A stretch of DNA of 64,000 nucleotides from Campylobacterales bacterium. GTDB taxonomy: Bacteria; Campylobacterota; Campylobacteria; Campylobacterales; Sulfurospirillaceae. This document shows, piece after piece, positions 1 through 64,000 of this stretch. Position numbers and translations under genes: made by a program. Location: assembly GCA_016930915.1 (NCBI GenBank), contig JAFGFU010000024.1:1-64000 (forward strand). The letters are read 5' to 3'. The stretch's first letter is position 1, and every line of letters starts with the position of its first letter. The notes under the pieces were generated by a model, which saw only the letters and a list, made by a program, of their open reading frames with translations, was not told the DNA's origin and ran no database searches.

Positions 1-903
1 CACACCGCTTAGGGTTCCATTGGTACTTAAGATACTATCGGTTTCATTAAGGCCTACTACAGCACTGCCAAGGACTGGGGTATCATTTATAGGCAAGACA
101 TCAATAGACACCGTATAAGTGTTACTTAAACCATTGGTATCGGTTATTGTATAACTAAAACCATCACTACCATTATAATTTTCATTAGGCGTATAGGTAT
201 AACTTCCATCACTATTTACAAGAACGACACCATTACTCGCTCCATTTGCAAGTGCATAGGTAATACTATCCCCATCAACATCTGTAGCAAGAGGTAATGT
301 CCCTAAAAGGGCTTCATCCTCGTTGGTGACCACGGCATCATCGCTTGCTAATGGAGCACTGTTTGCAACCACAACCGTAGCAGCCTCTTCAAGGGGTGTG
401 GTGGGAGCCACATACGTAACATCTTCACCCGTACCCGCTTCTAGCGTACGGTAATCTGCTACAACATTACTCTCATTTCCCCCTGTAAGATAACGTGCCA
501 TCGCATTGGTTGACATCTCACCACCCACAGGCGCACCACCCTCACCCGCAGCAGTTGCTTCAAGCTCGCTGACATCCTCACCTCTTAAAAGTGCGGCTTG
601 AATCTCTTCAACACTTTTTCCAGATACGACATCTCCCACAGTTTGACTCGAAACGACGGCTTCCTCGCCAAAGCCTTCTGCAACATAAACACTTTTATCT
701 AAGAAAATGTCATCATTGCCAGCTAAGACGATCTCTTTACCGTCCATCAAGGAAAGGACAACCGAAGAGCCAGCCCCAAAGGTTCGAATAGTATCTTCAA
801 AAAAGAGCGTATCACCCACTTTTAGAACCCTCTCCTCACCTTGCATATTTTTTGCAACCACTAAGCCCGTAACATTTTTGATTGTTCCAATTGAAAGCGC
901 CAT
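1..903 (-). CDS. lapA: LapA-like giant adhesin, N-terminal part (runs off the left edge)
   Basis: The frame is open from the ATG at 903 to base 1, giving 301 residues; the C-terminus lies outside the window. A strong GGAGG ribosome site precedes the ATG. Residues 1-75 (starting MALSIGTIKNVTGLVVAKN) match the retention module of LapA-type adhesins. A TAAG sequence at residues 117-120, in a Gly/Glu-rich linker, matches the dialanine site that LapG cuts. From about residue 165 an Ig/cadherin-like repeat begins (NEDEALLGTLP, DVDGDSITY, YTYTPNENYNG), as in long type I secreted biofilm adhesins. The upstream genes encode the matching LapD, LapG, LapB and LapC, which makes the assignment firm. Total length and the C-terminal RTX secretion signal cannot be seen. 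The protein would be anchored in the outer membrane pore by its retention module and released when LapG cuts it. Confidence 0.9.
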   Translation of the reverse strand, partial: MALSIGTIKNVTGLVVAKNMQGEERVLKVGDTLFFEDTIRTFGAGSSVVLSLMDGKEIVLAGNDDIFLDKSVYVAEGFGEEAVVSSQTVGDVVSGKSVEEIQAALLRGEDVSELEATAAGEGGAPVGGEMSTNAMARYLTGGNESNVVADYRTLEAGTGEDVTYVAPTTPLEEAATVVVANSAPLASDDAVVTNEDEALLGTLPLATDVDGDSITYALANGASNGVVLVNSDGSYTYTPNENYNGSDGFSYTITDTNGLSNTYTVSIDVLPINDTPVLGSAVVGLNETDSILSTNGTLSGV

Positions 904-1022
904 GATAAGCCTCCTTTTTTCTTTATACGTTCATGCTAACACAAAAGATAAACAGCGTCTATTGTACCTATGTCCAATAAAAACTGACGAAAAAATTAAG
1001 AATAGATGTAAGAAGAATGGAT

Positions 1023-1634
1023 TTAAAGAATCAAGGCTAATGCTAAACGATCCTTAACACCAACCTTTTCATAGATGGATGTCAAATGTGCCTTTACAGT
1101 ACGCTCCGTTATGCCTTCACGTAAAGCAATCTCTTTATTGCTAAGTCCCTCTTTGATGAGAAGGGCGACTTCTTTCTCTTTATGCGAGAGTTTTTCCAAT
1201 AAATTATGATTTACATGTAAAGATGTTCTTTGAGAGGAAAGCGTTTGAATCATGGTTTGAATAAATTCAGGATAAAGCCAAATATTGCCTTGCTTCACAA
1301 CATGAAGTGCCTCTTTTAAATGCACCGGTGCCATGTGGGTATTTCCATAGGCTTTAATGCCACATTTCAGTAAAGCAGAACCTTGTACATACGTTGGCTT
1401 TTGACTCAGTACGATGGTTTGAACGAGAGGATACTCTTCTTGTAATTGCTGCAAAAAACCAACAATCTCCTCAGCATAATGTCGCTCTTCCATGATCAAA
1501 ACTATCTTTACATGTAAAGATTCTAAAAGGCAAAAAAGTGCTTTTTCATAATGACAAACTCGCACTTCTTCGTTTTTTAATGCTTCTTGCCACGAACGAA
1601 TAACATCATGATGTGAAGAGTAAAGGATAACCAT
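1023..1634 (-). CDS. LuxR-family response-regulator-like transcription factor
   Basis: 203 residues. The last 60 residues form a LuxR/GerE helix-turn-helix (LSHKEKEVALLIKEGLSNKEIA, then ERTVKAHLTSIYEKVGVKDR). The first 120 resemble a receiver fold, but the usual acidic pocket and phospho-acceptor Asp are not evident, so it may respond to something other than phosphorylation or only through partners. It starts one base after the lapC stop codon and lies directly upstream of lapA on the same strand, so it is probably cotranscribed with the secretion genes and may control lapA. It is not a usual member of the Pseudomonas lap locus. Function is inferred from domain and position only. Confidence 0.8.
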   Translation of the reverse strand: MVILYSSHHDVIRSWQEALKNEEVRVCHYEKALFCLLESLHVKIVLIMEERHYAEEIVGFLQQLQEEYPLVQTIVLSQKPTYVQGSALLKCGIKAYGNTHMAPVHLKEALHVVKQGNIWLYPEFIQTMIQTLSSQRTSLHVNHNLLEKLSHKEKEVALLIKEGLSNKEIALREGITERTVKAHLTSIYEKVGVKDRLALALIL

Positions 1635-1635
1635 A

Positions 1636-2964
1636 TTAACGCTCCCTTAAGGCATTTTGCTTCGCTTTTAAAATGGGTTTTAATAAATAATCTAAAACCG
1701 TTTTTTTACCCGTTAAAATATCAACACTGGTGGTCATACCCACCATAAGTTCAAGAGGCTTTTGAGGTGTTCCTAGATGATTTTTATCCGTTTTTATATG
1801 GACAATATAATAGGTCTCACCCCTCTCATTGGTAATTGTGTCAGCACTAATAAAAACAACCTTGCCTTTTAATCCACCATAAATAGAAAAATCATAGGCA
1901 GTAAATTTGACGGTTGCATCTAACCCTAAACGCAAAAATCCTACATCAGAGGGCTTCACTTTGGCCTCAACTAATAACGTATCTTCACTAGGAACAATTT
2001 CTAAAATGTCCATACCAGGTCTGACAACACCTGAAACAGTGTTCACTAAAAGTTGTTTAACCGTTCCATCCACGGGGGCACGAACCAACGTTCGTTTTAC
2101 TCTATCTTCTAAACTGGTTTGAGCTTCATTTAAGCGTGACATTTCTGCAATAATTTCGTTTAACTCTCTTTTAGCTCTATTTTGAAAATTTAGCTCAGCT
2201 TCAAGACGCTTATTTTGAACTTCTGCAATGGCTGATTTTACACGGGGAATAGCCAATCTACTGGTTTGAAGTTCGCCTTGAACATTATTTGTCTGACGTT
2301 TTAACTGTAAAAACTCCATCTCTGAGACTAAGCCTTTTTTGACCAATGGTGCCATAATGTCGATCTCTTTTTTAACCAAATCATAACTGGTACTTAATTG
2401 AGCCACTTTGGATTCTAGTTCGGTCAGCTCACTCTCTTTTTGCTTAATCTGCTCATTTAAAATCTGAAATGTTTTTGTTAATTGTTCCTGATTGGAATCA
2501 TACAAACTCTTTTCATATGCAATTTGTTGTTTCATATCCTCATTCATCTCTTTGGCAATCACAAACTCTTTACCATGTGATTCAGCCTCTAACCTCATTG
2601 ATTTTGCTTGAAGTTCAATGTAACGAAGCCTGTTTTCTCCATAAGAACTCGCAAAATTTTTATCGTCTATTTTAAGAAGTATTTGTCCTTTTTTAACACG
2701 ATCACCCTCTTTAACCAAAATTTCGGAGATAATGCCTCCTTCTAAATTTTGAATCACTTGAAGTTGTTGTGTTGGGATAACCTTTCCCTCACCTCTCGTT
2801 AATTCATCAATTTCAGCAATACTCGCCCAAACTAATAGCCAAACAATCGCAAGTGCCATAATCCAAACAATTTTTCGTGAAGAATTGGGCGTTTTTTGAA
2901 GTACCGCCTCACTCAGGCTAGACATAAACGCTAAATCATTTTCATCGTAAGAATATTTTGCCAT
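1636..2964 (-). CDS. lapC: Type I secretion membrane fusion protein (HlyD/LapC family)
   Basis: 442 residues. A single membrane segment near residues 32-50 (IVWIMALAIVWLLVWASIA) is followed by a biotinyl-lipoyl-like motif (EGGIISEILVKEGDRVKKGQIL), long coiled-coil hairpins at about residues 110-290, and the closing beta-barrel (VRAPVDGTVKQLLVNTVSGVV). This is the HlyD/LapC architecture at normal length. It would bridge the inner membrane ATPase LapB and the TolC-like outer membrane protein to export the adhesin. The gene begins two bases after lapB and is followed at once by the luxR-type gene, so it is part of one operon. Confidence 0.93.
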   Translation of the reverse strand: MAKYSYDENDLAFMSSLSEAVLQKTPNSSRKIVWIMALAIVWLLVWASIAEIDELTRGEGKVIPTQQLQVIQNLEGGIISEILVKEGDRVKKGQILLKIDDKNFASSYGENRLRYIELQAKSMRLEAESHGKEFVIAKEMNEDMKQQIAYEKSLYDSNQEQLTKTFQILNEQIKQKESELTELESKVAQLSTSYDLVKKEIDIMAPLVKKGLVSEMEFLQLKRQTNNVQGELQTSRLAIPRVKSAIAEVQNKRLEAELNFQNRAKRELNEIIAEMSRLNEAQTSLEDRVKRTLVRAPVDGTVKQLLVNTVSGVVRPGMDILEIVPSEDTLLVEAKVKPSDVGFLRLGLDATVKFTAYDFSIYGGLKGKVVFISADTITNERGETYYIVHIKTDKNHLGTPQKPLELMVGMTTSVDILTGKKTVLDYLLKPILKAKQNALRER

Positions 2965-2966
2965 GA

Positions 2967-5126
2967 CTATCTCGTTCCACTTAATTTTGCAAGCACATCT
3001 TCTTTTTTACCATCCATAACAACTCGCCCATTATCAATCACAATCAAACGATCTACAATATCTAACAATGCCATTTTATGGGTAATTAAAATCGTTGTTT
3101 TTCCTACAATATTCTCTTTAAGAAGTGCTTTTGTATGATTTTCAGCCGTATTGTCCAGTGAATTGGTCGGCTCATCCAGTAAAACAATAGGGGCATCCAA
3201 TAAAAAAGCTCTCGCAAGAGCTATGCTTTGTCTCTGCCCCCAAGAAAGCCCCTCTCCTCGCTCTAAAATTGGCATATCAAAACCTAGAGGATGTTTATCA
3301 ACAAATTCATTCACACCGCCTACACGTGCTGCTTTTAAAATCGTTTCATCATCCACGTAAGGTGCTTTATAAACAATATTTTCTTTCACTGTTCCGTTAA
3401 ATAAAATAACATCTTGAGGCATATAGCCAATATTTTTACGCAAATCCACAGGATCAATCTGACTAATATCAATCCCATCAATAAGCACAGAACCATTTTC
3501 TGGAGAATAAAGCCCTAAAATCAACTTTTCAATGGTCGTTTTTCCAGAGCCATTACGCCCTAAAATAGCGACCTTTTCACCTGCATTAATTTTAAAAGAG
3601 ACATCTTCTAACGAGTACTTTGCTGCCTCAGGATATGCAAATGTGACATTTTTAAACTCAATGGTTCCTAAGAGCTTCTCTCGTCTTACAAAGCGTTTAC
3701 CCTCAGGTCGTTCTACAGGTAATTTCATAATATTATCTAAGGCTGTATATGCCGTTTTGGCTTGTTCATAATTTGCAATCAAAGCAGCAACTTGTGCCAT
3801 AGGAGCAATCGCACGAGAAGAGAGGATAATAGCAGCAATAAGCCCACCCATCGTAAGTTCTACCTCTTTAATCATATAGACACCCAACAAAACAACCACC
3901 ACAGAATCCAGCTGGATTAAAAACGATGTGACCGTGGTAATAGAATTAGAGAGAATTTTTGCTTTCAATCCACGATTGGCAATTTCACCACTCGCTTCTT
4001 CCCATTTCCACTGTGCATGCCCTCCACCAGAGAAGGCTTTAATCGTCTCTAAAAGATTTAAACTCTCAATTAAAATGCCATTTTTAATGGCTGAAGCTTG
4101 ATAGGTACTCTCAATGCTTTTTGTTAAAGCATCTTTGACACTAAAGGTATAAATCAAAATCAAAACAATAAGCACCACAGGCACAATCACCATATACCCT
4201 GCGATAAAATAGACCATTGCCAAAAAGATAACAGCAAAAGGAAGGTCAATAAGCGCACTAAGCGTTGAAGAAGTAAAAAAGTTGCGAATCGCATCAAAGT
4301 CTTTTAAATTATTGGCAAAAGCGCCTACGGATTTTGGGCGTGCCACCATCTTTAAATCCATCACTTTTTCAAACAAAATGGATGACATAATGACATCACT
4401 CTTTTTACCCGCAATTTCTAAAAAATAAGAACGTGTAAATTTCAAAATGATATCCAAAAGATAAACGGTAAAAACACCCAGTGCTAATACCCACAGAGTT
4501 TCAATTGCATTATTAGGAATAACTCTATCGTAAACATTCATTGTAAATAATGGACTAGCGAGAATAAAAATATTAATCAAAAAAGAGGCTAAAAAGACAT
4601 CTAAATAAATTTGTTTAGAACGCTTAATTGTCCCCCAAAACCAACTGCTTCCAGCATTGGCTAAAAGACTTTCACGCTGATTATCAAAGGCAAACTCTTT
4701 TTTGAGTAAAAAACAAAAACCCACATACTCTTTTTCAAGATTTTCAAGCTCAACCCAATTTTCACCCTCTGCAATATCAGGATGAATAATTTTTGCTTTG
4801 CTATGGGTTTCATCAAAACTCTCTAAAATACACGCAGAGCGATTTTTAAGCATTAAAATACAAGGCAATACCAAAGGGGAAAGTTCTTGTAACTCTTTGT
4901 TCACTAATTTTGTCACAAATCCAGCACGCTGTGCCGCACGAGAAAAAAGTGATTTTGAACCCCCTCTGATGGAAAAAAGCTCCACCGAATTCACCCCTTT
5001 TTCAATGGGCAATCCTGCCACTAATGCTTCTGCACTGTAAGGGACATTATAAAGTTTTGTAAAAAGGACTAAGCACGACAATAAAGGGTCTTGTTTGTAC
5101 TCTTTGTTCATTTCGCTTTCCATCAT
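2967..5126 (-). CDS. lapB: Type I secretion ABC transporter ATPase/permease (LapB family)
   Basis: 719 residues. The order is an N-terminal C39-like domain (about 1-135), a six-helix ABC transmembrane domain (about 165-450), then an ATPase with Walker A GRNGSGKTT, signature LSWGQRQSIALARA and Walker B IVLLDEPT. The C39-like domain shows no clear Cys-His protease pair, as expected for exporters that carry RTX-type substrates without cutting them. It powers export of the adhesin with LapC and the TolC-like protein. Its start overlaps the lapD stop (TAATG). Alternative in-frame ATGs lie at 5123 and 5111. Confidence 0.93.
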   Translation of the reverse strand: MMESEMNKEYKQDPLLSCLVLFTKLYNVPYSAEALVAGLPIEKGVNSVELFSIRGGSKSLFSRAAQRAGFVTKLVNKELQELSPLVLPCILMLKNRSACILESFDETHSKAKIIHPDIAEGENWVELENLEKEYVGFCFLLKKEFAFDNQRESLLANAGSSWFWGTIKRSKQIYLDVFLASFLINIFILASPLFTMNVYDRVIPNNAIETLWVLALGVFTVYLLDIILKFTRSYFLEIAGKKSDVIMSSILFEKVMDLKMVARPKSVGAFANNLKDFDAIRNFFTSSTLSALIDLPFAVIFLAMVYFIAGYMVIVPVVLIVLILIYTFSVKDALTKSIESTYQASAIKNGILIESLNLLETIKAFSGGGHAQWKWEEASGEIANRGLKAKILSNSITTVTSFLIQLDSVVVVLLGVYMIKEVELTMGGLIAAIILSSRAIAPMAQVAALIANYEQAKTAYTALDNIMKLPVERPEGKRFVRREKLLGTIEFKNVTFAYPEAAKYSLEDVSFKINAGEKVAILGRNGSGKTTIEKLILGLYSPENGSVLIDGIDISQIDPVDLRKNIGYMPQDVILFNGTVKENIVYKAPYVDDETILKAARVGGVNEFVDKHPLGFDMPILERGEGLSWGQRQSIALARAFLLDAPIVLLDEPTNSLDNTAENHTKALLKENIVGKTTILITHKMALLDIVDRLIVIDNGRVVMDGKKEDVLAKLSGTR

Positions 5127-7087
5127 TATCCTATCATTTTTGGCTCGGCAATCAAACTGCCTTGAATATATTTGATACCCATTTTTTCAAGTTTCTCTTT
5201 TTGTTCACTGTTTTCAACATTAGTAGCAATCACTTTAATTTCCATGCTATCTGTAATAATTCGCAAGGAACGATTGGGTGCATCAAACCCATTTTCACCA
5301 AAAAGATCAAGCATATAAGAGGCTTGAATTTTAATATACGCAGGGTTGATTTTCTGAATAGCATCGAGTCCTTCTTTGTTGATAACAAAATTATCTATAC
5401 CTAAACCATAACCAAAGCCACGTAAATATTTAGAAAATTTCACCAAAAGATCAAACGGAACATCCAAACCATTTGATATTTCAAAATAGAGCTTTTGCGT
5501 ACCCATTTTTTTAAACCCATGAACATGCTCTTCTAACTGCGTCCAATCATAACTCTGCGTAAAAATCTCTTTTCCTAAATTGATAGATAAGGCTTTACAT
5601 GTAAAAAGGTTTTGCCTTAAAAGCTCACTACTACGGGCAATCACATAATGATCTAATTGCGCCCCTAACTTTAATTCCATAATCATAGGCATAAAATACC
5701 CTGCATGGTGTAAATGATGGGCATAATCTTCCAATCTTACGAACAGTTCACTCTGAAAATCTTGTGAAAAATCATCAATACTCACAACATTTTGATACGC
5801 CAATTTAAACCGTTTTTCATCCATCGCACTCTTAAGTTCATGCGTCCATGCCTCTTTTCCTAAAACCAATTGCGTTTCACTGTTTTGTTCTACAAAACTA
5901 TTAATGCTAAACGCTCCTTTGGCTTTTGAAGAGGTTAATGCAAAATCTGCTTTAGAAAAAAGCTCTTTGGGATCTAGTTTGGTCATATACCTTGCATAAC
6001 CAATATTGATAAAATGCTCTTTTTCATTCAGTGCATATGTTTTGGTGAGTGCTTTTGCCATAACATTAATCTTCTCACACAAATTTTCAAATGAGTCTAG
6101 GGAGGAAGATGGTGCCAAAATCGCAAAATCAGTATCGTTTAATTTTGCACTTACATACTCATTGTGCTCTTTTATAATCTCTTTAATACCCTCAGCTAAC
6201 GCTCGAATAAATGATTCACTCTGTTCATATCCCAACTGCGATTTAAGGTGTTCAAAATCATTTAAAGAGATAAGAATTAATGCCCCTTGCGCATGTTTCG
6301 CTTCACTGCTTAAATATTCCCCTATTTTGATGTTTAAATAACGACGATTGTACATTTGAGTAACCGTATCATGATACAAAAGCTCATGATAGCGCTTAAC
6401 CGCCTCTGCTTCTTTCTCAAAAATTTCTTTGACCTTTTTGACCATGCTATTCATGGCTGAGACAACATTTTTTAGCTCTTTCGTAAAAGGAATCTCTTTT
6501 TGAAAAATAAAGTCGTTCTCTAAAATAGCCTCCGCTTGCTCTTTCACACGTTTCAGCGGTTGTAAGATAATGCTCAAAATTAATTGTAAAGCAAACAAAC
6601 CAATCATAGAAACAACAATAAATACGGCTAAAACATCTTTAAAAATAGTCCACAATTGATAATACGCATGCCCACTGTTAAGCTTTACATGTAAAACCCC
6701 ATACGGTGTCCATCCAATCATAATTTGTGATGTAGCAACAGGCACTTCGACATTAAGATATTTAACAAACCATGCAGGAACATGTGCCACAATAACATCT
6801 TGCTCTTTAGATACTAAGATTTTTTGTTCCATATCTTCTAAAATAATTTTTTCATAATACCCACTATCAAACACAGAATTAATCATTGTCTCAGCCATAG
6901 ATACATCATCAACTGATGCCACCGAGCTAATCGAAAGCCCTAAAGAATTTGCGGTATGAAGGGCATCAGTATAGGCTTGTTCTTTAACATATTCACTAGA
7001 ACTACTAAAATTAAACCACATGACAGCACCAAAAATCAGCGTTTGAAAAATGGATAAAACAATAATGATTTGTTTAAAAAGCGTCAT
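5126..7087 (-). CDS. lapD: LapD-type c-di-GMP receptor (periplasmic sensor, HAMP, degenerate GGDEF and EAL)
   Basis: 653 residues. A membrane helix (6-27), a periplasmic LapD/MoxY-type domain, a second helix (about 150-175), a HAMP linker, a GGDEF-fold domain and an EAL-fold domain follow in order. The GGDEF signature is replaced by LNDTDFAIL and the EAL signature by SELFVRLED; the usual DDFGTG is IDNFVIN. Both enzyme activities are therefore probably lost, as in Pseudomonas LapD, where the EAL domain binds c-di-GMP and the periplasmic domain then holds LapG. The gene overlaps lapG by ATGA and lapB by TAATG, which suggests coupled translation. Confidence 0.93.
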   Translation of the reverse strand: MTLFKQIIIVLSIFQTLIFGAVMWFNFSSSSEYVKEQAYTDALHTANSLGLSISSVASVDDVSMAETMINSVFDSGYYEKIILEDMEQKILVSKEQDVIVAHVPAWFVKYLNVEVPVATSQIMIGWTPYGVLHVKLNSGHAYYQLWTIFKDVLAVFIVVSMIGLFALQLILSIILQPLKRVKEQAEAILENDFIFQKEIPFTKELKNVVSAMNSMVKKVKEIFEKEAEAVKRYHELLYHDTVTQMYNRRYLNIKIGEYLSSEAKHAQGALILISLNDFEHLKSQLGYEQSESFIRALAEGIKEIIKEHNEYVSAKLNDTDFAILAPSSSLDSFENLCEKINVMAKALTKTYALNEKEHFINIGYARYMTKLDPKELFSKADFALTSSKAKGAFSINSFVEQNSETQLVLGKEAWTHELKSAMDEKRFKLAYQNVVSIDDFSQDFQSELFVRLEDYAHHLHHAGYFMPMIMELKLGAQLDHYVIARSSELLRQNLFTCKALSINLGKEIFTQSYDWTQLEEHVHGFKKMGTQKLYFEISNGLDVPFDLLVKFSKYLRGFGYGLGIDNFVINKEGLDAIQKINPAYIKIQASYMLDLFGENGFDAPNRSLRIITDSMEIKVIATNVENSEQKEKLEKMGIKYIQGSLIAEPKMIG

Positions 7088-7725
7088 AACTCTTCTCTCC
7101 TAATCTTATCGACCAACTCGAACCATTTTTTGTTCTTTTGCATTCCAGAAGGTACAATTTCGCCTAAACCTTGCTGTTTTGCAAGGTAGAGTGCATCACC
7201 ATTAAAACTATATACAGGTATTAAGTCATTGCGTTTTGTTGCAGGTAAAATCTTGAAATTAATGTTATCCAAAACCAAAGGGATAGATTTTGGTGTTTCA
7301 TAATACGTTAAGACCATATGCGCTTGCTGAAACTTTACTGCTTTAACATAGGTAAAAAAAAGTTTTGTGGTGGGTACACCTAACTGTTTGAGCGTAAAGT
7401 ATTTTGCAATCACAAAATCCTCACAATCACCCGCTCCTTTGCCAATAAACTCCATCCTCGTTGCCCAATAATCTTTTTGTTTCCACAATGCTTCATCTGA
7501 AACAAAGTGCATTTGATTAAAAAAGGTGTTGACTTTTTCAAGCTTTTCTTGGTCACTTGAGCCATGCAGCGAAGAGAGTAGCTTGCCCAACGCCTCTGCT
7601 CTTCGCTTAGCTTGTTCTCCATATTTTTTTTCAACTTTTTTGAAAACTTCTTGTGTAAAAAATTCCTGAGCACCATTGAGTATAAAAATAAACAGTGCAA
7701 TCAGAAGCAAACATTTTTTACACAT
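7084..7725 (-). CDS. lapG: LapG-type periplasmic cysteine protease
   Basis: 213 residues from the ATG at 7725; a GTG at 7734 is an alternative start. The N-terminal CLLLIALFIFILNGA is a signal segment. The transglutaminase-like catalytic triad is visible: Cys in GAGDCEDF, His in QQAHMVL and Asp in LVLDNIN. Family members cut the N-terminal dialanine motif of LapA-type adhesins and release them from the cell surface. Such a site (TAAG) is present in the adhesin encoded at 1-903. The gene is directly upstream of lapD, its expected inhibitor, with an ATGA overlap. Assignment is strong on motif and context together. Confidence 0.93.
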   Translation of the reverse strand: MCKKCLLLIALFIFILNGAQEFFTQEVFKKVEKKYGEQAKRRAEALGKLLSSLHGSSDQEKLEKVNTFFNQMHFVSDEALWKQKDYWATRMEFIGKGAGDCEDFVIAKYFTLKQLGVPTTKLFFTYVKAVKFQQAHMVLTYYETPKSIPLVLDNINFKILPATKRNDLIPVYSFNGDALYLAKQQGLGEIVPSGMQKNKKWFELVDKIRREEL

Positions 7726-7768
7726 CAGTGTCACACCCGTTCTAAAAATTTTTTATAAGAGTGAACAC

Positions 7769-9091
7769 TTAAAATGAAACGCTTTTGTGTGAACATGTTT
7801 GAATACGATAATTTTGTGCAAAATCAGGCTCAAAATAATCTGCTAAAACACCCATATTATCCAACAGTCTATACTGCGCATACGCTAATGTCGCTTCAGC
7901 TTCCACCAACGCTTGCCTTGCAGAGTAGTATTCACCCTCAGCATCTAACATATTAATGAGGTCACGTTTTCCAATAGCAAACTCTTGCTGATAAGAATTG
8001 AGCGTTTGTTGACTAAAATCTCTATGCTCTTTAAGTAAAGCAATTCTCTTTTGCGTTGACGTATAACTTTCCCATGAAAAAGTCACACTTTCCATCAAAC
8101 TTCTTTGAAGATTTGCAAGAGTCTCTTTTTCTTTGAGCATTAAAACCGAATACTTCTCTTTGGTTAAAAGGTCTGCGCCTTTATTGTAAAGATTGTAACG
8201 AAATTTAAGCAACGCAGAATAACTCTCATCACGCCCATCAATACCATCAGTATCATGTTCAACGGTTCCTGCAAGTTCTAAATCTACTTTAGGATAAAAA
8301 GCAGCCTTACTTCCCTCACGTAACGCATCTGCTAAACGAATATTCGCTTCTTGTACTTTCATAGAAGGATTACATGTAAAGCTTTTTTCTTTAATAAGAT
8401 CAAAATTTGAAGGAATAACTGCAGTAAAAATAGGCTTTGCTAAATCATCAGCATCGACTCTTTGACCATATAGTTTTTCAAACGTCGAGATAGCATCACG
8501 ATAGTTATTTTCCTGTGCAATTAAATTGGACTGCGCTAACGTATAACGACTACCTGCTTGTTGTGTTTCCGATAATCGACCAAAACCAGAATCTGAGCGC
8601 TCCTTAATTTGTTTAAAAATCACTTCATGCGTTTTGACATTCTCTTGAGCTAAAAGCAACAACTCTTTTTGCTTTAAGAGTGTAATGTACGCATTGACAA
8701 ACGACAAAAGCGTTCTATCAGCTCGCTCAGCAACACCAAACGCAGCAGCATCAAGTCTATTCTTTTGCTGTTTAATCGTATTTTCTGTGGCAAATCCATT
8801 AAAAAGATTTTGGTTTAAGACAAGAGATGTTTCATCCATTAAGCCATCGTTGTCAACACCTGTAGCTGTTTTAACTTTTTCATATCCATACGAACCCACC
8901 AAGTCAAGCGTAGGAAAATAACCATTTTCTGCAATGTTATACTCTTTAAGTACCCCTCGATAGGTTTCAACACTCTCTTTAAACGTCGGATTTGAAGAAA
9001 GAATTGATTTTGCACCCTCTTCTAACGTTAATGAGAAAGCAACAACAGGAAGCCCAACCAAAACAACTGACAATACTTTTGAGAGATTCAT
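7769..9091 (-). CDS. lapE: TolC-family outer membrane efflux protein for adhesin secretion
   Basis: 440 residues. The ATG at 9091 is preceded by a strong AAGGAGGGG, so it is preferred over a TTG 12 codons upstream. A signal peptide (MNLSKVLSVVLVGLPVVAFS) is followed by two TolC-type repeats with long helices; the motif LSLVLNQNLFNGFATENTI and its partner LLKFRYNLYNKGADLLTKEK are the usual beta-strand/helix units. It would form the outer membrane channel in which LapA is retained. First gene of the lap operon, with a 43-bp gap to lapG. Confidence 0.88.
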   Translation of the reverse strand: MNLSKVLSVVLVGLPVVAFSLTLEEGAKSILSSNPTFKESVETYRGVLKEYNIAENGYFPTLDLVGSYGYEKVKTATGVDNDGLMDETSLVLNQNLFNGFATENTIKQQKNRLDAAAFGVAERADRTLLSFVNAYITLLKQKELLLLAQENVKTHEVIFKQIKERSDSGFGRLSETQQAGSRYTLAQSNLIAQENNYRDAISTFEKLYGQRVDADDLAKPIFTAVIPSNFDLIKEKSFTCNPSMKVQEANIRLADALREGSKAAFYPKVDLELAGTVEHDTDGIDGRDESYSALLKFRYNLYNKGADLLTKEKYSVLMLKEKETLANLQRSLMESVTFSWESYTSTQKRIALLKEHRDFSQQTLNSYQQEFAIGKRDLINMLDAEGEYYSARQALVEAEATLAYAQYRLLDNMGVLADYFEPDFAQNYRIQTCSHKSVSF

Positions 9092-9244
9092 AATCCCCTC
9101 CTTCGTTAATCTAAATATGAAGAGCAAAACTCACGCTATGCCCATTGTAACACATTATTTGTAAAGGTTTCTTCAAAATGAGGATTATAAGAATAATACA
9201 TTATCATCTCCCATGCAACTCTCAAACAAAGTGACTGCAAGAGA

Positions 9245-9316
9245 AGAATAAGCACTATTCTTTTTTCTATTGAAATGATATATGATTAAAAAATGTGGAA
9301 ACAAAACGAAAGATTG
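9245..9316 (+). repeat. Diverged copy of the element at 29147-29219
   Basis: These 72 bases align along their length with 29147-29219 inside the island, roughly four in five bases identical by eye. Both copies contain an inverted GAATA...TATTC pair and end in AACGAAAGATTG or AACGAGAGATTG. The copy at 29147 leads into the promoter of a toxin-antitoxin pair; this one leads into an integrase remnant. It probably marks an older, decayed element next to the present island. Confidence 0.6.
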
Positions 9317-9322
9317 GAATGA

Positions 9323-9484
9323 CACCAAAGTGTCAATGAGATTGCATCCGTTTTAGGACATACGACACCACAAATGTTATTTGAGCGTTATACAAGAGGC
9401 ATATCAGCAGAACGAAAACCGTTTAATAAGACGATAGATATATACAGTGTGAATGAAAACAAGGACACCATAATGGCACTGTGA
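9323..9484 (+). pseudogene. C-terminal remnant of a tyrosine recombinase
   Basis: A short frame with a stop immediately upstream reads NEIASVLGHTTPQMLFERYT and continues to a stop at 9482-9484. This is the end of a phage-type integrase: LGH of box II followed by the nucleophile Tyr in ERYT. Everything upstream of it, including the Arg and the HxxR, is missing. It sits just outside the left attachment repeat, so it is not the tail of the intact integrase at 9726. It is best read as the leftover of an earlier integration at the same tRNA site. Confidence 0.75.
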
Positions 9485-9523
9485 AGTTTGAAAGTCTTTG
9501 GAAATCTGTAATATCGGGGTTTA

Positions 9524-9571
9524 AGTGGTGTCAAGAGAGGGACTCGAACCCTCGACCTCCGGCTTATGAGA
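9524..9571 (-). repeat. attL: Left attachment site (attL): orphan 3' part of tRNA-Met
   Basis: These 48 bases are identical to 33700-33747. They hold the 3' 46 nucleotides of the tRNA-Met gene: CCA end, acceptor 3' strand, T arm, variable loop and the 3' half of the anticodon arm including CAT. The D arm and 5' acceptor strand are absent, so no functional tRNA can be made. The direct repeat with the intact tRNA marks the left edge of an integrated island, with the integrase gene beginning about 150 bases inside. Confidence 0.93.
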
Positions 9572-9658
9572 GAAGAAGTCTATCAAATCTTTCAATTTAT
9601 ATTGTTTCATATTCCCCTTAAATACGATATTTATCTTTCCTTTAAATTCCCATTATGG

Positions 9659-9664
9659 TATAAT
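9659..9664 (+). promoter_or_regulatory. -10 element of the integrase promoter
   Basis: A TATAAT hexamer lies 62 bases upstream of the integrase ATG. No good -35 is seen at 17 bases. The tandem GTGTCACCCA sites at 9679-9701 fall between it and the ribosome site, so a protein bound there would block early transcription. Confidence 0.5.
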
Positions 9665-9678
9665 TAATTCAAAGAAAG

Positions 9679-9701
9679 GTGTCACCCAATGGTGTCACCC
9701 A
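9679..9701 (+). repeat. Tandem GTGTCACCCA sites, left end
   Basis: Two identical decamers GTGTCACCCA lie at 9679-9688 and 9692-9701, 13 bases apart. The same decamer occurs twice, 12 bases apart, at 33613-33634 near the right attachment site. Paired direct repeats close to both ends of an integrating element are typical of arm-type sites for the integrase or excisionase. Function is inferred. Confidence 0.6.
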
Positions 9702-9725
9702 TTAATAATGCCGGAGGTCACTACT

Positions 9726-10850
9726 ATGGCAATAGATTTAAAAGAATTTCCGAATGATGTAGATATTGGGTTAAAAGCCAATAAGAATTTTACAAAGTTT
9801 TTCTATCGCTTTAAAATTGAGGGAACAACAAAAAGAGGAATTATTGATTACAGCCTAAAAGATTGGGATAAGAGAACAAAAGTTTCAAATGCAAAAATAG
9901 AGTTAGAAACAAAACGCAAACATGGAACTGCAATTAAAGCAAGTTTTACAGAAAATAGCCCGTTAAATACAGTGGCAGATATTTATTTTGAAACAGTTTG
10001 CAACGCCAAATCTAATTGGACAAATGAAAGACTTAATGCATATAATTTATATTGTCGCTATAGTATAGGTAAAAAGAAAATTAAAGATATAAAAGTTTTA
10101 GATATTGACCGCCTAAGAAAAGAAATGGAAACAAAAGGTCATTCTAAGCAAACTGCAAATGGATGTAGCCCTCGAACAATTAAAAAAGTCATGATGCAAT
10201 CTCTCAAACCAATTCTTCAATATGCTATAGACAACAAAGCGTTAATTGACATACCAAAGATCAATTTGCCAAAGCAACACAAAGCAAAAAAGATTGTTAC
10301 TGATGCTGGAACTAAATTGGCTCTCTTGTATAAAACAATTTTTGCACTTTATGAAGATGATCCTTTTTATCGCGCCCTATTCCTTTTTGCACTTTATGGC
10401 AGAAGATGGAACGAAATAAGAACTCTAAAATGGACAGATATAAAATTTTTAGAGAACACATATACTATAAGGGCAGAGAATAACAAAATTGGAATTAACC
10501 AAGTCTACGAGCTACCAATCCCCATTGCTGAAGCAGTATCACAACTCAGGAGCCAAGGTGATCTAATTTTTGAGTCACCCATCACACAACAAGAGCTTTT
10601 TACGCCTAAAAAACAACTAGCCAAGATTAAAAAAATTGCTCAAATGCCTGAACTAACTATGCATTATTTTAGACACATATTAGTTTCTGCAATGGGCGAA
10701 AGTGGTGTTGCTGGTACAATTCTTAGTGCTTCACTAGGTCACACAAATTTAGATACTGTCAATCAATTTTATCTATCAGCAAATCATACGAAAGCATCAG
10801 TAGAAGCAAATAAAGCACTTGGAATAATTGTATCTGGGAATAGAGAGTAA
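9726..10850 (+). CDS. int: Tyrosine-type site-specific integrase of the island
   Basis: 374 residues from the ATG at 9726, which has a clear GGAGG eight bases upstream; an ATG at 9708 lies upstream of this site and is less likely. An N-terminal arm-binding domain, a SAM-like core-binding domain (about 95-180) and a C-terminal catalytic domain follow. Catalytic residues are visible: Arg in ALYGRRWNEIRTLKW, HxxR in MHYFRHIL, His in LGHTNLD and the nucleophile Tyr in NQFYLSA. It lies just inside attL and is transcribed inwards, the usual place for the recombinase of a tRNA-targeted island. It probably catalyses integration into tRNA-Met. Confidence 0.93.
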   Translation: MAIDLKEFPNDVDIGLKANKNFTKFFYRFKIEGTTKRGIIDYSLKDWDKRTKVSNAKIELETKRKHGTAIKASFTENSPLNTVADIYFETVCNAKSNWTNERLNAYNLYCRYSIGKKKIKDIKVLDIDRLRKEMETKGHSKQTANGCSPRTIKKVMMQSLKPILQYAIDNKALIDIPKINLPKQHKAKKIVTDAGTKLALLYKTIFALYEDDPFYRALFLFALYGRRWNEIRTLKWTDIKFLENTYTIRAENNKIGINQVYELPIPIAEAVSQLRSQGDLIFESPITQQELFTPKKQLAKIKKIAQMPELTMHYFRHILVSAMGESGVAGTILSASLGHTNLDTVNQFYLSANHTKASVEANKALGIIVSGNRE

Positions 10851-10938
10851 TCGATAAACTCCAATGTTGGACAATAATTAGTACTTAAATAAGCATTTTT
10901 GTTGACACGGAATTTCTAACACTCCCAAGATTTATACT

Positions 10939-12771
10939 TTACAAATTTCCCCAAATATATTTACAAATTGATAAATAAAGTGCTTGTCTATCTTCTATAT
11001 CACTTTTTTTAAACTCTTCATGAGCTTTAAATGGTAATTTTGTAGATTTAATCATATTTAAAAAGTTAGGATTATTTTCATAAGCCAATGGAGTTAATGA
11101 TTGAACTAATAAATTTTCTTTTACATAATGCTTATGTTTATCTTTATATTCTTTATTCCCATATGATTGATTAGTTCCTCTTGGTAGTAAAACTAAATCA
11201 CCCATTCTATTTCTGAAAACTTCAAAATCTGTTTTTTGGTCAAATTCATTTTTGTGTCTTTCATATTTGTTTGCCCAAATATGTTCAATCTCAAACTGCT
11301 TTCCTTCAGGTCTAAAATAACTGTTATAATTAGTATTAATACCAGCTTGTTTATCAACATAAGATGAAATTCTTGATAAAAGAAATTTAATAAATTTTTT
11401 ATTCTGTCCGTGCATACCAAATTTATTCATATTGTCCCAAACTTCGGGCATAGATTGCAGTTTAGCAGTTAAAATTTCTCTAATTTCTTCAGTAGTTTTG
11501 CCACGAATCTCTTTTACTAATGTATACATAGTATATCTTATTGAACTAGATGCAAACTTTTTATAATTTATAGATCTCCTAACAACAAAAGCTTCAATAT
11601 ATTTTGCAACAAGATTCATTTTAGATTTTATTGTTACATCACTATCATCTGGATTTAATGGTGCTAGCAATAATGGATAGCTTAGCGATGTAGCAATTCC
11701 CCAGTCATCAATATAATAAATATGCTCCAAATCACTTTGAAGTTCATTTGAAGCTACCATTATCATCAGGTATGCTTTTAAATAGAACTTGAAATCTTGA
11801 TTTATAAATCTAGTGAATGTTTCACTATCATTTTCATTAAGAGCAACCTTAGAAAGATTTTCTCTTACCCAATTATGAAATCTAGTACCAATTTTTTCAA
11901 AATCCTCATTTTGAGAACCTTGCTTACCCTGTCTAATAGTATCTGCATATTTTGCTCTTAACCAACTTTGAATAAATCGCTGATCTTCATCCTTATCATA
12001 GTCGTGCAATGTCTGCATAGATTCTTTCCACATGTTGTTTGCTTTTACTCTAGTTTTTATATCATAAAACCTTGAAAGAAGAAAACCTTTCAACATTTCG
12101 GTTGGTGTTAAATTCAATCCTCTATCATTCATTGTTTCAAAAATAGTATATGCATTTTCATCGGAATAAGCTACAATCTCCACTAATATAACATTCTCTT
12201 TTAACCAATCGATAAAAAAGCTAAGTAATTTACCTTTTATTTCATCAGGAAAACACTCCTCAATATTGATATATCTATTCGTCATATTTATTGTAGACTC
12301 ATCGTCATCATCATTTGGTGTATATTCTCCTTTATCAAACAAATTTTGTAAACAAGCTGTTCTTTCTTCTACTTGAATATTAAAAGACTTTGCACCCCTT
12401 AATTCTGAAAAAATCATATCTTTAATATCTTCATTTAGTCCTAACTCTTTTTGTAAGTTATTAATATAAATAAGTAGTAAAGTTAAAGAAGTAAGTCTTT
12501 GTTGTCCATCTATAATACTTCTAGTTCCATTTTTTTCACTTATAACGAATGGTCCCATATAGTAGTTATTATAGTTTGCTCCATCCTCTCTACTATCGCC
12601 GTCTGTATACTCATTTAGAAAAGAAATGGTCAAATCTGATATAAGCTGCTCAATATGTTTTTGTTCCCAACTATATTCTCTTTGAAAATAATCAACTATA
12701 TATTTTTTCTTTTCCAAAACCCAACTAAGTGTTCTATCATGAGCATCTATTTTATGATCAATTTTTGACAT
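10939..12771 (-). CDS. DUF262/DUF1524 protein (GmrSD-type nuclease family)
   Basis: 610 residues. The N-terminal DUF262 half has the ParB-like signature IIDGQQRLTSLTLLL near residue 88, preceded by YFQREYSWE. The C-terminal DUF1524 half has the HNH-like motif EIEHIWANKY followed by RMGDLVLLPRGTNQSYGN. Both halves in one chain is the arrangement of GmrSD-type IV restriction enzymes, which use nucleotides and cut modified phage DNA. It is the last gene of the defence operon, 56 bases after hsdR and on the same strand. The exact target modification cannot be read from sequence. Confidence 0.85.
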   Translation of the reverse strand: MSKIDHKIDAHDRTLSWVLEKKKYIVDYFQREYSWEQKHIEQLISDLTISFLNEYTDGDSREDGANYNNYYMGPFVISEKNGTRSIIDGQQRLTSLTLLLIYINNLQKELGLNEDIKDMIFSELRGAKSFNIQVEERTACLQNLFDKGEYTPNDDDDESTINMTNRYINIEECFPDEIKGKLLSFFIDWLKENVILVEIVAYSDENAYTIFETMNDRGLNLTPTEMLKGFLLSRFYDIKTRVKANNMWKESMQTLHDYDKDEDQRFIQSWLRAKYADTIRQGKQGSQNEDFEKIGTRFHNWVRENLSKVALNENDSETFTRFINQDFKFYLKAYLMIMVASNELQSDLEHIYYIDDWGIATSLSYPLLLAPLNPDDSDVTIKSKMNLVAKYIEAFVVRRSINYKKFASSSIRYTMYTLVKEIRGKTTEEIREILTAKLQSMPEVWDNMNKFGMHGQNKKFIKFLLSRISSYVDKQAGINTNYNSYFRPEGKQFEIEHIWANKYERHKNEFDQKTDFEVFRNRMGDLVLLPRGTNQSYGNKEYKDKHKHYVKENLLVQSLTPLAYENNPNFLNMIKSTKLPFKAHEEFKKSDIEDRQALYLSICKYIWGNL

Positions 12772-12827
12772 TATTCTTCCTTTTTTTTCTAAACCTCAAT
12801 ATCTAAACAATACAACCATTTTTTATA

Positions 12828-15767
12828 CTACCTTGCCCTCAATGCTCTTTCAAAGCTATCTAGCATCCCAATTCTAAATGCCTCATCGCCAGCAAAAAGC
12901 TTATAAAGCTCAAGCTCTTTTTTTCGTTCTTTATTCATAACTTCTGCAACGATTCTTTCTAATGCTATTCTTCTCGTATGCGTGTCGTTATTGTCTTGGT
13001 ATTTGGTTTGAAAATCATCATGCGTTTGCACTTTATCCATAAGACTTATAAATTTAACTCTTTGCTCTTGCGGTGTTGCTTCCCAACCATGAAACCACTT
13101 TTCGTTAAATGCTTCAATGATACTGTCTAATAAGTCTTTTTCAGGCTCACCATGCGTTCCTCTTGGATTTGCATTTTGTGGGTCTAGTTGTGTCTCACTC
13201 TCGTCAAGCTCTATATTTGCACTAAGCTTTACTCTTTCAAGCCCATAGGTTGACAAATCAACACTATTTAACAGTTCATCTAGTTTATCTTGGTCTTTAT
13301 CTTTTATAATCAATTTTGGTATTAAAAATTTTAAAAACCAAAAGAGTTTTTCCCATGCAACTATTTCATAAGGCATAATAGAAGCCATCTGCCCATAGAT
13401 TTTTACAAACTGTTTTGCTTTGATTTTATAATCTACTTTATCTTCATCTTTAAGCTCTAATGTATTATTAAATCTCTCAGCCGCCGTATCTATTATTGGT
13501 GAAAGCTTACTTGCATCTACACCTTTGAAATATTTTTCAAAAAATTCATCAACTTCATTTGATTCATAAACACCTAAATCATCAAGTGCGTCTTTTAATT
13601 CATGCAACACATTTATATCAGTAGATTCACTAAGCGTTGTTGATGTATAAAATGGGTCGAAGGAAGTTTTAATATCCTCTATTTTATTAAAAAAATCTAG
13701 TACAAATAAATCTTCTGTTTTTTTACCATATTTAGATGCTGAGCGATTAAGACGAGAGAGAGCTTGAACTGCTATTACTCCTTGAAGTTTTTTATCTACA
13801 TACATTGTACAAAGCTTTGGTTGGTCAAAACCTGTTAAAAACTTATTTGCAACTACGAGTAACTTATATTCATCACTATCAAATTTTTCACTTATATCTT
13901 TTCCTGCAAAACCATTCATTCCATCTTCTGTATAATCAATTCCTTTAACCTCTTTTTTGCCAGAAAATGCGATTATCGCCTTAAATGGGTTGCCAAGCTC
14001 TACAAGTTTCTTATTTATTGTTTGAAAATAAACAATAGCTGTTTCGATATTGGCTGTTACAACCATACCTTTTGCTTTGCCTTTTAGCTTCTTAGTTTTG
14101 ACAACTTTTTCCATAAAATGGTCTAAGATAATCTCCACTTTTGTAGCTATTGTTGATGGATTCTTTTCTACAAAACTTCTTAATTTCTTTTGGGCTTTTT
14201 TTGTGTCAAATAGTGGATTATCTTCTATTGATTTTGCTATTTCATAGTAACTTTTATATGTTGTATAGTTTGATAACACATCTAAAATAAATCCTTCCTC
14301 AATAGCTTGTTTCATAGAGTACAGATGAAATGGTTTAAAAGTTCCATCTTGTTGTTTGGTTCCAAACTTTTCTAAAGTTGTATTTTTGGGAGTTGCTGTA
14401 AATGCAAGGTATGAAGCATTTCCTTTCATTTTACGACTTTGCATGATTTCTAAAATCATATCTTGAGCATCCATTTCTTCGTCAAACTCTTTTTTACCCA
14501 TTGCTTCATTCATTTTTCCATGAGCTGAACCACTTTGAGATGAATGAGCTTCATCTATGATAACCGCAAATCTTTTATCGCTTAGATCGCTTATGCCATC
14601 TACAATAAAAGGAAATTTTTGAATAGTAGTAAGTATTATCTTTTTACCATTTTCAAGATTGCTTTTGAGTTCACTTGAACTGTATGCAGGAGCTACTATA
14701 TTTTTTTGTTCACTGAAGCTTTTTACATTATCACGAAGTTGTTTATCAAGAAGCTTTCTGTCTGTTACGATAATTACACTATCAAATAGTGGATAATCCA
14801 GACCTTTACTCCCTTGTATATGTTCACTGCTCGGATAAGCTTCTATAAGCTGATATGCACTCCAAGTAATAGAGTTTGATTTTCCACTTCCTGCACTATG
14901 TTGGATAAGGTAGGTTTTCCCAACACCATTGCAACTGACATCATCTATCAGTTGTCTAACAACATCAAGTTGATGGTATCTTGGAAAATAAAGCGTTTCA
15001 CCATCCAGCCTTACAAAGTGCTGGATGATGTTTGCTAATGAATTTTTACTAAAGATTTCTTCCCAAATATAGGCAGTTTTATGTCCATTTTTATTTACTG
15101 GATTGCCAGCTCCAAAATTATTTCCTTTATTAAAAGGCAAAAAGAAAGTTTTATCATTATCTAGTTTTGTAGTCATAAATGCTTCATCAGTGTCAATGGT
15201 AAAGTGAACGATACATCTAGCAAAATTTAATAATGGCTCTCTTGGATCTCTATTTTCTTTATATTGCTTAATCCCATGATACCGTGCATTTTGTCCTGTC
15301 CAATGGTTTTTAAGTTCCATTGTAATAATTGGTAAGCCATTTAAGAAAATTACCATATCGAGTTCTAACAAAGGATTGGCATTTGAAAAGGTTACTTGTC
15401 TTGTGATACTAAATTGATTTGAAGCAAACCTTCTTTTGAGTTCGTCTCCACTTGAAGCCAAAGGAGCAATATAGAAAAATGTAAAATGAGCATCATCTAC
15501 ATCAAGACCTTTTTTAAGGATTTTTAGAATCCCATACTTTTTAATCATCTTATCAAGTCTTTGGATGATTTTGAGTTTGTATTGAGGATCTCTCTTGAGT
15601 TTATTTAACTCTTCTTCTTGGGTAGATTCTAAAAAATTCCAAAATATCTTTTCATCAATCGCATACTCTTTATTAAAGTCTTTGTTTTCACCTTTATAAA
15701 AAGCCTGTGTTAATAAAGATTGTTCAATACAACTTTCTAATGCTTCTTCGTTTGTTTGACTACTCAT
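12828..15767 (-). CDS. hsdR: Type I restriction endonuclease subunit R
   Basis: 979 residues, normal for HsdR. The N-terminal PD-(D/E)xK nuclease is seen as LELDMVIFLNGLPIITMELKN; then come SF2 translocase motifs: Walker A QHSAGSGKSNSITW, DEAH in VIIDEAHSSQSG, motif III AFTATPKNTT and the second RecA domain with QALSRLNRS. It translocates and cuts DNA that lacks HsdM methylation, together with HsdM2-HsdS. Its start overlaps the rhuM stop by ATGA. In this operon hsdR is separated from hsdMS by hamA, hamB and rhuM, an unusual interruption. Confidence 0.95.
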   Translation of the reverse strand: MSSQTNEEALESCIEQSLLTQAFYKGENKDFNKEYAIDEKIFWNFLESTQEEELNKLKRDPQYKLKIIQRLDKMIKKYGILKILKKGLDVDDAHFTFFYIAPLASSGDELKRRFASNQFSITRQVTFSNANPLLELDMVIFLNGLPIITMELKNHWTGQNARYHGIKQYKENRDPREPLLNFARCIVHFTIDTDEAFMTTKLDNDKTFFLPFNKGNNFGAGNPVNKNGHKTAYIWEEIFSKNSLANIIQHFVRLDGETLYFPRYHQLDVVRQLIDDVSCNGVGKTYLIQHSAGSGKSNSITWSAYQLIEAYPSSEHIQGSKGLDYPLFDSVIIVTDRKLLDKQLRDNVKSFSEQKNIVAPAYSSSELKSNLENGKKIILTTIQKFPFIVDGISDLSDKRFAVIIDEAHSSQSGSAHGKMNEAMGKKEFDEEMDAQDMILEIMQSRKMKGNASYLAFTATPKNTTLEKFGTKQQDGTFKPFHLYSMKQAIEEGFILDVLSNYTTYKSYYEIAKSIEDNPLFDTKKAQKKLRSFVEKNPSTIATKVEIILDHFMEKVVKTKKLKGKAKGMVVTANIETAIVYFQTINKKLVELGNPFKAIIAFSGKKEVKGIDYTEDGMNGFAGKDISEKFDSDEYKLLVVANKFLTGFDQPKLCTMYVDKKLQGVIAVQALSRLNRSASKYGKKTEDLFVLDFFNKIEDIKTSFDPFYTSTTLSESTDINVLHELKDALDDLGVYESNEVDEFFEKYFKGVDASKLSPIIDTAAERFNNTLELKDEDKVDYKIKAKQFVKIYGQMASIMPYEIVAWEKLFWFLKFLIPKLIIKDKDQDKLDELLNSVDLSTYGLERVKLSANIELDESETQLDPQNANPRGTHGEPEKDLLDSIIEAFNEKWFHGWEATPQEQRVKFISLMDKVQTHDDFQTKYQDNNDTHTRRIALERIVAEVMNKERKKELELYKLFAGDEAFRIGMLDSFERALRAR

Positions 15768-16759
15768 TTTAACCTCTTTATGTCTTCTTCAAGCTCTTTT
15801 AGACTTTGGAATTTTTCTATTTTTTTCTGCTCATCTTTAAATTTTTGATACTCTAGTTCACTCTTGGCTTTTGCTATTTCGTGGCTTATTTTTCCTGCGT
15901 GAGTAAGCAATTCTCTACCATTCATGGACAATATCATATCGAGCCTAGTTATCCAATCTTTCATGTACATAGGCATTTTTTGAGATGCCATCGTTTCTGC
16001 AAATGCTAAATACTGCTCGACTAAAAGCCCAAGAAGTTTTATCTCTTCTTCGTCCAGATAATTTTTAGCGACACTTACATCTTTTTTGGTGATATTTTTG
16101 TTCTCTTTATCAAATGACATCATCCCTAAAAGCGGTTTTGCGATATCGACCCTGTTGTGTACCAGTTCAGCAGCCGTTTGGCTTGACACTGCCCATAAAA
16201 GCTTGTTTTGCACTATTTTAAAAAACTCTATTGTTTTTTCATCTGAAGCATTATAGTCAATGCTTGTCATATAGATATCTTTTATTTTTTGATAAAAAAA
16301 TCGCTCACTAAGGCGTATCTCTCTAAGGCGGTGTTGAAGCTCATCAAAATAGCTCATGGAGTTGCCATTTTTAAATCGCTCATCATTGAGTACAAAACCT
16401 TTGGTGATATACTCTTTTAGCTTGTCATTTGCCCAGATACGAAACTTTGTACCAGTGGTTGAGCGTACTCTAAAACCAATGGCTATCATCATATCGAGGT
16501 TGTAAAACTTCACATCATTACTTTGAGTTTTCCCTTCAATAGCTCCATGTTGTGTGGTTGTTCGGAAATTCCGAACAACCACACTTTCATCTAGTTCACC
16601 CTCTTCAAAAATAGCTTTAATATGCTCACTGATAGTTGATTTTGCTTTGCCAAATACTTCACAAATTTGAGCTTGAGAAAGCCACATAGAGCCATCTTCA
16701 AACATCACATCAACTTTGATATTGCCAGTTTCGTTTTGGTAGATTAAAATATTATTCAT
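15764..16759 (-). CDS. rhuM: RhuM-family protein
   Basis: 331 residues. The N-terminal part matches the RhuM family: MFEDGSMWLSQAQICEVFGKAKSTISEHI looks like a DNA-binding KilA-N/winged-helix-type module, and FYNLDMMIAIGFRV follows as in other members. The C-terminal third is helical and charged. RhuM genes are often found inside type I restriction loci, but no biochemical role is established that I can state. It overlaps hsdR (ATGA), so it is translated with it. A regulatory or defence-accessory role is only inferred. Confidence 0.85.
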   Translation of the reverse strand: MNNILIYQNETGNIKVDVMFEDGSMWLSQAQICEVFGKAKSTISEHIKAIFEEGELDESVVVRNFRTTTQHGAIEGKTQSNDVKFYNLDMMIAIGFRVRSTTGTKFRIWANDKLKEYITKGFVLNDERFKNGNSMSYFDELQHRLREIRLSERFFYQKIKDIYMTSIDYNASDEKTIEFFKIVQNKLLWAVSSQTAAELVHNRVDIAKPLLGMMSFDKENKNITKKDVSVAKNYLDEEEIKLLGLLVEQYLAFAETMASQKMPMYMKDWITRLDMILSMNGRELLTHAGKISHEIAKAKSELEYQKFKDEQKKIEKFQSLKELEEDIKRLK

Positions 16760-16815
16760 TTTATACTATCCTTTGTACTTGTCAGTGAATTCTGTCTTGT
16801 TTTTTATAATTTTAA

Positions 16816-18918
16816 TCAATTATTATCCAATCTTTGTTGCTTAGATATACCATCATAAAAATAATCTAATATATATAAATCAAATTCATCAAATGTATCG
16901 ACTGCGTCTTTAATATATTGAATCCCTAACTCATTAAACTTATTTATTACAGAATGTATATCTAGTTCTTCATCTTCAAAATTAATAATTTTAGCAATAT
17001 GAAGTTTTTTTGATAACATTCTTGGTAAACCGTACTCCTCTAATTGATAAACAACTGATGGCAAAAAAGCATGAGAAATTCTCGAGATAAATGGTGAAAT
17101 ATCTATATTTTTATTTTTGAAAATAATTTTTTGTAGAATATTTATATCTGATAATAATGCTGCTAATTTAAAGCTTACATTTCTTTCAAGTTGAAAAAAT
17201 AAATCAATATTAATTGATTTACTAGAAAGAGAAGATAATAAATCTGGAATTGATTTAGTCCAATTAAAAGATAATATTTGAGTAAAATATACAAAATTAG
17301 CATATTTAGTATCCCATGTACCTTGTAACTTGATAACTTTATATAAAGGATTTTCCCAATTTTTAGGACTATTATTTAAATGAGCAAGCCCATTCCAAGA
17401 ACTAGGATGAGTTATCATATCAATAGCGATTTTTTCTACAATTTCTCTACTTGATTGAAAAATATCTTCTTTTATTAATTGATTATAAACATCTTTGCCC
17501 AGTATTTGGTGCATAGTCTCTTTATGTTCTATGATTTTTGCTATTTGTTCTTTTGTCAACTCATTTTTATATTCTTCTTCATCAACATCAGGAATACTGT
17601 TTTCTGGGAATTCTATTGTTAACTGTGTTTCGTCTTCTACCGGTGGTTTATCAAACAAATAAACATGTCCCACAAAATGTTTAAACATTCTGCCACTTCT
17701 ACCTATTATATTTTTATATGTAAAACTATTTAATTTATAAGTACCATTCTTACTTTTCCAAACAATTACATTTTGAGCAGATGTATTGACACCTTCTATA
17801 ATCGAAGAGGTAGAAACAATATAATTCAACCCACCTTCATCTTCAAACATCTTTATTTGTATTTGACTCAGTGAACGATGCAATCTGCCATTGTGAATGC
17901 CCATTCCTCTTTTTACACTTTGTGTAAGATGCCAGTTTTCAGCATAATTTAAAGTTAACCATTGTGCAAATTGTATTAATCTTTTGAATTTACTCTTTGG
18001 AATGCTATTCTTAACTAATTCAGATATCGTATTTATTTCTGTATAAGTTCCCGCATATATTAATGTTTTTTTATCTTTATGTTGGTTAAGAATTTCCAAA
18101 AGTTTTGCATTTTTATTGCTCGATGTTATTTCTTTATATGTGTCATGCCTTGATAGATAAACAGTGTTAAATGTTAGGGGTATAAATTCCATATCTTCTG
18201 TAAACAAATTAGAGCTTAATTTTTCAATATTTGGAGCTAAATAGTATTTCTGACTTGCTTTTTTGCCAAGTTTTAAAATTGCTTTTTGAAGTGTAGATGA
18301 CCGTTCTTTATCAAAATCAAAACTTGCTTTATAGAACTCATCAATTACTAATAAATCTAAACTCTTTATTATGTCAATATAACTAATAGCCCTTTCTTGT
18401 GGAAATATAAAAATATTTTTATCCGATAACTCTACATCAGCAGTGGTAATTATTTTATATTCATGCGAGAACTTTTTATAAATTCTTCTTCGTATCTCAT
18501 CTGTTAAGGCAATAGTTGGAACGATAATTAATATGTTATTTGGTCTTTTTATAGATATAAAAGAATCAATTACAAAACTTTTTCCGAAACTTGTAGGGGC
18601 ACTTATTGCAAGATTTTTCCCTTCCAAAAGCTTTTTTAATAAGCTTGATTGTTCTCTATGTAATGTTAATGGCTCTTCGCTTCCTATATCAACTTTAAAA
18701 GCATCATAAATAAGCCTATCTTCCAATATCGCATTATCTGTGTTAATGTAAGGGTACAGTCCTGTGAGACGAATCAAATGATTTACTACAGGTGTATATT
18801 CTATATTATTATTTTTCATATAGTCGAGTAACAAAATTAATTGATTTCTAGCCTTATCTTCATTACTTAAATCAAGATGCTTGTTGATTTCTTTACATTG
18901 ATTAAAAATATCCATCAA
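16816..18918 (-). CDS. hamB: Hachiman helicase HamB
   Basis: 700 residues. SF2 helicase motifs are present: Q-like HREQSSLLKKLLEG, Walker A variant APTSFGKSFVIDS, DEAH-like VIDEFYKA, an SxxTxE-like segment KTLIYAGTYTEI, STSSIIEGVN and the arginine-finger motif NIIGRSGRMFKHF. It partners with the DUF1837 gene directly upstream, with a four-base ATGA overlap. The pair defines the Hachiman phage-defence system, in which HamB is the helicase that senses damaged or phage DNA and controls the HamA nuclease. The residues after about 440 have no family I can name. It lies inside the type I restriction operon. Confidence 0.88.
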   Translation of the reverse strand: MMDIFNQCKEINKHLDLSNEDKARNQLILLLDYMKNNNIEYTPVVNHLIRLTGLYPYINTDNAILEDRLIYDAFKVDIGSEEPLTLHREQSSLLKKLLEGKNLAISAPTSFGKSFVIDSFISIKRPNNILIIVPTIALTDEIRRRIYKKFSHEYKIITTADVELSDKNIFIFPQERAISYIDIIKSLDLLVIDEFYKASFDFDKERSSTLQKAILKLGKKASQKYYLAPNIEKLSSNLFTEDMEFIPLTFNTVYLSRHDTYKEITSSNKNAKLLEILNQHKDKKTLIYAGTYTEINTISELVKNSIPKSKFKRLIQFAQWLTLNYAENWHLTQSVKRGMGIHNGRLHRSLSQIQIKMFEDEGGLNYIVSTSSIIEGVNTSAQNVIVWKSKNGTYKLNSFTYKNIIGRSGRMFKHFVGHVYLFDKPPVEDETQLTIEFPENSIPDVDEEEYKNELTKEQIAKIIEHKETMHQILGKDVYNQLIKEDIFQSSREIVEKIAIDMITHPSSWNGLAHLNNSPKNWENPLYKVIKLQGTWDTKYANFVYFTQILSFNWTKSIPDLLSSLSSKSINIDLFFQLERNVSFKLAALLSDINILQKIIFKNKNIDISPFISRISHAFLPSVVYQLEEYGLPRMLSKKLHIAKIINFEDEELDIHSVINKFNELGIQYIKDAVDTFDEFDLYILDYFYDGISKQQRLDNN

Positions 18919-19862
18919 TTTTCATCTCTTTCAAATATTGCTGTTTTAGAAAATTTATCTACTAATATCGACTTATTAGGAACTGGAAATAAAATTAAAT
19001 GAAATTTAACTTCATGATAGTTATAAACATCACTAAACTTTGTATCCTGCTTTTTCATAAAAACTTCTGCTTTTTTAATATGTTCTGTCATAATATTTTC
19101 TTTGTATTTTTCAAAACTATCTGTATTATCCTTGGTAATGTTACATTCATGAAGTATAAGTATTGGTATATGTAACTGTTGCTTAATATCATCAAGTGAT
19201 ATTCCATCTGACAATTTATTCTTAATTTCAGCAAGTAAAACTTCATCTTTGATAAATAAATCTAAATCTTTTGTTGAAGTTACTATACTAAGCTCTTTTC
19301 TAAGTTTATCATCTATAAACATATTGTGTACAGAGTCTACTATGGAATTTAATCTCGCATCGTCTATACTATTGTAAAATTTCGCTTCTCCAAGCCAAAG
19401 AGAAAAAGTACCATCATTATTTAGTGTAATATGAATACTATCAGCACCTTTTGCAAAATCATTTCTATTTTGTTTATAAAATATTTTAGGTACTACGGGA
19501 AGTGCAGAATAATACTTTTTCATTATTCCATAAAGTAGTATCTCTCCAATTTCCCCACCACTTTCCTCACCACTTACAAGTCTGAGATTTTTTGCTGATT
19601 TGGTTAATATTGTTTTCTCATCTCCAATTAATGCTTCTCTCTCAGTTTGAGACAATGCAGTTTCTTTAATATTATTCCAAATAAAATGCTCAAATTGTTG
19701 TCTTCTCCATTTACCACTTTCAAATCCATTTACCAAACTTAATAAAGCTTTATTGTTAGGATTTATTTCCTCAGTTGATAAATTTTGTAAAATATCATCA
19801 ACGACAACATCAAATATAACACTTGTTCCTGTATGTGTTGTATATGTACTAATCACAAACAA
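18915..19862 (-). CDS. hamA: Hachiman nuclease HamA (DUF1837)
   Basis: 315 residues. The DUF1837 hallmarks are clear: GEESGGEIGEILLYG, VPKIFYKQNRNDFAKGADSIH and LWLGEAKFYNS. These give the E, D and ExK of a PD-(D/E)xK nuclease core. Together with HamB it forms the Hachiman system, where the nuclease degrades DNA when the helicase is triggered. Its start lies within the end of hsdS (14-base overlap), so its translation is tied to the restriction genes. Identification rests on motifs plus the adjacent helicase. Confidence 0.9.
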   Translation of the reverse strand: MFVISTYTTHTGTSVIFDVVVDDILQNLSTEEINPNNKALLSLVNGFESGKWRRQQFEHFIWNNIKETALSQTEREALIGDEKTILTKSAKNLRLVSGEESGGEIGEILLYGIMKKYYSALPVVPKIFYKQNRNDFAKGADSIHITLNNDGTFSLWLGEAKFYNSIDDARLNSIVDSVHNMFIDDKLRKELSIVTSTKDLDLFIKDEVLLAEIKNKLSDGISLDDIKQQLHIPILILHECNITKDNTDSFEKYKENIMTEHIKKAEVFMKKQDTKFSDVYNYHEVKFHLILFPVPNKSILVDKFSKTAIFERDEN

Positions 19863-21138
19863 CCCTCACTTTACCTGTAACTGCACTATCAATAAGTGTA
19901 GCTTTATATTCTTTTAGTTTTGAGATATAGTTTTGTTGAAGTTCGATTGCCATATTGATTTTCGTTGTTTGGGTTTCTATATACTCTACGATTTGAAGTT
20001 GTTCATCATACGATGGATAAGGAATTAGAATATCTCCAAACTTATCAAAATAAAGTCTTAATCTCATATCCATGATGCCTCTTGAATATTTTTTCATTTC
20101 TTGCGAAAAAACTTTTAATCTAAAAAGTTCATGATAATATTTTCCTGCAATATCTTTTTTTGCTCTTAGAATATCATAAGCGGGACTTGTTACGCCTTCA
20201 TATTCTGATAATCCAATTGCTCCCATCCATGCAAGAAGTTTATTTACAATAAAATCACCTTTTTTAACTCTCCAATAACCATCAGTAGTTGAAGCTTTAT
20301 TGCCTTTTTCAGCTAATTCTTTTCTTGGTTTAACTCCAATATCTGTATAAATAGAAAGTAGCTCTTCATCATTTGCTTTTGGAGCTGGCTCTATGATTAA
20401 TTTAAAGATATTTTTGACTTTACTGATGTTCCAATGCTTCGGTATCTTTCCAATCCACTCAACACCACTATCTTTAAACTCTACATCTTTATCTAAACCT
20501 TTTGTTACTACATCATTGATAACGATTTGTTTTCGCTCTTTAAGCAGTGCGATGAGTTTTTCTTTTTGACTAATAACTTCATCAATTTGAGCTGTTCTTT
20601 CATCAAGGAATGAGGCTATTTTTGTTTGGTCATCTTTTGGTGGCAGAGGCATTTTAATGTTTTTTAATTCTTTACTACTCAACTCCATAAAAGTTGTTCC
20701 ACTGCCTAAACTATTAAGTAGTTCTGTTTTTGTATAAAATTGATAAAACATATATTTTTCATTAGTATTCTTATCAATAACAATAGATTTACATCCCTGA
20801 TTTGTACATAACTCATTTTCTGCGATAGCTATATTTCCAATAGGAGCCCTTGTTGTCATAATTATTGAGTTTTTGGGAACTAATGTTGTGCCACAACTAT
20901 TCAATCCAAGCTTAGAAATAAATCTTTCTGTATTGCTAATATAACTTGATTTATTAAAATCAGTTGGTGTAGCCCAAGAGATATTTCCGTTCCAATATTT
21001 TTCTATTCCAGAAGAAGGAGTTGCCCCATTAAAAACTTTTGATATATATTTCAATTTCTTAACTTCCCAATCTTCAGGAATTTCCCCCAACCACGCAACA
21101 CCGCTCTCTTTATAAGAAGTATATTTTTCCAATGTCAT
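19849..21138 (-). CDS. hsdS: Type I restriction specificity subunit S
   Basis: 429 residues with two target-recognition domains, each opened by the usual phrase (WLGEIPEDWEVKKLKYISKVF near residue 15 and WIGKIPKHWNISKVKNIF near 225) and each closed by a conserved helix (LPPKDDQTKIASFLDERTAQID; YPSYDEQLQIVEYIETQTTKIN). It sets the DNA sequence read by HsdM and HsdR. It begins two bases after hsdM. The recognised sequence cannot be deduced. Confidence 0.95.
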   Translation of the reverse strand: MTLEKYTSYKESGVAWLGEIPEDWEVKKLKYISKVFNGATPSSGIEKYWNGNISWATPTDFNKSSYISNTERFISKLGLNSCGTTLVPKNSIIMTTRAPIGNIAIAENELCTNQGCKSIVIDKNTNEKYMFYQFYTKTELLNSLGSGTTFMELSSKELKNIKMPLPPKDDQTKIASFLDERTAQIDEVISQKEKLIALLKERKQIVINDVVTKGLDKDVEFKDSGVEWIGKIPKHWNISKVKNIFKLIIEPAPKANDEELLSIYTDIGVKPRKELAEKGNKASTTDGYWRVKKGDFIVNKLLAWMGAIGLSEYEGVTSPAYDILRAKKDIAGKYYHELFRLKVFSQEMKKYSRGIMDMRLRLYFDKFGDILIPYPSYDEQLQIVEYIETQTTKINMAIELQQNYISKLKEYKATLIDSAVTGKVRVVCD

Positions 21139-21140
21139 CT

Positions 21141-23489
21141 TTATACTCCCAAAATCTCTTTGATAAGACCTTCACTAGCCTCTTCAAGCTCAAGAATATC
21201 TTTTGCTACTTCTTCTAGCGCTCTTAGTGGTTTATGGGTATAAAAGTATTTGTTAAAGCTTATCTCATAGCCTATCTTGACACTATCAAGATTGATCCAC
21301 GCTTCTTCTACATGTGGTTTTACCTCTTGTAAAAAGTACGCTTGGATGCTTACATGTAAAGGGATATTTTCACTGTCTCTAAGCTCTGTTTCGCTCTCAT
21401 ACTCTACATATTCATCTTTTTTACCTGTGGCAAAGTAACCAAAGTGAGCAAGTTCATTTTCTTTACATGTAAGATGTGTTAAGAGTTGTTCTTTTCTTTC
21501 TCCAATTATCTTACTGACTTTTTTGATTACTTTTTGTGCATTTTCATCATACCAACTTACAGCATTCAATATCGTATTTAGCTCGGTGCTACTTAGTTTT
21601 ATCTTTTCATTTTTTAGTGTTTTTTCAACTTTATCTTTGAAGATATTAAAATCATCATATTCAGTTGTTCCTATTTTTTCTTGAAGTAATTTTGCTGTGT
21701 TTTCTAAAGTTTTATGTTTTGTCCATAACTCTTTTGAAAGTAGAGATTTCGACTGTTTTGTATTTAGTTCTATGTCATTTTTATCTAAGTATTCTTCAAT
21801 AGCTTTTTTATGTTTTGACAAGTCTACATAACACGCTGCTTTATACTCTTCTAAACACCATCTCATAGGCTCTTCTAAAGTTTTATCAAATTTTAGTGTT
21901 TCTATCAAATCATCTCTAAGCTGAGACTTCAATCTTTTTGGTCGCTCAATATTGACTTTGTAGTATCCAAAATCACTATTATCAAAGATTTTTGATGAGA
22001 TTTTTTTACCATCACACTCATCATCACATGTTTCAAACTTTTTATAAATCTCCATGATTTTGGAGATATGTTTAGGCTCTAATTCGCAGTTTTTATCACC
22101 TAAATTTTTTCGCAATTTTGAGTATGAATCATTTGCATCGATGAGTTGCACTTTGCCTTTTCTCGTTTGTGCTTTCTTGTTTGATAAAAGCCAAATATAG
22201 GTTGTAATTCCCGTGTTATAAAAAAGATTGTTTGGTAGCTGGATGATGGCATCAAGGAAATCATTTTCGATGATATATCTTCGTATGTTACTTTCTCCAC
22301 CACCTGCATCACCTGTAAAAAGGCTACTTCCATTGTGAACAGAGGCTATACGGCTTCCCACGCTGTTTGAAGATGATGGTTTCATTTTTCCAACCATTTC
22401 CATTAAAAAGAGTAACTGTCCATCACTACTTCGTGGAGTTGCATCTACATCACTTTTCTTGCCCCAATAATCAGCTAAATTTACAATAAATCTTGTATCG
22501 ATGACATCTTTACCATCTTTGATATATTTTTGTTCACTTACCCATGACTTACCATAAGGAGGATTGGAGAGCATAAAGTCAAATTTTATTCCTGCAAAAT
22601 CATCAACGCTTAGTGTTGAGCCATTTTTGATGTTTTCAGGGTTGTTTCCTTTTACCATCATATCTGATTTACAAATGGCATAAGTTTCGTCATTTATCTC
22701 TTTGCCATACAAGATAACATCACCTGTTGCTTTTATCTCTCCATCTTCATCTTTGATAAAATTTTGAGACTCTGTTAACATACCTCCACTTCCACAAGCT
22801 GGGTCATAGATGGTCATAACTGGCGGTAGATTGTCTTTTATAGGGTCAAACACGATATGAGTCATAAGGTCTATCACTTCTCTTGGTGTGAAGTGTTCTC
22901 CCGCTTCTTCGTTGTTGTCTTCATTAAATTTTCGTATCAGTTCTTCAAACACATATCCCATACCAAGATTCGTCAGTGGCGAAAGTTTTTTGCCCTCAGG
23001 ATCAAGTGCTTCTTTGTCTGTTAGATTTATGTAAGAGCTTGTAAATTTTTCTAAAACATCAAGAAGTACATCTTTGTCTGCCATATGTTTGATTTGAGAT
23101 TTTAATTTGAACTTTTCAATAATCTCTTGTACATTTTTACTAAATCCATTGAGGTACTCTGTGAAGTTTGCTTCAAGCATTTGTGATGAGTTTGTTGCAG
23201 TATCAAATAGTTTTTGTAAAGTCCATTTGCTAGTGTTGTAAAAAACATATCCACTTGAATCTTGTAATCCTCTCTCATCAAATTCTGTAAAACCAGCTTC
23301 CTCTTTTTGAAATCTAAGCTCTTCGAGTACAGCTTCTTTTGTTGGCTCTAACAGTGCATCAAGTCTTCGTAAAACAACCATAGGCAAGATAACATCTCTA
23401 TATTTACCCCTTACATACACATCTCTTAGACAATCATCTGCGATTGACCATATAAAACTTACTAATTTGTTGTGTACTGCTTGATTCAT
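21141..23489 (-). CDS. hsdM: Type I restriction N6-adenine methyltransferase subunit M
   Basis: 782 residues. An HsdM N-terminal helical domain (1-170) precedes the methyltransferase with SAM motif TIYDPACGSGGMLTES and catalytic motif MLSNPPYGKSW, both intact. The C-terminal 250 residues are an extra charged helical region, longer than in the 500-residue classical HsdM. It methylates the host site with HsdS. Two copies of the ACATGTA palindrome common in the core chromosome lie in this gene (21349, 21462) and nowhere else in the island, so it may have a different history from its neighbours. Confidence 0.95.
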   Translation of the reverse strand: MNQAVHNKLVSFIWSIADDCLRDVYVRGKYRDVILPMVVLRRLDALLEPTKEAVLEELRFQKEEAGFTEFDERGLQDSSGYVFYNTSKWTLQKLFDTATNSSQMLEANFTEYLNGFSKNVQEIIEKFKLKSQIKHMADKDVLLDVLEKFTSSYINLTDKEALDPEGKKLSPLTNLGMGYVFEELIRKFNEDNNEEAGEHFTPREVIDLMTHIVFDPIKDNLPPVMTIYDPACGSGGMLTESQNFIKDEDGEIKATGDVILYGKEINDETYAICKSDMMVKGNNPENIKNGSTLSVDDFAGIKFDFMLSNPPYGKSWVSEQKYIKDGKDVIDTRFIVNLADYWGKKSDVDATPRSSDGQLLFLMEMVGKMKPSSSNSVGSRIASVHNGSSLFTGDAGGGESNIRRYIIENDFLDAIIQLPNNLFYNTGITTYIWLLSNKKAQTRKGKVQLIDANDSYSKLRKNLGDKNCELEPKHISKIMEIYKKFETCDDECDGKKISSKIFDNSDFGYYKVNIERPKRLKSQLRDDLIETLKFDKTLEEPMRWCLEEYKAACYVDLSKHKKAIEEYLDKNDIELNTKQSKSLLSKELWTKHKTLENTAKLLQEKIGTTEYDDFNIFKDKVEKTLKNEKIKLSSTELNTILNAVSWYDENAQKVIKKVSKIIGERKEQLLTHLTCKENELAHFGYFATGKKDEYVEYESETELRDSENIPLHVSIQAYFLQEVKPHVEEAWINLDSVKIGYEISFNKYFYTHKPLRALEEVAKDILELEEASEGLIKEILGV

Positions 23490-23500
23490 CTACCTTGCCC

Positions 23501-25237
23501 CTAAAAATTATTATGTATTGTATTTATTTTTTGTGTTATTTCTTCTATATCTTTGAACATTTTGATTTCATTATGAAAATTTGCGATGATCTGCTTATCT
23601 TCTTCATCTGTTAGCATTGGAACTTTTAACTTTTTAATTTCTATCGTTGCAATTTGTGGCATTGCCACGCCAGACACTAAAGTCGACAGCAACGCTTGTC
23701 CCAAGATTGATTTCAAGAACATATACAATACTATAGCTTTTTGTTTTTTATTATTACCTTTTAATCGTATGACTTGTACTGCTTGAGATGCGATCATCGT
23801 TTCACTTGCATCACCCACAATTGCCACTTTACCGATAGTTCCTTTTGTACTTAACAGTACATCATAAGGCTCCAATTTATAAGTTTGCAATCTTTTATAC
23901 TGTGAACCTATTTGTTTAATTTTCCCACATTCAAAAAGAAATCCAGCTTTGCTAAAATCAGATGGTGAAACCTCATAAACTTCTTTTCCCTCGCCCTCAT
24001 CTTTAAATAATTGTGATCTTCTTATCTCTGCTATGTTCTCCAAAGTGACAAGCTCAAAGTTGGTTAGTTTGTTGTGTATTGCTTCAATTTCATTAGAAAT
24101 GATGTATCGATCAATGGCAAAAGAATAATTGTTTCGACAAAGTTCATCAGGCGATACGATCCTTGAGATGTTTTCTAATTCTTCTTTTTTTTCATAAAGC
24201 GATACGATACGATGAATGTCTTTAAGTGTAAGTCTTCTGCCTTCTCTTTGTACAAAACTTTCATGCTTGAGATTTAAAAAATAGACATTGTTATCTTTCT
24301 TTTGTTTATTAACAATGACAAATGTTGTTTCGATTGATGTAGCATTATGCAAGTTCGGAGGTAGCTGTATAATTGCTTCTAAAAGGTTATTATCAAGCAG
24401 ATATTTTCTAAATTCTTCATCTTGGCTACCTCTATACGTAAAGCCAACAGGCATTAAAACAACAGCCTTCCCACTCATTTGGGATAATATATGTTCAAAT
24501 TGTGCAATATCACTGTTTGATTTTACTTTATGGAATTTAAATCTATTGTATTTGTCAGTACGTAAAAATTCATTATTGGTCGGTACACCCATTGGTGGAA
24601 AAGATAAGATACACTTGAATTGCATTAGCGAGTCTGGCGAATCTACTTTTATATACGTTGGGTGGGTTAATGGATCTGTAAAAGTAAAATCGATAGAAAC
24701 ATCTTCTATAGTTTTCATTAACTCAATCACAAATTCATCTGCAAAGGACTCTGCAAATATTTTTTTGTCTGTATAGTATGCTATATTGTAACCATGGCTA
24801 AAAGGTGAATATATTTCCGAGCATTCTCCATCCAATAATCTGATCCCTAAATCTGCTATTTGATTTGCAATTGAAAAGCCTGTGTACTCTTCTGCGAGTG
24901 AAGAAAAAACATCAAAAACTTTTGGGACAACCAATTCTTCGTCAGCGATACTAAAAAGTTTATCTAGTACATCGTTTGTAATAGTGTCAAGTCTAATATT
25001 TTGATGTAAAAAGAGCTCAAAAAGATTGTTTGATTTTGCTAGTGCTTGGATAGGGGATTGAAGATTTTTAACATCAACCCCTTGATTATAAACATATCTG
25101 AATGTTAATTCTTTTTGATCTATATCTGCTGATATTTTCTTCCAAGCAATCAGTAGATAAACAATTTTTGCAAGATGTTCAACTTTCAACTTAATGTTAA
25201 AATCTCTGAGTAGTGAGATAAATTGCTTTTCATTCAC
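23501..25237 (-). CDS. Degenerate HsdM-like methylase fused to a specificity domain
   Basis: 578 residues. The N-terminal 390 residues follow the HsdM fold order, but the SAM motif position reads EIYSPFSHGYNIAYY where active enzymes have DPACGSGG, and the catalytic NPPY position reads LSFPPMGVP. The following segments are normal (QLPPNLHNATSIETTFVIV). From about residue 395 a single HsdS-like recognition domain follows (FELVTLENIAEIRRSQLF to MPQIATIEIKKLKVPML). It is the first gene of the operon, 11 bases before hsdM. It is probably unable to methylate and may bind DNA or HsdM/S. Function unknown. Confidence 0.8.
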   Translation of the reverse strand: MNEKQFISLLRDFNIKLKVEHLAKIVYLLIAWKKISADIDQKELTFRYVYNQGVDVKNLQSPIQALAKSNNLFELFLHQNIRLDTITNDVLDKLFSIADEELVVPKVFDVFSSLAEEYTGFSIANQIADLGIRLLDGECSEIYSPFSHGYNIAYYTDKKIFAESFADEFVIELMKTIEDVSIDFTFTDPLTHPTYIKVDSPDSLMQFKCILSFPPMGVPTNNEFLRTDKYNRFKFHKVKSNSDIAQFEHILSQMSGKAVVLMPVGFTYRGSQDEEFRKYLLDNNLLEAIIQLPPNLHNATSIETTFVIVNKQKKDNNVYFLNLKHESFVQREGRRLTLKDIHRIVSLYEKKEELENISRIVSPDELCRNNYSFAIDRYIISNEIEAIHNKLTNFELVTLENIAEIRRSQLFKDEGEGKEVYEVSPSDFSKAGFLFECGKIKQIGSQYKRLQTYKLEPYDVLLSTKGTIGKVAIVGDASETMIASQAVQVIRLKGNNKKQKAIVLYMFLKSILGQALLSTLVSGVAMPQIATIEIKKLKVPMLTDEEDKQIIANFHNEIKMFKDIEEITQKINTIHNNF

Positions 25238-25259
25238 AATGTAAACCTTACAAAATAAT

Positions 25260-25334
25260 TAGTCTAGTATTTACTAGATATTTTGAAATGTTAGCAATTT
25301 TTGTTGTATTTGTCAAGTAGTCTAGTATTTACTA
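25260..25334. promoter_or_regulatory. Repeated palindromic operator upstream of the defence operon
   Basis: The 17-mer TAGTCTAGTATTTACTA occurs at 25260-25276 and 25318-25334, 58 bases apart. The first copy extends to the inverted repeat CTAGTA-TT-TACTAG. The pair lies just upstream of the first methylase-like gene (start 25237) and downstream of the Gp2-like gene, where the defence-operon promoter should be. Two spaced copies suggest a dimeric repressor or a looped operator. The binding protein is unknown. Confidence 0.55.
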
Positions 25335-25342
25335 CCACTTGA

Positions 25343-25933
25343 TCAACTCCTAGATCTTCCTTCTTTCTTTTGATCTTTTTTAATAGTACCACGCTTAAAT
25401 GCTCTATCTTTTGAACTATTTTTAACAGGTTCTATCGTTTGTTCTTCTTTGCAAAAATACGATAAAACATTTACCACTAATATCGTTCGTTTTTTCTTGT
25501 CCTTACGATCTAGTAGCCCTATGCCATTGCTATCAGAGTCATATTCATTGCGATGGCAATTATGATAACTTCCTTTTCCCCCTGTAATTTCTTCCCAATA
25601 CTTACCAATCTGATCAGCTTTATAAGAACTATTTTGTACTTTTTGTCCATCGTACATAAAAAGAGTATGGAAATGTATGCCTTTACTTTCTGTATATTCT
25701 TGTTTGCATATGTAGCCCTCCTGATCTTTAAAGACAGAGGGTTTACTTCGTCTGTTGTTCATCATACGATTAAAGTCATTATTTGCATCATTAAGTGTTA
25801 TATTTTCGCTATATGGCTTATCGTAGGATAAATCAACTCTGATGATATTGAGTTTTGAGTTGTCCGCTATAAGTGCATCAGTATAAGCTATTGCACTTTT
25901 CAATCTCTTATTGTTTTGTTTGTTGTTTGACAT
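25343..25933 (-). CDS. Inovirus Gp2/YagK-like protein with an HUH motif
   Basis: 196 residues. The segment ESKGIHFHTLFMYDG has the H-hydrophobic-H core of HUH (rolling-circle) endonucleases, and the overall pattern (YCKQEYTESKGIHFH..., KADQIGKYWEEITGGKGSYHNC) matches the inovirus Gp2 / YagK-YfjJ C-terminal family. A strong AAGGAG precedes the start. The C-terminal 30 residues are very basic. It may nick DNA for replication or transfer of the island, or be a remnant of a satellite phage. Catalytic Tyr residues cannot be assigned with confidence. Confidence 0.7.
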   Translation of the reverse strand: MSNNKQNNKRLKSAIAYTDALIADNSKLNIIRVDLSYDKPYSENITLNDANNDFNRMMNNRRSKPSVFKDQEGYICKQEYTESKGIHFHTLFMYDGQKVQNSSYKADQIGKYWEEITGGKGSYHNCHRNEYDSDSNGIGLLDRKDKKKRTILVVNVLSYFCKEEQTIEPVKNSSKDRAFKRGTIKKDQKKEGRSRS

Positions 25934-26232
25934 TTGTATCTCCTTAAATGTATTTATTTCAACTAAAGGTATGTATACAAAAAATATAGTGTTTGATACT
26001 CTTTTATGATAGAGTGTAATAGTACAAAATACAAAGATATTGCCATAAAGAATAAATAATATAATACGATAATATTAAAAACCTATTTTTTTGGATAAGA
26101 AATATCCCGTAATAGCTTATAGTGTAAAAAATAAAGTGCCTTAATTTAGGGCGTTTTCAGAAATGAGTAGGATATACAAAGTTAGGAATTGACTTCAAGA
26201 AAAAAAACAAGGTGCGGATGCAGTAGAAACCC
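25934..26232. other. AT-rich intergenic region
   Basis: No coding frame is evident on either strand. It holds the ribosome site and presumably the promoter of the Gp2-like gene at its left end. A weak inverted repeat (GCCTTAA/TTTAGGGC) followed by a short T run near 26140-26155 could end transcription. Nothing else stands out. Confidence 0.4.
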
Positions 26233-26388
26233 TTATGTCTCTACTGCATGAAGTGAATGGAGTTTGCAACGAATTTGTGCTTTAATATCTTGGCGTAGCG
26301 CTGAATCTTTGAGTAGAAAAGCCAAACCATATGTTGTCCAGTCTTTGAAATTGGATTTGGCTTCTTTGTTGATATAGCAGTATTTCAT
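26233..26388 (-). CDS. Small hypothetical protein, 51 residues
   Basis: The ATG at 26388 overlaps the stop of the DUF2958 gene as ATGA, the arrangement used for coupled translation. The 51-residue product begins MKYCYINKEAKSNFKDW and is mildly basic, with no membrane segment. The region YGLAFLLKDSALRQDIKAQI looks helical. No family recognised. The overlap and the well-formed sequence support a real gene. Confidence 0.55.
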   Translation of the reverse strand: MKYCYINKEAKSNFKDWTTYGLAFLLKDSALRQDIKAQIRCKLHSLHAVET

Positions 26389-26693
26389 TCGTACTTTTTG
26401 TGTATTTGAGATAACAACGTAGGCTTAAACTGTAGATCACGTTCAACCGCCAAACCTAAAAAGCCCTTGATCGTTTTCAATTCGTTTAAACTAAAATAGC
26501 CTAATTCATTTTCAAGTCCTTGCACATAACCATAGCATGTATCCATATCCTCTTTGAAAAGCTCAATAACATACCATGTCCAATTTGAATCAGGTGTAAA
26601 GAGCTTAATATGGCACACTGGATCTTTTGTGTCTTCCGTTTGGTAGAGTGTTGGGATGCTAGCACGTAGTGAGATTGGTATGAGATCATCCAT
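26385..26693 (-). CDS. DUF2958 protein
   Basis: 102 residues. The family pattern is clear: IPTLYQTEDTKDPVCHIKLFTP, SNWTWYVIELF, ENELGYFSLNEL and LGLAVERDLQF. DUF2958 proteins are small accessory proteins of plasmids and integrative elements, often near DUF932 and single-strand annealing genes as here. No activity is known to me. It lies one base after the rad52-like gene and overlaps a small gene at its end. Confidence 0.85.
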   Translation of the reverse strand: MDDLIPISLRASIPTLYQTEDTKDPVCHIKLFTPDSNWTWYVIELFKEDMDTCYGYVQGLENELGYFSLNELKTIKGFLGLAVERDLQFKPTLLSQIHKKYE

Positions 26694-26694
26694 C

Positions 26695-27357
26695 TTATGC
26701 CGCCTGTTGCTCTAGTGGTTTACACCAATGTTTTGATCGACCATCCCACTTGAATCCACATGCCTTAATGGTGTCTTTCTTGGCAAAGATATCATCACCC
26801 ATGACAATGAGGTTTTGTCCTTGTTGCATAACGCTCAAGCCTAAATTGGAGAGTTTGGAATAATCTTGTGGTGCAGCGTTCATCTGGTTGGATGGTTTAG
26901 GTTGCTGTGTCTGTTGAGAGCTTTGATGTTGTCTACTTTTATCATAGAGTGAATTACCAAACTGATTTCCAAAGCTTCGCATGGCACGTTTAAATGCATC
27001 CGTAACCGCTTCTTTAGCAGCACTTTCATATGCATCGGAAAGTGTCTTGGCAATACCTGTACCAAAGCCAACATCTTCTCGACTGATGTGTTGTGTATGT
27101 TGTGCATCACATACTTTTACAGCAACAATGGCTTTATAGCAGAGGACAATGTTTTGATTTTGGTTAGACTCTTGTGATACTTGCTCTAATGTGGAGATGT
27201 TATAGCTCCAATTGCCATATCCAAAGATTTTATTAGCCGTATCAATAACATCAAAGCCTTCTAAATAGGAAAGCTCAATATCTCCTTTTGAGCGACTTTT
27301 GATTCGGGTGTTTTCAAGCTCATGTGAGAGAGCTTGGTTTTGTTGTTGATCAAACAT
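26695..27357 (-). CDS. Rad52/22-family recombination protein
   Basis: 220 residues. The single-strand annealing core of the Rad52 family is seen in SYLEGFDVIDTANKIFGYGNW, YKAIVAVKVCD and VGFGTGIAKTLSDAYESAAKEA followed by VTDAFKRAMRSFGNQFG. The last 45 residues (CGFKWDGRSKHWCKP) resemble a small DUF5710-like module found in mobile-element proteins. It would anneal single strands during replication or recombination of the island, or help repair ends. It is in line with Gp157-like and DUF932 genes, 11 bases after the former. Confidence 0.85.
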   Translation of the reverse strand: MFDQQQNQALSHELENTRIKSRSKGDIELSYLEGFDVIDTANKIFGYGNWSYNISTLEQVSQESNQNQNIVLCYKAIVAVKVCDAQHTQHISREDVGFGTGIAKTLSDAYESAAKEAVTDAFKRAMRSFGNQFGNSLYDKSRQHQSSQQTQQPKPSNQMNAAPQDYSKLSNLGLSVMQQGQNLIVMGDDIFAKKDTIKACGFKWDGRSKHWCKPLEQQAA

Positions 27358-27368
27358 GCTTTTTCTCC

Positions 27369-27956
27369 TTATGCTGCTTCAACGATGTTGAGCAGTTCTT
27401 CTGCTTGAGTACCTAGTCCTATACGTTTTGCATTGACCTTTACTTTTGCAGGTATTTTTGTGGTATTGGTTTCGCTTTTCACAAATGCTGCTAACTCTTC
27501 TTTACCTTCACCGCTCATCATTGCTTGCTCAATCGCTTCTACATCAGGTTGGTATTTGATATACCCTAAACGCATCACGGCTTCATGATCTAAGATCGCG
27601 AAGGATGTTTGAGTACTCGATGTTTCATTACTAAGGGTTAAAGAGCTAATGATATTTCCATCAATACGATCAACGCCATTTTCTAAGAACACTGTAGCAA
27701 TGATCTCTTTTGCGATTTCAAGCGACTCTGAGAGTCTTTTTTTGAGGTTTTGAAGCTCTTTAATATCGTTGGCGAGGGTGTCAATCTTTGATTTGATTTC
27801 TTGAAGCGATAAGCCCACATAATCTGCTCTTTGATAGTAGGGCTTTGCTGTGTCTTGAAGAATGGAATGGATGTAGTCTGAGAAGTATTGTGTGGATTTT
27901 GAGGTTGCTAAACTTTCAATGTGTGTTTGTAGTTGGTAATTGAGCAGTTTCATCAT
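27369..27956 (-). CDS. Gp157-like phage protein
   Basis: 195 residues. The central part (LSLQEIKSKIDTLANDIKEL, then a heptad-rich coiled coil to about residue 95) and the basic C-terminus fit the Siphovirus Gp157 family, which has been linked to phage resistance in streptococci. The match is moderate. It sits between DUF932 and Rad52 genes, a combination seen on plasmids and phages. The exact role is unknown. Confidence 0.55.
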   Translation of the reverse strand: MMKLLNYQLQTHIESLATSKSTQYFSDYIHSILQDTAKPYYQRADYVGLSLQEIKSKIDTLANDIKELQNLKKRLSESLEIAKEIIATVFLENGVDRIDGNIISSLTLSNETSSTQTSFAILDHEAVMRLGYIKYQPDVEAIEQAMMSGEGKEELAAFVKSETNTTKIPAKVKVNAKRIGLGTQAEELLNIVEAA

Positions 27957-27963
27957 TCATCCC

Positions 27964-28782
27964 TTATGCTGCCATCATGAGAGAAGGTGTTTTTAAATCA
28001 GCCACCATTTGAACAATAGAGAAGAGTTCTTTATTCATCTTGAGATTGGCATCAATGGCAGTAATCGGTTTGGAGGTAAAGGTTTTACCTGTTACTTTGT
28101 TGGAGCCTTTGATTCCACCTCGGATGATTGCTTCTTGAACACGGTTGAATACGTTCCACAGTGTAGGAGCTTCATCTTCGTCTCTTTGTATGTGTAAGAA
28201 CTCTTTAAAGTCCACACTATGCACTTCTTTATCGAATCGAATATCCAGTGCTGCTTTTGCAAACGAGTGTTGCTCTGCAACGGATAGTTCAATCGCTTTG
28301 AAAGTTTCAATCTCTTCTTGGATGCTTGGCATATGTGAGGTTACTTCATCAATGGCTGTATGTACTTTCTCAAAGTTAAACCCAGCGTGAATAATGGAGT
28401 GGTGCGAAAAGGTGTGTGATGGCACCACAAGCATATTGGCACATACCAAACGAAAGATGGCTAAATCAACACTAAAGGAGGATGTTCGATTGTGTGAATT
28501 GGTAAGCACAATATCAGCATACTCTTCATTGGCACGGGGGCGTAAAAGATGCTCTAGGCTTCTAAACTGAATGATATGTTTTTGATAGCCTTTGTTCTCG
28601 TGATTTCTCACGCGACTTTCACCTGCCATAATGGGGTAATAGCCTGCATGTCTGAATGTATCCAACACAGAATAGGTTGGTACAAAAGCATATTTATCAG
28701 AAACTCCTTCAATAGGGTTCTCTGAAAAGATGGAGGGTGCTTGTGCTCTTAATTGCTCATTGCTAAGTGGTCTTACACTCAT
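27964..28782 (-). CDS. DUF932 (phage/plasmid-like) protein
   Basis: 272 residues. DUF932 hallmarks: a conserved YAFVPTYSVLDTFRHAGYYP, then HIIQFRS, DIVLTNSHNRTSSFSVDLA, FRLVCANMLVV and SIIHAGFNF. These proteins are common on plasmids and integrative elements next to recombination genes. Biochemical function is not known. It heads the group DUF932, Gp157-like, Rad52, DUF2958 and a small gene, with gaps of 1-11 bases, which is probably one transcript. Confidence 0.88.
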   Translation of the reverse strand: MSVRPLSNEQLRAQAPSIFSENPIEGVSDKYAFVPTYSVLDTFRHAGYYPIMAGESRVRNHENKGYQKHIIQFRSLEHLLRPRANEEYADIVLTNSHNRTSSFSVDLAIFRLVCANMLVVPSHTFSHHSIIHAGFNFEKVHTAIDEVTSHMPSIQEEIETFKAIELSVAEQHSFAKAALDIRFDKEVHSVDFKEFLHIQRDEDEAPTLWNVFNRVQEAIIRGGIKGSNKVTGKTFTSKPITAIDANLKMNKELFSIVQMVADLKTPSLMMAA

Positions 28783-28838
28783 AGTTATTTCCTTATTAGA
28801 TTTAAGAATAGATGTTGAAAGTCTTATAGACTAAAGCA

Positions 28839-28916
28839 TTATTTGTTTGAATTAAGTGTCTCTTTTATTGCGGTTGCTATTGCAATCACTAATGTTAAAA
28901 TGACGGACGGTTCCAT
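28839..28916 (-). CDS. Possible 25-residue hydrophobic peptide
   Basis: ATG at 28916 has an AGGAG eight bases upstream. The product MEPSVILTLVIAIATAIKE... has a single hydrophobic stretch and a polar tail. It overlaps the end of the 42-residue frame upstream in another frame. It could be a small membrane peptide; no family recognised. Confidence 0.35.
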   Translation of the reverse strand: MEPSVILTLVIAIATAIKETLNSNK

Positions 28917-29023
28917 CTTTTACACTCCTGATAGTGGTCTACAATATGAATGACGAGGGGTAAAAGCAGTATTAGCATCTGGCAGTTACACTTCTTTGGT
29001 TTTTGAAATGACTTCGTTTTCAT
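28895..29023 (-). CDS. Possible 42-residue small protein
   Basis: ATG at 29023 is coupled to the stop of the frame upstream (ATGA) and has GGGAGA six bases before it. The product begins MKTKSFQKPKKCNCQ, then a hydrophobic stretch MLILLLPLVIHIV and a basic tail; three Cys are present. No family recognised. Support is the ribosome site and the coupling only. Confidence 0.35.
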   Translation of the reverse strand: MKTKSFQKPKKCNCQMLILLLPLVIHIVDHYQECKRWNRPSF

Positions 29024-29109
29024 AACACATCTCCCATTTTCCGTTTCCCAACCAAAACTAAGCTCATTAGTTTGGTATGGAATGTGACATTTTCATCCTC
29101 TATTCTCAT
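29020..29109 (-). CDS. Possible 29-residue leader peptide
   Basis: ATG at 29109 is preceded by AAAGGAGA at good spacing. The product begins MRIEDENVTFHTKLMSLVLV. It ends in ATGA overlapping the next small frame. It may be a leader that couples translation of the small genes before DUF932. Confidence 0.35.
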   Translation of the reverse strand: MRIEDENVTFHTKLMSLVLVGKRKMGDVL

Positions 29110-29146
29110 AGGTCTCCTTTTTGTTTATTGCTGTGTGGAAGTCAAA

Positions 29147-29219
29147 AGAATAGGCTCTATTCTTCTTTCTATGGTGATGATATGTGGTTGAAAAAAAGTG
29201 GAAATAAAACGAGAGATTG
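29147..29219 (+). repeat. Copy of the 9245-9316 element, upstream of the toxin-antitoxin promoter
   Basis: 73 bases aligned with 9245-9316. The inverted pair here is GAATAG-GCT-CTATTC. It lies between the divergent small genes and the toxin-antitoxin promoter and ends at the -35 element. Confidence 0.6.
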
Positions 29220-29245
29220 ATATTTTTTTACGAATATCGTATAAT
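29217..29245 (+). promoter_or_regulatory. Promoter and overlapping palindrome of the toxin-antitoxin operon
   Basis: TTGATA (29217-29222) and TATAAT (29240-29245) are 17 bases apart. The palindrome TACGA-ATA-TCGTA at 29229-29241 overlaps the spacer and -10, the usual place for self-repression by the antitoxin. A related stretch is found at 32212-32240. Confidence 0.7.
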
Positions 29246-29264
29246 TATAAAAAAGGAGGATACT

Positions 29265-29657
29265 ATGAAATCAAAAGATATTTATTCAGTATTAGGTATT
29301 GCTCCATCAACATTGTCTGATTGGAGTAAAGAGGATAATAAAAAATATACTCTTGCTAAATTACTGCAAAATATAAGCCTAGAAGATGTTCAAAAGATTA
29401 TTAATGCAAAGCAGGCATCTACACCAAAGCCGATGATGTTGTTATCAACAGTCAATTGTTCTATTGGCAATAAGAAAAAGCACTTTACGCTTACAAAACT
29501 GAAACAACTTTTTTATAAACAAGAAAATTTGGATACGTATGAGAAGTATGCGCTAAAAGTAATCAAAAAAGAAGCGCAAAGAGAAGAGATAGAGGATTTT
29601 GCAAAATATTATAAAATCTCTCCAAAGAGAATTAATACGGTACTATCTTTACTATGA
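29265..29657 (+). CDS. Antitoxin-like helix-turn-helix protein paired with AbiEii toxin
   Basis: 130 residues from the ATG at 29265, which has AAGGAGG seven bases upstream; an upstream ATG at 29217 lies in the promoter and is rejected. The N-terminal MKSKDIYSVLGIAPSTLSDWSK looks like a helix-turn-helix. The rest is helical and basic. It is not the classical AbiEi fold. It overlaps the toxin by ATGA. By position it is the cognate antitoxin and the likely repressor at 29229-29241. Confidence 0.65.
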   Translation: MKSKDIYSVLGIAPSTLSDWSKEDNKKYTLAKLLQNISLEDVQKIINAKQASTPKPMMLLSTVNCSIGNKKKHFTLTKLKQLFYKQENLDTYEKYALKVIKKEAQREEIEDFAKYYKISPKRINTVLSLL

Positions 29658-30349
29658 AGAATATTGCATTTTTACATGAACATTATCTTGAGCAAATTCA
29701 AGCTCTAAATCACTTTATCGAAGATGCTTATAAATTTTTACCACAGAAAGATCACTCTTTAATTCGGTTTGGTGGCGGAACAGCGTTAGCAATTTACTAT
29801 TATCAGCATCGCCTTAGTTTTGATATTGATTTATTTGTAACAGATATGCAAGTGCTCAATTACCTGAGTCCAAAACATTGGATTGATGAAACCAACAATT
29901 TTAACAGTAACACCTATATCGATCTTTCACACCATATCAGAGTTTTAGAGAAAAAAAACAATATTAAAATTGATATACTCGTTTCACAATCTTCGACATC
30001 AAATTATTTAGTCGATGACTCCAAAACGTTGTTTACTGAAATTATTTATGTAGAAAGCATAGAAGATATTATTGCTAAAAAAATAGTTTATAGGCGCAAT
30101 GATAATTTAACAAGGGATATCATTGATATAGCAATTTCCATTAAGTACAAAGAGAATTTCTTAGAAAACATGCTTGCATCAGGATTGATCAATCATAAAG
30201 ACTTAAATGAGTTGTACGATTCTTTATTACTCTTAGATAAAAAAACATTTGATGAAGAGTTGGAGATCGTAGCACCATTTGAGAATTATCTCAATGATGC
30301 TAAAAATGCCCCTGAGATTATCAAGAAAGCATGTCAGAAATATTTGTAA
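29654..30349 (+). CDS. AbiEii/AbiGii-type nucleotidyltransferase toxin
   Basis: 231 residues. The nucleotidyltransferase motif is clear: FGGGTALAIYYYQHRLSFDIDLFV, with GG...T and the Asp pair DID, then a third acidic position in NIKIDIL and SIEDIIAKKIVYR typical of the family. Related toxins (AbiEii, MenT) add nucleotides to tRNA or otherwise block growth. It overlaps its upstream partner by four bases, so the two are made together. It points toward the SF3 helicase gene and is followed by a terminator hairpin. Confidence 0.85.
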   Translation: MKNIAFLHEHYLEQIQALNHFIEDAYKFLPQKDHSLIRFGGGTALAIYYYQHRLSFDIDLFVTDMQVLNYLSPKHWIDETNNFNSNTYIDLSHHIRVLEKKNNIKIDILVSQSSTSNYLVDDSKTLFTEIIYVESIEDIIAKKIVYRRNDNLTRDIIDIAISIKYKENFLENMLASGLINHKDLNELYDSLLLLDKKTFDEELEIVAPFENYLNDAKNAPEIIKKACQKYL

Positions 30350-30370
30350 AAAGCGTTTGCTTTGTGAGAG

Positions 30371-30393
30371 TTAGACCCTAAAAAAGGGTCTAA
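30371..30393. terminator. Hairpin between convergent toxin and helicase genes
   Basis: TTAGACCC (30371-30378) and GGGTCTAA (30386-30393) form a perfect eight-base stem with loop TAAAAAA. It lies 22 bases after the toxin stop and 12 bases before the helicase stop, so it may end transcripts from both sides. The T run is poor. Confidence 0.6.
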
Positions 30394-30404
30394 GAGAGGG
30401 GCTT

Positions 30405-31790
30405 TTAGTAAGTCAAATGGTAAAATTTTTCACCATTGCTTTTATGCACATTTGATTCACCAAATATATAGGGATCAATCTCTTCAAGATGCTTCAAGAG
30501 TATTCTTGAAGATCTGATGGTGCGGTCATATGGGTTAAGCATACGAAATGCTAGAATCAAATGTTTTTGCTTGAATTTATTCTGTGCCAAATGCTTTACA
30601 AATTCATTATAAAACACAATGTCACGCATTTGAAGTATTTGAAAATATTGAAAATTTTTTGACATGATTGCATTTGCAAATTGATAGAGGGAATTTTCAG
30701 ATTTATCCATCATAGCATCTTTTTCAGGTGTATTAAAAACCATATTTGCCTGCTCAAAATTTACAGCATATGATTTGAGATATAAAGCAAAGTCTTCCAA
30801 TTCATTCATAATTGCCTGTTCCAATTTCAAGTAGCTCCCATAGCCAAGAAAATTAGTATTTACTAGATTATTTCCTGTTGTAAAAACTGTAAACCGTCTA
30901 TCGCTTGGCTCAATTTCAATAGGAGATTCAGCATTAGAGAACAATATGGTTTGGGCATACAATTTTGTTGATTTTTTAAGATCTATATTCTTTTTTTCAG
31001 CCGTAATAGAATCATTGGTAATCAATGCTTTAAGAAAATTGTTAAAACTACTTTTGCCAATTGTTTGATACGAAATTTCATCAAAATTGACGAATAATGT
31101 ATCTTCTATAAATGAACCTAAATAGTTTGATTTTAAACTATCTCCATTAATTTCTTTACAATACACTTCTCCAAATAATCGTTGGATAATTTTGAAAAAA
31201 GTACCTTTCCCTGCCCCTTGTACACCTTTGAATAAAATTGCAACTTGTGATTTATCTAAAGTTTGAAAAAAAGATGCAAGCCAATTGAGAAAATACTCAA
31301 ACCTAGCTTGATCATAATTAACTAAATGAAAGATTAGCTGCAAGATTGTTTTTGGCTCTTTATACAGATTCACTGATAACATTAAATACTTTGATGGTTT
31401 AAAAGTATTTAGATACCAACTGCCATCTTTTTTGTAAAACTCTTGCGTCTCTTCTATATTAAATACTTCATCGTCCACTAATAGCAACTCAGAAATATGT
31501 ATTGTATTTTCTTCTCCTTTCGTTTCATCAAAGCTTTTGGTTGTTTCTATCTTTACTTGCTGTGCAAGCAAATTACTAAGAACTAAAGATGCCTTAGTAA
31601 TTGTTAACTCTTTATATTCTCCTTCAAGTGTAGTTCGGATACATATATTGCCCTTACCGTTTAGCCATATTGCATAGCCTTTTTCCTCAAGACTATTTAA
31701 AATTATATTGCCATCAGTTTTTTTAAAATTATTGAATTGAAAAGCAGAAAAATCTTTTTTTGCTTTTTCAAAATTATGAATATTTTCCAT
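30405..31790 (-). CDS. SF3-type helicase/primase-associated protein (DUF5906-like)
   Basis: 461 residues. The central SF3/P4-type ATPase shows Walker A FKGVQGAGKGTFFKII, Walker B-like DTLFVNFDEIS and motif C-like YAQTILFSNAESPIEIEPSDRRF. This is the helicase module of phage P4-like and plasmid primases; no primase domain is seen in the N-terminal 150 residues. It would unwind the element's origin if the island can replicate. It is downstream of the excisionase-like gene on the same strand, with a tiny frame between. Confidence 0.8.
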   Translation of the reverse strand: MENIHNFEKAKKDFSAFQFNNFKKTDGNIILNSLEEKGYAIWLNGKGNICIRTTLEGEYKELTITKASLVLSNLLAQQVKIETTKSFDETKGEENTIHISELLLVDDEVFNIEETQEFYKKDGSWYLNTFKPSKYLMLSVNLYKEPKTILQLIFHLVNYDQARFEYFLNWLASFFQTLDKSQVAILFKGVQGAGKGTFFKIIQRLFGEVYCKEINGDSLKSNYLGSFIEDTLFVNFDEISYQTIGKSSFNNFLKALITNDSITAEKKNIDLKKSTKLYAQTILFSNAESPIEIEPSDRRFTVFTTGNNLVNTNFLGYGSYLKLEQAIMNELEDFALYLKSYAVNFEQANMVFNTPEKDAMMDKSENSLYQFANAIMSKNFQYFQILQMRDIVFYNEFVKHLAQNKFKQKHLILAFRMLNPYDRTIRSSRILLKHLEEIDPYIFGESNVHKSNGEKFYHLTY

Positions 31791-31850
31791 TTAATTCCTT
31801 TCTAGCAAATAATTTGAAGAAAGATTATCTAGTAGGTCATCATTATTCAT
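31791..31850 (-). CDS. Possible 19-residue coupling peptide
   Basis: ATG at 31850 overlaps the excisionase-like stop (ATGA), and the frame ends one codon before the helicase ATG. The product begins MNNDDLLDNLSSNYLL. The helicase ribosome site AAGGAA lies inside it. It may serve to carry ribosomes from one gene to the next. No conserved sequence recognised. Confidence 0.3.
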   Translation of the reverse strand: MNNDDLLDNLSSNYLLERN

Positions 31851-32089
31851 TTTGATCCTCCTATCTTATGCTCTTCAAGCCATTTATCAATGGCAATTCT
31901 GTCATAACGAATATATTTACCATTTATTTTACTAAAAGGTATTGTTGAACTATTCCTAGCCATTCTCATTTTTGCTTGTGTTGATTTACTAAAGCCGTAC
32001 TCATTTGCTAGATCATCTGGAGACAACCACCTCTTTCCTACTTTTGCATATATTCCTGCAAAATCCATAGTTTCTAAATTTACTGACAT
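31847..32089 (-). CDS. Excisionase/AlpA-like DNA-binding protein
   Basis: 80 residues. A MerR-like winged helix-turn-helix is visible: WLSPDDLANEYGFSKSTQAKMRMA, then INGKYIRYDRIAIDKWLEEH. Such small proteins act as excisionases or as activators of integrase genes on islands. It lies upstream of the SF3 helicase and points left. It may bind the GTGTCACCCA sites or the integrase promoter; this is inference. Confidence 0.75.
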   Translation of the reverse strand: MSVNLETMDFAGIYAKVGKRWLSPDDLANEYGFSKSTQAKMRMARNSSTIPFSKINGKYIRYDRIAIDKWLEEHKIGGSK

Positions 32090-32211
32090 TTTAAGTCCTT
32101 CTTTTGATTTAGAAATCGATTCCTAATTAATACAGAAGCAAAGTATATGAGCTCTTTTTATTTCTGTTAATGTAATTGTTGCTGAAATCTTAATTTGAAA
32201 CTTGTAAAAAA

Positions 32212-32240
32212 TTGTGTCATTTTTTTACGAACTACGATAA
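32212..32240 (+). promoter_or_regulatory. Promoter-like region resembling the toxin-antitoxin promoter
   Basis: TTGTGT (32212-32217), a run of seven T, TACGAACTACGATA and an AT-rich -10 region repeat the layout of 29217-29245. The downstream gene starts about 20-25 bases later. The two sites may share a regulator. Confidence 0.4.
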
Positions 32241-32258
32241 ATACAGTATTTCATCTTC

Positions 32259-33638
32259 ATGCATATGAATAAAATTTGTGAACTAGCCGAAAAATTAATA
32301 TATAATCACATTATGAAGAATGAAGAAAAAGAAACATTAATAAAATATGAAAAGCTCTTTAATCAATTTATAGAGGATGAAGCATATTCTGGTAGACCTA
32401 AAAGGTATGATGATTTATATTGTAAAATAGAAAATATCCAAGATTATGAATATACTTATGTACTTGCATATGAATTATCAAAAAAAAATGAAAAAGTTAA
32501 AAAACTTTTTCTTGATACAGCGTTATATAAAAACGATATTGAAAAATCAAAGAATAATCTTTTGGACTTTTATAATGACGCAATCAATTTAGGCTATGCT
32601 TTTGGAAAGCACAAAAGTGATCCATTTTTTGAAATATCAGATACAAACTTAACATTAGATGATGTACTAGATTTTGATATTGATGTTGATGTAGAACATA
32701 TCGGACTTTGGAAACTTATTGCATATTTAATAGATACAAAAAATTTATACAAACGAACACACTATAATGATTTAGTAGCTGAGGATTGTGAATTAATAGA
32801 TATAAATAGGGCTGAAAAAGAAATTGTTAACATTATGCATCATCCAGACCAATATGCTGCCTATTGTAAAAATAAATCTACTGGTACAAAAGAACTAGTA
32901 GTTTTATCTAGAGATATGCCTCTTGAGATACTTGATGAGGAATTTTTGAAAGATTTAACAATGACAAGAATAAAAAATAAAAAATCTATCGCAACCATCA
33001 ATTATTCTGTTCCTACACTAACATTTAAAGATGAAACTGTAGTAAATTTCCCAATTAACCTTAATTTAGATATTGAAGAACTAAAACTATATGTTACAAA
33101 AATTAAAAATGATTTTGATAACAAAAAGGGTATTACCAAAAGTCCATTAGAGATTTTTGGAGAAAAACTTAAAAAGGCAAAAAAGCCAAATAGTGCAAAC
33201 ATCCTCCCAAGTAAAACAACTAACAAAAATACGTCGTTCAATCCAAAATGGAAACGAGCGGTAGCAGATGCTGTATACATATACGATCTATATAAATATA
33301 TTGAAAAAATTTATATAGAAAAAAAAGAAGAGTACAATCAAGATACAATTCTTGCTGATGTATCTCTGGCTAGTGGAATATCAAAAGTTCATAATGACAT
33401 AGTAGAAAAATGTGATAAAGATGCAGAATGGACAAAAAGTAATAGGATAGAAAAATACTATAAACTGATGAGAGAATATATTGAAGATGAAAAATACAAG
33501 GAACTGATTACGGGAGCTCAAGTAAATAAAGTGCCGGGGATGTGGGATAGAATACCAACTAGTCCTGTTTTTAGTATCACTACAGATGAATTGAATGCCA
33601 AAATACGCGAAAGTGTCACCCAAAGTGTCACCCAGTAA
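32259..33638 (+). CDS. Unknown 459-residue protein at the right end of the island
   Basis: No family recognised. The product is very rich in Lys, Glu, Asp and Asn and lacks membrane segments. The N-terminal third is helical, and residues 125-160 contain an acidic patch (DTNLTLDDVLDFDIDVDVEHI). The region 300-330 is basic. The last residues are SVTQSVTQ, encoded by the paired GTGTCACCCA sites. No clear ribosome site is present at the ATG at 32259; later ATGs at 32265 and 32313 are possible. Strong AT bias and position beside attR mark it as cargo. Confidence 0.7.
   Translation: MHMNKICELAEKLIYNHIMKNEEKETLIKYEKLFNQFIEDEAYSGRPKRYDDLYCKIENIQDYEYTYVLAYELSKKNEKVKKLFLDTALYKNDIEKSKNNLLDFYNDAINLGYAFGKHKSDPFFEISDTNLTLDDVLDFDIDVDVEHIGLWKLIAYLIDTKNLYKRTHYNDLVAEDCELIDINRAEKEIVNIMHHPDQYAAYCKNKSTGTKELVVLSRDMPLEILDEEFLKDLTMTRIKNKKSIATINYSVPTLTFKDETVVNFPINLNLDIEELKLYVTKIKNDFDNKKGITKSPLEIFGEKLKKAKKPNSANILPSKTTNKNTSFNPKWKRAVADAVYIYDLYKYIEKIYIEKKEEYNQDTILADVSLASGISKVHNDIVEKCDKDAEWTKSNRIEKYYKLMREYIEDEKYKELITGAQVNKVPGMWDRIPTSPVFSITTDELNAKIRESVTQSVTQ
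33613..33634 (+). repeat. Tandem GTGTCACCCA sites, right end
   Basis: Copies at 33613-33622 and 33625-33634, 12 bases apart, mirror the pair at 9679-9701. They lie inside the last codons of the unknown gene, about 65 bases from the attR repeat. They are probable arm-type recombinase sites. Confidence 0.6.
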
Positions 33639-33699
33639 AAACTTAAAGACTGTAGTTAACTAATAATTTGATTTCAATATCTATTTGAAGGGCTTTATG

Positions 33700-33747
33700 A
33701 GTGGTGTCAAGAGAGGGACTCGAACCCTCGACCTCCGGCTTATGAGA
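33700..33747 (-). repeat. attR: Right attachment site (attR) within tRNA-Met
   Basis: 48 bases identical to 9524-9571. They cover the 3' part of the intact tRNA-Met gene plus two bases beyond its CCA. Integration here leaves the tRNA whole on the right side and a 3' fragment on the left. Confidence 0.93.
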
Positions 33748-33778
33748 CCAGCGCTCTAACCAGCTGAGCTACCTTGAC
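33702..33778 (-). tRNA. trnM: tRNA-Met (anticodon CAT)
   Basis: 77 bases including an encoded CCA. The acceptor stem GTCAAGG/TCTTGAC, D arm GCTC/GAGC, anticodon arm CTGGT-CTCATAA-GCCGG and T arm GAGGG-TTCGAGT-CCCTC fold normally. The anticodon is CAT. The first pair is G-C and the D loop is ordinary, so it is an elongator Met type; a tRNA-Ile read with lysidine cannot be fully excluded. It is the integration target of the island. A TATAAT lies about 20 bases upstream of its 5' end (33798-33803, minus strand). Confidence 0.95.
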
Positions 33779-33907
33779 ATGGTTAAAAGAGGTGGGAATT
33801 ATATAGTTATAAAACTTATAAATAGGTTAATTTTTATTAGTGTGCCATTTGCCTGAGAAAACTAAAAAACATTGAGCATATAAGACTAAACTTTAAGCGT
33901 TTTTTTC

Positions 33908-33936
33908 TTGACTTTTGAATGATTTTCGAGTAAAAT
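33908..33936 (+). promoter_or_regulatory. groESL promoter
   Basis: TTGACT (33908-33913) and TAAAAT (33931-33936) are 17 bases apart, a good vegetative sigma factor promoter. The start of transcription would fall within the CIRCE element. Confidence 0.8.
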
Positions 33937-33937
33937 T

Positions 33938-33964
33938 CTGTCACTCGCAACAAACGAGTGCTAA
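33938..33964 (+). promoter_or_regulatory. CIRCE operator (HrcA binding site), left half diverged
   Basis: The right half GAGTGCTAA (33956-33964) is perfect, the spacer is nine bases, and the left half CTGTCACTC keeps only CACTC of the consensus. It lies at the expected start of transcription. HrcA repression of groESL is thus probable, though maybe weaker. Confidence 0.8.
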
Positions 33965-33989
33965 AAATTTTAGTCAAAAGGACAAACAC

Positions 33990-34256
33990 ATGACTTTCAA
34001 ACCACTTGGTAAACGTGTACTTCTTGAAAGAATCGAAGAAGCTACTACAACTGCAACAGGTATTATCATTCCTGACAATGCCAAAGAAAAACCTCTTAGC
34101 GGTATTGTTAGAGCCATTAGTCCTAAAGTTGAAGAAAAAGGACTTGTCAAACTTGGAGATAAAGTTGTATTTGGCAAATATGCTGGTACAGAGCTAACAC
34201 TCGATGGAAAAACCTATTTGGTAATGAACCTCGATGATATTTTGGGTGTTTTATAA
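33990..34256 (+). CDS. groES: Co-chaperonin GroES
   Basis: 88 residues from the ATG at 33990, preceded by AAAAGGA; an in-frame upstream start at 33915 lies in the promoter. The sequence [17 protein letters not shown], the mobile loop [16 protein letters not shown] and [12 protein letters not shown] are classical. It caps GroEL during folding. It is cotranscribed with groEL, 30 bases ahead of it. Confidence 0.98.
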
Positions 34257-34277
34257 TTAAAATTTAAAAAAATTTAG

Positions 34278-35927
<1,650 letters not shown>

Positions 35928-35986
35928 ATCATTCCCCCTGCTTTTACATGTAAAGTCATTTTTATGGCTTTACGCTCTCACATATC

Positions 35987-36769
35987 ATGAAAAAATTCAT
36001 TTTTAGCTTCATTTTTCTGACACATTCACTCTTTTCTGCCGATACACTCATGGATGCTTTGCTCGATGGCAATTTAAGCCATAAGATAAACGCAACTTAC
36101 GATGAAGGCGTAGAAGATGCAAATCCCTACTCTGCCTCACGCACCCAAAAACTTCTTTTTCGTTACCAAAGTGCGCCCATAGGAGGTTTGAAAGTTGAAC
36201 TTGCCACCCAATCTTTTGCGACGCAAACTGCTTTTAGTGAGAGTGAAAACACTCTTTATTACACAGAAGCACTTTATGCAAAAGAATTGTCTGATTTTGG
36301 GTATAAACTCAGTGCAAACTACTATACAGACACCTATAAGCAAACACATAACCAAAGTGATATTTCTATGGTCAATGCACTGGGCATGAAGGCACAAATG
36401 AATTACGAAAATTTTGGAAGCTACGTGGCATACTCGAAAGTATTTGATGGAATGCACGATGCCAATAGTAATTTAGATGGCAAAGACACTCTTTTACCCA
36501 CTTCCTCAACACTAAGCTCCAATAACTATGCGCCCAATACGCAAGCCTACGCACTCGATGTTAATTATGCGCTTCGCAAAGATGTGTTATTTGGCTCACG
36601 CTATGTCATTGCCAATGACACACAAAGTACGCTCTCTTACACAGGCATTTATAGTTCATTTAAACTCAATGAAATTGCTAAAAACGTCAATCTTAATATT
36701 GCTTACGATAAAACAGGTATCGATAAACAAGAGAACCAATTTAGCATCAATTTCACCACAAAATTTTAA
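35987..36769 (+). CDS. Outer membrane beta-barrel (porin-like) protein
   Basis: 260 residues. The signal peptide MKKFIFSFIFLTHSLFSADT is clear. The rest is a series of alternating beta strands with turns (KINATYDEGVED, KLLFRYQSAPIGGLKVELA, YKLSANYYTDTYKQ), and the chain ends in aromatic Phe (INFTTKF), the outer membrane assembly signal. It is shorter than the 400-residue Campylobacterota porins. Substrate unknown. Its end overlaps the convergent LUD gene by four bases. Confidence 0.75.
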   Translation: MKKFIFSFIFLTHSLFSADTLMDALLDGNLSHKINATYDEGVEDANPYSASRTQKLLFRYQSAPIGGLKVELATQSFATQTAFSESENTLYYTEALYAKELSDFGYKLSANYYTDTYKQTHNQSDISMVNALGMKAQMNYENFGSYVAYSKVFDGMHDANSNLDGKDTLLPTSSTLSSNNYAPNTQAYALDVNYALRKDVLFGSRYVIANDTQSTLSYTGIYSSFKLNEIAKNVNLNIAYDKTGIDKQENQFSINFTTKF

Positions 36770-37362
36770 AAACCCAAATCCTCATCCACTAACACAATGG
36801 TCGTTCTACCCACCTCATCCCCTGTGATATAACTAAACTTCTGTCCTATCGTTTCGAGGGTATAACGGGGCAGTTTTCCCATACTTTTAGCAACATTGTT
36901 CATGCGCTCAAGATTTTTAGGTGCCGCTACTTCACGAATCCGCTTAAATCCATCCTCAATCGTCTCAACCAGTTTATTTTTACCCGCAATAATCAACACT
37001 TTTTTAGGTCCAAAAATTTGTGCAGCAACTCTATTTCCACTTCCATCGGCATTGACAAGCTCACCCCTCTTCGTTAAGGCATTGGTTCCACACACATAAA
37101 CATCTGCCAATAAACCCTGCCTTCTTCGCTCGACATTTTCTTCCATGCCAATGCCCGCTTCGTACTGATTGTAGAGTGTAATATCTGTACGAGAGGTCAA
37201 ATAGTCATAGAAACCTATCTCTTTCACACTGGTTGAGCCTCCTAAACCAATGCGCATTTGAGGTTTGATAAAACTCATGGCAAGATGTAACGCTTCCTCT
37301 TTTGTCGAGACACAAATCAACTCAAATCCATGCTTTTGATACACTTTTTTTAGCTCTTCCAT
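36766..37362 (-). CDS. LUD-domain protein (LutC/YkgG-like)
   Basis: 198 residues forming one LUD (DUF162) domain: GLGGSTSVKEIGFYDYL, VYVCGTNALTKRGELVNADG and VLIIAGKNKLVETIEDGFKRI. Members are linked to lactate use (LutC) but many stand-alone copies have no proven role. No lutA or lutB lies beside it. It converges on the porin-like gene. Confidence 0.85.
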   Translation of the reverse strand: MEELKKVYQKHGFELICVSTKEEALHLAMSFIKPQMRIGLGGSTSVKEIGFYDYLTSRTDITLYNQYEAGIGMEENVERRRQGLLADVYVCGTNALTKRGELVNADGSGNRVAAQIFGPKKVLIIAGKNKLVETIEDGFKRIREVAAPKNLERMNNVAKSMGKLPRYTLETIGQKFSYITGDEVGRTTIVLVDEDLGF

Positions 37363-37456
37363 CCCTCTTCTCCTAATTTTTGCAAAATAATACTCTTATT
37401 TTTAAAAAGGTATAATGAGAAAAATCAAAAACATATTAAAGAAGGAATAAAACCCT

Positions 37457-38167
37457 ATGGGAAGAGCGTTTGAATACCGAAAAGCCGCAAAAATGAAGCG
37501 TTGGGGAAATATGTCCCGTGTATTTCCTAGACTTGGTCGTGCCATTATGATGGCAGCAAAAGAGGGAGGTGGTGACCCTGAAAGTAATGCAAAACTGCGT
37601 ACCGCCATTCTCAATGCCAAAGCGGAAAATATGCCTAAAGACAACATTGATGCCGCCATTAAACGAGCGCTTGGAAAAGATGCCCAAACACTTAGCGAAG
37701 TAACCTATGAGGGCAAAGGACCGCATGGTTCACTCTTCTTTGTCGAATGTGCTACCGATAACAACACCCGAACGGTTGCGAACATCAAAAGTGCGTTTAA
37801 AAAATCAGGTGCTGAGATGCTCAACAATGGCTCACTGGATTTTATGTTCTCACGCAAAGCCGTTTTTGAATTTGCCAAAACTCCTGATATGGACATTGAA
37901 GCGCTTGAGTTAGAACTCATTGACGCTGGACTTGAAGAGATTGAAGAAGAAGATGGCGTGGTACTGGTTTACGCTGATTATACTAACTTTGGAAGCCTCA
38001 ACGCAGCGTTTGATAGCCTTGGCATTACCCTGACAAAAGCCACCTTAGAGCGCATCGCCAATACCCCTCTCTCATTCACGGAAGAGCAAATGGTGGACAT
38101 TGAAAAAGTCATCGAAAAAATCGAAGATGATGACGACGTTCAGGCTGTTTATACCAACATTGGTTAA
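37457..38167 (+). CDS. yebC: YebC/PmpR family protein
   Basis: 236 residues, the usual length. Typical parts: [61 protein letters not shown] and a C-terminal [13 protein letters not shown]. Members regulate transcription or relieve ribosome pausing at proline runs, depending on the paralogue. It has a fair ribosome site and stands alone. Confidence 0.95.
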
Positions 38168-38225
38168 TGTCTCACAAACGCCACTCTAATCCGATTTACA
38201 TGTAAATCTTTTTTACATGTAAATC

Positions 38226-38360
38226 ATTTTTGCTTCAAAAAGTTCTCTACAACCTTACCGTACACAGCAAACCCATCCTCATCAAAATGCTGAGAATAAG
38301 GATTCATAAAGCCGTGTAAATAAGACTCAAAACGGTACTTGAGGATTCCTAGGCATTTGC
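38226..38360 (-). pseudogene. C-terminal remnant of an alpha/beta-hydrolase (dienelactone hydrolase-like)
   Basis: On the minus strand an open frame reads YRFESYLHGFMNPYSQHFDE and ends GKVVENFLKQK before a stop at 38226-38228. HGFMNP with a C-terminal helix is the end of dienelactone hydrolase-type enzymes, including the catalytic His. No N-terminal part is present; the frame is cut where the RloAB pair begins (38393). The upstream part was presumably lost when the defence pair arrived. Confidence 0.5.
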
Positions 38361-38392
38361 GTAGCTGAAAACATCAGTGGCTAGGAGAATTT

Positions 38393-39139
38393 TCACTTTA
38401 TATCCCACAAGCTGTTCAATAACTCCACTAGCTTGTGTATGGCTATGGAGGGATTGTCGCTTTCTGGATTATGACTTTCTCCATGAAAAGCCATTAATCG
38501 TGTTGCATTTTTAATGGCAGTTTCTTGTAAAGCATGAAGTTCATCAAAAATAAGTTTTGTAAAATCTGCTTGCTTAATAGTATCTTTATCAAGTTGCACA
38601 AATTTTGAGGCGTTGCGAGCTTGCAATTTTTCTATTACTTTTATTAAAAGATCGTCACGTGAAATCGCACTATCAACATAATTAAAATGAAGTAAATACC
38701 ACAATTCGAAGGCATCATTAGCATACGCCACCTCAACTTTTAACCGTTTTGTCTGCATTAAAGCATTATTAAAATCCTCTGTACTGTGTCCTCCCCCATT
38801 AATGCGTTCTTTATCTCTATCAATAACAATCCATTTGTGACGAAAATCTTTGTAAGTTTTTCCGCTAAATCTACATTTATGGCTTTTTAAATCTTCTAAA
38901 ATGCCCGTTGGATGAGTATTAGTATGATTGGCTATCACAAAAGAATCAGGCGTAATTTTTCGTGACGATTTTAACTGTGCGACAAGCATTTTAAAATATG
39001 TTGGAGCAGAAGCCTCATCTTCACACGCAATGATAATATCGGGGATTTTTTCTTTCGTTGCGCTTTTACGCTTTAAGTCTTGTTTTGTTTGCTCTTTTTT
39101 TCGTGCTTGTTCAGCCGCTTTATCTTTTCGCCTTCTCAT
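38393..39139 (-). CDS. rloB: RloB family protein (AbiLii-like, Toprim-type)
   Basis: 248 residues. The basic N-terminus (RRRKDKAAEQARKKEQTKQ) and the core IIIACEDEASAPTYFKMLV, HKWIVIDRDKERINGG and YANDAFELWYLLHF match the RloB family. The acidic residues CEDE and DRDKE fit a Toprim-like metal site. Paired with the AAA ATPase RloA just upstream (two-base gap) it resembles the AbiL phage-exclusion pair. It likely acts as the nuclease effector. The pair sits in a hydrolase remnant, so it was acquired. Confidence 0.9.
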   Translation of the reverse strand: MRRRKDKAAEQARKKEQTKQDLKRKSATKEKIPDIIIACEDEASAPTYFKMLVAQLKSSRKITPDSFVIANHTNTHPTGILEDLKSHKCRFSGKTYKDFRHKWIVIDRDKERINGGGHSTEDFNNALMQTKRLKVEVAYANDAFELWYLLHFNYVDSAISRDDLLIKVIEKLQARNASKFVQLDKDTIKQADFTKLIFDELHALQETAIKNATRLMAFHGESHNPESDNPSIAIHKLVELLNSLWDIK

Positions 39140-39141
39140 AG

Positions 39142-40413
39142 CTAAAACTCAAACTTTCCAAGATACGGAATGGCTCCGTATTTTCCTTGAATGTACTCTT
39201 TTTCAAAGTCTGCATCTTTTCGTACATCTTTGAACTCTGCTAGCGCATTTAGATGAGTAGAACCATACACATCTTTTTCTGTAAACCAAATTTGGTCTCG
39301 TCTAAACAAATGTGGCTTTAAAAGATTGGTATCGTGGGTCGTGAAAATAAGTTGAGCATTTTTAGTATTTACTTTTGGGTCATGAAAAAGTTTAATGAGG
39401 TGCATCGTAAGCATTGGGTGTAAACTTGCATCAAGTTCATCAATCGCTAAAATCTTGCCTTCTTGTAAAGTGTTTAAAATAGGGGCTGACATCTTAAAAA
39501 ATTTTTGAGTACCTAATGACTCCTCTCTATCGAGCTCAAACACTTCTGTCCCAACCGCATTATTTTTTTCATCAAACTTCGTGTGATACGTATTGATATT
39601 GACTTGCTTAAAATTCATCTCTTCTACATTGTTTTGCTTAAACTTTTCTAATGCAATTAGCTTTTCCAACATATCTTTAGGAACATCTGTCTCTTCTAAT
39701 TGAATATCCTCAAGCCCAATATCGGCTGTTCTTACAAGCTTAATGATTTCATCCCTAAAATCTTCTTTTTCCATTTGATGCATTGTATAATTAACATATC
39801 CATTATGTTCAACACCATTCATAATATTAAAGTTATTAAACCACTTGAGAATGCTTTTAGACACTTCACCATCGTTTTGGTCACATTTCCAAAGAAACAG
39901 TTGATTTTTTGCAATATTAATTTTTAAATTTTTTTTATCAAAAAATTGGTACCCCTCTTTAAAAGAAGGATTGACATACTCTTCTCCATCGGCATCTCTG
40001 TAAAACAGCTTCGCTTCTTTTCCCTTCTCATCGGCATAAAGCCATTCCGCATAAACGGTTGTGGTATCCATTTCAAAGCCGTAACGATATTTTTTCATAC
40101 CAATAAAAAAGATAATCTCAAAGGTACTTGAAGCATCGTGGGTTGAAATATTTAGTTTAAAAGGATCATAAGGAAGCATATCGGTGGATTGGATGACTTT
40201 CATTTTATTGAGCACCACAAGTCTCATAAATGCCATTGCTCTTAAAATATTACTTTTACCACTAGCATTTGCTCCATAAATTACAGCACTATTTAAAAGC
40301 TCATAGTTTCGAATGTTAAAGCATCTTTCTTTATCTTTAGTGGCACTCATCATACTCAATGTGACTTTGTCTTTAATCGAGCGATAATTATCAACACTAA
40401 ATTGAACTAACAT
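39142..40413 (-). CDS. rloA: AAA-type ATPase RloA (AbiLi-like)
   Basis: 423 residues. An AAA15/OLD-like SMC-type ATPase: N-terminal MLVQFSVDNYRSIKDKVTLSM, Walker A VIYGANASGKSNILRAM, and near the C-terminus the Walker B LAIDELDASLHPML with the H-loop IFTTHDTNLL. It has AAGGAG before its start. It probably senses infection and licenses RloB. First gene of a two-gene unit. Confidence 0.9.
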   Translation of the reverse strand: MLVQFSVDNYRSIKDKVTLSMMSATKDKERCFNIRNYELLNSAVIYGANASGKSNILRAMAFMRLVVLNKMKVIQSTDMLPYDPFKLNISTHDASSTFEIIFFIGMKKYRYGFEMDTTTVYAEWLYADEKGKEAKLFYRDADGEEYVNPSFKEGYQFFDKKNLKINIAKNQLFLWKCDQNDGEVSKSILKWFNNFNIMNGVEHNGYVNYTMHQMEKEDFRDEIIKLVRTADIGLEDIQLEETDVPKDMLEKLIALEKFKQNNVEEMNFKQVNINTYHTKFDEKNNAVGTEVFELDREESLGTQKFFKMSAPILNTLQEGKILAIDELDASLHPMLTMHLIKLFHDPKVNTKNAQLIFTTHDTNLLKPHLFRRDQIWFTEKDVYGSTHLNALAEFKDVRKDADFEKEYIQGKYGAIPYLGKFEF

Positions 40414-40523
40414 AGATAACTCCTTGTTTTATTACCTATATAATAGCAGTAAAATTACAATATAAAGCTTATTTTTGTAAATTATATACAAATATTGTGT
40501 ATATTATATAACATATCTGCATT

Positions 40524-41915
40524 TTACCCCAACTTCCATATCTTAAACCGTCTATTTTTAATCGTAGTGGCACACAATCCATCAAAGGCTTTATCGGCGT
40601 GTTCTCTGGTTATGGCGACGTAAGCGTATTTTTCTAAGATGTCAATTTTGCCAATGAGGCTTCCATCTAAGCCAATGTCTTTGGTTAAAACACCCAAAAT
40701 GTCGCCTGCTCGCACTTTTTGTTTTTTGCCCCCATCAATGCACAGCGTGATAAACGAAGCTCTTTTGGGGTTTACATGTAAAGGTGAAAGCGTACCCAAC
40801 TCTTTACATGTAAAGGCAAATCCTTCTCTTTTAAGTTCGTTCAAAAAGCCCTCTTCGCTTTGTGTCACAAAGCTGATTGCCCTTCCCTCTTTGCCCATGC
40901 GTCCTGTTCGTCCGATGCGGTGGGTGTAGATTTCCATCGTTTGAGGAAGGTCGTAGTTGATGACCATCTCCACATCTTTAATGTCTAGCCCACGAGAAGC
41001 AAGGTCGGTGGCTACGAGAATCTGCGCACTGCCGTTGGCAAAAAGAAGCAAATTTTCATCTCTGGCGATTTGCTCCAAATCCCCGTGTAAGCAGAGCGCA
41101 TCAAACCCCTCATCGTAAAGATACGCTTGAAGCTTAGCAACGCCCACTTTCGTTTTACAAAAGATAATGACCGACGTTGGCACCGTGCTTAATAAGAGCG
41201 CTTTAAGGGCTTTTTCTTTTTCAGGCTCATCCACACGCAAAACACTCTGCTCAATCGCTAAGGGCGCATGTTTTTCTTCCTCTTCAAGACTTACATGTAA
41301 CGCCTCTTTTTGCACTTCTTGGCACATCTGCTCTATCTCTTTGGGAAAGGTGGCGGAAAAAAGCAAAGTTTGACGCTCTTTTGGCATTTTATTGATGATT
41401 TTTTCGATGTCCTCGTAAAATCCCATATCGAGCATTCTATCTGCCTCATCCAAAACCAGCGTTTTAATGTGCGAAAAGTCAATGGTTTTCTCTTGCAAGT
41501 GTTGCAAAATGCGCCCCGGTGTGCCTACGACAATGTGTGCGCCATGTTCCAAAGAGATGCACTGAGGCACAAAACGAGTCCCTCCACAAAGCGTTACGAT
41601 TTTGATATTGTGCGTAAACGTTGCCACTTTGCGAAGTTCGCTACTCACTTGCTCCGCTAGTTCACGAGTGGGACATAAAACCACCGATTGGATGCGCATC
41701 TGTTTTACATGTAAGCCTAAAAGCAGAGGCAAACCAAAGGCAAGGGTCTTGCCACTGCCTGTTTTTGCTTTGGCAACAATGTCACGTCCTTCTAAAATAA
41801 AAGGCAATGAGGCTTCTTGAATAGGGGTCATATTTTGATACCCCAAACGGGTTAAAGTTTCTAGCATAGCGCTATTTTGGATGAAATGATTAAAGGGAGT
41901 TGTTTGTTTTTTCAT
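40524..41915 (-). CDS. dbpA: ATP-dependent RNA helicase DbpA
   Basis: 463 residues from the ATG at 41915; an earlier start at 41972 would add 19 residues unlike the family. DEAD-box motifs: Q motif NMTPIQEASLPF, AKAKTGSGKT, PTRELAEQ, VLDEADRMLDMG, SAT, and HRIGRTGRMGKEG. The C-terminal 75 residues form the DbpA RNA-binding domain (FITLCIDGGKKQKVRAGDIL), which binds 23S rRNA. It acts in large-subunit assembly. Several copies of the TTTACATGTAAA palindrome lie in the gene. Confidence 0.93.
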   Translation of the reverse strand: MKKQTTPFNHFIQNSAMLETLTRLGYQNMTPIQEASLPFILEGRDIVAKAKTGSGKTLAFGLPLLLGLHVKQMRIQSVVLCPTRELAEQVSSELRKVATFTHNIKIVTLCGGTRFVPQCISLEHGAHIVVGTPGRILQHLQEKTIDFSHIKTLVLDEADRMLDMGFYEDIEKIINKMPKERQTLLFSATFPKEIEQMCQEVQKEALHVSLEEEEKHAPLAIEQSVLRVDEPEKEKALKALLLSTVPTSVIIFCKTKVGVAKLQAYLYDEGFDALCLHGDLEQIARDENLLLFANGSAQILVATDLASRGLDIKDVEMVINYDLPQTMEIYTHRIGRTGRMGKEGRAISFVTQSEEGFLNELKREGFAFTCKELGTLSPLHVNPKRASFITLCIDGGKKQKVRAGDILGVLTKDIGLDGSLIGKIDILEKYAYVAITREHADKAFDGLCATTIKNRRFKIWKLG

Positions 41916-42001
41916 GGGGAAAATAGTATCACATTTTTTTATAAAAACCTTACAATCATTTGGTATAATCAATTCTTTAATTACATTTACGAAAGAGTCT
42001 T

Positions 42002-42889
42002 ATGCAACGTTATCCAAAATTTAAAAGCTCCATTGCGTCTCGTATTTTTGGCGTTTTTGCGTCAAAAGAGTTTCCACCAGCCCTTCAAATCGCTATCAAT
42101 AGAAGCTACGTTTCAACGATGAACGTTGATTTGAGTGAATTTGAAGAGGCAAAAACCTATCAAAGCCTTAACAAGCTTTTTACACGAAAGCTCAAACACA
42201 AACGTCTTTTTAATATCAATGAAAAAACCCTTATTTCTCCGTGTGATAGCACCATTAGTGCGTATGGAAACGTAAAACATGACTTAGCCCTTCAAATTAA
42301 AGGCTTTTCGTACAGTGTACGTGCACTTTTAGGCGATTATATCGCTAAACAAGAGAAAGACCGCCTTGAAGGTGGTAATTTTATTAACTTTTACCTCTCG
42401 CCTCGTGATTACCACCGTTACCATGTCCCTATTGATATGCGTGTAGCTAAAGCGGTGCACATTCCCGGAAAACTCTACCCTGTCAATTTCAAATGGCTTA
42501 AAAAAATTGAGGGACTTTTTGTGGAGAATGAACGTGTGGTATTAGAGTGCTACACCAAAGAAAACCAGCTTTTTTATATGGTCTTTGTCGGTGCGCTCAA
42601 TGTAGGAAAAATTTCATTTACGTTTGATGAGCGTATTCAAACCAATGCCAAAGGTGCTTTACAACAATGCTATCTTTACGATAACCTCTGGATGAAAAAG
42701 GGAGATGCGTTAGGGATGTTTGAGATGGGCTCAACCATTGTAATGCTTTTTGAAAAAGAGTCTGTTTCCTTAGAATTAAAAGATATCACACATGTTAAAT
42801 TTGGACAAGCACTAGGAGAATTGAGTGGAAAGACCACACATTGCGACACTCAGAGAGATGAGCAAGGAGATGCGCCTCTTATACCTTGA
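42002..42889 (+). CDS. psd: Phosphatidylserine decarboxylase
   Basis: 295 residues. The proenzyme cleavage site is the MGST near residue 243, within DALGMFEMGSTIVMLFE. Upstream conserved parts: LISPCDSTISAYG, INFYLSPRDYHRYHVPID, and LYPVNFKWLKKIEGLFVENERVVL. It makes phosphatidylethanolamine in the inner membrane. The C-terminus after GQALGEL is a polar extension overlapping the next gene. Confidence 0.95.
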   Translation: MQRYPKFKSSIASRIFGVFASKEFPPALQIAINRSYVSTMNVDLSEFEEAKTYQSLNKLFTRKLKHKRLFNINEKTLISPCDSTISAYGNVKHDLALQIKGFSYSVRALLGDYIAKQEKDRLEGGNFINFYLSPRDYHRYHVPIDMRVAKAVHIPGKLYPVNFKWLKKIEGLFVENERVVLECYTKENQLFYMVFVGALNVGKISFTFDERIQTNAKGALQQCYLYDNLWMKKGDALGMFEMGSTIVMLFEKESVSLELKDITHVKFGQALGELSGKTTHCDTQRDEQGDAPLIP

Positions 42890-44813
42890 GCATAACGAAT
42901 ATGCCAAGGAGAGTGCGCTACATCTTTTTTCAAAATTTTTCGACCATATCCTCACGGCACAAGATGGGAAAGAGGGGTTTCATCTCTATTTAAACCATCA
43001 TGACCATCTGGATGTGATTATTACGACCCTATCCTTGCCCTTAATGACAGGGATTGAGGTCATCGAAAAAATTCGTCAGCATAACAGCGATGTTGCCATC
43101 ATTGTACTCTCAGAATTGCATGAAACACATCTGTTTCCTCAGACGATTACTATCGGTGTGGATGGGTACCTGTTTAAACCCCTCAGCCTAACTCAATTTA
43201 CAACCACGCTTCAAAAAATTCTTGATACGATTATTTTAAGACGAGAAAACCGTCAAAAAACATTGCTTTTAGAACAGTACAAACAGGTGACCAATGCAAG
43301 TTCTATTATCTCCAAAACCGATGCAAAAGGTAAAATCACCTATGTCAATGAAGAATTTTGCCGCATTTCAGGCTATGAAGAAAAAGAGCTTTTAGGCAAA
43401 AATCATAATATCATTCGCCACCCCGATATGCCACAAACTGCTTTTGAAGAGCTATGGCATACCATTAAAACAGAGAAAAAAATCTGGCAGGGCATCGTTA
43501 AAAATCGCTCCAAAAATGGTAAAAGTTACTATGTCAAAACAACCATTCAACCTCTTTTAAACGCTCATGGCGAAGTGGAAGAGTACATTTCTCTGCGCCA
43601 TGATATTACCGCCATTATGAGTGATAAAAAACAACTCTTTGATTTTTTAGAAGCCCATAAACTCTGCGTTCTTATCCTGATTCAAATCGAAGATTATGCG
43701 ATTTTAGAAAAATTTTACGATAAAGCCAGTATCAGCAAAATTGAACAGACATTTTACAAAGCACTTCTTTATTTGATGCCTTCTCTTTGCGGATTTCAGA
43801 AAGTCTATTTTTTAGAAAATGGCTTATATGCTTTTGTGATCGATAGACACAGTTGTCAAGCAAGTAAAGAGGCGTTGTATGAAACCCTAGAGCAGTTTCT
43901 CTCTAACGTCAAAGAGTATATGGTCAGAGTAGACGGCATTGAGTATGATATCTCTGTGGTGTGCAGTTATACGTATGGTGTGTTTAAAATCTTTGAAGAT
44001 GCCAAAAGTGGTATTGACCATGCGATTGCGACCAAAGAGTCGATTGTGTATGCGGATGGGCTTAGCGACATCGAATATCACAATGCTTTGAAAAATATTG
44101 AAACACTCTATATGATTAAAACGGCGATAGAACGGCAAAATATCCTCTCCTATTTTCAACCCATCGTCAATAACCAAACCCAACAAATTGAAAAATACGA
44201 ATCCTTAGTGCGACTCTTAAATGAAGAAGGCGATTTACTCGCACCACACGCCTTTTTGGATATTGCTAAAAAGGGGCGTTACTCCACAAAAATTACCAAA
44301 ATTGTGCTAGAGAACTCTTTTAATGCCCTTGAAAAAATTCCTGAGGTGTCCATTTCGATTAACCTCTCCATGCAAGACATTGAGCAAGAGAGCATTTTAG
44401 AGACGATTTACACGCTTCTACAACGCTACAAAAAACACGCCCCTCGCCTCATTTTTGAGCTTTTAGAGAGTGAAAATATGAAAGATGTTTTGCAGATTAA
44501 ACAATTTATCCACGAGGTGAAAGCACAAGGGGTTAAAATTGCGATTGATGATTTTGGAACAGGGTATTCTAACTTTGAGCGCTTACTCTTTTTTGAACCT
44601 GATATTTTAAAAATTGATGGCAGTTTAATTAAAAATATTCATACCAATAGACTTAATCAACATATTGTGGAAACCATTCTGCTCTTTGCCAAAAAACAAA
44701 AGCTCACAACGGTCGCTGAGTTTGTTGAAAATGAAATCATCTTTAAAATGGTAAAAGATATGGGGATTGATTATTCGCAGGGGTATTTTTTTGGGAAACC
44801 TGAGCGTTTATAA
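42858..44813 (+). CDS. Response regulator with PAS and EAL domains (c-di-GMP phosphodiesterase)
   Basis: About 651 residues. Receiver domain (about 1-120) followed by a PAS domain with PAC region (NEEFCRISGYEEKELLGKNHNIIRHPDMP), a degenerate diguanylate cyclase-like region without a GGDEF, and an EAL domain with ESLVRLL, FELLES, IAIDDFGTGYSNFERL and DILKIDGSLIKNI. The key acidic residues of EAL are kept, so it is likely an active phosphodiesterase. It overlaps psd in another frame. ATGs at 42825, 42858 and 42870 are possible starts. No kinase is adjacent. It could lower c-di-GMP sensed by LapD. Confidence 0.85.
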   Translation: MSKEMRLLYLEHNEYAKESALHLFSKFFDHILTAQDGKEGFHLYLNHHDHLDVIITTLSLPLMTGIEVIEKIRQHNSDVAIIVLSELHETHLFPQTITIGVDGYLFKPLSLTQFTTTLQKILDTIILRRENRQKTLLLEQYKQVTNASSIISKTDAKGKITYVNEEFCRISGYEEKELLGKNHNIIRHPDMPQTAFEELWHTIKTEKKIWQGIVKNRSKNGKSYYVKTTIQPLLNAHGEVEEYISLRHDITAIMSDKKQLFDFLEAHKLCVLILIQIEDYAILEKFYDKASISKIEQTFYKALLYLMPSLCGFQKVYFLENGLYAFVIDRHSCQASKEALYETLEQFLSNVKEYMVRVDGIEYDISVVCSYTYGVFKIFEDAKSGIDHAIATKESIVYADGLSDIEYHNALKNIETLYMIKTAIERQNILSYFQPIVNNQTQQIEKYESLVRLLNEEGDLLAPHAFLDIAKKGRYSTKITKIVLENSFNALEKIPEVSISINLSMQDIEQESILETIYTLLQRYKKHAPRLIFELLESENMKDVLQIKQFIHEVKAQGVKIAIDDFGTGYSNFERLLFFEPDILKIDGSLIKNIHTNRLNQHIVETILLFAKKQKLTTVAEFVENEIIFKMVKDMGIDYSQGYFFGKPERL

Positions 44814-44969
44814 TCCTTTTTACATGTAAAGATGTCGTGCCAGAAAAACGACGTAAAAAGTAGTATAAAAATTCAGAAACATTAATATTTTTTTAAGAAA
44901 ATACATTATGTAGAAATCTCCTTAAAAGTTTAAACTTCTAGGATACTTACCTTTCAAGGAGCGTTCAAC

Positions 44970-46238
44970 ATGGAAATGTTAAAGATTGCAATCGCCCTAT
45001 TTACCATAGTGGCAGTCGTCTATTTTTTGGTTAAAAAATATGACACCAAACTTGTACTTTTAGTTGCGGGTGTTTTTATGGCGTGTTTTGCCCTAGCACC
45101 GATGAAAGCGTTTGAATCGTTTTCAAAGGTCATGGTTTCAGGTGGACTCATTCAAGCGATTTGTTCGGTTTTAGGTTTTGCTGCTGTCCTTAAAATTACA
45201 GGCTGTGACAAACATTTAGTCGCCCTGCTTGGCAATGTCTTAAAACGTGCAGGTATTTTTCTGGTTCCAGCAGCAACCCTACTTACCTTTGCCATTAACG
45301 TAGCCCTTCCCTCAGCCGCAGGCTGTGCCGCAGCGGTGGGTGCGATTTTTATTCCCTTATTGATTCACTCAGGTGTACGCCCTGCTATGGCTGCGGCTGC
45401 GGTTTTTAGTGGAACCTATGGCAGTATGTTAAGCCCAGGGCTTTCGCATAACCCTTTTGTAGCAGACTTGGCAAAAGTTTCCGTCTTAGAGGTCATCAAT
45501 ACACACAAGTTCGCGACCATTAGCAGTATTGTAGTAGCATCTATCGCCTTAGGACTTTTAGCCATTTATCTCAAAGAGCACAAAGGCTATGTCTCTGAAG
45601 ACAAAGATTTTAAAATCGATACCAATTTTAAAATCAATCCTCTTTTTGCACTGGTAAACATCATTCCTCTAGCGATCTTAGTTCTTGGCTTTACAGGATG
45701 GGTTCCTATGCTTAAAATGGGTGTGCCTGAAGCGATGCTTATTGGTGCGTTTTTAGCCGTTATTATTACACGTACCAACCCAGCAAAAGTCTCCGAAGGC
45801 TTTTTTAACGGTATGGGTGGAGCGTATGCGCAAATCTTTGGTATTATCATTGCAGCAACCGTTTTTGTTTCAGGTCTTCAAGCTTTAGGCGCAGTGAATG
45901 CCTTTATTTCTCTACTCATTTCCAATCCTAGCATGGCATCTATTGGTGCAACTGTTGGACCATTTTTGCTCGCTGTTGTTACAGGTTCAGGCGACGCTGC
46001 TGCATTTGCGTTTAACAAAGCCGTTACCCCATTTGCTGTGGAATTTGGTACAACTATCGAGCGTATGGGCTCTTTAGCCGCGCTTAGTGGTGCAATTGGT
46101 CGCACGATGTCTCCGCTTGCAGGGGCTGCTATTATTTGTGCAGGATTTGCTAAAGTATCCACTTTTGATATGGTTAAACGTACCGCATTAGGAATGGTTT
46201 TAGCCCTTATCACTGCTTATTTTATGCTTGCATTTTAA
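44970..46238 (+). CDS. dcuC: DcuC-family C4-dicarboxylate-type transporter
   Basis: 422 residues, with about twelve hydrophobic helices. Conserved parts: ITGCDKHLVALLGNVLKRAG, NVALPSAAGCAAAVGAIFIPLL and SGTYGSMLSPGLSHNPFVADLAKV. AAGGAG precedes the ATG. The family exchanges or takes up C4-dicarboxylates, but this copy leads an operon with two amidohydrolases, so the substrate may be an amide-linked dicarboxylate or glutamate conjugate. Confidence 0.88.
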   Translation: MEMLKIAIALFTIVAVVYFLVKKYDTKLVLLVAGVFMACFALAPMKAFESFSKVMVSGGLIQAICSVLGFAAVLKITGCDKHLVALLGNVLKRAGIFLVPAATLLTFAINVALPSAAGCAAAVGAIFIPLLIHSGVRPAMAAAAVFSGTYGSMLSPGLSHNPFVADLAKVSVLEVINTHKFATISSIVVASIALGLLAIYLKEHKGYVSEDKDFKIDTNFKINPLFALVNIIPLAILVLGFTGWVPMLKMGVPEAMLIGAFLAVIITRTNPAKVSEGFFNGMGGAYAQIFGIIIAATVFVSGLQALGAVNAFISLLISNPSMASIGATVGPFLLAVVTGSGDAAAFAFNKAVTPFAVEFGTTIERMGSLAALSGAIGRTMSPLAGAAIICAGFAKVSTFDMVKRTALGMVLALITAYFMLAF

Positions 46239-46247
46239 GGATGCGAT

Positions 46248-47486
46248 ATGATTAATGCAGAGCGATTAAAAAGAGAAATGCAAACCATAAGCACCTTTGG
46301 GGCATTACCTCAAGGAGGCATGAGCCGCCTTGCTTTCTCCAAAGAAGAAGCCCAAGCACGTGAGTATGTTAAAACACTCATGCAAGCCGTGGGTATGAGC
46401 ATTCGGGAAGATGCCATTGGCAATATTTTTGGGCGCATTGAAGGGGAACTTCCTCTTCCTGCCGTTGCCATTGGCTCTCACTTAGATAGCGTTCCTTTGG
46501 GTGGATTTTACGATGGAACACTAGGGGTTATGTGTGGTCTTGAGGCGATTCGTACCATCAAAGAAAACGGGATTTCCCATCAACGTCCTTTGGAGCTCAT
46601 TATTTTCTCTTGCGAAGAATCTAGCCGTTTTAATATGGCAACCGTGGGCAGTAAAGTGATGGCAGGCAAACTCTCTAAAGAAGCACTTCAAACCCTAAAA
46701 GACAAAGAAGGCATTACACTTTATGAGGCAGCCAAAGCGTTTGGATGTGCTGTTGAGAATGTAGAGAGTGCAAAACTCCCCAAAGATACCTTTTACGCCT
46801 ACTTAGAATTACACATAGAACAAGGGCCTGTGTTGGAAAACAAAGGTATTCCTGTGGGCATTGTTACGGGCATTGCAGCGCCCATTCGCTATGAATTAAC
46901 CCTACAAGGCAGAGCCGATCACTCGGGAGCTACACCTATGAATATGCGCTCCGATGCCCTTGCGTGTGCGGCAGAGATTATTTTACATGTAGAAAAAATT
47001 GCCAAAGAAAAAGCGGGGGAAACTACCGTTGCAACGGTGGGCTTTGCCAACGCAACTCCTGGTGTGCTGAATGTCATTCCAGGCAGTGTGAGTTTGGGTA
47101 TTGACATCCGAGATATCGACCGAGAAAATCTTGAAAAAGCAGCTTTGTTGATTGAAAAAGGGATTGAGGAGATTGCGCAAAAAAGAGATCTCATTTATAC
47201 CCTCAAAGAACTTACCCATGACACACCTGTAACCCTCGATAAAAAAATCATTGAAACCCTTAAGAATGAAGCAAAAAAACTTCACATTCCAACCCTAAAA
47301 CTTCCAAGCGGAGCAGGACACGATGCGATGCATATGCCATACGTTTCAACGCATACAGGGATGGTCTTTGTGCCGTGCAAAGAGGGCATTAGCCACAATA
47401 TCGCTGAAGAAGTGAATATGGATGATGTGATTTGCGCCACAGAAGTGATTACTAAAACCCTCATTACCTTAGCAAACGAAGGATAA
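46248..47486 (+). CDS. M20 Zn-dependent hydrolase (carbamoyl-amino acid/allantoate amidohydrolase family)
   Basis: 412 residues. Metal ligands and family motifs are visible: GSHLDSVPLGGFYDGTLGVM, SCEESSRFNMA, LELHIEQGPVLE, GRADHSGATPM and a final MVFVPCKEGISHN. Relatives release ammonia or carbamoyl groups from allantoate, N-carbamoyl amino acids or beta-ureidopropionate. The exact substrate is not known. Nine bases after the transporter. Confidence 0.9.
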   Translation: MINAERLKREMQTISTFGALPQGGMSRLAFSKEEAQAREYVKTLMQAVGMSIREDAIGNIFGRIEGELPLPAVAIGSHLDSVPLGGFYDGTLGVMCGLEAIRTIKENGISHQRPLELIIFSCEESSRFNMATVGSKVMAGKLSKEALQTLKDKEGITLYEAAKAFGCAVENVESAKLPKDTFYAYLELHIEQGPVLENKGIPVGIVTGIAAPIRYELTLQGRADHSGATPMNMRSDALACAAEIILHVEKIAKEKAGETTVATVGFANATPGVLNVIPGSVSLGIDIRDIDRENLEKAALLIEKGIEEIAQKRDLIYTLKELTHDTPVTLDKKIIETLKNEAKKLHIPTLKLPSGAGHDAMHMPYVSTHTGMVFVPCKEGISHNIAEEVNMDDVICATEVITKTLITLANEG

Positions 47487-47489
47487 ACA

Positions 47490-48803
47490 ATGGATAGCAT
47501 TGCACAAAGAGCAAAAAGTTTAGAAAAAGAACTGATAGAGACACGTCGATTTTTTCACCAACACCCTGAAACGGGCTGGTTTACCTTTTTTACCACCGTC
47601 AAAATTATTGAAAAACTCAAAAGTTATGGGTACACACTTAAGATGGGGCGAGACATTATGGTGGCAGATGCAAGGCAAGGTGTAGGTTCCAAAGAAGCAC
47701 TGGATGAAGCACTGCTTCGAGCTAAAAAACTTCTTCGTCCTGAAGAACACGCTCTTTTAGACGTCATGGAAGATGGGCTCACAGGTGTGGTAGCAGAACT
47801 GGACACAGGGCGTCCTGGCCCTTGCGTGGCATTTCGTTTTGACATTGACGCAGTGGATGTCACGGAGAGTAAAGACTTAGCACACCGCCCTTTTAAAGAG
47901 GGATTTCGTGCGGATGTTGATGGCATTGCGCATACGTGCGGACATGATGGGCACATTACCATCGGTTTAGGGCTGGCTAAACTTATTAGTGAACATAAAG
48001 AGGATTTTAAAGGAGTGTTTCGCTTTATTTTTCAAACGGCTGAAGAGGGAACCAGAGGTGCGGTTGCTATGGAAAAAGCGGGCATTTTAAAGGGTGTCGA
48101 TTATCTTTTAGGCGCACACATAGGCTTTCAGTCTAAAAAAAGCGGAGGTCTTATTTGCGGAGTCAATAACTTCCTCGCCACCTCCAAATTTGACGTGACC
48201 TTTCATGGAACCTCCGCCCATGCAGCAGGCGCACCTGAAGAGGGAGCAAACGCTCTTTTAGCTGCCGCAGAAGCAGCGCTTTTAATGCATGGCATTACCC
48301 GTCACAGTCAGGGCATTACTCGCATTAATGTAGGTGTTTTAAGAGCAGGTGAAGGACGCAATGTCATCGCTCCAAACGCCTTTATGGCATGTGAAACCAG
48401 AGGAGTCACCACAGAACTCAACGCCTTTATGAAAGCAAAATGCATGAACATCCTAGAGGGAGTCTCTAAAATTCACTCAGTAGGATACAGTATCAAAGAC
48501 GTTGGTGGTACCAGTGGCGGGGATAGTTCAGCGTTTATCACTGATTTGTATGAAAAAGCAGCCCTTGAATCACCGTTCATAGAAAAGGATGCCATCGTGA
48601 AAACCTGCGATTTTGGTGCATGTGAAGACTTTGCACACTTTATGCAAGCGGTACAAAATCAAGGGGGACAAAGCGGTTATATGATGATAGGCGCTAAACT
48701 AGAAGCAGGACACCATAACCAATGTTTTGACTTTGATGAGAGCTGTTTAGTCACAGGGGTTGATCTCTTTTTACGCTCAGCCTACATGCTTAGCTCCAAA
48801 TAA
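47490..48803 (+). CDS. abgA: AbgA-like M20 amidohydrolase
   Basis: 437 residues, the length of E. coli AbgA. Close motifs: VAELDTGRPGPCVAFRFDID, AHTCGHDGHITIGLGLA, IFQTAEEGTRGAVAMEKAG, FLATSKFDVTFHGTSAHAAG and AGHHNQCFDFDE. AbgA with AbgB cleaves p-aminobenzoyl-glutamate; no abgB or abgT is present, but a DcuC-type transporter and a second M20 enzyme are. It starts three bases after the previous gene. Substrate assignment stays tentative. Confidence 0.85.
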   Translation: MDSIAQRAKSLEKELIETRRFFHQHPETGWFTFFTTVKIIEKLKSYGYTLKMGRDIMVADARQGVGSKEALDEALLRAKKLLRPEEHALLDVMEDGLTGVVAELDTGRPGPCVAFRFDIDAVDVTESKDLAHRPFKEGFRADVDGIAHTCGHDGHITIGLGLAKLISEHKEDFKGVFRFIFQTAEEGTRGAVAMEKAGILKGVDYLLGAHIGFQSKKSGGLICGVNNFLATSKFDVTFHGTSAHAAGAPEEGANALLAAAEAALLMHGITRHSQGITRINVGVLRAGEGRNVIAPNAFMACETRGVTTELNAFMKAKCMNILEGVSKIHSVGYSIKDVGGTSGGDSSAFITDLYEKAALESPFIEKDAIVKTCDFGACEDFAHFMQAVQNQGGQSGYMMIGAKLEAGHHNQCFDFDESCLVTGVDLFLRSAYMLSSK

Positions 48804-48806
48804 ACC

Positions 48807-48850
48807 ATGCAGAGGTATTCTCCTCTGCATATCTTTACATGTAAAAAGAT
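48807..48850 (+). terminator. Terminator-like hairpins after abgA
   Basis: ATGCAGAGG (48807-48815) and CCTCTGCAT (48822-48830) pair around TATTCT. Directly after it, an ATCTTTACATGTAAAAAGAT palindrome (48831-48850) with a T-rich end contains the common ACATGTA core. Together they probably end the transporter-amidohydrolase transcript. Confidence 0.6.
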
Positions 48851-48954
48851 TTTAGCGCTGAAATAGCGTAAAAAGTGCTTGATTTTTATGCGAACATTTA
48901 ACCCAGAATCGTTAAAATTTCGTTATATTATTTATTATGGTTTTAAGGTTTTGA

Positions 48955-50805
48955 ATGCGACGTAACGCTTTATTTTATGCTTTTTACCTCTTTTTACTCT
49001 TCTCACAAACCCTAATGGCGCAGGAAGAAAAACGTGTGCTCATTATTGACTCGTATCCTAAAAACTTTAAATGGAGCAATGATATTATCCTAGGTATCAA
49101 AGATGTTTTAGCACAGTCTGACATGGATGCGGATGTGATTTATATGAGTGGTAAAGCAGCCAAAAGTAAAGAGGATTACACCACCCTTCGCAATCTTTTA
49201 GAGATCAAACTCAAGCACACCCATTATGATTTGATTATTCCTGTGGATAAACATGCTTATACTTTTTTACTGCACCATTACTATGACTTTTTTGTGAACG
49301 AGCGTATTTTATTTTCCAGTATGGATTTTTTTTCTTACGAAGATGCGCTTAAACAAGGACTTGCGAATAAAATTTCAGGAGTGTTTAGGGAAAGAGCCAT
49401 TGAAGATAATATTAGAATTATTCAAACCATGATTCCCTCTTTGAAAAAGCTCTATATTTTAAACGAAAAAAATCCAGAAGATAAAACCAATATCTCGATT
49501 AAAAACACCCTTGATGCCATGCGTTTAAACTGCGAGGTTGAGTACATTGGGGATTTGAGCCTGCAAGAGATGCGAGAGAAGTTTTCTATCTTTACGCCCG
49601 ATGAAGCCATTTTATTTATCCCTTTTTATGGGGGAAATTACGACCAATTTTATAAAAATTATAAAATCGCTTATACGATTGATATGTTTCAAATCCCCGT
49701 CTTTGCCACAGACTCTTTTTTTATCACCAGAGGTATTGTGGGTGGAAAGTCTATTTTAACCTACAAATTAGGAGAAACCACAGGTGAAATGGCACGAGAA
49801 ATTCTGCGCAATCCCTCTACTCCCAATAAAATCATCACCGATGCAAACCACGAATACATTTTTAACCATGAAAAAATCAACAAATTTAAACTAGAGCCTT
49901 TTTTACTTAACCAGTCTTTGCGTTTTGTCAACACCCCTGTGCGTTTTTTGGATAAACATAAAAAATATGTCGATGCCATTTTACTCATTTTACCCCTACT
50001 CATTTTACTGATTTTAGCGCTAATTCATAACATTTATATGCGTATAAAAGATGAGAAGAAGTACCGAGAAAGTGAACTTCAAAAGAACAAACATCAACAG
50101 TTTATTATCCAACAATCCAAACTCGCTGAAATTGGAGAGGTTTTTTCCTCCATTGCCCATCAATGGAAAAATCCTCTCGTTGAAATTACCGCCTTGGTGC
50201 AAAAACATGCCTTTAGTGTCGGCAGTGCTTTTGATGAAAAAAACAACAAATATATCAATGACATTATGGTGCAAGTACGCTATATGACCGATACTATCAA
50301 CAGTTTTCAAGCCTTCATTATGCCTTCAACCACGAAAATTGTTTTTGATGTCAATGAGGCGATTGAGACGATGATGAGTATTATCTCGCATACCATCAAG
50401 TACAACTATATTGATGTCAAAATTGATATTAGCCATGCGACCAATTTAATGGTATTAGGTTATAAAAACGAGTTTATGCAAACGCTTCTTAACATCGTCA
50501 ATAACTCAAAAGACCAAATCATGCATCAAAGAGAAGCCAAAAAAATCAAACGAGGACTCATCTCTATTGTTGTTTATAACCATGCACAAAATGTTATTAT
50601 TGAAATCAGCGACAATGCAGGAGGTATTTCTGAGGAGAAACTGCCCTATATTTTTGATGCGTACTACACTACCAAAGAGCATGGGCACGGTATAGGACTT
50701 TATATGTCAAAAATTATTTTGGAAAATAAAATGAACGGAAAAATCAAAGCGGACAACACCCCCGATGGTGCTCGTTTTACGATTACACTAGGAAATGTAT
50801 CATGA
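48955..50805 (+). CDS. Sensor histidine kinase with periplasmic ABC substrate-binding-like domain
   Basis: 616 residues. Signal/anchor (about 1-22), a long periplasmic domain of the ABC_sub_bind type (VLIIDSYPKNFKWSNDII, DLIIPVDKHAY, SVFATDSFF-like FATDSFFITRGIVGG), a membrane helix (about 342-362), then kinase: H-box SSIAHQWKNPLVEI and ATPase DNAGGISEEKLPYIFDAYYT with HGHGIGLYM. Typically senses a small ligand directly. It follows the transporter-amidohydrolase operon and precedes its response regulator by ATGA overlap, so it may control that operon. Confidence 0.9.
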   Translation: MRRNALFYAFYLFLLFSQTLMAQEEKRVLIIDSYPKNFKWSNDIILGIKDVLAQSDMDADVIYMSGKAAKSKEDYTTLRNLLEIKLKHTHYDLIIPVDKHAYTFLLHHYYDFFVNERILFSSMDFFSYEDALKQGLANKISGVFRERAIEDNIRIIQTMIPSLKKLYILNEKNPEDKTNISIKNTLDAMRLNCEVEYIGDLSLQEMREKFSIFTPDEAILFIPFYGGNYDQFYKNYKIAYTIDMFQIPVFATDSFFITRGIVGGKSILTYKLGETTGEMAREILRNPSTPNKIITDANHEYIFNHEKINKFKLEPFLLNQSLRFVNTPVRFLDKHKKYVDAILLILPLLILLILALIHNIYMRIKDEKKYRESELQKNKHQQFIIQQSKLAEIGEVFSSIAHQWKNPLVEITALVQKHAFSVGSAFDEKNNKYINDIMVQVRYMTDTINSFQAFIMPSTTKIVFDVNEAIETMMSIISHTIKYNYIDVKIDISHATNLMVLGYKNEFMQTLLNIVNNSKDQIMHQREAKKIKRGLISIVVYNHAQNVIIEISDNAGGISEEKLPYIFDAYYTTKEHGHGIGLYMSKIILENKMNGKIKADNTPDGARFTITLGNVS

Positions 50806-51467
50806 AAATTTTACTTCTGGAAGACAACACATCGCTGTGCGATGTCATTAAAGATGTGCTCACCCAACATGGGTATGATGTGAGAGTCTTTAACGATGGA
50901 GAACAAGCCCTTGAAGAGCTTAATAAAGGATACCACTGTTTTATCATTGACATCAATGTCCCCTCACTCGATGGCATTAGCATTTTAGAGTCCATTCGTC
51001 TGTTTAATAAAGAAGTTCCTGTCATTATCATCAGCTCCAATCACGATTTGGAGAAGATTCAAACCTCTTATGAAATAGGATGTAATGACTACTTGAAAAA
51101 ACCTTTTTTTATTTATGAGCTAGTGCATAAAATTAAAAAACTGTGTCACGTTGAGAGTTCAACCATTGAATTATGGAAAGGATATCTCTACGATTTTAAA
51201 AACCAACGCCTCTTCAATCCCCAAAAAGAGGAGATTTTTCTAGGTAGAAAAGAGTATCTTTTTCTTGATTTATTCATCAAAGACACCACCCGAACCGTTC
51301 CTTTTTTTGAGATTGATGAGTACGTTTGGCAAGGGGAAGAGACCACCATTTTTAATATTCGAGCACTCGTGAAACGCTTACGCTCCAAACTGCCTGAGGG
51401 TGCTATTAAAACCATTAAAGAAGTGGGGTATCGTTTGGATAGTATCGTAGAAAATAAACCTTTTTAA
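50802..51467 (+). CDS. OmpR-family response regulator
   Basis: 221 residues. The receiver has the acidic pair LLEDN, phospho-acceptor Asp in CFIIDINVP, and Lys in YLKKPFF. The C-terminal winged helix ends in FNIRALVKRLRSKLPEGAIKTIKEVGYRL. Overlaps the kinase (ATGA), so the two are one unit. Confidence 0.93.
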   Translation: MKILLLEDNTSLCDVIKDVLTQHGYDVRVFNDGEQALEELNKGYHCFIIDINVPSLDGISILESIRLFNKEVPVIIISSNHDLEKIQTSYEIGCNDYLKKPFFIYELVHKIKKLCHVESSTIELWKGYLYDFKNQRLFNPQKEEIFLGRKEYLFLDLFIKDTTRTVPFFEIDEYVWQGEETTIFNIRALVKRLRSKLPEGAIKTIKEVGYRLDSIVENKPF

Positions 51468-51511
51468 AGAGGTACCTCTTTTTACATGTAAAACTCTTTT
51501 TCTCTTTTCTT

Positions 51512-51538
51512 AAGGCTTTACATGTAAAGCCTTTTTTT
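51512..51538 (+). terminator. Intrinsic terminator built on the ACATGTA palindrome
   Basis: A perfect 22-base palindrome at 51512-51533 (arms AAGGCTTTACA and TGTAAAGCCTT) is followed by seven T. Its centre is TTTACATGTAAA, and a second copy lies at 51481. It ends the two-component operon. Confidence 0.85.
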
Positions 51539-51594
51539 AATTTCTCTGCAATGCAAACTCCCTATAATACGCCATAAAAAAATAATTAAAAGGA

Positions 51595-52344
51595 ATGGCA
51601 TTGATAACTAAAATAGATATGAATTCACCTGAATTTATTGCAGAATTAGAAAAAACAGAAGCATTTACCGACAAAGTGTGTGCACAATTTGGCTTTGCCT
51701 ACACCCCTTTAGATGATGTTAAAGAGTCTATTCAGCAAGGCTTAACCCGCAATAAACTCATTTATGGCAAACGCTACTGCCCCTGTTTTATGGTCATTGG
51801 CGCGACCAAAGAGGAACAAATCAAAGCAGGAAATCGTCTTTGCCCCTGTACCCCAGCACTCACAGAGGAGATTCCTAACGAAGGAAAATGCCACTGTACC
51901 ATTTTTTGTGCGCCTGAACATGCCAAAGAGCTTGCACAAGAAGAAAATGTTGAAGAAGTCGCTCACACTCACGCACGAGGCTTAAGCCAAGAAGAGTGTG
52001 CGCTCTTAATGAAAAAAGAGCAACTCGATGGCGATGAACTCGAAGCGTTATTGGAAGCTAGGGCGCAAGGAAGTGTGAATTTTCTTCTAGTCGATACCAG
52101 AGAGTGGATGGAGTGGGTAGGAAACCGTATCAAAGGAACCGATGTGCTTATTCCAACAACAAGCTTTCACAACGCCCTCTCCCAATTGAATGGCAAAGAA
52201 GCAACACCGATTATTTTGTACTGCTACAGTGGAAGCCGAAGTGCCTATTGCCAACGGATTTTAAAACACATGGGCTTTAAAACCGTCCTCAATCTTGAGT
52301 ATGGCATTATGGCGTTTTATGGAGAGTGTGAAAGCGGAGAGTAA
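51595..52344 (+). CDS. Ferredoxin-thioredoxin reductase catalytic-like domain fused to rhodanese
   Basis: 249 residues. The N-terminal 110 residues carry CPC (KRYCPCFMV), CPC (RLCPCTPAL) and CHC plus Cys (GKCHCTIFC), the [4Fe-4S] and disulfide ligand pattern of FTR beta. The C-terminal 90 residues are a rhodanese with catalytic Cys in ILYCYSGSRSAYC. A charged linker joins them (about 115-150). The two together suggest sulfur transfer or thiol reduction using an iron-sulfur redox centre. An AAAAGGA precedes the start. Its last 30 bases of gene and downstream sequence are duplicated at 53376-53405. Confidence 0.85.
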   Translation: MALITKIDMNSPEFIAELEKTEAFTDKVCAQFGFAYTPLDDVKESIQQGLTRNKLIYGKRYCPCFMVIGATKEEQIKAGNRLCPCTPALTEEIPNEGKCHCTIFCAPEHAKELAQEENVEEVAHTHARGLSQEECALLMKKEQLDGDELEALLEARAQGSVNFLLVDTREWMEWVGNRIKGTDVLIPTTSFHNALSQLNGKEATPIILYCYSGSRSAYCQRILKHMGFKTVLNLEYGIMAFYGECESGE

Positions 52345-52348
52345 AAAA
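52319..52348 (+). repeat. Left copy of the duplicated gene end
   Basis: 30 bases identical to 53376-53405, covering the last codons and stop of the FTR-rhodanese gene. A looser match extends upstream on both sides for about 35 bases. The two copies flank the membrane gene at 52457. Confidence 0.8.
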
Positions 52349-52350
52349 CT

Positions 52351-52415
52351 CTAAAGTCGACGAGCATAACCAAAGCGTCAAAATTCAACTCTTTGGTTGC
52401 GTTATTTAACTTTAG
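52351..52415. other. Nested inverted repeat, about 65 bases
   Basis: Outer arms CTAAAG (52351-52356) and CTTTAG (52410-52415) enclose inner arms AACCAAAG (52368-52375) and CTTTGGTT (52391-52398). It can fold into a long stem-loop. It may be a terminator for both neighbouring genes or a small mobile repeat at the insertion edge. Confidence 0.45.
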
Positions 52416-52456
52416 ACGTAAAAAATTTGGGAGAAGAAAAAAGCTATTAAGGTAGC

Positions 52457-53263
52457 CTATATTTCCATAGAAATATTTTTATCTTCTGTCTGTATCGTTG
52501 AATTATTTTTCTTTACTGGGGTAGTTATGTTTACTTCGTTTGTTTGATTTGTGTCAAGCGATGTAAAAGAAATAACTTTGTCTGCTTTAATAAATTTAAC
52601 TTTTTGTGTTTGTTTATCCCATAGCATATACATCTTTTCATAAGAACGAGCGAGAACACCTTTGCATGTTGAATTATCCTCAAATTGAAAAATAGACTCA
52701 GGTACTTTTCCTTCTTTAATATTGTAAGCTTTTAATTCTCCCAGATTATATATGAATACTCCAAGAGGAATTAACGTAATTAAAAATATAAATTCTACTC
52801 TTGATAATTTCGTATATTTTGCCAAATAATTTGAAATTGGAGTAATTGCCCAAGCGAAAAAAAATATTAATATCATTCCCCACATACGAAATAAAGGCTC
52901 AAATCCTTTATTTATTACTATTATAATCAGCCCAATAAAAATAACAATCGCATGATTATGATAATTTATCCATGCGAAAATCTTATGATTTGATGATTCA
53001 ATATACTCTTCTTCACTCATATAATCAAATGCAGGTTGATGAATGACTTTATTATATAAATAACCAATTATAAAAATTCCGAAAATAGGTATCATCCATA
53101 TAAGAGAAGTTCTAATATGGTCAGATAACGTTGTTGGCAATTCAGCAAAGCTAATACCCAAAACTTGTATAAAGCCATATTCATAAATAACCGAAAATGA
53201 AAGAATAAGACTGCTCAAAATACCAATAAAAGAAATTTCAATATTTTTCAATAAATTATTCAT
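52457..53263 (-). CDS. Unknown membrane protein, 268 residues
   Basis: Five to six hydrophobic helices in the first 180 residues (FIGILSSLILSFSVIYEYGF, SLIWMIPIFGIFIIGYLY, AIVIFIGLIIIVI, MILIFFFAWAITP, FIFLITLIPLGVFIYNLG), then a soluble C-terminal domain ending in an Asn/Thr-rich tail. No family recognised. The gene is AT-rich compared with its neighbours, lies opposite in strand to the FTR-rhodanese gene, and is bounded by a duplicated gene end. It looks like an acquired single gene. Confidence 0.6.
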   Translation of the reverse strand: MNNLLKNIEISFIGILSSLILSFSVIYEYGFIQVLGISFAELPTTLSDHIRTSLIWMIPIFGIFIIGYLYNKVIHQPAFDYMSEEEYIESSNHKIFAWINYHNHAIVIFIGLIIIVINKGFEPLFRMWGMILIFFFAWAITPISNYLAKYTKLSRVEFIFLITLIPLGVFIYNLGELKAYNIKEGKVPESIFQFEDNSTCKGVLARSYEKMYMLWDKQTQKVKFIKADKVISFTSLDTNQTNEVNITTPVKKNNSTIQTEDKNISMEI

Positions 53264-53375
53264 TAGAAAAAAACTTACCCTTACGTGATTTTTAAACTAT
53301 TATACACAAATCATTAATCAATATAGAAAAGGAAGTGTGTTTTCAAACTGTCTTTAACCTTGAATATGGCATACG

Positions 53376-53405
53376 ATGGAGAGTGTGAAAGCGGAGAGTA
53401 AAAAA
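53376..53405 (+). repeat. Right copy of the duplicated gene end
   Basis: Identical to 52319-52348, here without its gene. A broken version of the upstream codons (CTTGAATATGGCAT) precedes it, so it is a true remnant of the gene end. It marks the right edge of the inserted segment. Confidence 0.8.
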
Positions 53406-53415
53406 AAGAGTGAAG

Positions 53416-53982
53416 CTACTTTGTCGCTTCACTCAAGGCTTCAATGCTGAGCTCTTTTTTATTGCCTTTGGCATCATAATCAAGCCCCTTGAGCACTTCG
53501 CCCTCTTTAAATTCAATGCTACGCATCAACTTTCCGCTAGGGCTGTAAAGTTTAGCAATGCCATTGGCTTTGTTTTTTGAAAAAGGGGTTTCACCTTGCA
53601 AGGTGCCTGTGGGATAGTAGAACTTTGCAAGACCGTTGGCTTCATCATTTTGAAACTGAATTTCCGTTTGAACCACACCCGATTCGTAATATTCTCTCTT
53701 TAAACCCTCAATTTTATCGTTTACAAAAGGGGTTTCGCTACGAAGGCGTCCTGATTCGTAAAAGGTTTTTCCCACGCCCTCACGTAGACCATTTTTAAAA
53801 GGGGTTTGGCTTTTGACTTGACCTGATTCGTAAAAAAATTGTCCCACACCATTGGCAGGTTTTTTGGTTTTTGACTCAAGCAATAGTCCATCTTCACGAA
53901 CATCTAATTCTTCAACACTGTAATACCGCTCTGAGGCATAAAGCATGAGCGCCGAACACAAAAGGCTGAGTATCCATTTCAT
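53416..53982 (-). CDS. Secreted YwqK/MORN-variant repeat protein
   Basis: 188 residues from the ATG at 53982 (GGAG eight bases upstream; an upstream GTG at 53991 is less likely). The signal peptide MKWILSLLCSALMLYA is followed by five to six repeats of the form (F/Y)YESG.(V/L)(K/R)SETPFKNGLREG, the MORN-variant/YwqK pattern. It is probably periplasmic or surface exposed. The name 'antitoxin' used for some relatives is not supported here. Confidence 0.8.
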   Translation of the reverse strand: MKWILSLLCSALMLYASERYYSVEELDVREDGLLLESKTKKPANGVGQFFYESGQVKSQTPFKNGLREGVGKTFYESGRLRSETPFVNDKIEGLKREYYESGVVQTEIQFQNDEANGLAKFYYPTGTLQGETPFSKNKANGIAKLYSPSGKLMRSIEFKEGEVLKGLDYDAKGNKKELSIEALSEATK

Positions 53983-54001
53983 CACACGCACTCCAAAAAA
54001 A

Positions 54002-54030
54002 GTTTACATGTAAGCATTGTACATGTAAAC
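54002..54030. terminator. Hairpin of two inverted ACATGTA sites downstream of ychF
   Basis: GTTTACATGT (54002-54011) and ACATGTAAAC (54021-54030) pair as a ten-base stem with loop AAGCATTGT. It lies 13 bases after the ychF stop on the minus strand and ends its transcript. Confidence 0.6.
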
Positions 54031-54042
54031 TTCAAATATTCA

Positions 54043-55143
54043 TTAAACGTTAAATCTAAAGTGCATTACATCGCCATCTTGAACGACGTATTCTTTGCCT
54101 TCTAAGCGCATTTTACCTGCTTCTTTTGAGCCTGCCTCACCTTTGTAAGCAATGAAATCATCATAGCCAATGACCTCTGCTCGAATAAAGCCTTTTTCAA
54201 AATCATTGTGAATCACAGAAGCGGCTTTGGGTGCTTTCCAACCTTTGACAATTGTCCATGCACGTACCTCTTTAACACCTGCGGTAAAGTACGAAGCCAG
54301 TCCTAATTTTTCAAACGCTAAGCGAATAATCTGTTTCAAGCCAGATTCTTCAATGCCAAGCTCCTTTAAAAACTCCTCCGCCTCTTCCTCTTCAAGAGCT
54401 ACCATCTCTTCTTCCACTTTGGCACATAAAACCACCACGTCCGCACCCACTTCTTTGGCATGCGCTTTAACAGCTTTAACGTGCTCATTCTCTTCTAAAA
54501 GTCCTGCTTCATCAACATTGGCACCGTAGATAATGGTTTTATTGGAGAGAAAACGTAGCTCTTTATCAAGGGCTTGAAAATTTTCATCGTCTTTTTTAGC
54601 AAAAGTGCTCACAGGCTTAATTTCATCTAAGTGGGCACGCAGTTCTGTGGCAACTTCTGCCATCGCTTGCGCACCTTTTTCAAGTTTAGCCTGACGTTTG
54701 AGGCGGTCTAGTTTTTTATCGAGTTGTTGCACATCGGCAAAAATAAGCTCACTCTCTATAATTTCAATGTCACGAAGGGGATTAATGCTATTTTCAACGT
54801 GGGTAATGTTTTCATCTTCAAAACAACGCACCATATGCAAAATGACTTCAACTTCACGGATGTTAGAGAGAAACTGATTGCCAAGCCCCTCACCTGCACT
54901 CGCACCCTTCACCAAACCAGCAATGTCCACGAAATCCACCGTGGAGTGCTGAATACGCTCAGGATTGACAATTTTTGCCAGCTCGTCAAGTCTTGCATCT
55001 GAAACAGGAACAACAGCTTTATTTGGTTCAATCGTACAAAAAGGATAATTCGCAGATTCTGCATTTTGCGCTTTGGTGAGCGCATTAAACGTGGTGGACT
55101 TTCCTACGTTTGGAAGCCCTACAATACCAACACCTAAACCCAT
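54043..55143 (-). CDS. ychF: Redox-regulated ATPase YchF (Obg-like)
   Basis: 366 residues. GTPase-like motifs: G1 GLPNVGKSTTFNAL, G3-like DIAGLVKGASAGEGLGN and the NxxE variant (YGANVDEAG). C-terminal TGS-like domain (IHNDFEKGFIRAEVIGYDDF). It hydrolyses ATP rather than GTP and acts in ribosome-linked stress. Its ribosome site AAAGG lies inside a 12-base hairpin stem at 55143-55175. Confidence 0.96.
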   Translation of the reverse strand: MGLGVGIVGLPNVGKSTTFNALTKAQNAESANYPFCTIEPNKAVVPVSDARLDELAKIVNPERIQHSTVDFVDIAGLVKGASAGEGLGNQFLSNIREVEVILHMVRCFEDENITHVENSINPLRDIEIIESELIFADVQQLDKKLDRLKRQAKLEKGAQAMAEVATELRAHLDEIKPVSTFAKKDDENFQALDKELRFLSNKTIIYGANVDEAGLLEENEHVKAVKAHAKEVGADVVVLCAKVEEEMVALEEEEAEEFLKELGIEESGLKQIIRLAFEKLGLASYFTAGVKEVRAWTIVKGWKAPKAASVIHNDFEKGFIRAEVIGYDDFIAYKGEAGSKEAGKMRLEGKEYVVQDGDVMHFRFNV

Positions 55144-55175
55144 ACAATACCTTTATATTTTTTAAAGGTATTGTA
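55143..55175 (-). promoter_or_regulatory. Hairpin covering the ychF ribosome site, after napD
   Basis: TACAATACCTTT (55143-55154) and AAAGGTATTGTA (55164-55175) form a perfect 12-base stem with a nine-base AT loop. On the minus strand the second arm encountered holds AAAGG seven bases before the ychF ATG. It may end nap transcripts and also limit ychF translation. Confidence 0.55.
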
Positions 55176-55187
55176 CCGCTTATGCGC

Positions 55188-55541
55188 TTAATGTATCTTC
55201 TTTTTAAGGTCACCTCGGTAGACAATATCTTCAATTTTGACGTTTTCATCATTCAAAACAGAAGGCACGGCATCAGCATTTTGGAGCTTTTCTCGCTCTA
55301 AGTCTAGTTCATCTTCACTGTATGCCATCATCATTGTGGCGCTAATGACATGCGGTGTGGCTTCGATTTTTTTAAGTTTCTTCATCTCTTCATCGATGTT
55401 TTCACCCTCAATGGTCAGGACAATTTTTCCCGTATTTTCATCGCTAAAATGATAATCACAAAAGTCACTGGCATCAAAAAGTTCAATCAACGCTTTTACA
55501 TGTAAAGGTTTTGCTTGTACAACAATACTTGATATATTCAT
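55188..55541 (-). CDS. napD: NapD-family chaperone of periplasmic nitrate reductase
   Basis: 117 residues from the ATG at 55541, overlapping the napL stop (ATGA) with GGAG before it. A ferredoxin-like fold is seen (MNISSIVVQAKPLHVKALIE, KIVLTIEGENIDE). NapD binds the NapA Tat signal to hold it for cofactor loading. Last gene of the nap operon. Confidence 0.88.
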   Translation of the reverse strand: MNISSIVVQAKPLHVKALIELFDASDFCDYHFSDENTGKIVLTIEGENIDEEMKKLKKIEATPHVISATMMMAYSEDELDLEREKLQNADAVPSVLNDENVKIEDIVYRGDLKKKIH

Positions 55542-56485
55542 GGGAGTCTCCAAATCATAATAAATTTATCATCGCTAGAACTAACCAGCTCTTTTTCTGA
55601 GGCAAAGAGAATGGTATTTAACGTACTTTTCTGTCCTTTTAGGGTGTGCGTTTTGCTTTTAGTCGCAAGGTTAAACAGTACAATGTCATTTTCCTGATTA
55701 AACGCAAACGCTGCATAGCTAAGAGAGGGAGAAATAGCTCCTGCATAAATCAAAAAGGGAGCATCAAAACGTATATGAGAAGCATCACTTAAGGTGTAAA
55801 TCACCCCTCGTCTATCTTGTCCCGCACACAAAATTTTCTCTTGTTTAAAGTCTACTTTATAGACATTATCAACATTTGCGCCTTTAAGTACCTTAATCAT
55901 TTTACCGCTATTAACATCATTAATGGTAATTTCACCCGATTCACACGAACTCGCCACCATACTTCGACTCTCATTGAGTGCAAAATCACTAAAATGAGAA
56001 GGGTTAAGTTGCGTTTGATACAAAGCTTTATTTTTTGCACTATCCCATAAAATGATCTCATTACTCAAAAGTGCCACTAAAATGCGATTTTTATCGACAA
56101 ATTTTGCTTTGGCAATAATCATATTGGCCTTAGAATCAATCAACACTCGAGGCTTACCCTCTTCAACGACGTAAAGCTCTCTTGCGCCACTGCTCGCTTG
56201 TACTACTGCCAAATAGTGGTTTTCAAATTTATCGACTGAGAAAATCTTAGGAGCAACCTCATCGCCTGTAAAATCTTTTATTTTGGGAAAAAGAATTCTG
56301 TTTTGAAGCGAAGCATTTTTAAGATGATACACATCAATACTCCCTGCACTCGTCCCTGCTAAAAGTTCATCCCCTTTAATCTCAATCTGGTAGACAATAC
56401 CACTGGCTTCTATCGTAGCATGAGGACTTATTTCCGCACTTAATAGGGCGCTTAAAATGGCGCACCATAAACTGATAAATTTCAT
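55538..56485 (-). CDS. napL: NapL, periplasmic beta-propeller protein of the nap operon
   Basis: 315 residues. A signal peptide (MKFISLWCAILSALLSA) then WD-like repeats (VYQIEIKGDELLAGTSAGSI, SRSMVASSCESGEITINDV, EKELVSSSDDKFIMIWRL). NapL occurs in nap operons of Campylobacterota; its role is unclear. It overlaps napF by four bases. Confidence 0.85.
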   Translation of the reverse strand: MKFISLWCAILSALLSAEISPHATIEASGIVYQIEIKGDELLAGTSAGSIDVYHLKNASLQNRILFPKIKDFTGDEVAPKIFSVDKFENHYLAVVQASSGARELYVVEEGKPRVLIDSKANMIIAKAKFVDKNRILVALLSNEIILWDSAKNKALYQTQLNPSHFSDFALNESRSMVASSCESGEITINDVNSGKMIKVLKGANVDNVYKVDFKQEKILCAGQDRRGVIYTLSDASHIRFDAPFLIYAGAISPSLSYAAFAFNQENDIVLFNLATKSKTHTLKGQKSTLNTILFASEKELVSSSDDKFIMIWRLP

Positions 56486-56997
56486 AACTCCTCCTTTTCA
56501 TACACACGCATTGCATCACTAGGGCACATATTCACGCACATGCCACATCCATTGCATAGTGTAGCATTTATTTGAGGACGAAAGAGCCCTAAAAAATGAA
56601 TGGCACGCATTTCACATGCATCTAGGCAACTTTGACACACACTTTGGTGCCACGCCATACAGGCTAAAATATCAATTTTTACTTTTACATGTAAAGATGG
56701 TGTAGGATTACATGTAAAACTAAGAACATCTGTTTCACAGGCATTTGCACACGCTTCACAAAAGGTACATCCCCCTTTGCTAAAATCGATGTAAGGCGCG
56801 TTCGTGGCATCTAAGACGATAATATTTTCTTTACATGCCCCCACGCAAGACTTTGCCTCACATGAATAACACGCTTTTGAAAAATCAATCCCCTCTTTAT
56901 GGTAAGGAGGACGCACACACAACTTATTTTTATTTTTTTCTGCGTCCTTCTTACCAAAAAGAGAGGTAAAAACCTCTCTTCTGCCACGCTCTTGCAT
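56482..56997 (-). CDS. napF: NapF ferredoxin-type protein
   Basis: 171 residues with Cys clusters for several [4Fe-4S] centres (CYSCEAKSCVGACKE, CTFCEACANACETD, CNGCGMCVNMCPSD). Cytoplasmic; helps NapA maturation. It sits two bases after napB. Confidence 0.9.
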   Translation of the reverse strand: MQERGRREVFTSLFGKKDAEKNKNKLCVRPPYHKEGIDFSKACYSCEAKSCVGACKENIIVLDATNAPYIDFSKGGCTFCEACANACETDVLSFTCNPTPSLHVKVKIDILACMAWHQSVCQSCLDACEMRAIHFLGLFRPQINATLCNGCGMCVNMCPSDAMRVYEKEEL

Positions 56998-56999
56998 GA

Positions 57000-57524
57000 C
57001 TACTCCACGCCCTCATTAAGGGTATCAAGAAGGTTTGAGCGTGCCACACCCTCTTTTGAACGATACTCTGGTTCAAACTCATTTTTGACCAAAGGCTGAT
57101 TGTTCGATTGCGGTGCATGGCATGCATTACAGTTATAACGTGCTTGACTCAATTCTGTTAGCACTTTTTGTGTACGCATATCAAAGAAATGCGATTTTGG
57201 AATCGGTGTTGCGTTAACAGATTCTGCCACTTCAGGGAGGTGACATCCTGTACACGCATTATTTTCTTTTGTAACCTCTAGCATTCCCTCAACATCGTGA
57301 GGAATCATTGGAGGAGCATTTTCAAAAGAGCGCTCAAATACTTTAGACTCACCTGCAGCGACACTTGAGTAGGCTGTTGATTCAGCTACTACTGTTTTTT
57401 CACTGTATAGGTCCACCTTTCTAAGCCCTAACTCTTCCTCTTTATACGATTGTGACACGGCACATCCTGAGGCAACTAAAATACCTAATAAAGAGGCTAA
57501 TATTAATGTTTTTCTACTCATCAT
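57000..57524 (-). CDS. napB: NapB, dihaem cytochrome c subunit
   Basis: 174 residues. An N-terminal lipoprotein-like signal (LILASLLGILVASGC) precedes two CxxCH haem sites (ENNACTGCHLP and YNCNACHAPQ). It passes electrons to NapA in the periplasm. Overlaps napH by 11 bases. Confidence 0.93.
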   Translation of the reverse strand: MMSRKTLILASLLGILVASGCAVSQSYKEEELGLRKVDLYSEKTVVAESTAYSSVAAGESKVFERSFENAPPMIPHDVEGMLEVTKENNACTGCHLPEVAESVNATPIPKSHFFDMRTQKVLTELSQARYNCNACHAPQSNNQPLVKNEFEPEYRSKEGVARSNLLDTLNEGVE

Positions 57525-58353
57525 TCTTTTCTCCTACATTTGTGTTAATGTAATTTCTTACACCAAAAAAGAGCGCATGACTCTCACACACCTCAACACA
57601 TCTGCCACAATTGGTACACTCTCCTGAGACAATCGTTCCACTGCTTTTTGAAACAATGCCCAATACATGCTTCTCAGGACATACTTCTTTACATTTCATA
57701 CATGAAGTACATACGGTATGGTCGTGTTTAACACGTACCAAACTCAAGCGCCCAACCAGAGAGTAAAAGCCTCCCAAAGGACAGATATGCCCACACCAGC
57801 CATGCTTTACAGCAAACAGATCAAATAAAAAGATACAAAGTAACGCTGCGCCACCCATGCCCATACCAAAAATAATACCACGATGAAGCATTCCTATGGG
57901 ACTTACTAGCTCAAAAGCACTCACACCCATCACAAATGAGAGTATCAAGCTCAAGGCTAAGACATAGTAACGCACATTGCGACTGAGCCAAATTTTTCGT
58001 TCAACACTTTTATCGAGTAAGAAAAATTTTCGTGTCCAATTCGCAGCATCGGTAATAATATTCATAGGACAAACCCATGAGCAAAACGCACGTCCGCCAA
58101 CAACCATATAAAAAAGCAAAATCACTAAAGCGCCTAAAAGAACATCAATGCCGACCAGCGCACCTGCTGCGAACATTTGAAGAATCGCAAACGGATCAGC
58201 CAAAGGCAGTGTTCCCATCACCAAAGAAGAGCTTAGATTTCCACTTAAGAACATAAAGCCATAAGCATTCGCTGCCACATAAAGGCTCAAAATGCTTAGT
58301 TGCACCACACGCCTTGCAAGCGTAAACCGATGCGTTCGAATCCATGTTTTCAT
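57514..58353 (-). CDS. napH: NapH, membrane iron-sulfur quinol oxidase subunit
   Basis: 279 residues: four membrane helices, the CxxxCP motifs (SWVCPMNI and HICPLGG) and two [4Fe-4S] sites (CTSCMKCKEVCPE, CTNCGRCVEVCES). With NapG it passes electrons from menaquinol, so NapC is not needed. Overlaps napG by four bases. Confidence 0.93.
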   Translation of the reverse strand: MKTWIRTHRFTLARRVVQLSILSLYVAANAYGFMFLSGNLSSSLVMGTLPLADPFAILQMFAAGALVGIDVLLGALVILLFYMVVGGRAFCSWVCPMNIITDAANWTRKFFLLDKSVERKIWLSRNVRYYVLALSLILSFVMGVSAFELVSPIGMLHRGIIFGMGMGGAALLCIFLFDLFAVKHGWCGHICPLGGFYSLVGRLSLVRVKHDHTVCTSCMKCKEVCPEKHVLGIVSKSSGTIVSGECTNCGRCVEVCESHALFFGVRNYINTNVGEKNDE

Positions 58354-59165
58354 TTGAACACCTCCTCGTCCGCATTGAGATAATCTTGAGCGCTTTTTTC
58401 ACTGCGCTTTGTGCGTGTTGTGACATCTGAACTTTGTGTCTCTAAGCGTTTTTCATCTGAGGCATCCCAACCTTTAATGTAATGCCCTCCAATAGCCCCC
58501 TTAGCAATCTCTAAGGGCAACACATGAATCGCCGCTTTTTCTGTGACACAGGCGCGTTCACAAAGACCACATCCTGTACACATGGTGCTGTTGACAATAG
58601 GAACCAAATACGCATGTTTTCCCGTACGCTCATTACGGCGATACTCTAAAACAATTGCACTATCCATCACAGGACAGGCTCTATAACACGCATCGCATTG
58701 AATTCCCCAAAAAGCAATACACGATTCAACATCCACCACAGCTAACCCCATACGAGCTTTGGTAATATCAAGCTCATTCACCCCTTCTATAACACGAGAA
58801 ACACGACTCTCCTCAAGTGCTCCTGTGGGACACACAGGCACACAAGGAATATCCGTACACATATAACACGGAATGTTTCTGGGTGTAAAAAATGGCGTTC
58901 CTAAAGGTTTATTATCACCAGGCTTTGCAAGGCTAAGCGTATCATAAGGACACGCTTCCACACATTGCCCACACTTAATACATAAACGTAAAAAATCCAT
59001 CTCACCAACAGCTCCAGGTGGGCGAAGAATCAATGGGGCTGCTTTTGCCTCTGCTAAATAGCCACTCCATACCATACCCCCCAGTGCAGAAAATCCAACG
59101 CTTTGTGCCATTAGTGTCAAGAACTTTCGTCTGGCTGTGATGTGTTGTGTTTCATGATTGCTCAC
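58350..59165 (-). CDS. napG: NapG, periplasmic ferredoxin of nitrate reduction
   Basis: 271 residues. GTG start with AAAGGAG upstream. Twin-arginine-like signal (TARRKFLTLMAQS) and four [4Fe-4S] clusters (CIKCGQCVEACPYD, CYMCTDIPCVPVCPTG, CDACYRACPV, CTGCGLCERACVT). Electron carrier from NapH toward NapB. Confidence 0.93.
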   Translation of the reverse strand: MSNHETQHITARRKFLTLMAQSVGFSALGGMVWSGYLAEAKAAPLILRPPGAVGEMDFLRLCIKCGQCVEACPYDTLSLAKPGDNKPLGTPFFTPRNIPCYMCTDIPCVPVCPTGALEESRVSRVIEGVNELDITKARMGLAVVDVESCIAFWGIQCDACYRACPVMDSAIVLEYRRNERTGKHAYLVPIVNSTMCTGCGLCERACVTEKAAIHVLPLEIAKGAIGGHYIKGWDASDEKRLETQSSDVTTRTKRSEKSAQDYLNADEEVFK

Positions 59166-59202
59166 AAACGCTCCTTTATATCACTCATTAATAACGTATC
59201 TA

Positions 59203-61992
59203 TTAGGCTTTATAGAGCTTAATAGCACATTTTTTATAATCGGTCTGTTTTGAAATTGGGCACGTTGCATCAAGGCAGACTTTATTAATCATAACCTTCT
59301 CATCAAACCATGGAACAAACACCAATCCACGAGGCGTTCTATTACGTCCTCTGGTTTCAACACGAGCTTTACATGAACCACGACGACTCTCTAACCAAAT
59401 CATATCGCCTTGTTTGAACCCTTTTGCTTTTGCATCTTCTGGGTGCATGTAGCAAAGCGCTTCAGGAACGGCACGGTAGAGTTCAGGTACCCTCATGGTC
59501 ATCGTACCACTATGCCAGTGCTCTAACACACGTCCTGTACAGAGCCATGTATCGTACTCACGATCAGGCATTTCACATGGATCCATATATGGTCTAAAGA
59601 AGATTTTTGCTTTATTTTTAAGTGAATAAGTCTCTTCTGTGGTTGGTTTTACTAAGTTACCTTTTTTAAGGGCTTTTGCAAAATCACCATAAAAAGCAAA
59701 ATCACCATTGCCTGCTTTTGCAGCATACGGATCGTATTTCGCATTAAAACGCCATTGCGTCTCTTTACCATCCACAACAGGCCATTTTAAACCTCTTACT
59801 TTATGATACGTATCAAAGTCTGCAAGGTCATGTCCATGTCCTAATCCAAACTGACGGTACTCTTCCCAAATCGATTTTTGAATAAAGAAGCCATAACCTT
59901 TCCACTCTTTGCCATCACTGCCCATTACTTTTCGAGCATCACCAAAGACTTCACTGTTATCGAACCCTTTACCAATGGCATCATCTGCTTTAAATTGTTT
60001 TGCAAATGGTGTGGCAAAAAGAACATCATACATGGTGTCAGTCTCTTTGTAGCCCATTGCTTTTGCTGCCTCAATGACGTTTGGTAACTTGCCACCTTTA
60101 ATCGGTTGCTCACCCCACACATCTTTAATGGTAAAGCGTTTTGAAAGCTCAATCCACTGCCATGTATCACTCATCGCATCACCTACTGGAACAACTTGCT
60201 GTCTCCAGTGTTGCGTTCTTCGCTCAGCATTACCGTAAGAGCCCCACTTCTCATAAATCATCGCTGAAGGGAGAATAAGGTCAGATACTTTGGCAGAAAT
60301 ACCAGGATACGCATCGGAACAAACAATAAAATTATCCAGTTCACGCGCTGCTTTAATCCAGTGGTTGGCATTGGCAGTATCTTGGTAAGGATTACAGACG
60401 TTTACCCATGCAAATTTGATTTTGCCACTCTCAATATGTCGGTGGATATTCATAATATGCTGGTAACCCATTGGGTTAATCGTACCTGCAGGTAGTTTCC
60501 AAATTTTCTCAGTTACCGCTCTATGCTTTGGAATGGAAACGTCCATATCCGCAGGGAGTCGGTGTGTAAAGGTACCTACTTCACGTGCGGTTCCACATGC
60601 ACTTGGCTGTCCTGTAAGAGAAAACGCTCCATCACCTGGTTTGGCTTGTTTTCCTAAAAGGAAGTGAACCATGTAGGACTGCTCATTAACCCATGTACCT
60701 CTTTGGTGCTGGTTAAAGCCCATTGTCCAAAAACTAACGACTTTTCTATTTTTCTCAATGTAAAGATCAGCGAGTGTTTGAAGTTTTGCTTTAAAATCTT
60801 CTAGTTTTTCATCTGGATTACCTTTAGAGATTTTAGCGACATAATCCAGCGTATAAGGTTCTAACGCTTTTTTGAAATCTTCAAAGCTAATTTCCCAATG
60901 TGCACCAGCTGCATCTGCTTTGTCCATTTTCATAACATCGCCTGCTTTGACACCTAAGTGTGCAAGACCTGGAGCTTCTTTTTCAGAAATGACTTTGGCA
61001 TCTTCTTTTTTAATGACTTCAAGTTCTTTTGCAGAATAGCCTAATTTTTTAGCCTCAGCCTCGGTTCGCATACCATAACCAATGTTCGCAAAACCTGTTG
61101 TAAAAATGGTATTTTTCTTAACAAAATCCCAATCAATCGCTTCTGGGTGATTGTAGACAATCTCACGTGCGATATAGTTCCAAATCGCCAAATCGGTACT
61201 TGGAGAGAAAATAATCTCAATATCCGCAAGGTCAGAACAGCGGTGTGTATAGGTTGAGAGGTTAACGACTTTGACACGTTCAGGTGAAGTGAGTTTTCTG
61301 TCACTCACACGTGACCATAAAATCGGGTGCATCTCTGCCATATTGGCGCCCCATGTAATGATAGTATCAGTAATTTCGATATCATCATAACACCCTGCTG
61401 GCTCATCAATACCAAAGGTTTGCATAAATCCAGCCACGGCTGAAGCCATACAGTGACGTGCATTAGGATCAATTCCGTTGGCACGAAAACCAGCCTTCAT
61501 CATCTTAGCAGCCGCATACCCTTCTTGAATGGTGTACTGACCTGAACCAAAAACACCAATCGCTTCTGGACCACCCACTTTAAGTGCTGCTTTGATGTGT
61601 TTTTCCATCTCATCAAACGCACGCTTCCATGAAACAGGTTTAAACTGACCTTTTTTATCAAACTCACCTTTATCGTTCATACGAAGAAGGGGTTGTTTTA
61701 ATCTGTCAGCACCGTACATAATTTTGGCGTTAAAATAGCCTTTAATACAGTTAAGACCACGATTGACGGGAGCGGCTGGATCACCTTTGACCGCAACAAT
61801 TTTACCCTCTTTGGTCGCAACCATAATACCACAACCGGTACCACAGAAACGGCAAACGGCTTTGTCCCATCGCCAATTAGCTTCCGCTTGCTCACCAGCA
61901 GCCTTAAGCTCAGCGGGTACACTAATACCCACCGCAGCCGCAGCACTAGCAGCAGCAGATGTTTTTAGAAAGTCTCTTCTTGAAAGCGACAT
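59203..61992 (-). CDS. napA: NapA, periplasmic nitrate reductase catalytic subunit
   Basis: 929 residues, the Campylobacterota length. The Tat signal [20 protein letters not shown] is followed by the [4Fe-4S] motif [17 protein letters not shown] with a fourth Cys in LNCIKG, then molybdopterin domains with the Mo-ligand Cys in [12 protein letters not shown]. It reduces nitrate to nitrite in the periplasm. The start has AGGAGG. First gene of napAGHBFLD, expressed from the promoter near 62024. Confidence 0.98.
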
Positions 61993-62023
61993 ATCGATAC
62001 CTCCTGATTTGAGTTACGAGGAG

Positions 62024-62066
62024 ATTCTATCACTTAGCAAAAAGACAAAGCCATGACTTAAGTCAA
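62024..62066 (-). promoter_or_regulatory. nap promoter with CRP/FNR-type site
   Basis: On the minus strand TAGAAT (62024-62029) is a -10. TTGACTTAAGTCAT (62053-62066) is a near palindrome; its 12-base core TGACTTAAGTCA is perfect. Its centre is about 42 bases before the probable start of transcription, the class II activator position. No -35 hexamer is evident, as expected for activated promoters. Confidence 0.65.
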
Positions 62067-62483
62067 TAATTTAGTTTAGAAATTTTAATGTTTGGAGGAT
62101 TTTATATTTACATGTAAAAAAGAGATGTAACATTATTTGCTAGCATTTTATAGGTTTGTGGCAGATAAAAAAGTAGCCTTTCACTCTCTATATTTTCATT
62201 ATAAACGCCTAAACATTAAACGACACAATAACCATTTAACACTTTTTTCTTCCGATTAAACGACACTATGTTCACATAACGCCAAATATATTTTTAAATG
62301 GTCATTGAAATTTGAAAAAGTTTAGTGCTTTTGACTATAAACATAGTATAAAAATCGCATTTTATAACATTTTAATAAAATAAAACGAACATTTTTGTGT
62401 TCGTTTATTTAAGAATATCAGACTGATTGATATATAATGTTCGTTGAATAAATAGCTATATTTAAAAATTGATAAGGTCTATC
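62067..62483. other. Repeat-rich intergenic region between napA and the ATPase gene
   Basis: Contains an ACATGTA site (62107), two copies of ATTAAACGACAC (62215 and 62255, 40 bases apart), an inverted pair ACCATTTAA (62231) and TTAAATGGT (62294), and a hairpin with arms AAACGAACA (62383-62391) and TGTTCGTTT (62398-62406). No coding frame is convincing. It probably holds the promoter and operators of the downstream gene. Confidence 0.5.
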
Positions 62484-64000
62484 GTGATTAAAGAAAAAAA
62501 TATACTTGAATTTTGGAAGCTATGTGAAATTATCGATTTTGAAAGATTTTATCTATCAAAAGAAAAAATTGAAACCATTTCTAAAAAAATTGAAAATTGT
62601 ACAAATACTAAAAAGCTGACAAATGAATTTGCATATAAAAAACTTACTAATTCAAATACAGATATACAATTTAAAACCACAAATATTTATAAAATATATT
62701 ATGGACTTATAAAAAGTGAAGATTTAATCAAGTATATATATTCAGTATTAAAAAGCAAAGATGAAATATCTAATAATGAAGCAATAGAAAAAGAATTAGA
62801 AAAATTAAAATCTACTGACTATACTTACCTTGCTTCAGGCTTTACAAACTCAAATTTTTATCCTATAAGCATTGATGGTACAGTATTATCAATAAATCCA
62901 ATATTTTTTGTATTGCATCAAATAATAAACAATAAATCTTTTAGTAATGAAGAGTTAACACAATTTCAAGAAGATATAAATAGCTTATTCTGTGAAAAGT
63001 TTAATCTTGACCAATCAATTCCTACTGATATTTATATACCTGATTTAGATTATTTACTTAATTTATCTAAGTATGCTAAAAATGGTAAAACTATTTTTGA
63101 TTTTTTACCTTTTGATGTTGAAACATCTATTTGTTTAATGGATAAAGAATATATCACAAAACTAAAAAAGTCATCTAGCGATAACAGTGTTAAAACACTA
63201 GAGGATATAATGTCATTATTAGATCGTGAAGATAATAATACATTGTTTTTACATGAGTTTGAGAATAGTTTATCAATATTAGATAATGCAATAGTAATTG
63301 CAGATACAAATAAAAATGCAAACATTCATTTAGTCACTAAAAATAAAATTAGTTTAAATGACCAATCTTATAAAATATCTTCAAATTTATTCCTACATAC
63401 TTTTATAAAAAAAGATGAATTCAAGCTTGGTAAAACTGTAACATCAAAGAACCCTCTTAATACAGATATTGGAAATACAATATTCGAGACATTAATCAAC
63501 TTCTTAGCATTAAAAAAAGAAGTGTTTTATTCGGAGAATAGCAACTATTGTTTTGCCAAAATAATTGAAAACCAGCAAATAAACAATATTGAGAATGTTT
63601 TAGATTTAAATATGACAAGTTTCTATATAGAAGCATTAAAAGAAGAACCTAAAAAGTTAACGCATAAATACATCAAAGGAGAGCAAAATAGATTAGATGT
63701 AAATAGTAATATTGATATTAGAAAAGATATAAATAAACTAGAATACTTTTCAAATGTAAATGCTAAATGGATTTCTCCACATCCATTATATTATGCACAG
63801 CAAAATGCAATAAATATATTTATTTCTGATTTAAATAAAAAGCAAGAAAATCTTCTCAGTATAAATGGTGCGCCTGGTACTGGGAAGACAACTTTATTAA
63901 AAGATATTATTTCAAATATAACTACTAAAAAGATTTTAGATTGTAAGCATCTTGACTATAAAATTTTTAATTCAAAAGGACTTTTGGATTCAAAGCTATG
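62484..64000 (+). CDS. Large ATPase/helicase-like protein, N-terminal part (runs off the right edge)
   Basis: GTG start at 62484 with AAGG upstream; 505 residues are visible. The first 420 residues are Lys/Asn-rich and unlike any family I can name. Then WISPHPLYYAQQNAINIFI and Walker A SINGAPGTGKTTLLKDII match SF1-type (Dna2/UPF1-like) bacterial ATPases. Codon use is far more AT-rich than the nap genes, so it is probably the start of another accessory or defence region. The end lies beyond the window. Confidence 0.75.
   Translation, partial: MIKEKNILEFWKLCEIIDFERFYLSKEKIETISKKIENCTNTKKLTNEFAYKKLTNSNTDIQFKTTNIYKIYYGLIKSEDLIKYIYSVLKSKDEISNNEAIEKELEKLKSTDYTYLASGFTNSNFYPISIDGTVLSINPIFFVLHQIINNKSFSNEELTQFQEDINSLFCEKFNLDQSIPTDIYIPDLDYLLNLSKYAKNGKTIFDFLPFDVETSICLMDKEYITKLKKSSSDNSVKTLEDIMSLLDREDNNTLFLHEFENSLSILDNAIVIADTNKNANIHLVTKNKISLNDQSYKISSNLFLHTFIKKDEFKLGKTVTSKNPLNTDIGNTIFETLINFLALKKEVFYSENSNYCFAKIIENQQINNIENVLDLNMTSFYIEALKEEPKKLTHKYIKGEQNRLDVNSNIDIRKDINKLEYFSNVNAKWISPHPLYYAQQNAINIFISDLNKKQENLLSINGAPGTGKTTLLKDIISNITTKKILDCKHLDYKIFNSKGLLDSKL

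Follow-up and report, generated by a model that had tools for sequence, protein, structure and literature searches.

What does a DNA methylase do at the head of a restriction operon once the motifs for methylation are gone? The window (the whole 64,000-nucleotide stretch analysed here, from a campylobacterotal genome of 2.23 Mb) raises this question with a 578-aa minus-strand open reading frame, present in a single copy in that genome, whose product we call M/S (Table 1). The frame starts with GTG, has no internal stop and matches Pfam N6_Mtase (aa 174–385, 6.6e-32) and Methylase_S (aa 393–572, 1.1e-11) only, with no HTH family among the hits, in agreement with a first-pass annotation that had read it as a methylase fused to a specificity domain and as the leader of a defence operon (hsdM begins 11 bp downstream). 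The replacements reported there, SPFSHGYN and SFPPMG, are both present: in alignment, motif I is YSPFSHGYN where active enzymes have DPxxGxG (YDPACGSGG in the HsdM of the window), and motif IV is LSFPPMG where active enzymes have [NDS]PP[YFW] (LSNPPYG in HsdM), the asparagine being swapped for F. M/S therefore lacks both motif I and motif IV of an active type I N6-adenine methyltransferase, and the methylase fold presumably can no longer bind cofactor or methylate. The fold itself is retained. In the predicted structure (pLDDT 88), the N-terminal part matches the PacII M subunit (Z 33.0, 373 aligned, rmsd 3.1), and the C-terminal part matches one half of HsdS (Esub1, Z 19.4; 1yf2, Z 17.5) followed by a 34-aa helix, giving a half-S architecture with a single TRD and a single C-terminal helix where canonical HsdS has two TRDs per chain.

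Table 1. Positions of the M/S gene, its predicted promoter and candidate operators, and the genes that follow it in the window.
Feature	Position	Strand	Remarks
Putative operator O1, TAGTAAATACTAGACTA (TAGT-N9-ACTA)	25318..25334	-	Ends 1 bp before -35; kept in homologues
Predicted -35 hexamer TTGACA	25311..25316	-	Top-listed sigma-70-like site in a scan of 10800-25450
Predicted -10 hexamer TAACAT	25288..25293	-	17-bp spacer; TG before the hexamer
Putative operator O2, TAGTAAATACTAGACTA	25260..25276	-	58 bp from O1, just past the predicted transcription start
M/S gene	23501..25237	-	Lost-motif HsdM-like domain (about aa 1-385), one TRD (393-540), C-terminal helix (544-577); proposed autoregulator
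hsdM	21141..23489	-	Follows M/S in the operon; 782 aa, with DPACGSGG and NPPY intact
hsdS	19849..21138	-	
hamA (Hachiman)	18915..19862	-	
hamB (Hachiman helicase)	16816..18918	-	
rhuM-family gene	15764..16759	-	
hsdR	12828..15767	-	
GmrSD/DUF262-family gene	10939..12771	-	Last of the same-strand run

About 35 full-length M/S relatives, from Campylobacterota, alpha-, beta- and gammaproteobacteria, Geobacteraceae and Cyanobacteria, were recovered by searching plasmids and 397 genomes of the class, by a genome-wide scan and by two further family searches; the 399 genomes of the order to which one betaproteobacterial genome belongs added no members. The family has YxP[FWYC] at motif I and has lost the motif-IV asparagine throughout, FPP being the commonest replacement. 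In a tree of 51 proteins, 29 degenerate M/S proteins formed one clade (support 100/99) that excluded HsdM and the intact M-S fusions. The dN/dS of the methylase domain was about 0.07–0.10; between the window and locus L040 it was 0.07 in this domain, 0.11 in the TRD and 0.13 over the whole of M/S. Because the loss is common to a multi-phylum clade under purifying selection, it is old and the protein is maintained; motif degeneracy is a conserved state of the family and not a local one. The same two observations rule out decay and sequencing error, the latter a caveat of the first-pass annotation, as the cause of the motif loss, and homologues 83% and 70% identical have the same replacements. 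A phage-borne family was likewise ruled out, with no full-length match in phages or viral contigs.

Two other kinds of M-S protein are worth setting beside this clade. A separate group of campylobacterotal fusions (L045–L067), a sister lineage in the tree with the domain order and size of M/S, differs from it in an intact motif IV (NPP[LM]Y) and a nearly intact motif I (NPCYGxGS), in its housekeeping neighbours and in having no promoter sites; these are probably solitary methyltransferases. An intermediate protein on Lactococcus cremoris plasmid pJM2A (L037, 5434–7236), whose placement in the tree is unsure, keeps motif I as DATAGTAG and has VPPF at motif IV; two AGT-N9-ACT palindromes, 141 bp apart, surround the promoter there, ahead of hsdM-hsdS.

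All genes from 25237 to 10939 of the window lie on one strand with gaps of ≤57 bp, and a sequence scan found no minus-strand terminator-like site between these positions; one promoter could therefore control the whole island, and we infer co-transcription from the M/S promoter. Flanking the operon (9708–10850 and 25343–25933) are genes for a tyrosine integrase and a replication protein of phage type (YagK/YfjJ, G2P-like); a Rad52-like gene lies farther out, and the arrangement is likely that of a mobile element. Across the family, a type I hsd gene follows M/S directly, after one gene or after a short gap in 23 of 30 degenerate loci, and the downstream systems vary: the window and L040 have the order HsdM-HsdS-cargo-HsdR; L041, L043, L044 and L080 have HsdR-HsdM-HsdS; L078 and L079 begin with an EcoEI-type HsdR; and L042, L137 and L139 have no adjoining restriction-modification (RM) system. 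Hachiman in the window and Kiwa in L040 make up the cargo that separates hsdS from rhuM-hsdR, and the slot after hsdS appears interchangeable (hamAB at 16816–19862 of the window; kwaAB at 10536–11959 of L040 and 11501–12879 of L076). The first-pass annotation had proposed looking for homologues beside Hachiman or type I loci: the type I association stands, but that with Hachiman is incidental, because Kiwa fills the same slot in L040 and adjoins hsdS in L076. With neither system in other loci, a general role for M/S as a Hachiman-specific partner is ruled out.

What many M/S genes share beyond their motifs is found in their leaders. In the window, two identical TAGT-N9-ACTA palindromes, O1 and O2, flank TTGACA-N17-TAACAT; this palindrome occurs in 16 places in the genome, and as a close pair only at the M/S promoter. 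Loci L040 and L041 keep both sites, with one base changed in O2, and the two corresponding positions of L034, L043, L044, L069, L071 and L072, 48–60 bp apart, are taken by AGT-N9-ACT palindromes of other sequence; L070 has one such site, read by eye. In the proteobacterial-cyanobacterial clade, the sequence is instead RGTA-N5-TACY, touching the -35 box in L036, L075, L076, L081, L082, L085, L086 and L088 and overlapping the -10 region in L038, L039 and L079. In 10 of 30 leaders, AGT-N9-ACT ended 0–6 nt upstream of a TTGAC box; the best of 2000 shuffles, covering all 64 x 13 combinations of half-site and spacer, reached 5. Either sequence at the -35 box, or a spaced AGT-N9-ACT pair, was present in 19 of 30 family leaders and in none of 37 controls (0/23 intact M-S fusions, 0/14 hsdM genes; Fisher 2e-9, a value that overstates independence). 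Many of the sequences scored were also those from which the motif had been read, and the loci share descent. Three of five held-out relatives carried an AGT-N9-ACT pair 60–71 bp apart, each with a shuffle probability of 2e-4 to 8e-4; L136 had no site and L140 no pair. Strict sites were absent from 11 of the 30 leaders (L035, L037, L038, L039, L073, L077, L078, L079, L080, L083 and L087), several of which have near-matches or sites over the -10. M/S thus has family-specific sites at its own promoter, as expected of an autoregulator of an RM operon.

Which protein would read these sites is best addressed by loci in which the candidates part company. Between the window and L040, HsdM is 96% and the M/S TRD 95% identical and O1 is unchanged, whereas the HsdS TRD (two variable blocks) is only 8–32% identical. 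In L041, O1 is kept and the M/S TRD is 86% identical in front of an unrelated HsdR-HsdM-HsdS. Candidate operators also persist in loci with no DUF4258 gene (see below), making DUF4258 unlikely as the site-binding protein, and in L042, L137 and L139, with no RM system downstream; the operators therefore follow M/S, and the simplest reading of the sequences is that M/S recognises them. The two operator classes match the two main M/S protein clades, although their half-sites and spacers differ, which counts against M/S as the reader, and the palindromes could instead belong to an unlinked regulator. Operator similarity correlated with TRD identity (Spearman 0.53) no better than with identity of the methylase domain (0.55), so the assignment rests on the L040 and L041 comparisons and the match of class to clade. 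We know of no characterised TRD that links M/S to AGT.

Taken together, we consider it likely that M/S, a methylase-TRD protein without catalytic activity, acts as a dimer on the promoter of its own gene and so controls the restriction-Hachiman operon, probably by repression. The methylase fold would be retained as a scaffold with its chemistry lost. Since each chain has a single TRD and a long C-terminal helix, two copies should pair through these helices, in the manner of truncated HsdS proteins, and recognise an interrupted palindrome, as deduced from EcoR124INT; sites of 13–15 bp with symmetric halves fit the geometry of paired half-HsdS. The dimer would bind TAGT-N9-ACTA at O1, touching the -35, and at O2, just after the start, and because O1 abuts the -35 and O2 lies past the expected start, occupancy of either should hinder RNA polymerase, so that output from the M/S promoter, including that of hsdM-hsdS-hamAB-rhuM-hsdR, would stay low and limit itself. 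We infer both the binding to O1 and O2 and repression rather than activation, the latter favoured because the promoter hexamers are near-consensus, although an activator could also bind at the position of O1. A further step, in which foreign DNA with type I-like sites for M/S titrates it off the promoter, or methylation of the sites alters its grip, so that infection turns the operon on, seems to us rather unlikely; if it were true, the reading head of the restriction enzyme itself would be the sensor that arms the restriction-Hachiman system.

A circuit of dual function, in which O1 recruits RNA polymerase at low dose and O2 shuts the promoter at high dose, is possible but unlikely: with TTGACA, a 17-bp spacer and TG-TAACAT no activator seems needed, and the 48–71 bp between O1 and O2 exceeds the spacing known for C boxes. 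The conserved order and spacing of the sites speak for it, as does the resemblance of O1 beside the -35 and O2 past the start to the two-site logic of type II C proteins (PMC12707154). We are doubtful that the locus is a toxin-antitoxin module with M/S as the DNA-binding antitoxin of a DUF4258 toxin, even though a DUF4258 gene lies directly upstream of M/S in 18 of 31 loci, mostly 1–17 nt away, DUF4258 has been catalogued among toxin-type domains whose function is undetermined (PMC4861877) and autoregulation is typical of such modules. Where the gene is present the candidate operators lie ahead of it, so that DUF4258 and M/S share a promoter; the window, with no DUF4258 gene upstream of M/S, and several close relatives lack it yet keep the protein and the operators, and comparison of the predicted DUF4258 fold with the PDB gave an uninformative best Z of 2.8. 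These genes (L071, 5246–5506; L044, 5876–6136; L086, 5462–5716; and 15 other loci) form a distinct subfamily tied to M/S, with H6, R10, QRG, DKGG and TYN nearly invariant.

It also seems improbable that M/S joins HsdM and HsdS as an accessory subunit altering the specificity or activity of the complex. Its folds are those of the two subunits and it usually adjoins hsdM or hsdR, but the neighbouring partners are unrelated (HsdM of the window and L041 share only 24.5% over 314 aa), the sites are kept in L042, L137 and L139 with no RM system next door, the M/S TRD does not track HsdS specificity, and the promoter sites would be left unexplained. Of the two roles floated in the first-pass annotation, a DNA-binding regulator is well supported in a narrower sense: the evidence favours an autoregulator of the operon promoter, with paired operator-like sites tracking the M/S TRD, over a regulator of the HsdM/HsdS complex. 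That M/S is a weak or solitary methyltransferase whose active site is unusual is highly improbable: the fold is intact, related M-S fusions have near-normal motifs and the Lactococcus protein retains a motif I-like sequence, but the whole clade has lost both the glycine loop and the asparagine of motif IV, and the intact fusions form a clade of their own, without promoter sites.

Autorepressors encoded by the first gene of an RM island are already known. RptR (RMS-proximal transcriptional regulator), a 79-aa helical protein encoded by the first ORF, represses type I islands, which are reported to carry DarTG2 between hsdS and hsdR, and binds TAGCTA repeats at its promoter (PMC12255303). M/S resembles it in leading type I restriction islands with other defence genes between hsdS and hsdR, and in the proposed repression of its own promoter through repeated palindromic sites; in contrast, it is a presumably dead methylase-TRD fusion of 578 aa whose site is long and bipartite, and has no apparent homology to RptR, differing in size, domains and sites. 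The C proteins of RM systems, including a type I case in Mycoplasma gallisepticum, exert autogenous control (PMC12707154) from the head of the operon through two sites around the promoter, as proposed for M/S, but are small helix-turn-helix proteins, which the 578-aa M/S, with no HTH family found, is not. Regulatory methyltransferases with an N-terminal HTH, such as Ecl18kI and SsoII, also repress an RM promoter (PMC12707154), yet are described as active enzymes that use the added HTH, whereas M/S is presumably dead and its own TRD the likely reader. Half-HsdS proteins pair through helices and read interrupted palindromes, GAA-N7-TTC in the case of EcoR124INT (PMC3320862), with parallels in EcoDXXI truncations and NgoAV (PMC3874165); these combine HsdM with a half-HsdS in homodimers, as M/S would with its HsdM fold and one TRD, but methylate and, with HsdR, restrict, whereas M/S has lost its catalytic motifs and has its sites at its own promoter. 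We found no earlier description of this family in the open-access literature searched, which returned RptR and reviews. What appears to be new, judged from sequence, is a regulator made of a dead methylase-TRD fusion, with a site readable across phyla; M/S likely works like a controller protein outside the C-protein and RptR families.

Transcriptional control of type I restriction operons is known for few systems, and M/S would, if this reading is correct, represent a new kind of switch for them: a widespread regulator made by killing a methylase-specificity fusion whose ability to read DNA is retained, the counterpart in nature of dead Cas9 repressors. The operator would be readable from DNA, tying a TRD to its promoter site with no need for a methylome, and many of the proteins that carry the annotation 'type I restriction-modification system subunit M/S' or 'N-6 DNA methylase' would be unable to methylate.
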